NCBI GenBank assembly: GCA_946554335.1
Contig: CAMNSA010000018.1
Coordinates: 1-38,498 of the forward strand
Length of the DNA: 38,498 bases
Source: an uncultured Neglectibacter sp.
GTDB lineage: Bacteria > Bacillota > Clostridia > Oscillospirales > Acutalibacteraceae
Direction of reading: 5' to 3'
The position numbers and the translations under genes are program-made. Of the stretch, positions 1-38,498 are shown piece by piece (within the stretch, counting starts at the first letter, position 1; each line of letters opens with the position of its first letter). The notes beneath the pieces are model-generated. The model searched no databases. It saw only the letters and a list, made by a program, of their open reading frames with translations, and was not told the origin of the DNA.

Positions 1-1039
1 TCTCCCGGATACCCAGCCACTCCACATAAGGCGCACAGCCCCTTACAACATACTTAAAGCGCGGGTCTATATTTTCATTTACCAGAGCCTCCGTACAGGC
101 ATAGGCTTTCAGGTGCTGAATCTGGCACCGTATCCCAAGCTGTGCCGTATCAAAGGACAGCCCCTTCACCCCGTTCCGCGTCACACCCATACCCGCAAAA
201 TTATTCTGTTCCAGCGTCACCGCAGAACCGGAAAACGTAAAATTCCCCGTCTCCAGGCAGGACTGGGCAAAAGCCACGTCACCCCTCACGCCTTCCGTCT
301 CCCCCTCGGACAGATACAGCGACACCATGTCCAGAACCGACTGCGCCACATCAGGATTCTTCCGCTTCACATACTCCCGCATCTGCTCCGCCGTCGCCGC
401 AGCCTTCCCCATGATCCCCGTAAGCCCGGAAACACCGTCACCGGAACCGCCATTCCCACCGCTCCCGTTCCCGGTTTCAGAACCGTCCATGGCCGCCCGA
501 ATGTCTTCCCTGAACTGCCCCATGGACAGCCCAAACCGCTTCCAGATATGCTCCACGTCCCCGTGGTTGCTGGCAATCCCCCTCTTATACCCTTCGGAAT
601 GGGAGATCACCACCCCGTCCGCCAGAGGGTCCAGCCCATGCACCCGGCACAGATAAGCAAACAGCTCCACAGCATATTTATAAGCGGCAAGCACATGGCT
701 CTCCGTGTTCCTCCCGTCCCCGGTCTCCACCCAGTCCGAACCGCCCGTATACCGGATTGTCGCAGGCTCCGTCATCTCCACGCCTATATGCGTCCCGTTT
801 GCATCACCTCCGCAGTGCCATCCCCGGCAGTCCCAGGGCAGGAGCTGGTACACGTCCCCTCCCGGCTCCACAATGGCATGGACACAGGCCCCCGCGTCCG
901 CCTTATCCCAGTTACTGATAAAAGCAGAAGCCCTCGGCTGTGGACACCCCACCGAATGGATCATCAGCCCCTTCACCGCAATCTTCCTCCCCGCCCGGTA
1001 ACACCCGGACTTCGTTAAATATTTTTGAATCAGCTTCAT
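1..1039 (-). CDS. Endolysin: N-acetylmuramoyl-L-alanine amidase plus glucosaminidase (3' end beyond the window)
   Basis: Peptidoglycan hydrolase that opens the host wall at the end of infection. I translated it directly because the frame has no stop before the left edge. The ATG at 1039 follows a good GGAGAAGGAG ribosome site. Residues ~22-175 form an Amidase_2/PGRP zinc amidase: His28 in MIHSVGC, WHCGG and GTHIGVEMTE around 74-90, HSEG at 147-150 and SNHGDVEHIW at 158-166 supply the expected His/Glu/Asp set. A Gly/Ser/Asn-rich linker (~185-205) leads to a glucosaminidase-like (GH73 type) domain with the likely catalytic Glu in SCLETGNF and an NNFAGMG motif. At least 346 codons are present. 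It sits downstream of the holin, separated by a terminator-like hairpin. Both domain assignments are from motif recognition. Confidence 0.9.
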   Translation of the reverse strand, partial: MKLIQKYLTKSGCYRAGRKIAVKGLMIHSVGCPQPRASAFISNWDKADAGACVHAIVEPGGDVYQLLPWDCRGWHCGGDANGTHIGVEMTEPATIRYTGGSDWVETGDGRNTESHVLAAYKYAVELFAYLCRVHGLDPLADGVVISHSEGYKRGIASNHGDVEHIWKRFGLSMGQFREDIRAAMDGSETGNGSGGNGGSGDGVSGLTGIMGKAAATAEQMREYVKRKNPDVAQSVLDMVSLYLSEGETEGVRGDVAFAQSCLETGNFTFSGSAVTLEQNNFAGMGVTRNGVKGLSFDTAQLGIRCQIQHLKAYACTEALVNENIDPRFKYVVRGCAPYVEWLGIRE

Positions 1040-1098
1040 ACAAAACCACTCTCCTTCTCCCGTTCCCTGCCCGGAAACATTCTCCAATTCTCCGCATG

Positions 1099-1129
1099 AA
1101 AAAAGGCACCAGCTTTTCACACTGATGCC
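1099..1129 (-). terminator. Rho-independent terminator-like hairpin before the lysin
   Basis: On the minus strand GGCATCAG (1129-1122) pairs with CTGGTGCC (1112-1105), eight pairs including one G-U, followed by six U. It lies inside the lysis operon, between holin and lysin, so it probably attenuates rather than ends transcription. A near copy of this hairpin precedes the tail hub gene at 5241-5269. Confidence 0.6.
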
Positions 1130-1205
1130 CTCTCATAAAAATCCCAAACCATATCCCCTGCCACACTTTACTGCACTTAACCGCATTTATCCTCCATACC
1201 GTCTC

Positions 1206-1613
1206 CTACTCCTTCCCCTTTTCCTCCCGCAGCTGCGCCAGAACCCCTTTCAGCTTCTCCGGCACCGGAAGCCCAATCCTGGCCGCATTCTCCAGAATCG
1301 AAATCCCCTCATTGGACAGATAAAAGAAAATCACCGCCGTCCGCACCGCGCTCCCGTTCCGGATGATATGCGTATCCAGGATATGCCCCAGAGCCACCAG
1401 GCAGAAAACCACAATCTTCTTAAAAATCCCCCGAAAGCCCACGCCGCTGGACAGCTTCTTCTCCACCGCCGCGGCCATCAGCCCCGTCACATAATCCACC
1501 GCCACAAACACCACCAGGGCATACAGAAAACCGTCAAACCCTCCCATGGCCCAGCCCAGGTATCCGCCCATGGCCGCAAACCCGCACTCTATCACACTCA
1601 CAAACTCCTTCAT
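1206..1613 (-). CDS. Phage holin, TcdE/toxin-secretion holin type
   Basis: 135 aa, the usual size for this holin family. It forms membrane lesions that time lysis and let the lysin out. Hydrophobic segments are visible at ~10-50 (MGGFDGFLYALVVFVAVDYV, followed by TGLMAAA) and ~66-105. The DYVTGLMAA signature followed by a charged KKLSSGVGFRGIFKK loop is typical of Phage_holin_4/TcdE proteins. The C terminus is charged (LREEKGKE). It lies directly upstream of the lysin, as expected for a lysis cassette. The start at 1613 follows the terminator-like hairpin at 1649-1675. Confidence 0.9.
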   Translation of the reverse strand: MKEFVSVIECGFAAMGGYLGWAMGGFDGFLYALVVFVAVDYVTGLMAAAVEKKLSSGVGFRGIFKKIVVFCLVALGHILDTHIIRNGSAVRTAVIFFYLSNEGISILENAARIGLPVPEKLKGVLAQLREEKGKE

Positions 1614-1645
1614 CTAAAATCCCTCGCTTTCTCTGCTTTTCTATA

Positions 1646-1675
1646 TGGAAAAAGCGGCCCGCTCCTAAAAGCCGC
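1646..1675 (-). terminator. Rho-independent terminator-like hairpin upstream of the holin
   Basis: Minus-strand GCGGC (1675-1671) pairs with GCCGC (1658-1654) around a loop, followed by five U (1653-1649). It separates the structural genes from the lysis cassette. Confidence 0.5.
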
Positions 1676-1690
1676 CGCCCTGTTCCCGAT

Positions 1691-1810
1691 CCCATTATCA
1701 GAACATCATTTCCTAACATTCCATGCCATTTTCACACATCTCAAACCATTCCCCAACACCTCATATCATTCTCCCATATTCCAAATCATTTTCAGCACCT
1801 CATACCACTT
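1691..1810. repeat. Six tandem degenerate 20-bp repeats
   Basis: Six consecutive units of exactly 20 bp: 1691-1710, 1711-1730, 1731-1750, 1751-1770, 1771-1790 and 1791-1810. Five of the six units end in CATT on the plus strand; the last ends in CACTT. The middle is usually CTCATA/TCCA-like. On the minus strand each unit begins AATG (AAGTG once). Because 20 is not a multiple of 3 and all frames contain stops, this is not coding. It fills the gap between the tip/fibre gene stop and the holin terminator. Confidence 0.75.
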
Positions 1811-1822
1811 TACCCCCGCCGC

Positions 1823-3229
1823 TCACGCCCCGGCATCCTCAACCTCCGTCAGCGTATAAGTGATCTTCATGGTCTTATTAGCGTCCTTCACCACCGCCGA
1901 AGAAAGATTGTTAATAGTAGCCAGATACGGCGTCAGCAGATACATATGCCGGTACTCATTCCCGTAACTGCCTCCCCACCCCACCAGAAACTGCTTATAC
2001 TGGAACAGAGGCGTGGCCGCACTCCCCAGCCTTGCGCTCCCCTGGGTATGAACCACCGTGTCCTCCGCCGTCACCTGAAAATCCCCGCCCACAATCAGAT
2101 CCCCAACCAGCGTCAGAAACAGCTCGCAGGTTCCCGACTCGCACAAAGGCTTCATCTTGGAAGTGAACCCAAAAGCAATCAGCGACACGTCCGCCGTATT
2201 CGCCACATTGATCTTATAAATCCCCTTCTTGTCATAGGCCGGCACATACAGATACCCGCCCCGCATACAGCACCGGCACTTCCGCTCCGGATAGCTCCCG
2301 GTCATGTCCCGCTCCCCCACAGCCATCAGCTTCGCATTGGAAAGCGTCCACTCCCCCTCCGTCATGGAATAGTCCGTTTTGGAAACCCTCACCCACAGCA
2401 CCCTGGCATTCCCGGAGGAATTGCCCTCATTGGAAAACCCGTACCAGTACCCGTCCTGCCCGTCCAGGAACTCCCCGTACTTCGTATAGCTCCCCAAAAA
2501 CAGAAACGTCTGTACAGGCACCGCATGGTCCTCCAGCACCGTATAAGTGGAATCGTCCAGCCTCTCATTCAGCCCGATACTGAAAACCGGAACCCTCACC
2601 TTCCGCACCCGCACACTGGAATCCTCAAACGTAATGGAATACAGCAGGTTCCTCTCAAAATCCATCTCCGCCGCCTCAAACAACACAATCTGCTTCGCCT
2701 TCCCCAAGTCCCCGATATCCAGCTTCTTGATCTGCAGAAAGGCGCTGGCATCCCCCACCAGGCTCCCGTACCCGTTCTGCCCGCCCTGGGCGCTGGTCAG
2801 CGCCACCGCCGCAATCGTCCCGTTCCCCTGGCTCGGCGTAAACTCCCAGACAAACTTATACCCGTTCTCCAAAACCTTGCTCTCCGTCTGGTTCAGGCTC
2901 CCCCTGGCCGCATTCGCCGTGGTATTCACGTTGTTGGAAGCATAAGCCACCGGCAGGTTGTCCGACATCTCATAGATATGCCCCGCGTCCTCTTCCAGCG
3001 TCTTCGGGAACAGCAGAATCCCCCCTATCATGTTGGGGCAGACCGGCAGCATGGTATCATTCCACGACATCACATCCGCCAGCCGTTCCTCGGAATAGAA
3101 CACCCCCATGGGATTCATCCCCAGGATATTGTTCACCGCCTCCGTCACCATGTTTTCCTCCGTGACCGTCTCCACGTCCCCCGTGACCCCATCCGTCAGT
3201 TCCAGAACCATTGTCCCTTTCAGCTTCAT
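1823..3229 (-). CDS. Phage tail tip or receptor-binding-like structural protein
   Basis: About 468 aa, no domain I can name with certainty. The ATG at 3229 (MKLKGTMVLELTD) is chosen because AGGAAGGAG lies nine bases upstream; an ATG six bases earlier is too close to it, and the frame further upstream overlaps the previous gene. The sequence is rich in aromatic, Gly and Asn residues with repeated short beta-like blocks (GSYTKYGEFLDGQDGYWYGF, MYLLTPYLATINNLSSAVVK), with no signal peptide or membrane segment. Its place after the tail hub and before the lysis cassette is where siphoviruses carry minor tail/fibre or receptor-binding proteins. Function is inferred from position and composition. Confidence 0.6.
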   Translation of the reverse strand: MKLKGTMVLELTDGVTGDVETVTEENMVTEAVNNILGMNPMGVFYSEERLADVMSWNDTMLPVCPNMIGGILLFPKTLEEDAGHIYEMSDNLPVAYASNNVNTTANAARGSLNQTESKVLENGYKFVWEFTPSQGNGTIAAVALTSAQGGQNGYGSLVGDASAFLQIKKLDIGDLGKAKQIVLFEAAEMDFERNLLYSITFEDSSVRVRKVRVPVFSIGLNERLDDSTYTVLEDHAVPVQTFLFLGSYTKYGEFLDGQDGYWYGFSNEGNSSGNARVLWVRVSKTDYSMTEGEWTLSNAKLMAVGERDMTGSYPERKCRCCMRGGYLYVPAYDKKGIYKINVANTADVSLIAFGFTSKMKPLCESGTCELFLTLVGDLIVGGDFQVTAEDTVVHTQGSARLGSAATPLFQYKQFLVGWGGSYGNEYRHMYLLTPYLATINNLSSAVVKDANKTMKITYTLTEVEDAGA

Positions 3230-3245
3230 ACGCATCCGCTCCTTC

Positions 3246-5219
3246 CTATACCAAATCAATGGGCTTCCCAAACGCCCCGATCAGCACCTTCCCCATACTG
3301 TCCGCATAACTCTTCCGCACCAGCTCCATGGTCTCAATCCCCATCTCCCCGGCAACCCTCTTCATGCCCAGGCCGCCGCCAAAAGCAAAACGGGAGACAT
3401 ATTCCTCCACCGTGACCGTGCCGTCCCATGCAGCCGCCGCGGCCATGCCCTGCCCGCTGATGGAAGCAATGCACCCGCCGGTCCCAATCTCCCCCGTACC
3501 GTTCTCCATCCGCAGATACACATTGAACGTGTTGGTAATGTTCGGCACAAGATTGTCAATAGGATAATACAGAGACAAAATGTGCTTACCGCTCCCCCAG
3601 GTCTCCGTCGGACAGTGCGCCAGAATCTCCGAATCATTAAACTCATAAGCAACATAAGCCACAGCCTTCCCGTCCTCCGTCCAAGTGACCGGAAGCTCCA
3701 CCTCCACAATAACATCCTGCGTACTTCCCCCGGCTCTGGAACTGCCCCCTACACTCCCCTCATCTTCTCCGGCACTGTCCCCGTTTCCTCCGGTTCCAGC
3801 CTTCTCCCCGGCCATGCCGCCGTCTGCACCGCTTCCGCCAAAACCCGCTTCCCCGCCGTCACCGGCCCCAACAGCCTCCCCACTGCCCTCTCCCTCTTCC
3901 GCCGCCGGAATTGGAACCACGATACTCCCGGATGCGCTGGCCGTCCTCTCCGCCTGCACCGCCCTCACGTCCACAACCGCCTGCCCGAAAAACTGCACAT
4001 GGGTCTCTTCCTTCGCCGCAAACTCGATACTGATGATCCGCACATTATCCTCCGCCACCGTATAAGCAGAAGCATTGGTAAACGTATGAATCCCCACCTT
4101 CCCGGCCTCAATCTGATTCAAAAGCCCGGAAATATTCTTATCATTCTTAGACTTCGCCTGGGCCAGCCGCGGGTTCTTCCCCACACATTTCAGGCTCTGC
4201 CTCCCTCCGATCCTGCACTGAAAAGACGTGATACAGGCCATCTGCTCCCCGTCCGCCTGCCCTCCCGAAAAAGTCAGCACGTCCCCCAGATCCAGAGCCG
4301 GGTTCCCTATGGTGCTGGAATCAAAAGGCACATAATTCACCACGGACAGGTCCGCCAGTATATTCCTGCACAGCTGCCTCCTGGTCTCTTCCAGACCAAA
4401 CTGCAGGAGCGGGTTCACCCCCAGGTTCATGGTCAGCCCGTCGTCCGCATCCAGCGCATAATACTCCGCCGTCTGCGTCCGCAGGTTCGTGGAGCTCACC
4501 GCCGTATACCTGGTGATAAAATCCGAAAAACTGCTGGAAAACCTGTGCCTCCCCTGCACCTCCATCACCGGCTCCGCCCCGTACTTCCGAAGCTCCAGCC
4601 TTCCCCTCCGGTTGATACAGAAAAACCCGCCCAGCACCTGCCCCACAAAAAACAGCACGTCCCGATACGTCCCAATATCATTCTCCGGATAAATAGAAAG
4701 CAGCTCCCTCCCGTTGGGCATACCCTCAATCTCCGCCCTCGTGTTCTCCATCTCCACGCCGCAGGCCTTACAGCACAGCTCCAGAAAAGCCCAGGCATTC
4801 CCCACAGACTCAAACCCGTTAAAACTCTTCTCAAACCGCAGCATATAGTCATAGGCTTTCAGTTCCAGACAGTGCGCCGTCCGGTTCGCCTCGCTCACCT
4901 CAAAAATGCCCATGGGCACTTCCTCAAAACTGCCGTCCGCCACCCGCAGATGGTAGGACAGCTCCACCCTCGCCCCGTCCAGCGTATACCGGTCAATCTG
5001 TGAAAACAGCGTAACGCCCATCTCCGCCGCATACACCGTCCCCAATTCAATCTCCGCACTCCCGCAGCACTGGGCGGAAACATACCCGCTCCCCCTCACA
5101 ATATCCTCATACCCGAACGGATACACCGCCCCGCCCTTTGTGGTGATCTTCCCCGTCCAGTAATACCTCCGGGTATTCTCCTGCACCGCCCGCAGGAACG
5201 CCTCGCTCACCGGATACAT
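3246..5219 (-). CDS. Tail hub / tail-associated protein (gp27-44-like baseplate component)
   Basis: 657 aa from ATG 5219 (MYPVSEAFLRAVQ), preceded by GGGAAGGGGG; the longer frame to 5288 runs through a terminator hairpin and is rejected. Residues ~1-390 look like a tail hub: an N-terminal GYVSAQCCGSAEIELGTVYA beta region, a FEVSEANRTAHCLELKAYDY strand, then LGDVLTFSGGQADGEQMACI with RRQL helices. A very Gly/Ala/Glu/Asp-rich linker (~450-520) separates this from a C-terminal domain that resembles a carbohydrate or tip domain (GSGKHILSLYYPIDNLVPNI). It follows the tape-measure region across an accessory insertion and adjoins the tip protein gene. The hub role is inferred from position and fold-like features. 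Confidence 0.7.
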   Translation of the reverse strand: MYPVSEAFLRAVQENTRRYYWTGKITTKGGAVYPFGYEDIVRGSGYVSAQCCGSAEIELGTVYAAEMGVTLFSQIDRYTLDGARVELSYHLRVADGSFEEVPMGIFEVSEANRTAHCLELKAYDYMLRFEKSFNGFESVGNAWAFLELCCKACGVEMENTRAEIEGMPNGRELLSIYPENDIGTYRDVLFFVGQVLGGFFCINRRGRLELRKYGAEPVMEVQGRHRFSSSFSDFITRYTAVSSTNLRTQTAEYYALDADDGLTMNLGVNPLLQFGLEETRRQLCRNILADLSVVNYVPFDSSTIGNPALDLGDVLTFSGGQADGEQMACITSFQCRIGGRQSLKCVGKNPRLAQAKSKNDKNISGLLNQIEAGKVGIHTFTNASAYTVAEDNVRIISIEFAAKEETHVQFFGQAVVDVRAVQAERTASASGSIVVPIPAAEEGEGSGEAVGAGDGGEAGFGGSGADGGMAGEKAGTGGNGDSAGEDEGSVGGSSRAGGSTQDVIVEVELPVTWTEDGKAVAYVAYEFNDSEILAHCPTETWGSGKHILSLYYPIDNLVPNITNTFNVYLRMENGTGEIGTGGCIASISGQGMAAAAAWDGTVTVEEYVSRFAFGGGLGMKRVAGEMGIETMELVRKSYADSMGKVLIGAFGKPIDLV

Positions 5220-5240
5220 GAAAACACCCCCTTCCCACAC

Positions 5241-5269
5241 AAAAAGCACCAGCCATTCCTGACTGATGC
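5241..5269 (-). terminator. Terminator-like hairpin before the tail hub gene
   Basis: Minus-strand GCATCAG (5269-5263) pairs with CTGGTGC (5252-5246), followed by UUUUU. It is nearly the same hairpin as at 1099-1129 and sits just upstream of the hub ribosome site. Confidence 0.55.
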
Positions 5270-5348
5270 CTTCCCTAAAAACAATCATAATCTCTCAAAA
5301 AATAAGAATTTTTCAAAACACTTCTTAATCAATAAATATATGCACCGA

Positions 5349-5912
5349 TTACATAGGCTTTAGATTTTTATTAAGCCTATCCACCATCCACGCAATCCGC
5401 TTTTCCCGCCCTGCATCCGTCTTTGCGTCAAAGAACGCCCGTGTATAAGTCTTCTTCACAGATAAAGACATCGCCTGAAAATTTGTGTGGGCTGGCTCAT
5501 AACTTTCCAATATCGCAGAAAGCTGTGCAATCTGCTCTTCCGTAATAACCGCAAGCGGATTTACCGCATCCCATTGGCCGTTCTTTTTGGCATCCGCTAT
5601 TTTCTTTCTGCCAAAATCAGTCATACGCCCCTGCTCTTCAAGCCTTTTGGCTAATTCCTTATTTTTGTCCGACCACTTGCTATTCTCCCTGCGCATCGAA
5701 AAATACTTTTTATAGGTTTTCTCGTCAATCTTTTCCATCTGGCCGTCAATCCATCCAAAGCAGAGCGCTTCTTCCAGCGCTTCTCCCGCCTTTATTGTTT
5801 TCGGTCCGCCAGCCTTTCCAAACAAAACCCAAATACCGGCACTTGAAAGGCAGTTATCATAGAGCCACTTTCTAAACTCATCTCTGCTCCCAAATTCCAT
5901 TATATCGCTCAT
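5349..5912 (-). CDS. YdeI/OmpD-associated family protein (cargo gene)
   Basis: 187 aa, full length for the YdeI/OmpD-associated (bacteriocin-protection-like) family. Recognisable signatures are the N-terminal EFRKWLYDNCLSSAGIWVLF, the core EALEEALCFGWIDGQMEKID, YFSMRRENSKWSDKNK, and the C-terminal KKTYTRAFFDAKTDAGREKR. The biochemical role of this family is poorly defined; stress or antimicrobial peptide resistance has been suggested. The ATG has GAGGTGG upstream. It is part of a four-gene accessory insertion inside the phage tail operon and is lower in GC than the flanking phage genes, which suggests acquisition from a bacterial chromosome. Confidence 0.85.
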   Translation of the reverse strand: MSDIMEFGSRDEFRKWLYDNCLSSAGIWVLFGKAGGPKTIKAGEALEEALCFGWIDGQMEKIDEKTYKKYFSMRRENSKWSDKNKELAKRLEEQGRMTDFGRKKIADAKKNGQWDAVNPLAVITEEQIAQLSAILESYEPAHTNFQAMSLSVKKTYTRAFFDAKTDAGREKRIAWMVDRLNKNLKPM

Positions 5913-5986
5913 TACACACCACCTCTTTCCTATGTCTTATCCGCCAAAGGCCCGCTATCTCCAACAAAAATGAATTGAAAATACCT

Positions 5987-6184
5987 TTAAATCAATTCCA
6001 AAGCCCTTTTATAAAGCGGGTCCATCTCACAGCCGCAACTCCCGCATTCCTTATCTGCCTGCTTAACCGCCGATATTAATGCATCCCTATCAAATTTTCC
6101 GTCTAACCATTGCTGTGCTGGAATAGATATTAAATCCCATCCCGATGCAGCGAACTTCCCCATAATAGATTTTAATTCTTCCAT
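5987..6184 (-). CDS. Small hypothetical protein (65 aa), cargo gene
   Basis: MEELKSIMGKFAASGWDLIS begins a soluble, mixed-charge small protein with a CGSCGC cluster at ~47-52 followed by EMDPLYKRALELI. I do not recognise a family; the Cys-rich motif could bind metal or be redox active. AAGGGAG lies six bases before the ATG. A TATAAT -10 box lies upstream in the 27-bp repeat at 6225-6251, so it probably has its own promoter. The next gene downstream is the YdeI-like gene. Confidence 0.65.
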   Translation of the reverse strand: MEELKSIMGKFAASGWDLISIPAQQWLDGKFDRDALISAVKQADKECGSCGCEMDPLYKRALELI

Positions 6185-6224
6185 AATGTACTCCCTTCAT
6201 AATAACAGTTTTTGGCTCCTTGCC

Positions 6225-6251
6225 ACCATTATACTGGACATCCCGCCAAAA
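6225..6251 (-). promoter_or_regulatory. 27-bp promoter-like repeat, copy 1
   Basis: Minus strand reads TTTTGGCGGGATGTC, then CA, then GTATAATGGT. TATAAT is a consensus -10 box. The matching copy at 7533-7559 differs at two positions only. This copy lies 41 bases upstream of the 65-aa gene. The conserved block occupies the -35 to -15 zone and lacks a standard -35, which suggests an activator-dependent promoter. Confidence 0.6.
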
Positions 6252-6299
6252 GCTCCCGACTGATACCCATTGATACAACCATACCCGGCACACAAAAGC

Positions 6300-6716
6300 C
6301 TATCTGCCCCTGTGCTTCTCCTTCCGCTTCTGCTGTTTCAGCTCAAACATCCGCTGCTTCTCGGCCTCCTTCTGCTCCCTGCCGGCCTGCCTGCGCTCCG
6401 TCTTCCGCTCTTCCCTCTGCAACTGTAACGCCTGCTGGGACTTCGTGCCTATCCCCGCCTGCATGGTCTGTCTCCCGGCCTCCCTCTGCCTCCGCTTCGG
6501 GTTCACTTTCCCGTCCTTCACAGCCACCTCAACAGCCGGACTAAATTTCAGGCCATAGTAATTTTTGAGGACAAAATCCAACACCTCATAGTCCCTGGGT
6601 TCACTCCCGAAGACCACCCGGCATACCGAAAGTCTCCCATCTTCAACCCTCTCAAATACGCCGACCCAGAACGGCCCCTCAAAAAATACCGTCAAGCCTG
6701 CCTTTCCTCTGTCCAT
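6300..6716 (-). CDS. yjdF: YjdF family protein under a riboswitch (cargo gene)
   Basis: 138 aa. The N-terminal half matches the YjdF family closely: LTVFFEGPFWVGVFERVEDG, then VVFGSEPRDYEVLDFVLKNY and LKFSPAVE. The C-terminal half is the usual Lys/Arg/Gln-rich tail (NPKRRQRE to KQQKRKEKHRGR) with coiled-coil potential. The molecular function is unknown; the gene is known for its regulation by an azaaromatic-sensing riboswitch, so a role in handling aromatic heterocyclic compounds is assumed. AAGGAGG lies nine bases before the ATG. A structured leader precedes it (6750-6855). It is unusual inside a phage tail operon. Confidence 0.9.
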   Translation of the reverse strand: MDRGKAGLTVFFEGPFWVGVFERVEDGRLSVCRVVFGSEPRDYEVLDFVLKNYYGLKFSPAVEVAVKDGKVNPKRRQREAGRQTMQAGIGTKSQQALQLQREERKTERRQAGREQKEAEKQRMFELKQQKRKEKHRGR

Positions 6717-6749
6717 AACGAAACCCTCCTTAAATGTGTTATGAACAAA

Positions 6750-6855
6750 GAACGGACAACCCAGGAGGGCAGGTTACTTACCCTGATACCATCAGGACGG
6801 CCGGGCTACCTACCGGCTCTGGCACATCCAAAAGATGCACGTTGCGTTTTTATCT
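6750..6855 (-). promoter_or_regulatory. yjdF-motif (azaaromatic) riboswitch
   Basis: The leader of yjdF on the minus strand contains, in order: a GCAACG element, a GCATC/GGATG hairpin, a GCCGG/CCGGC hairpin whose loop reads TAGGTAGC, a CCTGAT/ATCAGG hairpin, then a related GGTAAGTAACC element, ending ~35 bases before the start codon. The repeated GGTARGTARCC blocks and compact stems immediately upstream of a yjdF gene fit the yjdF RNA. I identified it from context and structure, not from a covariance search. Confidence 0.75.
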
Positions 6856-6903
6856 TTGCTTTCTTATATTTCCAGCAGGATAAACTCCCGCTAAAAAAAA
6901 ATC

Positions 6904-7503
6904 TTACATTTTCGGCATAGATGCCGTATAGTATCCCAATTTATGAAAATTATACCACTCCGATACCTTTTCTTCACTTGCTACATTTAAAGCAAGCAAA
7001 AGCTCTTTTGCAAACTCCATAGGCGCCGTACCATTTGCCGTAATGATATTTTTATCCCTGACCGCCTGTTTTGCAATATACTTTGTTTCTCCTGTGTAAA
7101 CTGATCCCGCCCACTGTTTCAGGTCATTCATATCGTTACTCGTATGCAGTACGTCATTCAAGACACCGACTGTACCCAAAAAAGCAGAAGCATCACAAAT
7201 ACCGCCTAATACTTTGCCCTTTTGACAACATTCCTCTACAAGAGTTTTGACCTGCTGTGCATTCCCGTCTCTCCATGTCATTCCGCCAATTAAAATCAGA
7301 GCCTCATAGTCCTTTGGAACAGATGCAATATCATAATCAGGCAATACCCGGAAGCCGCCTATAGACTGGACATAATCCTTTGACAACGATACTGTTTTTA
7401 TATCATACTGTCCTTGTCCCAACATGGTTATTGCCGATGTTATATATGCCGCTTCCCAATCTGCATACTGCTGTAAGATCACAAATAAAATTGTTTTTTT
7501 CAT
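6904..7503 (-). CDS. DJ-1/PfpI family protein (type 1 glutamine amidotransferase-like), cargo gene
   Basis: 199 aa, complete. N-terminal beta strand KKTILFVILQQYADWEAAYI with conserved Glu17, then ALILIGGMTWRDG, and the nucleophile elbow LGGICDASAFLG with Cys103. Together these give the DJ-1/PfpI Cys-Glu arrangement. Family members act as stress chaperones, glyoxalase/deglycase-like enzymes or hydrolases; the exact reaction cannot be read from sequence. The ATG at 7503 has AAGGAG upstream, and a TATAAT promoter lies in the 27-bp repeat at 7533-7559. A run of eight U follows its stop codon. Confidence 0.88.
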   Translation of the reverse strand: MKKTILFVILQQYADWEAAYITSAITMLGQGQYDIKTVSLSKDYVQSIGGFRVLPDYDIASVPKDYEALILIGGMTWRDGNAQQVKTLVEECCQKGKVLGGICDASAFLGTVGVLNDVLHTSNDMNDLKQWAGSVYTGETKYIAKQAVRDKNIITANGTAPMEFAKELLLALNVASEEKVSEWYNFHKLGYYTASMPKM

Positions 7504-7532
7504 GCTGTCTTCTCCTTCACAGATTTCTCCAT

Positions 7533-7559
7533 ACCATTATACAAGACATCCCGCCAAAA
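7533..7559 (-). promoter_or_regulatory. 27-bp promoter-like repeat, copy 2
   Basis: Minus strand TTTTGGCGGGATGTC, then TT, then GTATAATGGT, 30 bases upstream of the PfpI start. It is identical to the copy at 6225-6251 except for the two bases before the -10 region. Confidence 0.6.
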
Positions 7560-7575
7560 ATCATCCTCTATTTCC

Positions 7576-7938
7576 TTAAAATTCTTTCAGCGTAAACGAC
7601 ACCTTCCACAGCCCCTTATAGGACGTATCCTTCACCAGCACCGCCTTATACCCCTCAACAAACATCTCCGTCCGCTTCGTCTCCAAAGTCTCCGTATCAA
7701 AATACTCCACGGAAATCTTCTCCCTCTGCTTAAACCCCGTCAGCACTTTCAGCCACTTCGGGGAAACCGAAAAACTCACCGGGATGGACACCACCCCCAG
7801 CCTTACCACGTCCCTCTGGGTAGTCCCGGCCTCCGTCTCCCCGCCGGAATCCGCTTCCACGTCATCCATCTGCACCTCATAAGAATCCGGCAGAGGGAGC
7901 GCAACACCGTCAAGCACCAGATACTGTACAAACGCCAT
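7576..7938 (-). CDS. Small tail protein, DUF6711-like
   Basis: 120 aa. MAFVQYLVLDGVALPLPDSY opens a beta-rich protein with SYEVQMDDVEADSGGETEAG, DVVRLGVVSIPVSFSVSPKW and KGLWKVSFTLKEF. These features resemble the small prophage tail proteins (DUF6711) that follow the tape measure gene and precede the distal tail or hub protein. It starts two bases after the tape-measure stop codon and has AGGAGGGAG upstream. Note on order: it follows the tape measure on the minus strand, and the cargo insertion begins immediately downstream of it. Confidence 0.65.
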   Translation of the reverse strand: MAFVQYLVLDGVALPLPDSYEVQMDDVEADSGGETEAGTTQRDVVRLGVVSIPVSFSVSPKWLKVLTGFKQREKISVEYFDTETLETKRTEMFVEGYKAVLVKDTSYKGLWKVSFTLKEF

Positions 7939-7940
7939 CC

Positions 7941-10871
7941 CTATCTCCCTCCTGATCTAAGATTCTGCCTCGCCTGCGCGTCCACCACCACTTCGTCCAG
8001 CAGCGTGCCGCCCACATACACCGGAATACAGATCGTCCCCATCCCGTCTCCGCCCTGCATCCCCGCAAACATCTCCTGCAGGTCGGAAACCATCTGCCGC
8101 ACAGCCTCCATGGAAGCCCCCTGCGCCTGGACCGCCTGCATATCCGCCAGCTTCGGGCTGACCACCATATCCCCGGCCACGCCCTCCACAGCCTTCCTCA
8201 CCAGCCCCCGGCTCTTCTCAATCCCTCTCGCCAGACCGCCCATAAAATCCGGCATCCAGCTCTCATAATCCGTCAGAGGCCCCACGTCCGGCACAGAGAA
8301 ATGCAGATAAGACCGGATGGCATCCGCCACATCAGAAACTGCGCTCACCACGTTCCCGATGGCCCTGCGGACACCCTCCGCAATCCCGTTGATAAAATCC
8401 ATCCCCCACTGCAAAGCCCTCCCCGGCAGGGACGTGATAAACCCAATGGCCGACCGGAACCCGTCCTGCACCACGCTCCCCAGAGAAGACAGTGCCGAAC
8501 CGATCCCCGACACCATCGCCCGGAAAGCCTCCACCGCCGACTGCTTCAAATCCGACGCCGTGGACACCACCAGATTTTTCAGCCCGTTCCAGGCCGAAGC
8601 CGCCGCAGAGGACACCGCAGACCACAGGTTCCCCATGAAATCCCGTAGCCCCGACAGCAGGATAGAAACATGGTTCACCAGCCCCTGCACCGCAGAACCC
8701 ACCATCTGCCGAATGCCGGACCAGATCGCGAAAGCCGCCTGCTGAATGTTCGTCCAGATATGCAGCGCGTCCTCTTTCAGCTTCGTAAAATTCCCCGTCA
8801 CCAGGTCAATCAATAGAAGCACCGGCCCCAAAATGACATTCTTAATCAACTCCCAGGCACCCGAAGCCAACCTCTGAATCCCCTGCCAGATGCCCTGCAG
8901 GGCAGCAGAAAGATTCTCCCAAAGAGACCGTATCATATCCACAATCCCGGACAGCACCGGATTCTCCATCATGCCCGTCCAGACATTGTTAAAAAGGTCA
9001 CCCACCGACTGCCACAGCCCAGACCACCACGCCGGAATCCCCTGGAAAAACGAAACCAGGGATTCCCACGCCGCCGGTATGGTCTCCGTAAAAAACGAAC
9101 AGATGACCTCCCACGCAGAGACAAAAAAGTCCCTCACCTGCGCCCAGACCGCATTCACCGCGTCCCGGAACCACTCACACTTATTATAAAGCAGCACAAC
9201 AGCCCCGATCACCGCGGCAATGGCAATGGGAACCCACCCGATAGCCGCCACAACCGCCGAAAGCGCCGGGATCACCGTCCCCGACACAAACCCGACCACG
9301 CCGGAAACCGCCCCCGCAATCTTCGGAATCACTGTCAGGATTGTCCCCACGGCGCCTACCACTTTACCAACCACAATCAGTACCGGCCCCAGGGCCGCAG
9401 CCACCAAAGCCACCGTCACAATAATCTTCTTCGTCCCCTCGTCCAGCCCGTTCAGCCAGTCCACAAGTCCCTGAATCCACCCCACAATCTGCCGAATGGA
9501 CGGCATCAGAATCTCCCCGATAGAAATCGCCAGTTCCTCCAACTGGCTCTTCAAAATCGTAAGCTGCCCCGCCAGATTGTCCTGCATGGTCTCGGCCATC
9601 CGCTCCGCCGTGCCGTCACAGTTGTTGATGGCGCTGTTCAGCTTCTCAATATCCCCCGGAGCCGCATTCATCACCGCAAGGAACCCGCTCATGGCGTTCT
9701 TCCCAACCAGAGCCTCCGCATTGGCCGCCCGCTCCGACTCCGACATCTGCGCGAACGCCACCCGGCAGTCCGTCAGGATATCCCCCAGGCTCCGCATACT
9801 CCCGTCCGCATTGGTAGTCTGCACCGTCAGTTCCCCGAACGCATCCCCAACGAAAGTCACTTCCCCCGTCAGGCTGGTCAGCATGGTCCTCATGGCCGTG
9901 CCGGCCTGGGAAGACTTGATCCCCGCATTCGCCATCAGCCCGATGGCTTCCGCCGTATCCTCCGCCGTGAACCCCAAAGCCCCCGCAACCGGCGCACAAT
10001 ACTTGAACGTCTCCCCCATCATAGATACGTTCGTGTTCGCATTAGAGCTTGCCGCCGCAAGAAGATCCGCAAAATGCCCCGAATCCGCCGCCGACAGCCC
10101 CAGCGCCGTCAAAGCGTCCGTCACAATATCCGAAGTAGCAGCCAAATCCTCCCCGGAAGCCGCGGCAAGGTTCATGATCCCCTCAATGCCGTTCAGCATG
10201 TCCCCGGTCTTCCACCCGGCCATGGCCATATAGTTCATAGCCTCCGCCGCCTCGGAAGCAGAGAACTTGGTCTTGCTCCCCATCTCCCTGGCCTTGTCCC
10301 GTAGCGCCTCCAGCTCCTTCCCCGCGGCCCCGGACACTGCCGCCACCTGGCTCATGGCAGAATCAAAATCAGACGCCACCTTCACCGCAGCCGCGGAAAG
10401 CCCGCCCACAGCCGCCGTGACCGGCATCAGCTTCCGCCCGGCCCCCTCAATGGCAGAGCCCACGCCCTGCAGCTTCTCCCCTGCAGCCCCGATCTTCTGC
10501 AGCGCCACCGAAGACTGCTCCGCCTGCCGCTCCAGATCCCGAAGGGCCTGCTCCGTCTCCACAATCTCCCTCTGCAGGGCATCATACTGGCTCCTGGAAA
10601 TCTCCCCCTTCGCCAGCGCCTCATTGGCCTGCTGCCCCGCCAGCTTCAAAGCGTCCAGCTTCTCCTTCGTCTCACTGACCGCCTGGGACAAAAGCCTCTG
10701 CTTCTGCGCCATCAGCTCCGCATTGCCGGGGTCCAGCTTCAACAGCTTGTTCACGTCCTTCAACTGCGCCTGCGTGTCCCGGATCTCCTTATTCACCTTT
10801 GAAAGCGCCGTGGAGAGCTTCGTAGTATCCCCGCCAATCTCCACCGTAATCCCCTGAATCCTGGATGCCAC
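7941..10871 (-). CDS. Tail tape measure protein (TP901 family)
   Basis: 976 aa; it sets tail length and is threaded through the tail tube. The N terminus is a coiled coil (~1-125; TKLSTALSKVNKEIRDTQAQ, AQKQRLLSQAVSETKEKLDA). The TP901 core is at ~150-450, with the GSKTKFSASEAAEAMNYMAM, GWKTGDMLNG and MANAGIKSSQAGTAMRTML signatures. Hydrophobic helices occupy ~480-560 (VVGKVVGAVGTILTVIPKIA), and the C-terminal half contains Trp-rich repeats (WESLVSFFQGIPAWWSG). The start is GTG at 10871. Two terminator-like hairpins precede it. In most related phages this gene directly follows the G/GT chaperone; here a three-gene island intervenes. Confidence 0.95.
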   Translation of the reverse strand: MASRIQGITVEIGGDTTKLSTALSKVNKEIRDTQAQLKDVNKLLKLDPGNAELMAQKQRLLSQAVSETKEKLDALKLAGQQANEALAKGEISRSQYDALQREIVETEQALRDLERQAEQSSVALQKIGAAGEKLQGVGSAIEGAGRKLMPVTAAVGGLSAAAVKVASDFDSAMSQVAAVSGAAGKELEALRDKAREMGSKTKFSASEAAEAMNYMAMAGWKTGDMLNGIEGIMNLAAASGEDLAATSDIVTDALTALGLSAADSGHFADLLAAASSNANTNVSMMGETFKYCAPVAGALGFTAEDTAEAIGLMANAGIKSSQAGTAMRTMLTSLTGEVTFVGDAFGELTVQTTNADGSMRSLGDILTDCRVAFAQMSESERAANAEALVGKNAMSGFLAVMNAAPGDIEKLNSAINNCDGTAERMAETMQDNLAGQLTILKSQLEELAISIGEILMPSIRQIVGWIQGLVDWLNGLDEGTKKIIVTVALVAAALGPVLIVVGKVVGAVGTILTVIPKIAGAVSGVVGFVSGTVIPALSAVVAAIGWVPIAIAAVIGAVVLLYNKCEWFRDAVNAVWAQVRDFFVSAWEVICSFFTETIPAAWESLVSFFQGIPAWWSGLWQSVGDLFNNVWTGMMENPVLSGIVDMIRSLWENLSAALQGIWQGIQRLASGAWELIKNVILGPVLLLIDLVTGNFTKLKEDALHIWTNIQQAAFAIWSGIRQMVGSAVQGLVNHVSILLSGLRDFMGNLWSAVSSAAASAWNGLKNLVVSTASDLKQSAVEAFRAMVSGIGSALSSLGSVVQDGFRSAIGFITSLPGRALQWGMDFINGIAEGVRRAIGNVVSAVSDVADAIRSYLHFSVPDVGPLTDYESWMPDFMGGLARGIEKSRGLVRKAVEGVAGDMVVSPKLADMQAVQAQGASMEAVRQMVSDLQEMFAGMQGGDGMGTICIPVYVGGTLLDEVVVDAQARQNLRSGGR

Positions 10872-10897
10872 GAACCCTCACCCGCCTTTCTCCAACG

Positions 10898-10921
10898 AAA
10901 AAAGGAGCCGTCACTGGCTCC
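10898..10921 (-). terminator. Terminator-like hairpin before the tape measure gene
   Basis: Minus-strand GGAGCC (10921-10916) pairs with GGCTCC (10909-10904), followed by six U. It is probably a backbone element, since similar hairpins precede other late genes. Confidence 0.55.
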
Positions 10922-10935
10922 CATAAAAATGCAAC

Positions 10936-10965
10936 AAAAAAGCGCCTGCCATTTCTGACAAACGC
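10936..10965 (-). terminator. Terminator of the AT-rich island operon
   Basis: Minus-strand GCGTTTGTC (10965-10957) pairs with GGCAGGCGC (10950-10942) with some G-U pairs, then six U. It lies 25 bases after the stop of the 168-aa gene and closes the island transcribed from the promoter at 13238-13266. Confidence 0.6.
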
Positions 10966-10989
10966 CTTATGTAAAATTATATTGTTTAA

Positions 10990-11496
10990 TCAAAATGTCA
11001 ATTTGGGATATATTGAAGATTTTTTGAATATCTTCATCATGTCCTCATTACCTACAATCATGCAGCAAGTATTTCCTATATAGTACCGCCTATGATAATC
11101 TGATAATGTATCATCATATGCCTTACTACCGTGATCTTTCCCAGTCGTGATATGTGCTAATTCATCAAGTATCACATTCACTAAAAAATCCTCTTTTTGT
11201 TGGGGGGAAATTTTTTGCATTATCGTTAAAAAATCATAATTCGGTGCTTTCATAATTGCCGCTGTCGATATACCTATTATCTTTTTATCAACATTACAAT
11301 AGCCGTACCTATAACTATTTGGTAAAACAATAGGTGAGTGCAATATACCATTTTTCATACATGGTTTTTCATTAAAAATCACCCATGTTATTCCTTCATC
11401 CGATAATCCTATTTTACTTAGAACTCTATTTATGGCTTTCTGCAATATAATTCTGTATACTGTGAGATTAGTTTCGTCATAACGGATATTGCTCAT
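10990..11496 (-). CDS. Unknown protein with degenerate metallopeptidase-like motif (island gene 3)
   Basis: 168 aa, AT-rich. The central part reads VILDELAHITTGKDHGSKAY. This resembles the zinc site of SprT-like or related metallopeptidases (HExxH with a downstream His), but the first ligand is Asp (DELAH), so catalysis may be lost or altered. The N terminus is helical (LTVYRIILQKAINRVLSKIG), followed by beta strands, and the C terminus is basic. I do not recognise a full-length family. It is the last gene of the island, followed by a terminator at 10936-10965. The ATG at 11496 has AGGAGG upstream. Confidence 0.6.
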   Translation of the reverse strand: MSNIRYDETNLTVYRIILQKAINRVLSKIGLSDEGITWVIFNEKPCMKNGILHSPIVLPNSYRYGYCNVDKKIIGISTAAIMKAPNYDFLTIMQKISPQQKEDFLVNVILDELAHITTGKDHGSKAYDDTLSDYHRRYYIGNTCCMIVGNEDMMKIFKKSSIYPKLTF

Positions 11497-11528
11497 TAAC
11501 TTTTCCTCCTTTTAAAATAATGTAAAAC

Positions 11529-11723
11529 TTATTTGACCATTTTTAAAGCAGGACGATTTTGTCTTTCTAGGACTTTCTCATAAACGTCCTCTACAATTTC
11601 TTGAATTAACTCTTTGTGATATTCATCCCATCCGCCCCTTTGTTTAATATATCTTAACTGCGCAGCTCCTCCTCCAAGTAAATTTCCATTTTTCCCAACA
11701 ACTCTTAAATTTTTTTGTGACAT
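11529..11723 (-). CDS. Small hypothetical protein (64 aa), island gene 2
   Basis: The ATG at 11723 (MSQKNLRVVGKNGNLLGGGA) follows AGAAAGGA; the frame continues 32 codons upstream but without a better start. It has a basic, Gly-rich N-terminal half, then a predicted helix (ELIQEIVEDVYEKVLERQNR) and a basic tail. No family recognised. The size and position between two larger island genes would suit an adaptor or antitoxin-like partner, but that is speculation. Confidence 0.6.
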   Translation of the reverse strand: MSQKNLRVVGKNGNLLGGGAAQLRYIKQRGGWDEYHKELIQEIVEDVYEKVLERQNRPALKMVK

Positions 11724-11824
11724 AAAAAAACATCCTTTCTTTATATTTTTAAGAAGAACTTTTCTCTTGCCACAAATATACCATATTTTGATTATACTGT
11801 CAGGGTATGAGTTTTTCAAAAAAG

Positions 11825-13192
11825 TCAGATTATTACCAGTTTCCTCATTTTTTCAAGAAGATTAGCATTTACTTTATACAGAGACACAAGTGCATCTTCA
11901 AAATCACATAACCAATATATTTTTAATAGTAAATCATGCAATTCACTTGTAAATGTTATTTTCGCATAATAATCCGCCAAAAGTCCTTTTTCTCTGAAAT
12001 ATCCCCTACTTATCTTTTCTCTTACAAACAAATATTGACTTTTTTTATCAAATTCAGGAATCGTTTCATTCTTTTCCACCGCCATGTCAACTTTTTCAAT
12101 ATAATCCTCCACTATCTTATGTGCTTGTTGTCTTCTGTATGTAGCCTTACTTATATAAATTTCCCTAAAATATACTTTTAAATCTTGTAAACAGTTAGAG
12201 TAACATTGCCTTCCACCGTAATCTCTCATAATATCAACAAATCTACGAGTTGTAGACAACTTTTCTTTGAACCGATAAATCGAATCTCCTTCCGTAATAA
12301 TTTCCTTATATTTTATAATATCTTCCTCCGGCAATAATACTTTTTCTGCTATATACTCTTCTTTTACTAAGTCAAATAATTCTGGAAACTGTTCTGCTTC
12401 CTTTTTCAATTCTTCATAAATATCTATCTCTTCTTTTAACCTACTACGATGTTTTAAATACGCAACAAAATAATCCATTACCTGGCTTGCGGTTAAAATA
12501 TCATCTTTTTTCTGTTTCCTTCGTTTTTCGTCTAATTTAACATCAAGCTCATTAGTAAGTTTTTTTACTTCTTTTGATAATTCCTGCAAAGCAACTAACG
12601 TATCTATATCAGAATTGCGAATAATTTTATAAACGACTAACTGCATTATATCATTTATAATATAATCAACATATTCCCTTATATATGTGAGATTTTCAAA
12701 TCGTAAACCCATTGCATAGAATGACTTAATTTCATCTACCAACAGCTGAATTAATGTCTCATTTGAAGTTTTAAGATAATCCAACATCAAATGCGCTTCT
12801 CGTTCACTTCTAATAACTTTTCTGCAACATATTAGCATGGAATTTATATCTATTGGCTCAAAATCTGGCATTTCATCCTCAAAGAATCCTTCAATAACCG
12901 TATCTTCATTTTCCATCTCAAGATTACAATAGTCTTTATCTGCATCTATCTTGTTCAAATTACTAACTATTTGTCTTTCGCCTATTTCTTCTAAAATAAA
13001 ATGTAACAGCCTAACCTGCTCTGATATATTTAAACAAGAAAATGATAATCCCTTATATACAGATTCCGGCTTATTCAATTTTGCCAGTAAATTACGCACT
13101 TTTTTTCTTTCATTTTTAATTGTATCTTCATCACTAATATCTGGGAAATAGATCTCTATATATTTTTCCACTAGTATTCTATCCAAAATCAT
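11825..13192 (-). CDS. Large helical protein of unknown function (island gene 1)
   Basis: 455 aa, AT-rich and almost entirely helical with many Lys/Glu-rich segments (ELSKEVKKLTNELDVKLDEK; DIYEELKKEAEQFPELFDLV). No membrane segment, nucleotide-binding loop, nuclease motif or HTH that I can identify. The ATG at 13192 is chosen; an adjacent GTG at 13195 and a TTG at 13183 are alternatives because GGAG sits only two bases from the ATG. It is the first gene behind a strong own promoter and heads the three-gene island between the tail chaperone and tape measure, a common site for phage morons. Confidence 0.7.
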   Translation of the reverse strand: MILDRILVEKYIEIYFPDISDEDTIKNERKKVRNLLAKLNKPESVYKGLSFSCLNISEQVRLLHFILEEIGERQIVSNLNKIDADKDYCNLEMENEDTVIEGFFEDEMPDFEPIDINSMLICCRKVIRSEREAHLMLDYLKTSNETLIQLLVDEIKSFYAMGLRFENLTYIREYVDYIINDIMQLVVYKIIRNSDIDTLVALQELSKEVKKLTNELDVKLDEKRRKQKKDDILTASQVMDYFVAYLKHRSRLKEEIDIYEELKKEAEQFPELFDLVKEEYIAEKVLLPEEDIIKYKEIITEGDSIYRFKEKLSTTRRFVDIMRDYGGRQCYSNCLQDLKVYFREIYISKATYRRQQAHKIVEDYIEKVDMAVEKNETIPEFDKKSQYLFVREKISRGYFREKGLLADYYAKITFTSELHDLLLKIYWLCDFEDALVSLYKVNANLLEKMRKLVII

Positions 13193-13237
13193 CACTCCAA
13201 TATAATATGCACTAATAGACAGCCTTTTCCACTACCC

Positions 13238-13266
13238 ATCATAGCAGAAAAAGGCCGCCATATCAA
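13238..13266 (-). promoter_or_regulatory. Sigma-A-type promoter of the AT-rich island
   Basis: On the minus strand TTGATA (13266-13261) and TATGAT (13243-13238) are separated by exactly 17 bases. It begins eight bases after the -1-frame stop of the chaperone fusion (13274) and points into the 455-aa gene. Confidence 0.7.
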
Positions 13267-13273
13267 TCAGATT

Positions 13274-13812
13274 TCAGAACCGGTCCATATCCGCCTGCGT
13301 CCCAAGTTCACAGTACCGATACCCGTCATTCACCTGCTCCGTATACATATCATTCACCAGCCCGATAGACAGAAGCTCCGTATCTGCCATAGACAGCCCC
13401 AACTGCACACACCTAAGCAGGAACAGCGGCGTGGTCATCTCCCGCTCTGTAGGGCGAAGTTTTTTTTAGCCTCCGCATCCGTCTGCACATTCAGCCCCCA
13501 TAGCTTGATCAGCTCGGGCAGCACCTGGTAAATGGAAAACGTATTGAACCCGTCCAGCCATTCCTCCACATCGTTCGGGATTGCCGGGTCTGCATGCTTC
13601 GCCATGGTATAGGCGATATTCTCAAACATCTCCAAGGAAAACAAATCCAGGTTGGAATGTTCCTCATCCCCCTCCCCAATGCTCTTCTCCAGAATCCGCA
13701 GGTCCTTATAAATATCCCTCTGGAACTTCAACCGGTAAATCCTCGGGATTGCCGCCGAAGCCTTAAACAGCACCTCTTTCCCGTCAATCCCCACTTTCTT
13801 CACAATGCTCAT
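13274..13812 (-). CDS. Tail assembly chaperone GT fusion by -1 frameshift
   Basis: The upstream chaperone frame contains A AAA AAC in frame at 13465-13459. Slipping back one base continues through LRPTEREMTTPLFLLRCVQL and GLVNDMYTEQVNDGYRYCE to a stop at 13274-13276. The product is 179 aa, with a C-terminal T domain of 61 residues that is too short and lacks its own start, so it is easily missed. Lambda-type G/GT chaperones use the same arrangement to load the tape measure protein. The frameshift is inferred from sequence, not measured. Confidence 0.8.
13435..13812 (-). CDS. Tail assembly chaperone (G protein)
   Basis: 125 aa: MSIVKKVGIDGKEVLFKASA, then PRIYRLKFQRDIYKDLRILE, and a C-terminal PELIKLWGLN before the slippery site. 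This matches the phi13/TP901-like Gp-G chaperone located between the major tail protein and the tape measure gene. It acts in the cytoplasm during tail assembly and is absent from virions in studied relatives. AAGGAGG lies upstream of the ATG. Termination in the zero frame occurs eight codons after the slippery heptamer. Confidence 0.85.
   Translation of the reverse strand: MSIVKKVGIDGKEVLFKASAAIPRIYRLKFQRDIYKDLRILEKSIGEGDEEHSNLDLFSLEMFENIAYTMAKHADPAIPNDVEEWLDGFNTFSIYQVLPELIKLWGLNVQTDAEAKKNFALQSGR
13459..13465 (-). other. Programmed -1 frameshift slippery heptamer
   Basis: Minus-strand A AAA AAC in the zero frame, inside a run of eight A (13467-13460) preceded by GCT. Both tRNAs can re-pair one base back. 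The downstream -1 frame stays open for 61 codons to 13274. Confidence 0.75.
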
Positions 13813-13827
13813 ACCCTTTCAGCCTCC

Positions 13828-14430
13828 TTACCCCTGACCTTCCAAATCATCTCCACCGCCGCCCGTCTCCGCCTTCGGAACCGGCAGATACACGCTCTTA
13901 TACCACCCCTCATACGTCTCCGCAGAAGTCCTGTTCCCCGTCTTCGCCTTCACATACCCGCTTGCCAGCGGCCTCGCCTTCACCGTCAGCGTCTCCGTCT
14001 GCACCTCCCGGCTTTCCTCATTGGTCTTCCCCTCAATCTTCGGCCTGCTGGCAGAACAGTTGTACAGCACATGCCGGATCTTCCGGACATCCCCGTCAAA
14101 CTCAAACAGCAGGGCAAAAGCCCCGGTCTCCGAATTGGCATTCTCCACCAGCACCTCATTCCCGTCCGCTTCCTCCTTCAAAACATCCGTCCGGAAACTC
14201 TCCGGGATCAGCGCCAGCTCCAGGTCCCCGTCATAGCCCATATTGTTGGCAATGATATAATACTCAATGCCGTCCGCATAAAAAGACTCCGGCTCCCCGT
14301 TGGGGTCCAGCGCCAGCGAAACCGCGCCCGGCATCGCCACCGGCGTATCAAACGTCATCTCCCCGTCTTCCGCCGCCCTCTGCAGCGCATAATGGCAGTT
14401 GCAGATATTGAACTTCACCTTGTTATTCAT
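13828..14430 (-). CDS. Major tail protein (phi13 family)
   Basis: 200 aa. KVKFNICNCHYALQRAAEDG, then AMPGAVSLALDPNGEPESFY and GYDGDLELALIPESFRTDVL are characteristic of phi13-type major tail tube proteins of siphoviruses; GAFALLFEFDGD and IRHVLYNCSASRP follow. The C-terminal ~25 residues are Gly/Asp-rich. It polymerises into the tail tube. GGAGG lies upstream of the ATG at 14430. The gene stands between the tail terminator and the chaperone, the usual order. Confidence 0.93.
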   Translation of the reverse strand: MNNKVKFNICNCHYALQRAAEDGEMTFDTPVAMPGAVSLALDPNGEPESFYADGIEYYIIANNMGYDGDLELALIPESFRTDVLKEEADGNEVLVENANSETGAFALLFEFDGDVRKIRHVLYNCSASRPKIEGKTNEESREVQTETLTVKARPLASGYVKAKTGNRTSAETYEGWYKSVYLPVPKAETGGGGDDLEGQG

Positions 14431-14435
14431 CCCGT

Positions 14436-14753
14436 CTATACCTCCGTCTCATACAGAACCTCATACAGCTTCTCCGACTCGATCCACGCCTCGCTCTTCC
14501 CGTAGAAAATCCCGTGCCTCAACAGCACCGCCTCCACCGCCTCTTCCAGCTCCGGGTCCTTCAAGTCCGTATACAGCTCAATGTCCAGTTCATTCTTCTT
14601 AAAATACGCAATCCCGTCCGCCGAAAAATTATCGGCCCTGGGATACAGAAACACCGCAAACGGCGGCTCCGGCGCCTCCCCTTCCACGAAATGGTCATAG
14701 GCAAAAGGAAGCCCCATTTCCTCCATCATTTCCAGCACGCCCTCATGGCTCAT
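14436..14753 (-). CDS. Tail terminator / tail completion protein
   Basis: 105 aa: GLPFAYDHFVEGEAPEPPFA, VFLYPRADNFSADGIAYFKK and DPELEEAVEAVLLRHGIFYG fit the small tail-terminator proteins (DUF806-like) of HK97-type phages. It caps the tail tube and mediates head-tail joining. The ATG overlaps the previous stop (ATGA), so it is translationally coupled to the gp10-like gene. Confidence 0.8.
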   Translation of the reverse strand: MSHEGVLEMMEEMGLPFAYDHFVEGEAPEPPFAVFLYPRADNFSADGIAYFKKNELDIELYTDLKDPELEEAVEAVLLRHGIFYGKSEAWIESEKLYEVLYETEV

Positions 14754-15136
14754 TTAGACAGCCCCCTTTTTATCCCCTCTTCCAGCTCCCGGATACCCTT
14801 TTCCTCTGCCGGGGCAATATGCGGAATGGCTCTCACCCTGCCGCCGCCCCGCTTCGCATGGCCCTTCTCCAAAAGATGGGTAAGCTGATACCGGTTCCGG
14901 CTGTGTACCACCACCTCCAGCGTATTGGAAGTCTCCCTCTGCCGCTTCACCGCCCAGTTCTTCTTATACTTCCCGGTCCTCACCGGAGCGCCCGCCTGCG
15001 TCTCCTTCTTCACCGTGTTCCCGGCCTTCTTCACGCAGTCCTTCATCACGTCCGCGGCAAGGTCCGCATACTCCAAAAGCCCCTCCATAACGGCATCCGC
15101 CATCTGGTCCACAGACACCCTCCGATTATCCGCCAT
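14750..15136 (-). CDS. HK97 gp10-like tail component
   Basis: 128 aa. DCVKKAGNTVKKETQAGAPV, RTGKYKKNWAVKR and HLLEKGHAKRGGGRVRAIPH are the standard HK97-gp10 signature; the gene encodes a tail-completion or tail-attachment protein. The ATG at 15136 has AGAGGTG upstream, and the 3' end overlaps the next gene by four bases. Confidence 0.92.
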   Translation of the reverse strand: MADNRRVSVDQMADAVMEGLLEYADLAADVMKDCVKKAGNTVKKETQAGAPVRTGKYKKNWAVKRQRETSNTLEVVVHSRNRYQLTHLLEKGHAKRGGGRVRAIPHIAPAEEKGIRELEEGIKRGLSK

Positions 15137-15140
15137 CCCG

Positions 15141-15524
15141 TCACCTCTTCGCCAGAGAAGCCCGCAGCTTCAACGTCCTATTCTGATACCGCACGTTATC
15201 AATAAAAGAGATATTGTAAACCTGCCCCCGAAACAAAATCCGGTAATGCTCCGTGTCCATATCAGCCACTTCCGAACAATACCGGATAATGAAATACATA
15301 TCCTTCTGTGCGTTAATCTGCGCCGCCTCCCAGTATTCCTTCCCGGAAAGACTGTTCACAAAAGCAGAGCAGGAAAAATAATCCTCCCAGGCCAGCACAT
15401 GGTTCCCCGCCTTATCGTTCCCCAGGGAGCTCTTCTGGATCGTGATCCGCTCCTTCCACTCCCCCAAAGGATACCTCTGCCGGGAACTCCCGCCTGCCCC
15501 GCTGTTTCTCCATTCCTCTGCCAT
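15141..15524 (-). CDS. Head closure / head-tail adaptor protein
   Basis: 127 aa. GEWKERITIQKSSLGNDKAG starts the usual SPP1 gp16-like beta barrel, followed by YWEAAQINAQKDMYFIIRYC and YRILFRGQVYNISFIDN. It closes the portal vertex after DNA packaging and joins the tail. The start codon overlaps the preceding stop (TGATG). Confidence 0.9.
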   Translation of the reverse strand: MAEEWRNSGAGGSSRQRYPLGEWKERITIQKSSLGNDKAGNHVLAWEDYFSCSAFVNSLSGKEYWEAAQINAQKDMYFIIRYCSEVADMDTEHYRILFRGQVYNISFIDNVRYQNRTLKLRASLAKR

Positions 15525-15802
15525 CAGAACACTTCCTTCCTGATACCGAACAGCAGGGAACGTAAAGTCTGCACCAGTTCCTCATGGTCCGCCTGCTCCC
15601 TGTGTTCATACAGATAGGCAGTGACATACAAGACGGCAATCCGCGCCATGGGAAGATGCCCTTCCAGCTCTCCCGCTTCCATCCGCGCCATATCCGCGCA
15701 CATGTTCTCCCCGGTCTCCAACAGCCCGGAGATAAACCCGTCCTCGTCCGCACTGTCCACCCGGAGATACTGCTTCGCCTCTTCCAGCGTCACAACCGCC
15801 AT
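15524..15802 (-). CDS. Head-tail connector protein (gp6-like)
   Basis: 92 aa: MAVVTLEEAKQYLRVDSADE and DGFISGLLETGENMCADMAR are the hallmark of gp6-like DNA-packaging/connector proteins; the rest is helical (MARIAVLYVTAYLYEHREQA). It forms the ring below the portal. GGGAGGGATGCAGG precedes the ATG. Confidence 0.92.
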   Translation of the reverse strand: MAVVTLEEAKQYLRVDSADEDGFISGLLETGENMCADMARMEAGELEGHLPMARIAVLYVTAYLYEHREQADHEELVQTLRSLLFGIRKEVF

Positions 15803-15883
15803 CCTGCATCCCTCCCGCCTTTCATACTTTATTTCATGCCGGAGATTTCACACCCCCGGCATCACTCACCATACGCCGGAACC

Positions 15884-17095
15884 TTACGCCCCGGTGCTGC
15901 TCCCCTTGATCGCCATGGTCTTCACAGCCTCCGACAGAATCAGCTTCCCGTCCACCCTCTGGCTTGCCAGGAACCCCACCTGCCCGTTTGCCGCAAACAG
16001 CTCATTCAGCCTCTTAAAAGACCTTCCCTGCCGGTCCGCAATCCAGTAATAAGAGAAATCCCCGAAGGCCATCACCTTCGCCCCCGCCGCGACCTCCGGC
16101 ACATAGGCGGAAGTATGGTACGGACGGTTCAGGATCATGTCCGGCTGCCCCGCCTGCACGGACGGCTGCCAGATATAATTGCCGTTATTGTCTTTCAGCT
16201 TCCGCAGGGCCTTCACCGTGGTATCATTCAGCACCCAGACCGCCTTCTTCCGGTACGGCGACTTCACCGCATAGAACAGGTCCATCACATCGTCAAACGT
16301 GATACCGGCAGCCGCCGTGGTCACTCCGTCAGAAGCCCCGCCCGTGGAATTAAAAATACCCGTAGGCTTGCCCTTCCCGTCCCCGGTAAAGAACGCCTCT
16401 TCCTCCTTCGCCCCGATCCTGCGCCCGAACTCCTTAGAGATATACGCCTCCAGGTCAAACACACTGTCATTCAGAAGCTCATCCGACACTTTCAGCATCG
16501 TCGCCACCTTGTACGCCCCGATGGAAACCTGCCCGAAAGAATCATCCGACTCCGGGTAAGCCCCTTCCTCGTCAATCCAGGAAGCTGTCCCCTTCGTGGC
16601 AGCCACCGGAATCTTCCGGTCCCCGCTGGAAGTCTTGATCACCGTGGCGATACTCCGGAAAAAGTTCTCTTCCTCCAGAGCCTCCACCAGCGTATGCTCA
16701 AACTCGTCCGGCACCAGATACCCGCCCTCGGAATCCGTCCCCACCTGCAGGGCATTCTCCACGTCATAAAAATTCTTCCTCCGCATGGCATTCCAGAACG
16801 TCTTTTTATACCTATCCGTCGCCCTGCCCTTCTTCTCTTCGCCGTCCGGATTGTTGTTCGGCTTATTCGTGATCGGCTCGGAGACAGGCTTATTCAGCTC
16901 CGCGTCAATCGCCGCCTGCCGTTCCAGCCGCTCAATCTCCTTCCCTAAGTCCACAACCTCCTGCTCCATCTTCTCATAGGCAGCCGTATCCTCCGCCGAC
17001 AGCAGGCCGTCCTCACCCCGCTTGTTGTCCAGAAAAGACTTTGCCACCTCCCATGCCTTCGCACGCTTCTCCCTCAACTCCAAAATCTTCTTCAT
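15884..17095 (-). CDS. Major capsid protein, HK97 family
   Basis: 403 aa from ATG 17095, seven bases after GGAGG; an ATG six bases earlier sits too close. Residues ~1-75 form a Lys/Glu-rich coiled coil that acts as a built-in scaffold (delta domain). The mature region begins after ~110 with ENALQVGTDSEGGYLVPDEF and continues with the HK97 fold: SDELLNDSVFDLEAYISKEF, EEAFFTGDGKGKPTGIFNST, and SYYWIADRQGRSFKRLNELF near the C terminus. The protease upstream probably removes the delta domain. Confidence 0.96.
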   Translation of the reverse strand: MKKILELREKRAKAWEVAKSFLDNKRGEDGLLSAEDTAAYEKMEQEVVDLGKEIERLERQAAIDAELNKPVSEPITNKPNNNPDGEEKKGRATDRYKKTFWNAMRRKNFYDVENALQVGTDSEGGYLVPDEFEHTLVEALEEENFFRSIATVIKTSSGDRKIPVAATKGTASWIDEEGAYPESDDSFGQVSIGAYKVATMLKVSDELLNDSVFDLEAYISKEFGRRIGAKEEEAFFTGDGKGKPTGIFNSTGGASDGVTTAAAGITFDDVMDLFYAVKSPYRKKAVWVLNDTTVKALRKLKDNNGNYIWQPSVQAGQPDMILNRPYHTSAYVPEVAAGAKVMAFGDFSYYWIADRQGRSFKRLNELFAANGQVGFLASQRVDGKLILSEAVKTMAIKGSSTGA

Positions 17096-17156
17096 CTCCA
17101 TACCTCCGTCAATCTTTTTTTGAATTTACAAAAACCTCTTTTCCAGGCCCCGCACC

Positions 17157-17269
17157 GCCACAGCACCTCAAAGCCGCTTCCCAGGCTCCACAAGCCGCAG
17201 TACCTCTAAACCGTTTCCCAGGTTCCACATAGCCGCAGTACCTCACAGCCTTCCCCTGCTCCGCCGGTT
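17157..17269. repeat. Three imperfect 37-38-bp direct repeats
   Basis: Units start at 17157, 17194 and 17232 on the plus strand, each beginning GCCGCAGTACCTC or a close variant and continuing with CC-TTCCCAGG-TCCACA. The third unit is the most diverged. They fill the ~200-bp gap between the protease and capsid genes. No coding frame spans them. Confidence 0.5.
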
Positions 17270-17304
17270 CACAGGCCGCCGCAGCCCATGACCACTCCTA
17301 AAAC

Positions 17305-18012
17305 TCAATGCCGCAGAAGTCCCAGCCGCTTCTCCAACTGCTCCACCGGAACCCTCTTTTCTGCCTCCTTCGGCACCAGCTTGGACAGCAGGGAATTAGT
17401 CACCGCCATGCGCGAAAACATCACGCCCTCCGGCTCCGTGCCTCTCACCGCATCTTCCGTACCTTCCCCTTCATGCAGAACCCCGTCCGCAAACCCAAGC
17501 TCCACCGCCTTCTTCGCATTGAACCAGCTCTCCGCATCCATCAGATGGGAAATCCTCGCCCGGCTCATGCCCGTCTTAATCTCATAGGCGTTCATGATGC
17601 TCTCCTTCACCTCGTCCAGCATCTCCCCGGCCCTCTGCATCTCCTTACTGTCACCGATAGCAATCGTCATGGGATTGTGGATCATCATCATACCCACCGG
17701 GGACATCAGAACCTCCGTCCCGGCCATGGCAATCACAGACGCCGCCGAAGCCGCCAGAGCATCCACCTTCACCGTCACATCCCCTTTGTACTCCATCAGC
17801 ATGTTATAAATCTGCGCCGCCGCAAACACGTCCCCGCCCGGAGAATTGATCCAGACCGTGATATCCCCCGTCCCCGCATCCAGCTCCTTCCGGAACAGCG
17901 CCGGCGTCACCTCGTCCCCGTACCAGGTCTCATCCGAAATCTCCCCGTTCAATACCAGAGTCCTCTCCCCGTCCGTCTCATTCCGTATCCAGTTCCAAAA
18001 CTTCCGCTTCAT
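17305..18012 (-). CDS. Head maturation protease, ClpP family
   Basis: 235 aa, full length for the phage ClpP-like prohead protease. DITVWINSPGGDVFAAAQIY aligns with the ClpP core. The nucleophile region is DALAASAASVIAMAG (Ser89 best aligned), His112 lies in MMMIHNP, and the acidic member lies in LMDAESWFNAKKAVELGFAD. It cleaves the capsid scaffold during head maturation. The gene lies between portal and capsid, the conserved HK97 order. Confidence 0.95.
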   Translation of the reverse strand: MKRKFWNWIRNETDGERTLVLNGEISDETWYGDEVTPALFRKELDAGTGDITVWINSPGGDVFAAAQIYNMLMEYKGDVTVKVDALAASAASVIAMAGTEVLMSPVGMMMIHNPMTIAIGDSKEMQRAGEMLDEVKESIMNAYEIKTGMSRARISHLMDAESWFNAKKAVELGFADGVLHEGEGTEDAVRGTEPEGVMFSRMAVTNSLLSKLVPKEAEKRVPVEQLEKRLGLLRH

Positions 18013-18073
18013 CCCTGCACCTCACTTTCCGCTTCTTCCAACACTTCCCGCCAATCCCCTTAAATCAGCGCAC

Positions 18074-18106
18074 AAAAAAAGCCGCCAGATATCTCCGCCT
18101 GCCAGC
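18074..18106 (-). terminator. Terminator-like hairpin between portal and protease genes
   Basis: Minus-strand GCTGGCAG (18106-18099) pairs imperfectly with CTGGCGGC (18088-18081), followed by seven U. It lies inside the head operon. Confidence 0.45.
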
Positions 18107-18169
18107 TTCCAAAACTCCTTTATTCTGCTTTTATGCCTTTATACCTTTATGCTTTCATGTTCCCATACC

Positions 18170-19474
18170 TCACGGCTCCAATCCGGAACCTCCCTGCCGA
18201 AGCTGTCCCCCGTCCGGCGGCTCCTGCTCCTGTAGGTTCTTCCCCGCAAACAGCCCTGCATCTTCCAGCTTGCACAGATTCCCGTTCACCAAGTACAGAT
18301 CCCCGCCTTCCTCCGCCGGGATCGGGTTCATATCCTCCATCTCCCTGATATCATTCGTGGACAGCCACCCATTCTGCCGCCCCACAGAATATCCGGCCAT
18401 CCGGCTCTGGTAATCCCCCCGCAGAAGCCCGTCCACGTTCAGCTTCACAAAATACTCCCGCTTCTCCTGCGGCAGCAGGAGCGCCTTCTGTAAAGACTGC
18501 TCCCACCGGATCACCCATGGGTCCAACGTATACTTCACGAACTCCAAAGACTGCTGCTCAATATTAGAAAAACTGCTCTTGTCCAGATCCCCGACCATAT
18601 GCGGCGGAATCCGATACAGCCTGGCAATTTCGTCCACCTGGAACTTCCTGGTCTCCAAAAACTGCGCTTCCTCCGGCGGAATCCCGATCTGCTGGTACTT
18701 CATGCCCTCTTCCAGAACGGCCACCTTCCCCGCATTCTTAGAGCCCCCGTAGACAGCGTGCCAGCTCTCCCGCACCTTCGCCGGGTCCTTCAACACCCCC
18801 GGATGCTCCAGCACGCCGCCCGGCGTGGCCCCGTTCTCAAAGAACCCCGCCCCGTATTCCTCACAGGCCAGCGTCATCCCCACCGCATTCTTCGCCATGG
18901 CAATAGGAGAATATCCCACCAGCCCGTCAAACCCAAGCCCGGGGATATGCAGCACATCCTCCTGCGGAAGATACACCCTGCCGTACTCCCCAAAATTTGG
19001 GTTCTCGTCACTGTACCGGTTATAGACATAATAAAGCTCCCCCTTACCGTCCCGGTCAACCTCCACCTTGTCCGGCAGCAGCGGGTACAGCCCCAGCACC
19101 CGGCCCCCGCCGTCCCGTATGATCTGCGCATAGGCATTCCCCCAGATCAAAAGGTGACTCATCAAAGTCTCCCGGAACACAAAAGAAGTCATCTCCGGGT
19201 TCGGCTCGTCATGCAGGAGATAATACAAAGGATGGTCATACACCCGCTCCTTCCCCCTCCCCGCATACCGGTACAAATGCACCGGCAGGGAAGCAACCGC
19301 CTCCGACAGAATCCGCACACAGGAATAGACCGCCGTGGTCTGCATGGCCGTCCGCTCATTCACGACCTTCCCGCTGCTGCTCCGCCCAAACAAAAAGGAA
19401 TAAGCCGTACTCCCGTAACTGTCCCTCGGCTTATCCCTCGCCCCCCTGATACCCAAAATAGACGCCAGCTTCAT
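18170..19474 (-). CDS. Portal protein, HK97 family
   Basis: 434 aa from ATG 19474, seven bases after AGGAGG. It contains the expected portal signatures: AYSFLFGRSSSGKVVNERTA, YSCVRILSEAVASLPVHLYR, HPLYYLLHDEPNPEMTSFVF, and MSHLLIWGNAYAQIIRDGGG. The C-terminal half includes RKFQVDEIARLYRIPPHMVG, SSFSNIEQQSLEFVKYTLDP and GWLSTNDIREMEDMNPIPAE. Twelve copies form the DNA-entry ring. It is separated from TerL by an inserted membrane-protein gene. Confidence 0.96.
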   Translation of the reverse strand: MKLASILGIRGARDKPRDSYGSTAYSFLFGRSSSGKVVNERTAMQTTAVYSCVRILSEAVASLPVHLYRYAGRGKERVYDHPLYYLLHDEPNPEMTSFVFRETLMSHLLIWGNAYAQIIRDGGGRVLGLYPLLPDKVEVDRDGKGELYYVYNRYSDENPNFGEYGRVYLPQEDVLHIPGLGFDGLVGYSPIAMAKNAVGMTLACEEYGAGFFENGATPGGVLEHPGVLKDPAKVRESWHAVYGGSKNAGKVAVLEEGMKYQQIGIPPEEAQFLETRKFQVDEIARLYRIPPHMVGDLDKSSFSNIEQQSLEFVKYTLDPWVIRWEQSLQKALLLPQEKREYFVKLNVDGLLRGDYQSRMAGYSVGRQNGWLSTNDIREMEDMNPIPAEEGGDLYLVNGNLCKLEDAGLFAGKNLQEQEPPDGGQLRQGGSGLEP

Positions 19475-19497
19475 ACACACCTCCTAAAAATACGCAA

Positions 19498-19531
19498 AAG
19501 AAAAGCACCTATTATTTTCAAAAATAGATGC
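19498..19531 (-). terminator. Terminator after the membrane-protein moron
   Basis: Minus-strand GCATCTATT (19531-19523) pairs with AATAGGTGC (19513-19505), followed by UUUUCUUUU. It lies between the 159-aa gene stop and the portal ribosome site. Confidence 0.65.
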
Positions 19532-19547
19532 TCACATATCTATTATC

Positions 19548-20027
19548 TTATTTTAATTCCTTGATTTTATCTTTTTGCGCCTTATATAAATCTTCTCCCC
19601 ACTGATATAAAAATGTATTTAGAAACAGCATTGCAAATGACAATAAAGAGAGACAGCTTATCTGCTTATTGACTGCAACGCTATTTGGTATGTCTTTAAT
19701 CGGAGTTATAATTGCCATAATAAAAATAAAGATATATTGGAAATATGATATTACCTCCACAAATCTCTCTACAATTTTATCTTTCTTAATTTCTTTTTTC
19801 CTGTTATACCCTATCCTTTTTTCAATATACTTCACTAATCGGAGATTCTTAGACAAAAACAAAGATACTGTTTTTACCAATTCAAGCACCGCTAACTCTA
19901 ACGATGCCCATGCAACAAAATAATACACCTGTATTGCCAAAAGATTTTCATTTACGGCCTGAACAATAAATAAAACACCATATGCTAAAGCCATTCCCAG
20001 AAAGAAAATATTGCCCCGGTATTTCAT
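19548..20027 (-). CDS. Four-TM membrane protein of unknown function (moron)
   Basis: 159 aa, strongly AT-rich compared with both neighbours. Four hydrophobic segments are visible: ~6-24 (NIFFLGMALAYGVLFIVQAV), ~30-58 (LAIQVYYFVAWASLELAVLE), ~93-108 (YFQYIFIFIMAIITPI) and ~122-141 (CLSLLSFAMLFLNTFLYQWG). A strongly basic cytoplasmic loop lies between TM2 and TM3 (KYIEKRIGYNRKKEIKKDKI). No family recognised. GGGGGGAG precedes the ATG, an extended -10 promoter lies at 20055-20060, and a terminator follows at 19498-19531. This is a self-contained transcription unit within the packaging operon, typical of morons such as superinfection-exclusion genes; that role is inferred only. Confidence 0.75.
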   Translation of the reverse strand: MKYRGNIFFLGMALAYGVLFIVQAVNENLLAIQVYYFVAWASLELAVLELVKTVSLFLSKNLRLVKYIEKRIGYNRKKEIKKDKIVERFVEVISYFQYIFIFIMAIITPIKDIPNSVAVNKQISCLSLLSFAMLFLNTFLYQWGEDLYKAQKDKIKELK

Positions 20028-20054
20028 TCAATCTCCCCCCTTATCTTTTTAGCC

Positions 20055-20063
20055 ATTGTAGCA
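20055..20063 (-). promoter_or_regulatory. Extended -10 promoter of the membrane-protein moron
   Basis: Minus-strand TGCTACAAT: an extended TGn element with -10 TACAAT (20060-20055), 27 bases before the ATG. The -35 region 17 bases upstream (TTCTAA) is weak, which is normal for extended -10 promoters. Confidence 0.5.
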
Positions 20064-20077
20064 TAAATTCCGACAAA

Positions 20078-21625
20078 TTAGAATGACAAAATCCCCCTCT
20101 CATCATACACGCTCCCCGTGCTCCCGCCATGCCTGATTGCCCTGTCAAGCGCCATGATCGCCGCCACCGCACCGTCAATCTTCTCCGTGGACTTCTCCTT
20201 ATCCGGCTTGATATTCCCCGCCGGGTCCGTCCGCACAAAAATATTGTCCATCATCCACCTCAGCACCGGATGCCCGCCGTGGGCAACATTCCTCTCCAGG
20301 ACCAGTTCCATCAGCCTCTTGGACGGCGGCGACATATCCTTGAACCCCTGCCCGAACGGGACCACCGTAAACCCAAGCCCCTCCAGGTTCTGGACCATCT
20401 GCACCGCTCCCCACCGGTCAAAAGCGATCTCCTTTATGTGAAACCTCTTCCCCAAATCCTCTATAAAACTCTCAATAAACCCATAATGGATCACGTCCCC
20501 CTCCGTAGTCTCCAGAAACCCCTGCTTCTCCCACACGTCATAAGGCACATGGTCACGCCGTACCCTGCGCACCATGTTTTCCTCCGGTATCCAGAAATAC
20601 GGCAGGAACACATACTTCTCCGTATCGTCCCTGGGCGGAAAGACCAGCACAAAAGCCGTGATATCAATAGAGCTGGACAGATCCAGCCCGCCGTAACACT
20701 CCCGCCCCAGAAGCTCCCCCTCGTCCACCGGGAAAGCACAGGCATCCCACTTCTCCATCTGCATCCACCGTGTAGACTGCTTCACCCACTGGTTCAGCCG
20801 AAGCTGCCGGAAAATATTTTCCTCTGCCGGATTGTCCCTGGCGCTCAAACACGCATTCCGCACCTTCCCAATGTCAATCGTATGCCCCAAAGACGGGTTC
20901 GCCTGGTACCACACTTCCTCCGAAGTCCAGTCCGCATCATCCAGAGCCCCGTAGATCACCGGATAAAATGTCGGGTCCGCCTTCCTCCCGCATAGAATAT
21001 CCTCCGCCTTCTGGTGCTGCTCAAAACACACAGAATGCCGGTCCGTCCCTGCCGTAGTGATCAGGAAAAACAAAGGCTGTGTCCTGGCATCTCCGGAACC
21101 CTTCGTCATAACGTCGAACAGTTCCCGGTTCGGCTGGCTGTGCAGCTCGTCAAAAATCACCGCATGGACATTCAGCCCGTGCTTCGTATAAGCCTCCGCA
21201 GAAAGCACCTGGTAAAAACTGTTCGTCGGCTTATACACCAGCCGCTTCACCGACATCACCGGCTTGATCCGCTTCTTCAACGCCGGGCACTGCTCCACCA
21301 TGTCCACCGCCACGTCAAACACAATGGAAGCCTGCTGCCGGTCCGAAGCGCACCCATAAACCTCCGCGCCCCACTCATTGTCCCCGCAGGTCATGTAAAG
21401 CGCCACCCCCGCCGCCAGCTCCGACTTCCCGTTCTTCTTCGGAATCTCCACATAGGCCGTATTATACTGCCGAAACCCGTCCTCCTTCACCGTCCCGAAC
21501 ACGTCCCTGATAATCGTCTCCTGCCACGGCAGCAGGTCAAACGCCTGCCCCCGCCATCTCCCCTTCGTATGTTTCAGGCAGCGGATAAACTCCACAGCCC
21601 TCTGCGCCTTCGCCTCGTCAAACAC
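20078..21625 (-). CDS. Terminase large subunit
   Basis: 515 aa; the ATPase and nuclease of the packaging motor. Walker A-like IPKKNGKSE at 61-69 and Walker B AVIFDELH at 155-162 (NVHAVIFDELHSQPNRELFD) are clear, with a C-terminal nuclease domain beginning near CYGGLDLSSSIDITAF and a conserved Asp in KIDGAVAAIMALDRA. The start is GTG at 21625 overlapping the TerS stop by one base. Many homologues carry ~30-40 more N-terminal residues, so this copy is short at that end. An inserted membrane-protein gene separates it from portal. Confidence 0.95.
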   Translation of the reverse strand: MFDEAKAQRAVEFIRCLKHTKGRWRGQAFDLLPWQETIIRDVFGTVKEDGFRQYNTAYVEIPKKNGKSELAAGVALYMTCGDNEWGAEVYGCASDRQQASIVFDVAVDMVEQCPALKKRIKPVMSVKRLVYKPTNSFYQVLSAEAYTKHGLNVHAVIFDELHSQPNRELFDVMTKGSGDARTQPLFFLITTAGTDRHSVCFEQHQKAEDILCGRKADPTFYPVIYGALDDADWTSEEVWYQANPSLGHTIDIGKVRNACLSARDNPAEENIFRQLRLNQWVKQSTRWMQMEKWDACAFPVDEGELLGRECYGGLDLSSSIDITAFVLVFPPRDDTEKYVFLPYFWIPEENMVRRVRRDHVPYDVWEKQGFLETTEGDVIHYGFIESFIEDLGKRFHIKEIAFDRWGAVQMVQNLEGLGFTVVPFGQGFKDMSPPSKRLMELVLERNVAHGGHPVLRWMMDNIFVRTDPAGNIKPDKEKSTEKIDGAVAAIMALDRAIRHGGSTGSVYDERGILSF

Positions 21626-22104
21626 TATCCTCTGCCTCCCTTGAACAACAGGATCTCCATAGCGTCGCTCTCCTTATCCTCCCCGGCATCCGCCACGATC
21701 CGGCTCCGGGAAGAAGGCGTAAGCCCGAACTGCTCACAGAACCGGTTCATGATCTTCAGGTAAGTCTGCGCAATGGACACCTGCGGGACCTGCTGGCAGT
21801 ACCCCGAAGGCGTCTCCATGATCGCCCCATGCTCGGAAATATATTCCTCCGCTTCCTTCCACCTGGCATACGCCTGGCAGTACCCCGCAAAAGCCGCCAT
21901 GTCAATCTCCGTCAGAATCCCAAGCCGCTCCATCTGCTTCGCCATCCGCTTCCATTCCTTCTTCGCCTCCGCTTCCAGCCACGCCGGGCATCTCGGAGCC
22001 TTCTTCTCCGGCTTCGGCTCCCCGGCATTCAGCCCCCGCTTCCCAGGGTTCCCCTCCAGCATCTTCACCGCCGTAGGCTTCGGCTTCCGCCCTCTCTGCG
22101 CCAC
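21625..22104 (-). CDS. Terminase small subunit, P27 family
   Basis: About 159 aa from GTG 22104 (VAQRGRKPKPTAVKMLEGNP), eight bases after GGAGG; the frame continues upstream to 22137 without a better start. RKPKPTAVKMLEGNPGKRGL is the diagnostic P27-type N terminus, followed by helical CPAWLEAEAKKEWKRMAKQM and SIAQTYLKIMNRFCEQFGLT. It recognises phage DNA for packaging. It lies between the methyltransferase cassette and TerL and is coupled to TerL by a one-base overlap. Confidence 0.93.
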   Translation of the reverse strand: MAQRGRKPKPTAVKMLEGNPGKRGLNAGEPKPEKKAPRCPAWLEAEAKKEWKRMAKQMERLGILTEIDMAAFAGYCQAYARWKEAEEYISEHGAIMETPSGYCQQVPQVSIAQTYLKIMNRFCEQFGLTPSSRSRIVADAGEDKESDAMEILLFKGGRG

Positions 22105-22140
22105 CGCACTCACCTCCCTCCGTACCGGCTCACACACTTT

Positions 22141-24783
22141 CTAATTCAGAAAATCAAAATCCCCATCAGGCCCCGCCCCGGAATCCCCGGACAGGCCGCC
22201 TGCCGTATCCCCAAAGTCCTCCCACGCCGTCCCCGGCACAAAGCCATCAGCGCCTTTCCATTCAGCCTCCCGCACGGAATCCCCGAACTCTTCCCACACA
22301 GCCTCCATCTGCGCCAGAAGCTCCCTGCTCTCCGGCAGTGCCATGGCGACCGCATAAGCCACCGTCGCCGTGACCGCATTCCCGGCCTGTTTGTAAAGCT
22401 GTGTCTCCGAATTGACAGCCGCCGCCCGCTCATACAGCTCATCCGGGAACCCCTGCAGGCGGAAACACTCACGGGGAGTCAGCCTCCGTATCTTCCCGCA
22501 CTTCGTCACCGTCCCCATCATGCACCCCGTATCCAGCGTCTGCGAACAGCCCTTTCCAACCCGGCCCCGCCGGGATTCACTCTTCGGATACGACAGGCAC
22601 ACGCCGTCCCCCGGAAAAGCCAGGTCATACCCCTGCTTCGTGCCGTTCCTCACCGGCAGCGCCGTCTCCGCATCCCCGGATGCATCTTCCGGCAGGTACA
22701 CCCCGTGCTGGTCCTGCGCCGTCAGCGTGAACATCGGCTCCCCGGTTTCCTTCATCCGCCTCCCGTTCTGCCGCTTCTCCACCCGGTCCGGCGTCAGCAC
22801 CGCCCTAGCTTCTAATACACTTCCGTCCTTATTTTCTGATACCGTATCCGCAGCCTCCAAAACCCCGGAATTGCCAAAATTCGTAAGCCCGCCATTATAC
22901 TGCGCAATCAGACATTTAGCAACATCCCGCACCTTCGGATGGTTCAGCGTCTGGTCAATAAAAACCTTTCCGCCCTGTCCGCTTTCAGACGTGACCGTGA
23001 GAGCCAGCCCCCTGGCATCATAAATGCGTCCATTCATCCCCTGCCCGCCTGGGTTCACATTCCCCACACAGTACAACCCGGTCTTCGATCCCATTCCCCC
23101 GCCGTTCGCCCCGATACTCACCGAAACCCCGGACGGGTCATACACCCGGTATCCCTGCATCCCGCCTATAACCTCTTTAAGAGCTCCGCCGTCTTCTCCG
23201 GAGACAGATAATATTTCCCGTCCACCTCTGCTTCTAAGAACTGCGATAAGGAATACCCTCTCCCGGTTCTGCGGGACTCCGAAGTCTTTAGAATTAAGCA
23301 CCTGCCACCGCACGTCATACCCTGCCTCGTCCATTTCAGAGAGAACGGCGGCAAAATCGAATCCTGCATTGACTGATAACAGGTTCTTAACGTTCTCAAC
23401 AAGTAGGTATGTGGGCTTATCACCTTCCTCTTTGCCTTTGATGAGGTCAATAATGCTGTAATAGATTCCACTTCTTTTTCCTCTAAGCCCTCTCTGCTTT
23501 CCTGCGATGGAGATATCCTGGCAGTTGTGGGCTGCCAGTCCTCCTGCTGTGTATGAATTGTCATCTTCCACCTCCATGTTGTAGACGTATCCGTCAAACG
23601 GGACCTTCCTGCTGCCCCTGTAACGGCACCAGACATATCCGTCCATGAAAAAAGAGCCGTCCCTTTCAGACCGCCCTTCCTTGAACCTCACCGTATAAAA
23701 ATCATGCTGCCGTACCGTCCTGCCCTCGATTACGCAGGTCTCCGGCATCTTATTTCTGTAAACCGCACAAGGCATACGGTACGCCTTATGCACACAGTCC
23801 CGGATTCCATAAGCAAGCTCCCTGGAAATCGTGGATGCCTGATGATACTTTCCCACAATACACCCTTCCGTCTCAAAATACCCTTCCAGAAACGCCCGCA
23901 GCAGATCCCCCGGCAGATTGAAGACCGCTTCCGTCAGCCGCTTTCCTCCCGCGCCCTTTCCAAACTGCATCAAGAATACCGTCAGCTCTTTATTCGTAAA
24001 ATGCACCTTATAAGCCGTCCGCTCCTTCGCCACGCTGTAACGGAACATTCCGTCCACATGCCTTTTCAGCCGTTCCAGCTTTTCCTCATTGCAGGCAACC
24101 ACCACCCGGTAATTATCAGACGCATTCTTCCTCTTGGTGACACGATACCAGCCGTCACCCATATAACAGCCCACGAACCACCAGAAATCCCGGCTCCCAA
24201 GGTCAAGGCCGTCCAGCCTGTACTCCCTCCCATGCCGCTCATAAGTAATCCCATCCCATTCCGGCAGCTCCGCCTTGTTATTCACCGGAACCGCGATCAG
24301 ATCACCCGCCTCCAGTTCCTGTACGGCCTTCCATTTAGCAGAATCCCCTTCTTTTACCAGAAACGGATGCTCACCGGTCACTTTTAGATTCTCTACGCCG
24401 AAAACGTCCAGCTCATAAATCTCCCCGGCCTTATGCTTCATGGGCCTCACCACCGGGCGGAACCTGTTCTTATGCGTCAATACCCGGTCCCCGGCCCGGA
24501 TATGCTCAATACACTTATATCCCCGGTCCGTCATCACCAGCGTCCCGGCCTCAAAGCAGGGGAACCCAAAGCACCACGCATCCGCATAGGGGATCTCTTC
24601 CGGCGTCAGCTTCGTCACATCCTCCGCCTTCCATTCCCCTTCCGTGTCATACATGGCCTCATAGGAAGCCCTCGCAAACTTATCATACTCACAATAACCA
24701 ACGCATTTATGCCCGGCCCATTCCAGCCCCAGCCGGAACCCGCCGATCCCCGAACAGATATCCAGAAACGTAAGCCTTCCCAT
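22141..24783 (-). CDS. C5-cytosine DNA methyltransferase precursor containing an intein
   Basis: 880-aa precursor from ATG 24783, after GGGGAGGTGG; the frame upstream is a shadow of the adenine methyltransferase gene. Residues 1-75 carry SAM motif I (FLDICSGIGGFRLGLEWAGH) and lead into motif IV CFGFP. A 345-aa intein (76-420) follows, then Cys421 restores GFPCQDISIAGKQRGLRGKR. Motif VI (ENV) and motif VIII (GVPQNRERVFLIA) follow, then a long target-recognition region, then motifs IX-X (TPRECFRLQGFPDELY; YKQAGNAVTATVA). The spliced enzyme would be 535 aa. It would methylate phage DNA, probably against host restriction. It is downstream of MT-A70 and PAPS-reductase-like genes. Confidence 0.95.
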   Translation of the reverse strand: MGRLTFLDICSGIGGFRLGLEWAGHKCVGYCEYDKFARASYEAMYDTEGEWKAEDVTKLTPEEIPYADAWCFGFPCFEAGTLVMTDRGYKCIEHIRAGDRVLTHKNRFRPVVRPMKHKAGEIYELDVFGVENLKVTGEHPFLVKEGDSAKWKAVQELEAGDLIAVPVNNKAELPEWDGITYERHGREYRLDGLDLGSRDFWWFVGCYMGDGWYRVTKRKNASDNYRVVVACNEEKLERLKRHVDGMFRYSVAKERTAYKVHFTNKELTVFLMQFGKGAGGKRLTEAVFNLPGDLLRAFLEGYFETEGCIVGKYHQASTISRELAYGIRDCVHKAYRMPCAVYRNKMPETCVIEGRTVRQHDFYTVRFKEGRSERDGSFFMDGYVWCRYRGSRKVPFDGYVYNMEVEDDNSYTAGGLAAHNCQDISIAGKQRGLRGKRSGIYYSIIDLIKGKEEGDKPTYLLVENVKNLLSVNAGFDFAAVLSEMDEAGYDVRWQVLNSKDFGVPQNRERVFLIAVLRSRGGREILSVSGEDGGALKEVIGGMQGYRVYDPSGVSVSIGANGGGMGSKTGLYCVGNVNPGGQGMNGRIYDARGLALTVTSESGQGGKVFIDQTLNHPKVRDVAKCLIAQYNGGLTNFGNSGVLEAADTVSENKDGSVLEARAVLTPDRVEKRQNGRRMKETGEPMFTLTAQDQHGVYLPEDASGDAETALPVRNGTKQGYDLAFPGDGVCLSYPKSESRRGRVGKGCSQTLDTGCMMGTVTKCGKIRRLTPRECFRLQGFPDELYERAAAVNSETQLYKQAGNAVTATVAYAVAMALPESRELLAQMEAVWEEFGDSVREAEWKGADGFVPGTAWEDFGDTAGGLSGDSGAGPDGDFDFLN
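23524..24558 (-). other. Intein with LAGLIDADG homing endonuclease in the methyltransferase active site
   Basis: 345 codons, numbered from its own Cys1. N-terminal splicing block: CFEAGTLVMTDRGYKCIEHI, RAGDRVLTH; block B TGEH (Thr61, His64). LAGLIDADG motifs: FVGCYMGDGW at ~128-137 and LRAFLEGYFETEGC at ~220-233. C-terminal blocks: GYVYNMEVEDDNSYTAGG then AAHN, with His344, Asn345 and Cys+1 (TGC at 23523-23521). All standard splicing residues are present, so it looks active. The +1 Cys is the expected catalytic Cys of motif IV. Confidence 0.93.
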
Positions 24784-24785
24784 GG

Positions 24786-25370
24786 TCAGTCCACCTCCCC
24801 GTTTCTCTTTCTTCCGTCTCCTTCCGGCTCCAGGACAACGCTGCTCTCCACCTCGTTCCCCCACGCTTCCCAGCCGGGGACACGCTGCCTTGCGAACAGC
24901 TCCACCCTCGGAAGGTCTCCCATCAATTCCACAATCTTCTCCCTCGTCTCGTCCGGCTTCTTGCTGTGCGCTTCCAGCGGAGAGATGATAAACTGGTGGA
25001 CACGGGCAGACCTGCGCCTCGGATGCCCTTTCACTCCCAGCAGGCAGATCTCCGCATTCCCCCTGGTCCAGAACCCCAGCCCGTAAAACCAGCCCGGAGA
25101 CTTCCGGTTCTGTTTCAGCCACACAAAAGCCACTGTCTTATACCGGAACCCCCAGCTTTCCATCACGCGCAGGGCCTCCGGCAACTGCGGGAACGTAACC
25201 CACAGAAACAACGTACAGTCTTCCGCGCAGATACCCGCCACGGGCAGCGCACAGATATCCTCCGTGCCCATCGTCCCGTAATGCTTCTCCGCTCCGCCCT
25301 GCACCCGTTTGTTGTCATACCGCCACGGGGGATCGGCATAGACGATATTATATTTCTGCCCTGTCTCCAT
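24786..25370 (-). CDS. MT-A70 family adenine-specific DNA methyltransferase
   Basis: 194 aa. It begins METGQKYNIVYADPPWRYDN, with the catalytic DPPW at 13-16. A CALPVAGICAEDCTLFLWVT segment, then GFRYKTVAFVWLKQNRKSPG and WTRGNAEICLLGVKG, complete the MT-A70 fold. Homologues methylate N6 of adenine in DNA. The stop lies two bases before the C5 methyltransferase ATG, and the start overlaps the end of the PAPS-reductase-like gene by 23 bases, so the three are one operon. Confidence 0.93.
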   Translation of the reverse strand: METGQKYNIVYADPPWRYDNKRVQGGAEKHYGTMGTEDICALPVAGICAEDCTLFLWVTFPQLPEALRVMESWGFRYKTVAFVWLKQNRKSPGWFYGLGFWTRGNAEICLLGVKGHPRRRSARVHQFIISPLEAHSKKPDETREKIVELMGDLPRVELFARQRVPGWEAWGNEVESSVVLEPEGDGRKRNGEVD

Positions 25371-26172
25371 CCCTGCCTAACCTCCCATACAGTTCCTTAA
25401 AAAACTCCTTCCCCCGGATGCGCTTTCCCTCCCGGAGCCGTTCTTCCTCAAACCGGAACCTGACTTCCAGCTCCTGCGCAGAAAAATCCTTCCGGAAATT
25501 CCGCCAGGTTTTGGCTTCCCATTCCAAAAGCTGGCTCCACAGCTCCGGGAACTCCCAGCGCAGCGTCCACAGTTCCTCCAGCCCCTGCAGGGGGCAGCAC
25601 CAGCAGGACACCCGGTCAAACAGCCGGTACAGCCCGCCCCAGTCATACCCCCGCTCATAGCAGTAATCCAGGCAGTCCTTCTCCGTCATCCCCCATTCCA
25701 CCAGGGGATACCGGTACTCCCTCACCCTCTGCGGCTCATCCGCCGCTATGCCGATATACTGCACGATCTCATATCTCTTCCTAAGCCCTGACAGATACCT
25801 ATTGATCACCGCCGTCTTCAACACGGAAGTACACCAGCGGTTCCTAGGCCCCGCCCAGCTCATGCCCGGCTTATCCGCATAAAGGGAATCCGGGTCCTTC
25901 CGCTCCGGCGTATAACAGAGCAGGTAATACTCAAAGCCCTTTTCCTCTTTCAGACGCACCACCGGAACCGGCAGGGCCTTTTCCAGCCTTTCCACATGCT
26001 CATACATCTGGGGAAATTCCAGCCCCGTGTCACAGAACATCACAAAATCCAAAGGCCAGCCTTCCTCCACCAGCCGCAGAACCATAGCCGTGGAATCCTT
26101 CCCGCCGGACAGCGAAGCCGCATACAGCTTTTCCTTTCCGCCGTCCTCACGCACCCGGCATGGCGGCACCAT
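25348..26172 (-). CDS. PAPS reductase / DndC-like PP-loop protein
   Basis: 274 aa. The PP-loop is SGGKDS at 22-27, followed by FVMFCDTGLEFPQMYEHVER, the NRWCTSVLKT motif (Cys114), then a CWCC cluster (190-193) in RVSCWCCPLQGLEELWTL. PP-loop proteins of this type activate substrates with ATP, as in sulfate reduction or DNA phosphorothioation (DndC); the Cys set could hold an Fe-S cluster. No other dnd genes are visible, so sulfur modification is not established. The N terminus overlaps the HTH gene by 26 bases; ATG 26172 is the best start I found. Confidence 0.88.
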   Translation of the reverse strand: MVPPCRVREDGGKEKLYAASLSGGKDSTAMVLRLVEEGWPLDFVMFCDTGLEFPQMYEHVERLEKALPVPVVRLKEEKGFEYYLLCYTPERKDPDSLYADKPGMSWAGPRNRWCTSVLKTAVINRYLSGLRKRYEIVQYIGIAADEPQRVREYRYPLVEWGMTEKDCLDYCYERGYDWGGLYRLFDRVSCWCCPLQGLEELWTLRWEFPELWSQLLEWEAKTWRNFRKDFSAQELEVRFRFEEERLREGKRIRGKEFFKELYGRLGRDGDRAEI

Positions 26173-26350
26173 TCTCCGCCATCTCTTTCTGCAGGTTCAG
26201 CTTTGCCGCTTCCCCATAGCCTTCCATCCCGTTCGCCTTACAGTAATTCCTCACAATGTCACGGGACAGCCCCACGGCAGAAGCAGCAGCCTTATAGCCT
26301 TTCCCCTGCATCCGCAGTTCTTTAATCTGCGCCGCCTGTTCCTTCGTCAT
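26147..26350 (-). CDS. Small helix-turn-helix protein
   Basis: 67 aa: KEQAAQIKELRMQGKGYKAA then AVGLSRDIVRNYCKANGMEG forms a Psq/homeodomain-like HTH typical of small Bacillota regulators and transposon-linked proteins. Related proteins often continue into a zinc finger; this one stops after the HTH, so it may be truncated or a minimal DNA-binding protein. It opens the modification operon and overlaps the PAPS-reductase-like start. A perfect inverted repeat lies ~65-130 bases upstream. Confidence 0.75.
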   Translation of the reverse strand: MTKEQAAQIKELRMQGKGYKAAASAVGLSRDIVRNYCKANGMEGYGEAAKLNLQKEMAENGAAMPGA

Positions 26351-26378
26351 ACCTTCACCCCCAAAACAAAAAGAGCCA

Positions 26379-26405
26379 AAAAACCACCTTTTTTCGATGG
26401 TTTTT
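26379..26405. terminator. Bidirectional terminator-like hairpin
   Basis: AAAAACCATC (26405-26396, minus) pairs with GGTGGTTTTT (26388-26379), ten pairs including one G-U, with a U-run continuing on the minus strand. It lies upstream of the HTH gene. Confidence 0.6.
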
Positions 26406-26413
26406 CAGCTTCA

Positions 26414-26480
26414 AAATGCAGGATTTACAGAGATTTCAGGTACAGAATAATCCGCCGAAATACTTATAAATCCTGCATTT
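26414..26480. repeat. 14-bp perfect inverted repeat
   Basis: AAATGCAGGATTTA at 26414-26427 and its exact reverse complement TAAATCCTGCATTT at 26467-26480, 39 bases apart, in the region between divergently transcribed HTH and SymE-like genes. It could be an operator pair, a looped RNA stem or the trace of an excised element. Confidence 0.8.
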
Positions 26481-26735
26481 ATGTATGCCGGGATCATGCG
26501 CCGCCTATCCCCCCTGTCAATTTCTGCGAAAATTCACGTTTGAGGGGGCGGCGGTATCCGTAGGGACGGCTTCTGGAGATTTGCACCGCCCCTCCCCCTC
26601 CGGCCTCAGGCAGAACCCACAGCTCACGGAGAAAATCTTTGTGGAGATTGCCGGCCAGATTTCGCTGGAGATCCGCACGGTTCCCCGGTAAAATAATAGT
26701 CAGCACCACACCAAACCTAAAGGAGGCACACGTCT

Positions 26736-26963
26736 ATGAAATCAAAGCTGATCAAAGTAATCACATCCTCACGCCTTACCTATCCCAAAAACCCTTTTGA
26801 TGACACCAAATACATCCGGACACCCAAAATCCAGATAGAGGGAAACTGGCTGGAATCCCTCGGTTTCCACATCGGGGACCGCCTGCAGGTGGACTATGAA
26901 GAAGGCTCCATACACATTCACCCCGCACCGCCGGAATCAGAATGTCCCGCCGAACCCGCATGA
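26736..26963 (+). CDS. SymE-like toxin, on the opposite strand to the rest of the operon
   Basis: 75 aa. PKIQIEGNWLESLGFHIGDR then LQVDYEEGSIHI is the SymE/SpoVT-AbrB-like core. The N terminus is basic (MKSKLIKVITSSRLTYPKN) and the C terminus Pro/Glu-rich. SymE toxins in enterobacteria are SOS-induced and controlled by an antisense RNA (SymR). Here only the protein is recognisable; whether an antisense RNA exists is unknown. AAAGGAGG lies nine bases before the ATG. It is the only convincing plus-strand gene in the window and converges on the HNH gene, sharing a terminator. Confidence 0.85.
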   Translation: MKSKLIKVITSSRLTYPKNPFDDTKYIRTPKIQIEGNWLESLGFHIGDRLQVDYEEGSIHIHPAPPESECPAEPA

Positions 26964-26979
26964 CAAAAAAGCATATACT

Positions 26980-27015
26980 GCAGAAAAGCCCTGAAAGCTC
27001 CCAGGGCTTTTCTGC
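26980..27015. terminator. Bidirectional terminator between SymE and HNH genes
   Basis: A perfect 14-bp stem: GCAGAAAAGCCCTG (26980-26993) and its complement 27002-27015, eight-base loop. It ends the plus-strand SymE transcript and the minus-strand HNH transcript. Confidence 0.85.
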
Positions 27016-27017
27016 CG

Positions 27018-27371
27018 TCAGTACCTGTATTTCTGATACCTGTCCTCGGTCATGGTCTTGCTGTCATGGCAGCTCTTACAGAGCGCCTGCCAGTTCGATT
27101 CATCCCAGAACAGCTTCCCATCCCCTCTGTGCGGCACGATATGGTCAACCACTTCTGCTTTCACGAACCGTCCCCGCTCCTTACACTTCTCACACAGCGG
27201 ATGCCGTTTTAGAAAAAGTTTCCTTGCCTTCCGCCACCTGCTGTCATATCCACGCCCGGAAGCGTCCGCACGGTCCGCCCTGTGCAGTACCGCATGTTCC
27301 TCACAGAAATCACCGTCCGTCAGCTCCGGGCATCCCGGATGCTTACACGGCTTCTTCGGCCTTCTCGGCAT
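27018..27371 (-). CDS. HNH endonuclease (packaging-associated)
   Basis: 117 aa from ATG 27371 (MPRRPKKPCKHPGCPELTDG); GTG codons just upstream are weaker starts. Zinc-binding pairs CEKC and CKSC flank the HNH core VVDHIVPHRGDGKLFWDESN then WQALCKSCHDSKTMTEDRY. HNH nucleases next to terminase genes assist cos cleavage or packaging in HK97-type phages. Here the gene is separated from TerS by the SymE and modification genes, which suggests those were inserted at this site. Confidence 0.93.
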   Translation of the reverse strand: MPRRPKKPCKHPGCPELTDGDFCEEHAVLHRADRADASGRGYDSRWRKARKLFLKRHPLCEKCKERGRFVKAEVVDHIVPHRGDGKLFWDESNWQALCKSCHDSKTMTEDRYQKYRY

Positions 27372-27373
27372 GA

Positions 27374-27574
27374 TCACCACCGCCTCACTCCGCCGTAATA
27401 TTTATCCGCTATGGCGTCCTGCTGATGCTCCGGCAGGCTCCTAAGCCTCTCCCGTGCTTTCTCCAGGGACCGCTCCTGTTCCTCCTTCGTCTTATGAAAA
27501 CCGCAGGGCTCCCCCTGGCACTGCCTTCCGATCACGCCGCAGTGCCCGTTCCCGCATAACGCAAAACAGTCCAT
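27374..27574 (-). CDS. Small Cys-rich hypothetical protein (66 aa)
   Basis: MDCFALCGNGHCGVIGRQCQ then EPCGFHKTKEEQERSLEKAR: an N-terminal half with CxLCxxGHC-like Cys/His spacing, likely metal-binding, then a charged helix. No family recognised; similar short Cys-rich proteins often precede phage HNH genes. AAGGGAG lies six bases before the ATG at 27574. The stop precedes the HNH ATG by two bases, so the two are probably cotranslated. Confidence 0.7.
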   Translation of the reverse strand: MDCFALCGNGHCGVIGRQCQGEPCGFHKTKEEQERSLEKARERLRSLPEHQQDAIADKYYGGVRRW

Positions 27575-27603
27575 CAAAATCTCCCTTCCATCCTCTCAAT
27601 CTC

Positions 27604-27640
27604 AAAAAGGGCAGCGGTGAAAGGATGAAGCCCGCCGCCC
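27604..27640 (-). terminator. Terminator-like hairpin downstream of the late promoter
   Basis: Minus-strand GGGCGGCGG (27640-27632) pairs with CCGCTGCCC (27617-27609), nine pairs including one G-U, followed by five U. It lies between the candidate late promoter and the first late gene. Confidence 0.6.
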
Positions 27641-27706
27641 TGCAAAGACAAAAGAAAAAGCCCCATGGACATATCCACAGAGCTCCTTACAGTTCTTCGC
27701 ATTCTA

Positions 27707-27736
27707 AGAATACCACAGCTTCCAATAAACTTTCAA
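27707..27736 (-). promoter_or_regulatory. Candidate late promoter
   Basis: Minus-strand TTGAAA (27736-27731) and TATTCT (27712-27707) with an 18-base spacer. The -35 overlaps the last two of six 11-bp repeats. The promoter faces the packaging and structural genes. Confidence 0.45.
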
Positions 27737-27784
27737 TAAACCCTTACTATACCTTTACTAAACCATTACCCAACCATTACTAAA
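27719..27784. repeat. Six 11-bp direct repeats, helically phased
   Basis: Units at 27774-27784, 27763-27773, 27752-27762, 27741-27751, 27730-27740 and 27719-27729. On the minus strand they read TTTAGTAATGG, TTGGGTAATGG, TTTAGTAAAGG, TATAGTAAGGG, TTTATTGAAAG, TTTATTGGAAG. The period of 11 places each unit on the same DNA face. They lie just downstream of the ArpU-like gene. Confidence 0.75.
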
Positions 27785-27798
27785 CCAGGCCCCGCCGG

Positions 27799-28284
27799 TC
27801 AGTCCAGAAGATACCGCCCTGCCGTCTTCTCCCGTATCCGGTACAGCTCCTTCATCTCCGCCAGCGCTTTCTTCCGGTACTTCGCTATCATCGTCTCGCT
27901 CACATTATACTTTTCCGCCATCTCCCGCCACGTCATATCCTCCATCACCATATCCCGCACCACCTCCGGCAGCCTCCCGCTCAACTGCCCCACGGCATAC
28001 TCAAAAAAATCCAGTTCCTCTTTCACCGCCTGATACCGCCCCAGCAGGTAATCAAACCAGTCATCATCCAGACGCTCCTTTACCTGCCGGTACTTCACCG
28101 CCGCATTCCCGGTCTTATCGGAAGCCCCGCCGCCCTGCACACGCTCCCCCTGGGGCCGCCCCAGGCACATGCTCCTTATCACGTCCTCATACGGAACACC
28201 CTCAAACCGGGACAACTCAAACTCCAGAAGCCCCATGTCCTTCTTCCAGCTCCGGTATTCCTTAAACAGCTTCTCTGTCTCCAT
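27799..28284 (-). CDS. ArpU/DUF1492-type late transcription regulator
   Basis: 161 aa from ATG 28284 (METEKLFKEYRSWKKDMGLL); an upstream in-frame TTG is weaker. N-terminal helices with SRFEGVPYEDVIRSMCLGRP, then KYRQVKERLDDDWFDYLLGR and a sigma-region-4-like HTH near the C terminus: MTWREMAEKYNVSETMIAKY, RKKALAEMKEL. ArpU/RinA-type proteins activate late phage transcription. Its position immediately before the packaging/structural genes and the 11-bp repeats fits this. Its start overlaps the end of the helicase gene. Confidence 0.85.
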   Translation of the reverse strand: METEKLFKEYRSWKKDMGLLEFELSRFEGVPYEDVIRSMCLGRPQGERVQGGGASDKTGNAAVKYRQVKERLDDDWFDYLLGRYQAVKEELDFFEYAVGQLSGRLPEVVRDMVMEDMTWREMAEKYNVSETMIAKYRKKALAEMKELYRIREKTAGRYLLD

Positions 28285-29629
28285 CCTTTCCGCCTCCAAT
28301 CCTCGCCCTCACCGCTTCCACAAGCGCCGCCTGCCCGCAGTCCTTCCTCTCCAGGGCCGCCATCACCCGTTCGTCCAGCGTCCCCTTCGCAATCAGATGG
28401 TGTATCACCACCGTATCCTCCTGCCCCTGCCGCCACAGCCTTGCGTTCATCTGCTGGTACAGTTCCAAAGACCAGGTAAGCCCGAACCATACCAGCGTGG
28501 AGCCTCCCGCCTGCAGGTTCAGCCCATGCCCTGCGGACGCCGGGTGGATCACCGCCACCGGAATCTCCCCGGCATTCCACCTCCGCATATCATCCGCCGT
28601 ATCCAGCTCCACGGCTCCCACCCTTTCTACAATCCTCTGTAAATCATGCTTATACCAGTAAGCCACCAGCACCGGCTTCCCGTTCGCCGCCTCCATCAAA
28701 TCCTCCAGGGCTTCCAGCTTCCGGTCATGGATACGCCTCACCCTGCCGTTCTCGTCATAGACCGCCCCGTTCGCCATCTGCAGCAGCTTGTTGGAGAGCC
28801 CCGCCGCATTCACCGCGTCAATATCCCCGTCCGCAAAAGGCAGCAGCATATCTTTCTCCAGCTTCCCATACAGCTCCATCTCCCTCCCGCTCATGGCAAC
28901 CTCCACCCGGTTATACACACACTCCGGCATATCCAGATAGTCACACGCCCTCATGCTGATACAGATATCAGAGATCAGCCCGTAAATCGCTTCCTCCGCC
29001 CCGTCCCTGGGCTTGTAGGAGAACACCATCTGCCTGCTCCGCTTATCCGGCAGGAAGAACCGCTCCCGGTATCCGCCGATGAACCGCCCAAGCCTCTGCC
29101 CCATGTCCAGCAGCCCGATCTCCGCCCATAAATCGATCAGCCCGTTCGGCGCCGGCGTCCCGGTCAGCCCCACTATCCGCCTCACCTTCGGCCGCACCCT
29201 CTTCAAAGCCTTAAACCGCTTCGCCCTGTGGGACTTGAAAGAAGACAGCTCATCGATCACCACCATGTCAAAATCCCACCTGCAGGAATCCACCAGCCAC
29301 TCCACATTTTCCCGGTTGATGACATACACCTGCGCCTCCCGCTCCAAAGCCGCCAGCCGCTCCTTCTCCGGACCCAGCACCTTTGACAGCCCGATCCCGG
29401 ACAGATGCTCCCACTTCTCCAGCTCGCCGCCCCAGGTATCCCTCGCCACCCGCAGAGGCGCGATCACAAGCACCTTACGGATATCAAAATAGTCAAACAG
29501 AAGCTCCCACACCGCCGTCAGCGTGATCACCGTCTTCCCAAGCCCGCAGTCCAAAAACAGCGCGCTCACCTTCTCCCTGATGATAAACTCCTTCGCATAC
29601 TCCTGATACTCATGCGGAACATATCTCAT
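28262..29629 (-). CDS. SNF2-family DEAD/DEAH helicase
   Basis: 455 aa from ATG 29629 (MRYVPHEYQEYAKEFIIREK), after GGAGGTG. Walker A LDCGLGKT at ~27-33, motif Ia VLVIAPLRVARDTWGGELEK, motif II VVIDELSS (DELS box), motif III GLTGTPAPNGLIDLWAEIGL. The C-terminal domain carries HPASAGHGLNLQAGG and motif VI NARLWRQGQED. Common in phage replication modules; likely remodels DNA or protein-DNA complexes. Overlaps both neighbours by about 20 bases. Confidence 0.94.
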   Translation of the reverse strand: MRYVPHEYQEYAKEFIIREKVSALFLDCGLGKTVITLTAVWELLFDYFDIRKVLVIAPLRVARDTWGGELEKWEHLSGIGLSKVLGPEKERLAALEREAQVYVINRENVEWLVDSCRWDFDMVVIDELSSFKSHRAKRFKALKRVRPKVRRIVGLTGTPAPNGLIDLWAEIGLLDMGQRLGRFIGGYRERFFLPDKRSRQMVFSYKPRDGAEEAIYGLISDICISMRACDYLDMPECVYNRVEVAMSGREMELYGKLEKDMLLPFADGDIDAVNAAGLSNKLLQMANGAVYDENGRVRRIHDRKLEALEDLMEAANGKPVLVAYWYKHDLQRIVERVGAVELDTADDMRRWNAGEIPVAVIHPASAGHGLNLQAGGSTLVWFGLTWSLELYQQMNARLWRQGQEDTVVIHHLIAKGTLDERVMAALERKDCGQAALVEAVRARIGGGKDGDREAV

Positions 29630-29891
29630 CCAGCACACCTCCAATCTGCTCCAGGCTGTCTACCACATAAACCGGAAAGCCCAAACCCTCCAACTGCCTC
29701 TTCCTCTTCTCCTGCAGGGGCCTTGGCCTCTTCCCAGGGGCCTTCAACTCCACAAAAGCAATCTTCCTTCCCGGCAGCAAGACAATCCGGTCCGGCACCC
29801 CATCCAAGCCGGGGGAAACGAACTTCACCGCCATGCCTCCCATCTCCTTCACCGATACCGCCAGCCGCCGTTCAATCTCACTCTCCCTCAT
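29610..29891 (-). CDS. VRR-NUC domain nuclease
   Basis: 93 aa, a single compact VRR-NUC domain: MRESEIERRLAVSVKEMGGM, then FVSPGLDGVPDRIVLLPGRK and AFVELKAPGKRPRPLQEKRK, with the PD-(D/E)xK-like Asp and ELK. VRR-NUC proteins are structure-specific nucleases acting on branched DNA. It overlaps the helicase start by 20 bases and GGAGG precedes its ATG. Confidence 0.93.
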   Translation of the reverse strand: MRESEIERRLAVSVKEMGGMAVKFVSPGLDGVPDRIVLLPGRKIAFVELKAPGKRPRPLQEKRKRQLEGLGFPVYVVDSLEQIGGVLDEICSA

Positions 29892-29944
29892 CCAGACACC
29901 TCCGTCCCGTCACGGAACAAAGCCCGGAACATGGATACAAAAAA

Positions 29945-30179
29945 TCCCTTATACCTTATACGTGTATATAACACGTACATATATGCTTCTTTTTCTTATT
30001 ACCCATACCCCACTAAGAGATTCTTGTTCCCTTGTTCCAGACCGCCCCGCAACCCTTGATTTTACGGAATCCCCTGTACGGGAACTACCGTCAGAACAAA
30101 CTCCCTCTTGTTCCGCTCGTTCCGTTCCGGCTTGTTCCCATACAGGCAGACTTGTTCCGTCTATTCCCTGTCTTGTTCC
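29945..30179. other. Candidate replication origin (iterons plus AT-rich palindrome)
   Basis: Six exact CTTGTTCC octamers (plus strand) at 30023, 30031, 30107, 30131, 30151 and 30172, plus CTCGTTCC at 30116, lie next to an AT-rich stretch (29945-30005). That stretch contains the palindrome ACGTGTATATAACACGT at 29960-29976. The last octamer is inside the end of the primase/helicase gene; the rest is non-coding. Octamers at 30131, 30151 and 30172 are 20-21 bases apart. Flanked by the VapE-type helicase and the VRR-NUC gene, this looks like an iteron origin with an unwinding element. Confidence 0.5.
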
Positions 30180-32020
30180 CGCACATATGCCCGCTGTTTC
30201 CCATAGATCGGAAAGCCGGACATCCCGTTCTTCGTCTCCGTATATTTCCCCCAGCCCTCAATCTTCCGCATGATGCCGCTGATCTCATAGGAATCTATCT
30301 TTTTCAGCGCAGAGGACTCCCTCCCGAAGCACTCACACCAGATCTCCATGTTGCACACCATCGTCCGGCGCACCGTACCCGTCTGCCGTTCCTCCCCAAA
30401 CTCGCTGCCGTTCAAAAAATTCCTCCGGTCATATAAGCTCATGGAATCCCAGTTTTCCGGCAGGAGCGTGTCCAGGTACGTCCGCACCAGCCCTTCCCGG
30501 TCATCCGTCTCCATGGCCTCCGCCTGCTCGGATGTAGCCATGGCCGCAACTTCCCCTTCCAGGTACAGCCGCTCCCCGCTCTCATAGACGGCCTTCGCCT
30601 CCGCCCATACCTGCAGCACATCCTCCCCGGAAATCTGCCACGGCTTCCTCACACTCTCACCGTTTACCCGCACCGGCCAGAAACGCCGGTTCCCGGTAAT
30701 GTCACGCAGGAACCCGCTCTCCGTATTTGTACTGCCCACGATCACGCACTGCCTTGGATGGCTCTCTACATTCAGCCCATAGCTGGCCCGGTACTTGTCA
30801 TCCACCCTGGAAAGAAAAGACTTCACCGTCTCCACGTCCGTCTTCTTCATCCCGGCAAGCTCCCCTAATTCCAGAATCCAATACCCCTGCAGCTTCTCCG
30901 GCCCGGACTTATCCCGCATGTCCGTAAGCGTCAGGCTGTCCGAAAACCACGTCCCTGCCAGTTTTGCAAAAAGCGTGGACTTCCCGATCCCCTGCGGGCC
31001 ATTCAGGATAAGCACGCTGTCAAACTTCGTCCCCGGCTGGTAGATCCTTGCCACGGCCGCCGCCAGTGTCTTCCGGATGACCGCCCTCGTATATGCGGAA
31101 TCCTCTGCCCCCAGATAGTCCGTCAGCAGCGTGTCGATCCGCTTCACCCCGTCCCACTCCGGCAGGGCATCCAGATACTCCTTCACCGGATGGTATGCCC
31201 GCTCCGACGCCACAGCCAGCAGGGCATCCTTCGTCTTTGTGGGCGCATACACCCCGTAACCCTTATTCAGATAAACTTTCAAAGACGCAAAATCAGAGTC
31301 ATTCCACCCCGGCTTGATCTGCTTCCAGGGCAGGCTCTCCCCGGCATCAATCCCGTCCCGGTGCAGATTAAAAGCGATGGACTGCAGGCCCTTATCATGC
31401 CGGATTGCCAGCACCAGATTGTCCAGCGTGTCCTTCACCTTCCCCTGCCGGTCCAGTTCCAGCCCCTTGCGCCAGTCATCTTCCGAAGAAAACTCCTTCC
31501 GGGCAGACTGCGCCCTGTCCTCTGCCAGCGTCAGCTTCACCTTTTCGTCACTGACCGCAAACTCACTCATAGCCTTAAAGGACGGCAGCTTAGAAGCCTC
31601 CGTATCCTCCGGAGCCCTCACGTCCAGCTCCCCGAACTTATGGATACGCACCATGTCAAAAGCGTTCATCAGCTTCCCGCAGGCCGGGTCCGTGGCATGA
31701 TGGGAATAGGCAAACTTCCCCTCATAAACCACAACCCCCGCCTGGGAATCCGCCGGGATATAATCATACCGTCCCTGCATGGCGCTCGGCTTATACACGT
31801 CCGCCAGGAACACCTCCGCCGCTTCCTCAATGCTGTACGTCCGGCAGAATGCCCCGACCACGCCTTCCTTTTCAAGCGGGTCCGCCTGCTTCTTCATCTC
31901 CCTCAAGACCACCGCCTGCTGCCGCCCGCTCACCGGCCACTCCGAAGAATCCCGCCAGTCCTTATACCTGGAGAGCACCGTGTCCGGGTCCAGAATCTCC
32001 CCTGCAACATCCCGGAACAC
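30161..32020 (-). CDS. VapE-type primase/helicase, C-terminal (helicase) part
   Basis: Up to 619 aa if it starts at the GTG at 32020; it is in frame with the upstream primase part and split from it by a TGA at 32048-32050. The virulence-associated E (D5-like, SF3-type) helicase is clear: FDSVLILNGPQGIGKSTLFA with Walker A at ~341-349, Walker B-like GYWILELGELAG, then VDDKYRASYGLNVESHPRQC and VGSTNTESGFLRDITGNRRF. It unwinds and primes phage DNA. The GTG has only a weak GGGGAA upstream, so independent translation is uncertain. Confidence 0.88.
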   Translation of the reverse strand: MFRDVAGEILDPDTVLSRYKDWRDSSEWPVSGRQQAVVLREMKKQADPLEKEGVVGAFCRTYSIEEAAEVFLADVYKPSAMQGRYDYIPADSQAGVVVYEGKFAYSHHATDPACGKLMNAFDMVRIHKFGELDVRAPEDTEASKLPSFKAMSEFAVSDEKVKLTLAEDRAQSARKEFSSEDDWRKGLELDRQGKVKDTLDNLVLAIRHDKGLQSIAFNLHRDGIDAGESLPWKQIKPGWNDSDFASLKVYLNKGYGVYAPTKTKDALLAVASERAYHPVKEYLDALPEWDGVKRIDTLLTDYLGAEDSAYTRAVIRKTLAAAVARIYQPGTKFDSVLILNGPQGIGKSTLFAKLAGTWFSDSLTLTDMRDKSGPEKLQGYWILELGELAGMKKTDVETVKSFLSRVDDKYRASYGLNVESHPRQCVIVGSTNTESGFLRDITGNRRFWPVRVNGESVRKPWQISGEDVLQVWAEAKAVYESGERLYLEGEVAAMATSEQAEAMETDDREGLVRTYLDTLLPENWDSMSLYDRRNFLNGSEFGEERQTGTVRRTMVCNMEIWCECFGRESSALKKIDSYEISGIMRKIEGWGKYTETKNGMSGFPIYGKQRAYVREQDRE

Positions 32021-32047
32021 AAATTCCCCGTCCGCAGACGTGGACGG

Positions 32048-32536
32048 TCAGTACATCAGGCGGGACGGCTCATAAGTGGTATCGTCAAACATCTCCATGC
32101 CGATGTCCTCCGCCACCTTCCGCGCCACCGCCGCGTACTCGTCCGGCGACACATTCCTGGACAGCGGGACCACCAGCCGAAACCTGGGACTCTCCGGCGT
32201 ATGCTTATGCGTGGAATAGATCAGGCACCGGAAGTCAAAGAACATCTCCATCCGCTCCGGGATATCCGCCTCGGCATGGTCCATGTCCAGCGTCAGGGCG
32301 GACCGGAACACCACGCAGTCCTTCTTCCGCCTGCCGCCCTTCAGCTTCCCCATCACAAAGCCGCCCACGTCCTTGATGGAATCCTGCCTCGCCTTGGACA
32401 GCTTCCGGTACTGCTCCACCGTCTCCGCCGTCCGTATCGTCCGGGAAATACGCCGGACAAAATCCTCCAGCTCCATCTCCCCGCCGTTCCACCGCTTCTC
32501 CATCCTCGAATTGCCCGTAGAAACATAAACCTTCAT
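32048..32536 (-). CDS. VapE-type primase/helicase, N-terminal (primase-like) part, ending at an in-frame TGA
   Basis: 162 aa from ATG 32536 (MKVYVSTGNSRMEKRWNGGE). The segment SIKDVGGFVMGKLKGGRRKK, then DCVVFRSALTLDMDHAEADI and STHKHTPESPRFRLVVPLSR, is the primase-like N terminus normally fused to VapE helicases. It ends YEPSRLMY-stop, and the same frame continues after the TGA with PSTSADGEFVF into the helicase part. Family members have Trp at this place, so TGA most simply replaces TGG. Joined, the frame would encode about 790 aa, the usual family length. Confidence 0.85.
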   Translation of the reverse strand: MKVYVSTGNSRMEKRWNGGEMELEDFVRRISRTIRTAETVEQYRKLSKARQDSIKDVGGFVMGKLKGGRRKKDCVVFRSALTLDMDHAEADIPERMEMFFDFRCLIYSTHKHTPESPRFRLVVPLSRNVSPDEYAAVARKVAEDIGMEMFDDTTYEPSRLMY

Positions 32537-32592
32537 ACACACATACCCCCTGTCCCTCTTCCTGCATCACTGTACCCCATGAAAACGTCCTC

Positions 32593-34533
32593 CTACTGTT
32601 TCTGATAAAACGGGCACTCATACCCGTCCGCCCGCAGCGGCAGCCCCTCCGCCCAGGAAGGCTGCACCGCCATCACCCCACACATCTCTTCCACGGAACC
32701 CATGCCCTCCGGCACCTCCGCAATGATCTCATCATGGCAGTGCATCACAATGGGATAGCCCTTCCTCTCCACCCGCAGCATGGCTTCCGCCAGCAGGTCC
32801 CTGGCCGTCCCCTGCACGATATTCTCCACCAGCTTCGGCCCGTAGGTCTCAATCCGGCCCCACTTCTTATTTTCCAGAATCCCCTCATAAGTCAGGCCCT
32901 CCCGCCCGAACTTATTCACCGCCATCCTGGGCTTCACATACGCCAGCTTCCTGCCGGATGGGAGCGTGACAAACAGAATCCCGCTCCGATACTCAAACCC
33001 GATCCTCCCTGCCCGTGTCCCCGCCCTCTTCGTCACGGCCTCCACAGCCGCCTTATCCACGTCCCACCAGAACTGCGTGATATGCGGGTTCGCCCTGCGC
33101 CATGCAGCCACCAGGGGCGGCAGATCATCCTCGGAAAGCCCCATATCCAAAGCCCCCATGGAGACCAGCGCCCCCGCCGCCCCGCCATACCCCAGGCCAA
33201 GCTCCGCGATCTTCCCCTTCTGCCGCAGAGGGGAGCCCTTCGTCACTTCCTCAATCGGAACATGGAACATAGCAGACGCAGAAGCCTCATAAATCTTCCC
33301 ATGGGAAGAAAACACCTCCAGCCTCCACCGCTCCCCGGCAAGCCACGCCAGCACCCTTGCCTCAATGGCAGAAAAATCCGCTACCACAAACCTGCACCCC
33401 GGCTCCGGCACAAACGCCGTCCGTATCAGCTCCGAAAGCACCCCCGGCGTGGAATCATAAAGCATCTCCACATCCTCAAACCTGCCCTCTTTCACCAAGC
33501 CTCTTGCCAGTCCCAAGTCCTGCAGATGGTTCTGGGGCAGGTTCTGGACCTGCACCAGCCTCCCCGCCCATCTCCCGGTCCGGTTCGCCCCGTAAAACTG
33601 CAATAAACCATGTACCCGCCCGTCCGAACAGACAGACCGCTCCATGGCCTCATATTTCTTCACGGAAGTCTTCGCCATCAAAAGCCGGAGCCGCAGAAGC
33701 TCTTCCACCTCCCCGTCCGATTCCCCGATCATCTCCGCCACCGCTTTCTTGGACAGGCTCTCCGCCTCCACCCCGTTCTCCCCCAGCCAGTCCTTCAACT
33801 GCGCCACGGAATTGGGATTCTCCAAGCCGGTAAGCTCATATGCCCGCCTCGTCACAACCTCCTTATGCAGCCGCTCACAGACAACCGCCTGCCGCACCAG
33901 CCCCATATCCACCAGCACGCCCCGGTCATTGATCCTCTGGTCCAGCCGGTACAGCTCCATCTCGCCCTCCGGTATCGGGAACTTACACAGCTTCCTCCGT
34001 ATGGCTTTCTCCACATCCACGTCCCTCATGCAGTAAGCCTTGAACAGCTCCCACTTCTCCGGCGCATGGCAGGGCAGGTTCCGCCTCCTGCCGCCGTTGG
34101 CCTTCGTCGGCTTACACGGCACACAGAAATACCGGATCAGCTCCTTCCCCTCCTTCATCTTCTGCTCGTCCAGCCCCAGCACCGCGCCCACGTCCTCCAG
34201 GGACCGGGGCAGCGCCAGCACCGCCGCCTGGACCGCGCTGCAGTGCCAGGAATCCGGCGGAAGATACCTCCCGAAATGCTTAGAAAGACACGTCCGCTCA
34301 AAATTCGCATTGAACGCCGTCTTCACCACAGAACCGTCAAAAACCGCCTCCGCAACTTCCCCCGGCAGTTCCTCCCCCTGCGCCAGATCTATCACCCTGG
34401 TCTCCCCACCGTCAAAGGAATAGGCAAACAGCAGGACTTCAAAAGCAGGGCTGTCCGCATAAGCGTAGACCCCGCACTTAATCAAATCCACATCCGAAAA
34501 CGTCTCAATATCCATCTCTAAAATCCGTCCCAT
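32593..34533 (-). CDS. Family A (Pol I-type) DNA polymerase
   Basis: 646 aa from ATG 34533 (MGRILEMDIETFSDVDLIKC), after GGAAGGGAG; the frame before it is the end of the DUF2815 region. The 3'-5' exonuclease begins with D8xE10, and DAHDE-like residues follow. Polymerase motif A is VVADFSAIEARVLAWLAGE, motif B SPLRQKGKIAELGLGYGGAA, motif C IVMHCHDEIIAEV. It replicates phage DNA. It lies between the ssDNA-binding protein and primase/helicase genes. Confidence 0.96.
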   Translation of the reverse strand: MGRILEMDIETFSDVDLIKCGVYAYADSPAFEVLLFAYSFDGGETRVIDLAQGEELPGEVAEAVFDGSVVKTAFNANFERTCLSKHFGRYLPPDSWHCSAVQAAVLALPRSLEDVGAVLGLDEQKMKEGKELIRYFCVPCKPTKANGGRRRNLPCHAPEKWELFKAYCMRDVDVEKAIRRKLCKFPIPEGEMELYRLDQRINDRGVLVDMGLVRQAVVCERLHKEVVTRRAYELTGLENPNSVAQLKDWLGENGVEAESLSKKAVAEMIGESDGEVEELLRLRLLMAKTSVKKYEAMERSVCSDGRVHGLLQFYGANRTGRWAGRLVQVQNLPQNHLQDLGLARGLVKEGRFEDVEMLYDSTPGVLSELIRTAFVPEPGCRFVVADFSAIEARVLAWLAGERWRLEVFSSHGKIYEASASAMFHVPIEEVTKGSPLRQKGKIAELGLGYGGAAGALVSMGALDMGLSEDDLPPLVAAWRRANPHITQFWWDVDKAAVEAVTKRAGTRAGRIGFEYRSGILFVTLPSGRKLAYVKPRMAVNKFGREGLTYEGILENKKWGRIETYGPKLVENIVQGTARDLLAEAMLRVERKGYPIVMHCHDEIIAEVPEGMGSVEEMCGVMAVQPSWAEGLPLRADGYECPFYQKQ

Positions 34534-34608
34534 AACGCCACGGCTCCCTTCCTCCTGCATTTCTCCCCGCCGGGAAACGGGCGGCAGTCCCCCGCCGCCC
34601 TGATACAT

Positions 34609-35163
34609 CTACCCAAGGAAATCTTCCTCTTCGTCCACTTCCACCGCGTCAAAATCATCCTCTGCGCTCGTCCTCCCGCCCAGGAATTCCCCGTCACGCA
34701 GCTTCTGGATATTTCCCAGGCCGGCCGCAATCCCGCGGTTCCCATTGCTGTTGAACCCGTAAAAATTCACGCTGATCCGCCCATAGCACCCGGAATACAC
34801 CTCCGACTGGTCCAGGATCGGCTGCACGTTCTTATCCACCACCTGGGGCGCCTGCCTGCTGTTGGCATTAAAGAAATAGCTGTCCGCATAAGCCTCATCC
34901 TCCGGGCGGTCAATATCCCCGTCCCGGAGCGGCAGCTTCAAATTCGCCGGGACCTTCCCGCCCCATTTGGAAACCGAATCCTTCTTCGCCTGCTCAATGG
35001 CCCTTTTGATCTTCCCAATGGTCTCCGTGTCCGACTTCGGGATAATTGCCGACACCGAATACTTCGGGTCCCCGTCGTTCACCGCATTGGGCTCCCAGCA
35101 GTGCAGATAGGAAAATCTGCACGGTACGATCACTTTCGTCAGGTTCACATTCTCATTGCTCAT
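34609..35163 (-). CDS. DUF2815 family ssDNA-binding protein
   Basis: 184 aa: LTKVIVPCRFSYLHCWEPNA, DGDPKYSVSAIIPKSDTETI and GCYGRISVNFYGFNSNGNRG are characteristic of DUF2815, a phage single-stranded-DNA-binding OB-fold family. The acidic C-terminal tail (DDFDAVEVDEEEDFLG) is typical of SSBs and probably recruits replication partners. AAGGAGG precedes the ATG. Confidence 0.92.
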   Translation of the reverse strand: MSNENVNLTKVIVPCRFSYLHCWEPNAVNDGDPKYSVSAIIPKSDTETIGKIKRAIEQAKKDSVSKWGGKVPANLKLPLRDGDIDRPEDEAYADSYFFNANSRQAPQVVDKNVQPILDQSEVYSGCYGRISVNFYGFNSNGNRGIAAGLGNIQKLRDGEFLGGRTSAEDDFDAVEVDEEEDFLG

Positions 35164-35164
35164 T

Positions 35165-36301
35165 TTATTCTTCCTCCTTAAAATCCGCCTCTGCGGTTGC
35201 TGCCATTACTTCCTGCCTCTTGTCCGATTCCGGCACCAGCGTGATCTTGCCCTGCGGCTTATACACCAGCTTCCCAAGAACCTCCGCAAACCTCTTCCTG
35301 CCCATCAGCTTCTCCATCTCCGTAATCCCGATCAGCGACTTCTTATAGATATCCGTGTACCCGGCAGCCACAGCCGCCTCCGCCGCCTCTTCCTCGTCCG
35401 TATACTTCCGGCAGGTTCTGCCCTCCACCAGCTTGAAGCCGTCCCACTTCTTCCCTCTGGTCACGGCCTCGTCCTGGGCATAGGCATACACGTCCGCAGA
35501 CCACCTGGCAAGCTCGTCCGCCACTTTCAGCACCTCCGCGATCTCATCATCCGTCAGAAGCGCCGGAGCCTTAAACTCCATCTGCGCCAGCCTCAAATAT
35601 TCCTCCGCCCTGGCCCTGCAGGTATCCTTCGCCTTGCAGAACCGGCACCAGGAACCGCTCCGGAACTCGCCCTCACCATTGATGGCAAGCGCCGCCTTCG
35701 GCTTCAATTCCTTCTCCACCCACTCCATCAATTCCGGTACGGAAATCTCCCAGGTGCTCACCGATTCCAGCCTTGGCTGATAAATCGTCATACGCACCGT
35801 ATCAATATCATAGATAGCCCCGAACAGCTCCAGCGCCCCAAGGCCATACAGCATCATCTGCGGGTTCCGCTCCGCATCCACGGCAACGCCCTTCCCGTAC
35901 TTCAAGTCCACCACCGTCAGCATCCGGTCCGCCACGATCAGCAGGTCCCCCGTGCCGAACCCCTCCGGCACATAGGCCGAATAATCCAGCCGCTGCTCGA
36001 TCAGCACCACCGGGTCCTTACACTCCTGCCTGGCAAGCTCCACCTGCTCCATGGCATAGGACACATACCCGTCCGTGCATTCCTCCATCTCGTCACACTG
36101 GTAATCCGACACCGGACGCTTGGAACGCCGTTTCAGGCACCGTTTCAGCTTATGCTCCGCAAGGGCATGGGCGGCAGTCCCTTCCTCCGCATACACGCTG
36201 TTCCCCGCTTCCTCCGCAAACCGCTCTTCCAGCCGTGCGGACGGCGTACAGTTCAGCCACCTCCTGGAAGAAGACGCCGACAATAACGCATGTCTCCCCA
36301 T
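35165..36301 (-). CDS. DUF2800 family protein (PD-(D/E)XK / Cas4-like nuclease)
   Basis: 378 aa. GRHALLSASSSRRWLNCTPS then EERFAEEAGNSVYAEEGTAA is the DUF2800 opening. Nuclease core residues lie in GTGDLLIVADRMLTVVDLKY (D and DLK). GEFRSGSWCRFCKAKDTCRA supplies the Cys ligands typical of Cas4-like Fe-S nucleases. It is likely a 5'-3' exonuclease for recombination or replication. One base separates it from the DUF2815 gene. Confidence 0.92.
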   Translation of the reverse strand: MGRHALLSASSSRRWLNCTPSARLEERFAEEAGNSVYAEEGTAAHALAEHKLKRCLKRRSKRPVSDYQCDEMEECTDGYVSYAMEQVELARQECKDPVVLIEQRLDYSAYVPEGFGTGDLLIVADRMLTVVDLKYGKGVAVDAERNPQMMLYGLGALELFGAIYDIDTVRMTIYQPRLESVSTWEISVPELMEWVEKELKPKAALAINGEGEFRSGSWCRFCKAKDTCRARAEEYLRLAQMEFKAPALLTDDEIAEVLKVADELARWSADVYAYAQDEAVTRGKKWDGFKLVEGRTCRKYTDEEEAAEAAVAAGYTDIYKKSLIGITEMEKLMGRKRFAEVLGKLVYKPQGKITLVPESDKRQEVMAATAEADFKEEE

Positions 36302-36302
36302 A

Positions 36303-36722
36303 TCAAAGCACCCTCGCTTCCTTCAAAAGCGCCGGGTAATGCTCCGGGCTCACCGCGGACAGCTTCACCGCACCGTACCTCTGCAGCAGGTCCTTGATCT
36401 CCTGTGATTTCCCCTCCTGGGTCTTCTGCGCCATCACCGCCCGCACGTCCTCAATGGCGACAGCCTTCTCCTTCCCGGAACCAGCAGCCTTCTTATCCTC
36501 TTTCCCGGCCTTCTGCCCCTTCCCGGCATCCGAAGCGCCGGCCGCCCCGGAATCCGCTTCCGCATTCCCGTCCGTATCCACGGCTCCTGCGCTCCCCGGC
36601 ACGCCCGCATCCTTCTCCGCCATATCGACAGCACCGTTCCGCTCCATACCGGCAAGCCCTCTAATCCCGTCCGCCACCATGGAAAACCCGTCCGCGATCC
36701 TCAACAATTCATTTCCCATCAT
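36303..36722 (-). CDS. Small low-complexity replication-module protein of unknown function
   Basis: 139 aa from ATG 36722, coupled to the upstream stop by TGATG. N terminus MMGNELLRIADGFSMVADGI, then a Gly/Ala/Asp/Lys-rich linker (~35-85), and a C-terminal domain AIEDVRAVMAQKTQEGKSQE, IKDLLQRYGAVKLSAVSPEH. The C-terminal domain resembles those often mislabelled rRNA biogenesis protein in phage genomes. A DNA-binding or adaptor role beside DUF2800/DUF2815 is plausible, not shown. Confidence 0.7.
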   Translation of the reverse strand: MMGNELLRIADGFSMVADGIRGLAGMERNGAVDMAEKDAGVPGSAGAVDTDGNAEADSGAAGASDAGKGQKAGKEDKKAAGSGKEKAVAIEDVRAVMAQKTQEGKSQEIKDLLQRYGAVKLSAVSPEHYPALLKEARVL

Positions 36723-37105
36723 CACAATCCCTCCATATCTTCCAAACGCTCTATCAGTTCCTCGGAATACATCGCGCACACCAGCAGCTCCTTCCCGATC
36801 TCCGGATGGCTGAAATACTGCGCCTTCTCCCCGTACATCTTCCGTACCTCTGCCTCCATCAGCCTGCGCCGCTCGCCCCTCTCAAAGCCGAACACCCAGA
36901 TCCCGTCCGCCTTCTCCATCAGCCGGGAGACCAGGATGCCCTCCACCGCGCTCCCAAGCTCATCCTTGAAAATGCCATGGAAACACAAAAACGGGCTCAC
37001 CGGTATCTTCCCCTTATGGGCCGCATACCGGCAGTATTCCTCCGCCCTCTGCCGGTCCAGTTCCTCACTCCCCGTCAGATGCGTCAGCACCAGCACCATC
37101 TCCAT
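36722..37105 (-). CDS. Nucleoside 2-deoxyribosyltransferase-like protein, diverged copy
   Basis: 127 aa from ATG 37105 (MEMVLVLTHLTGSEELDRQR). It shares the layout of the next gene upstream: AEEYCRYAAHKGKIPVSPFL, then the ADGIWVFGFERGERRRLMEA strand-loop. The Ser/Glu residues expected after WVFG in active deoxyribosyltransferases are less clear here. It overlaps the upstream paralogue by 41 bases and the next gene by one. It may be a catalytically degenerate partner. Confidence 0.7.
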   Translation of the reverse strand: MEMVLVLTHLTGSEELDRQRAEEYCRYAAHKGKIPVSPFLCFHGIFKDELGSAVEGILVSRLMEKADGIWVFGFERGERRRLMEAEVRKMYGEKAQYFSHPEIGKELLVCAMYSEELIERLEDMEGL

Positions 37106-37433
37106 ACGCGCCGCCCCCTTCCAGTTCTTCCGGCTCCATGAACCGCACCTCAATCCCCTGCTCCGCGGCAAAGGCAATCTCCGAAGCCATCCCTTCCGTG
37201 GCCTCCCCAAACACCCACACCTCGTCACAGCAAAGGAGCAGTTCCAGCCCCATGGCAAGCCCCGCCTGCCGCTCCGCCTCGATCCCCTCATTCAGAAACT
37301 GCGGGAACAGCAGATGCGGCGCAATCGGCAGAACCCCTTTTTCCCAGGCCGTCCGGCAGTACCCGGCCGCCTTCCTCGCATTCCCCTCCATGTCCCCACG
37401 GAAAGGGCTGCAGATAAACACCTTCTTACACAT
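37065..37433 (-). CDS. Nucleoside 2-deoxyribosyltransferase-like protein (DUF4406/DUF7768-like)
   Basis: 122 aa from ATG 37433 (MCKKVFICSPFRGDMEGNAR), coupled to the preceding stop by TGATG. CSPFRGD, PIAPHLLFPQFLNEGIEAER, CDEVWVFGEATEGMASEIAF and AAEQGIEVRF are the family signature, with the Gly-Met-x-x-Glu active-site segment. Such proteins act on deoxynucleosides or nucleotide sugars; here they may prepare or salvage nucleotides for phage DNA. Confidence 0.82.
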   Translation of the reverse strand: MCKKVFICSPFRGDMEGNARKAAGYCRTAWEKGVLPIAPHLLFPQFLNEGIEAERQAGLAMGLELLLCCDEVWVFGEATEGMASEIAFAAEQGIEVRFMEPEELEGGGAYGDGAGADASDGE

Positions 37434-37603
37434 CACCGCTTCCATCCTTTCTTTGCTTTCCGCCTTCCGGCCACTGCTGCCGTACCGGCTTCATACGCCT
37501 GGACACTCTTCTCAATCTGCATCAACTTCACCGCCAGACTCTTTGCGACAATGCTGATCGCCTGCAGGATACCAATAAGCTCCTGCGTATTCTCTCTTTC
37601 CAT
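37433..37603 (-). CDS. Small hypothetical protein (56 aa)
   Basis: MERENTQELIGILQAISIVA then KSLAVKLMQIEKSVQAYEAG: a single amphipathic helical region with a basic C terminus (GRRKAKKGWKR). The ATG at 37603 is ten bases from AGGAGG; ATG 37612 is closer to it and less likely. No family recognised. Its stop overlaps the start of the deoxyribosyltransferase-like gene. Confidence 0.65.
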   Translation of the reverse strand: MERENTQELIGILQAISIVAKSLAVKLMQIEKSVQAYEAGTAAVAGRRKAKKGWKR

Positions 37604-37701
37604 AGGCTCCATTCCTCCTTTCCGGGGCTGTCGCATCTATCCCCTTCACTGCCGTAATGACACTTTTTTAAAAATAGGCAACGAAATCCCAAAACTTTTT
37701 C

Positions 37702-37739
37702 AAAAACCATTCGACATAAACAAAAAATATTGTCGAATG
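37702..37739 (-). terminator. Hairpin after the sigma-like gene
   Basis: Minus-strand CATTCGACA (37739-37731) pairs perfectly with TGTCGAATG (37716-37708), followed by G then five U. It is either a weak terminator or, given the symmetric TTCGACA half-sites, an operator. Confidence 0.55.
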
Positions 37740-37747
37740 CCCGGATA

Positions 37748-38191
37748 TCACACGTCTATCCCCCGCTCCCGGAAGAAGCGGCGCAGTTTCTCCAGCACCT
37801 TATTCTTACGGAAATCCAGCGTCCGCCGGTTCTTCCCGCTGACCCTTGCATACTCATAAACACTCATTTCTTCCCCAAATACCTTCTCCGCTATCTCCCT
37901 TTCTTCCGGCAGCAAATCATCCAGTGCGTCTTTCAATACACCCAGCAGCATCCTCTTCTCCGCCAGTTCCTCCGTATCCTCCGCAAACAGCTCATCCCTC
38001 ATATCGTTCTCCTTCCATTCCTCATAAGACTCTTCCGTATACCCCTTTTCCTCCATCGCCTCCCGGTTCCTCTGCTCCCTCTTCTTCTGCCGCCACCACG
38101 GGCGGAAATACCTCTGGTACTCTTCCTCCGTAACCTCCATCCTGACTTCCTCGTTCCCTGACCTGATGGTAATGATCCTCTTTTCAGACAT
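37748..38191 (-). CDS. Sigma-70-like phage regulator
   Basis: 147 aa. A charged N-terminal region (FRPWWRQKKREQRNREAMEE), then LPEEREIAEKVFGEEMSVYE and a C-terminal sigma region 4-like HTH: EYARVSGKNRRTLDFRKNKV, LEKLRRFFRERG. Proteins of this type in Clostridia phages act as early regulators. AAGGAA precedes the ATG. It is followed by the replication genes, so it may control them. Confidence 0.75.
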   Translation of the reverse strand: MSEKRIITIRSGNEEVRMEVTEEEYQRYFRPWWRQKKREQRNREAMEEKGYTEESYEEWKENDMRDELFAEDTEELAEKRMLLGVLKDALDDLLPEEREIAEKVFGEEMSVYEYARVSGKNRRTLDFRKNKVLEKLRRFFRERGIDV

Positions 38192-38265
38192 AAAGCGTTC
38201 CTTTCTTTACGCCTTCGTAAAGCCAGAAACGCCGGAAGCTCTATATGGGACATTACCGTAAAACC

Positions 38266-38312
38266 AAAAAAAGGCCGGAGTAAGCTACTTGATCCCTAGC
38301 TTTACTCCGGCC
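38266..38312 (-). terminator. Strong Rho-independent terminator
   Basis: Minus-strand GGCCGGAGTAAAGCTA (38312-38297) pairs with TAGCTTACTCCGGCC (38287-38273) with a single bulge, followed by seven U. It separates the right-edge gene from the sigma-like gene. Confidence 0.9.
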
Positions 38313-38364
38313 ATTCGGTGACTCGACACTATGCGGTCCCACTCGCTCGGTCGTAAAAATATAT

Positions 38365-38498
38365 TCAGTTCTTCAACCCTGCACGGGCTGGCAGCACAAT
38401 CCTCACAATCTTCCCGCAGTGCGGACACCGCAGTTCAAAAATGACCTCATATGCCCGGTCCCGCTTCACGTCCAGGAGCCTCCTGTCACAAAGCGGAC
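38365..38498 (-). CDS. Com-like zinc-ribbon protein (5' end beyond the window)
   Basis: The last 43 codons are visible: PLCDRRLLDVKRDRAYEVIF then ELRCPHCGKIVRIVLPARAG. CDRRL and CPHCGKIVRI form a two-Cys-pair zinc ribbon like the small Com family proteins of phages (Mu Com is a translational activator of the DNA-modification gene mom). The coding frame runs off the right edge, so the start is not visible. Confidence 0.75.
   Translation of the reverse strand, partial: PLCDRRLLDVKRDRAYEVIFELRCPHCGKIVRIVLPARAGLKN

Follow-up and report, generated by a model that had tools for sequence, protein, structure and literature searches.

An intein with LAGLIDADG endonuclease motifs at the catalytic cysteine of a prophage C5-cytosine DNA methyltransferase, and the same insertion site in other phages and plasmids

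The gene described here lies within a 38,498-nucleotide stretch of DNA (the window), which is contig C18 of a 37-contig, 2.53-Mb bacterial assembly. The window carries terminase, portal, head, tape-measure, helicase, polymerase, exonuclease and holin genes and is a prophage or a piece of a phage genome, and the gene in question sits between the replication-type and the packaging genes of this tailed phage. It encodes a C5-cytosine DNA methyltransferase with an in-frame intein (minus strand, 22141 to 24783); the frame is open from an ATG at 24783 to a stop at 22141 and specifies a precursor of 880 amino acids, composed of a 345-residue insert and flanks that together comprise 535 residues. The precursor matches the Pfam DNA_methylase profile (1.5e-59, above the Pfam cut-off) and the NCBIfam profile dcm TIGR00675 (1.8e-62). 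The next gene upstream encodes an MT-A70 family methyltransferase (minus strand, 24786 to 25370; PF05063, 3.7e-29; phrog_359). Elsewhere in the same genome, a second, partial DNA_methylase match is encountered on contig C20 (13143 to 13319), where profile positions 1 to 56 are covered within a frame of 116 amino acids.

The methyltransferase is divided into an N-extein of 75 amino acids (minus strand, 24559 to 24783), which ends in DAWCFGFP and aligns with M.HhaI up to Cys81, and a C-extein of 460 amino acids plus the stop codon (minus strand, 22141 to 23523), which supplies the remainder of the enzyme including a long, variable target-recognition region. Across the insertion, GFP is followed by CFEAGTLV, beginning with the Cys1 codon (24558-24556); the insert ends in LAAHN, its Asn codon being 23526-23524, and the methyltransferase restarts as CQDISIAGK with the +1 Cys codon at 23523-23521. 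In alignments M.HhaI Cys81 is matched twice, at the end of the N-terminal part (with Cys1) and at the start of the C-terminal part (with the +1 Cys), so Cys1 occupies the place of the catalytic cysteine whereas the true motif IV catalytic residue is the +1 Cys. The DNA_methylase profile and the motif IV cysteine together identify a C5 methyltransferase, for which methylation itself is a prediction. The initial annotation had placed an intein inside motif IV and had assigned the +1 Cys a double role as catalytic residue; its coordinates and lengths are exact, and the profiles and the M.HhaI alignment agree with both assignments. Within the variable region (22498-23220), part of the sequence is similar to M.HhaI residues 234-268 and like units recur by eye; one stretch of the region is absent from a related viral locus (L005). 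Target recognition here is possibly modular.

The intein extends over 345 residues from Cys1 to Asn345 (minus strand, 23524 to 24558). Its N-terminal Hint part, approximately residues 1-98 (24265 to 24558, border approximate), is delimited by Hint_2 and PT-HINT matches and by a structure model, and contains the splicing block B, Thr-Gly-Glu-His, at residues 61-64 (24367 to 24378, by alignment). The C-terminal Hint part (23524 to 23658, start approximate), which contains VYNMEVEDDNSY...AAHN, is recognized by alignment and by intein_Cterm TIGR01443, a match above the NCBIfam cut-off. A Hint splicing domain had been proposed at the outset, together with a profile search in which failure to match would count against it; Intein_splicing (4e-11) and Hint_2 (7.1e-9) both match above their Pfam cut-offs, so that this failure did not occur. 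The intein_Nterm TIGR01445 score falls below the NCBIfam cut-off (17.6 versus 24.5 bits), a point against the intein reading; such a score is no defining feature by itself, and the Pfam intein model passes. The Hint fold is further indicated by comparison of the structure model with solved inteins, ranked in a Foldseek pdb_via comparison: TliVMA and PI-SceI-type inteins share the Hint plus LAGLIDADG architecture across the whole model, yet reside in other host proteins and are only 15-21% identical. The residues are those of a class 1 intein, namely Cys at residue 1, a Thr-x-x-His block B, and His-Asn followed by Cys, and homologues that lack the insert have a continuous host protein. Among 71 aligned motif IV inteins Cys1, Thr61, His64 and Asn345 are invariant (71/71), and His344 is found in 65 of them. 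A Pfam Intein_splicing search of the same genome gave this single match and no further intein.

The homing-endonuclease region lies between the two Hint parts, at approximately residues 116-300 (minus strand, 23659 to 24213, borders approximate), as judged from LAGLIDADG_3, the model and matches to VMA-type inteins. The first LAGLIDADG motif (24148 to 24183) ends in CYMGDGWY with Asp135 as its acid, and the second (23857 to 23892), FLEGYFETEGCI, has Glu231 at the acid position instead of Asp; both were located by alignment. The annotation had reported two such motifs, and the LAGLIDADG_3 profile (7.8e-6, above the Pfam cut-off) and two helices in the model (residues 123-135 and 217-231) concur; the same evidence rules out that the LAGLIDADG strings arose by chance. 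An acidic residue therefore ends both motifs. The second motif of the window copy reads ETEG, at a position where 67 of the 71 aligned inteins have Asp and two have Glu; I-DmoI also has Glu at its second LAGLIDADG motif. Among 17 near copies read by pattern (the window, L005-L007, L020-L031 and L033), the window is the sole one with Glu (codon 23866-23868), and two copies missed by the pattern, L032 and L102, have Asp in the alignment. The nuclease of the window copy may be weakened by Glu231, a residue that speaks against homing by this copy. The nuclease region as such is under purifying selection, with dN/dS of 0.10-0.17 in the six pairs formed by four close copies; along with the allele footprint described below, this bears indirectly on the predicted cleavage of empty alleles.

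From the boundaries, the splicing residues and the predicted fold, all read by sequence, we infer splicing by the class 1 route. The 880-residue precursor would be translated, Cys1 would attack the preceding Pro-Cys bond, the N-extein would be handed to the +1 Cys, and cyclization of Asn345 would release the 345-residue intein, leaving a 535-residue methyltransferase in which the rejoined GFPCQ loop carries the cytosine-attacking cysteine. Because the +1 Cys is the methylating cysteine and the GFPCQ loop is split, the unspliced precursor is, to judge from the fold, very probably inactive.

When viral contigs were scanned with 108 C-extein residues (at least 600 matched stretches, at least 580 relatives), the best 80 loci comprised 75 that are empty, four that carry an intein and one without upstream sequence. 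Uninterrupted GFPCQ homologues, which the initial annotation had suggested looking for, include three empty loci (L199, L201 and L202) that are 97-98% identical to the window over the 324 nt downstream of the site; the L202 allele is continuous across it and reads ...YADIWCYGFPCQDISIAGKQ.... The flanks, 699 bp in all, were compared between these three empty alleles and 16 occupied ones (11 distinct). Fixed differences between occupied and empty alleles number 18, of which 17 fall in a 66-bp tract at -66 to -1 (minus strand, 24559 to 24624), one lies at -220, and none occurs in the 474 bp downstream. Within the first 15 bp downstream, however, L199 and L202 each depart from the occupied sequence at three places, which L201 does not. 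A simple binomial gives 6e-17 for the clustering; with related alleles and an interval picked once the data had been seen, this figure says no more than that the clustering is not subtle. Differences within the tract amount to 21-24 in the 18 occupied-empty pairs listed (three empty alleles against six of the 16 occupied), versus at most four in 120 occupied pairs and 1-10 in the three empty pairs.

The evidence for allele exchange at the site is clean, and its direction is either gain or loss of the intein: the tract may reflect gene conversion at a cut empty site, or an empty allele that took the place of an occupied one. Read with the near-identical inteinless alleles and the same-site relatives, it is consistent with homing, in which the intein endonuclease would cut empty motif IV alleles and repair would copy the intein together with a short flank. 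As motif IV is highly conserved, the target would always be present, and imprecise loss of the intein would kill the methyltransferase. The most serious alternative, although an unlikely one, is ordinary phage recombination without homing, which replaced the end of the N-extein and thereby carried or removed the intein. The neighbourhood is indeed mosaic: in the place of the MT-A70 gene, the near-identical phage with the empty L202 allele has a radical-SAM-like gene (phrog_9298; 1114-2274 in L202), beyond which it is 95.8% identical to the window; moreover, comparison of the 66-bp tract with outgroups yielded no polarity for the exchange. Yet the exchanged tract stops right where the intein is inserted, within flanks that are otherwise shared, as repair at a cut predicts. 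Before the swapped neighbour is reached, the sequences are again alike, the first 135 bp of the methyltransferase gene being 0.89-0.98 identical in the three empty alleles. The gene swap in L202 is an exchange separate from the 66-bp tract.

The initial annotation regarded an intein at this site as unusual, a view that the wider distribution contradicts. Junction scans, which used an alignment containing the junction and the patterns ...HNCQ and VYN...V[ED]xD and are hence biased to the motif IV site, recovered 80 loci from viral contigs (some near-duplicates included), of which 79 were readable, 77 had methyltransferase exteins and 76 had an intein that abuts the motif IV nucleophile, a residue that is Ser in place of Cys in one of them (L153). 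The corresponding figures for genome contigs (the best 80 of 220 loci, under the same bias) are 79 readable, 41 with methyltransferase exteins and 40 with an intein at motif IV. A search of an annotated phage collection with the intein alone matched 153 records, many of them in other genes. Eight loci were hand-picked from 40 rows among the matches listed, with preference for methyltransferases and unannotated records; six have the intein at motif IV, one is a ribonucleotide reductase and one an N4 methylase. Within these six, one intein has two in-frame stops and one enzyme frame is broken just behind the site. The site is also occupied in some P1-like phages and plasmids. Motif IV is therefore a recurrent intein site, and the novelty that had been asserted for it is absent. 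The annotated records examined bear plain methyltransferase names that leave the intein unmentioned, and the portions consulted of the CC-licensed literature in PubMed Central yielded no description of a C5 methyltransferase with an intein in its motif IV, from which absence from print is not claimed.

Close relatives of the intein come from gut bacteria as well as from viral contigs. Three IMG/VR loci (L005-L007) and 13 loci from gut Clostridia/Lachnospiraceae genomes (L020-L031 and L033) share the gene, the site and the splicing residues, with intein identities of 78-96%; where the window has Glu as the acid of its second LAGLIDADG motif, Asp is found in all 16; the 13 genome loci, drawn from another collection (best 80 of 220), are 93-96% identical. 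Among 397 other genomes of the family there was no intein match at E 1e-10, and 98 other relatives gave no full-length intein match and two partial ones of 20-22 bits. In a tree of 140 different inteins, obtained by a quick method with support by SH-aLRT only, a single branch sets 97 of the 98 motif IV inteins, along with nine others, apart from the rest; seven site changes are required, and the starred branches alone force four. Intein and extein distances are correlated (Mantel r 0.65, 92 loci) with strong exceptions in both directions, so that inheritance is partly vertical, with jumps and separate invasions. The correlation counts against the homing account insofar as much of the inheritance is vertical.

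Several individual loci depart from the common arrangement. At L153 the junction is HN|SQGFS, with Ser rather than Cys at +1, so the spliced enzyme would be without the usual catalytic cysteine. The L048 frame has its intein elsewhere in a methyltransferase-like extein, after WENV, a place that we read as motif VI. In L013 (a Mannheimia phage) the methyltransferase frame is broken directly behind the intein, at about position 4520, while its relatives L156 and L170 read on. L017 (MT835926) has a motif IV intein with two in-frame stops in the nuclease part (about 3815-3855), which may represent a pseudogene, a two-piece form or, in a record flagged as unverified, a fault of assembly; some of its relatives are intact. 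The archaeal methyltransferase of L067 (Desulfurococcales) also has a motif IV intein, which the tree places apart from the main set and which is perhaps a separate invasion of the site.

Inteins at the corresponding position of Dmt in P1-like elements are distant relatives. As in the window, the Dmt proteins of OP279344, RCS47 and Ro157c2YLVW contain a C5 methyltransferase domain in which an intein immediately precedes the motif IV Cys, a position that was read in OP279344 and five plasmid copies; intein identity is about 28-30%, and unlike the window protein Dmt has an additional adenine methyltransferase domain. An intein-bearing dmt query matches 18 phage records, five of which, all of them from the three phages named above, cover at least 80% of it; the same coverage is reached in 126 of 498 plasmid records. 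Classic P1 as the carrier is ruled out: reference P1 (AF234172/NC_005856) and P7 are shorter, cover 60-66% of the query and, judged by match length, have no insert, and neither is among the five Escherichia records matched by the intein. PMC11162368 makes a statement concerning E. coli or coliphages on which the intein-bearing P1-like records bear. In a comparison of six occupied and four empty alleles of this set, each of the six inserts is 341 codons long and every frame is open; the gene measures 2019 bp when empty and 3042 bp in five occupied alleles, the sixth being 3288 bp with 246 bp added elsewhere. Across 831 bp of flank the occupied and empty alleles show a single fixed difference, at base -1, and no long converted tract was found there, which is a point against the homing account.

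The DNA-cytosine methyltransferase of Lactobacillus phage Nyseid has the same GFP|C...HN|CQDIS junction and a Hint-type intein, of 312 rather than 345 residues and about 30% identical. The best annotated-phage matches (32-33.5%) are inteins of the class III ribonucleotide reductase of Lactococcus phages P1048, AM4, AM5 and 949, which differ in host gene and site and, in P1048, the one read, in a Lys-Asn end. Kelley et al. 2016 (PMC5050341) describe inteins in mycobacteriophage DNA methylases (DNMT-1 and DNMT-2; Pacc40 gp60, 27% identity) and remark that inteins adjoin conserved motifs and active sites; PMC9957025 (2023) reports an actinophage methylase family whose conserved sites host an intein and two further insertions. 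The DNMT-1 and DNMT-2 hosts are N4/N6 (amino) methylases, not C5 enzymes, and offer another sequence context; the two precedents place the window intein within a known kind.

The initial annotation further held that splicing acts as an on-switch. The part of this claim that stands is that the precursor is likely dead, as judged from the fold; that splicing is regulated is conjecture. A methyltransferase kept silent until a signal such as redox state, temperature or infection stage permits splicing seems very improbable. The insertion does divide the catalytic loop and recruits the catalytic Cys as +1, and Pro is found at -1 in 92 of 98 different motif IV inteins; according to PMC11842431, an engineered T. 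kodakarensis RadA intein, the one intein tested, is among the slow performers in N-terminal cleavage when Pro stands at -1, and on that basis splicing of the window intein could be slow. However, close phages do without the intein (the 75 empty loci), so such a switch is unneeded, and the proline is dictated by motif IV itself, which it accompanies. There is practically no chance that the methyltransferase simply has the insert as an ordinary structural element, a view in favour of which no evidence was encountered, against which sequence and predicted structure already speak and which the exact empty alleles rule out.

We are thus highly confident that this prophage C5-cytosine methyltransferase contains a class 1 intein equipped with a LAGLIDADG homing endonuclease and predicted to splice and home as proposed. 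It is a genuine, precisely placed intein and a clear and well-preserved example, and inteins occupy the same position in many other phages and phage-plasmids. Inteins recur at this one catalytic motif in elements that range from Lachnospiraceae-type prophages to P1-like phage-plasmids, and the near-identical empty and occupied alleles display the trace left by an intein moving, or being replaced, among gut phages. If they splice well, these post-proline inteins could supply splicing tools that tolerate proline. On a bolder and very doubtful reading, the inteins in motif IV of phage C5 methyltransferases would form an old family of large size, perhaps uncatalogued, whose members borrow the catalytic Cys and splice after proline, the slow first step being a built-in delay that times phage DNA methylation. 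Such a delay, if true, would explain how the intein allele persists beside empty ones.
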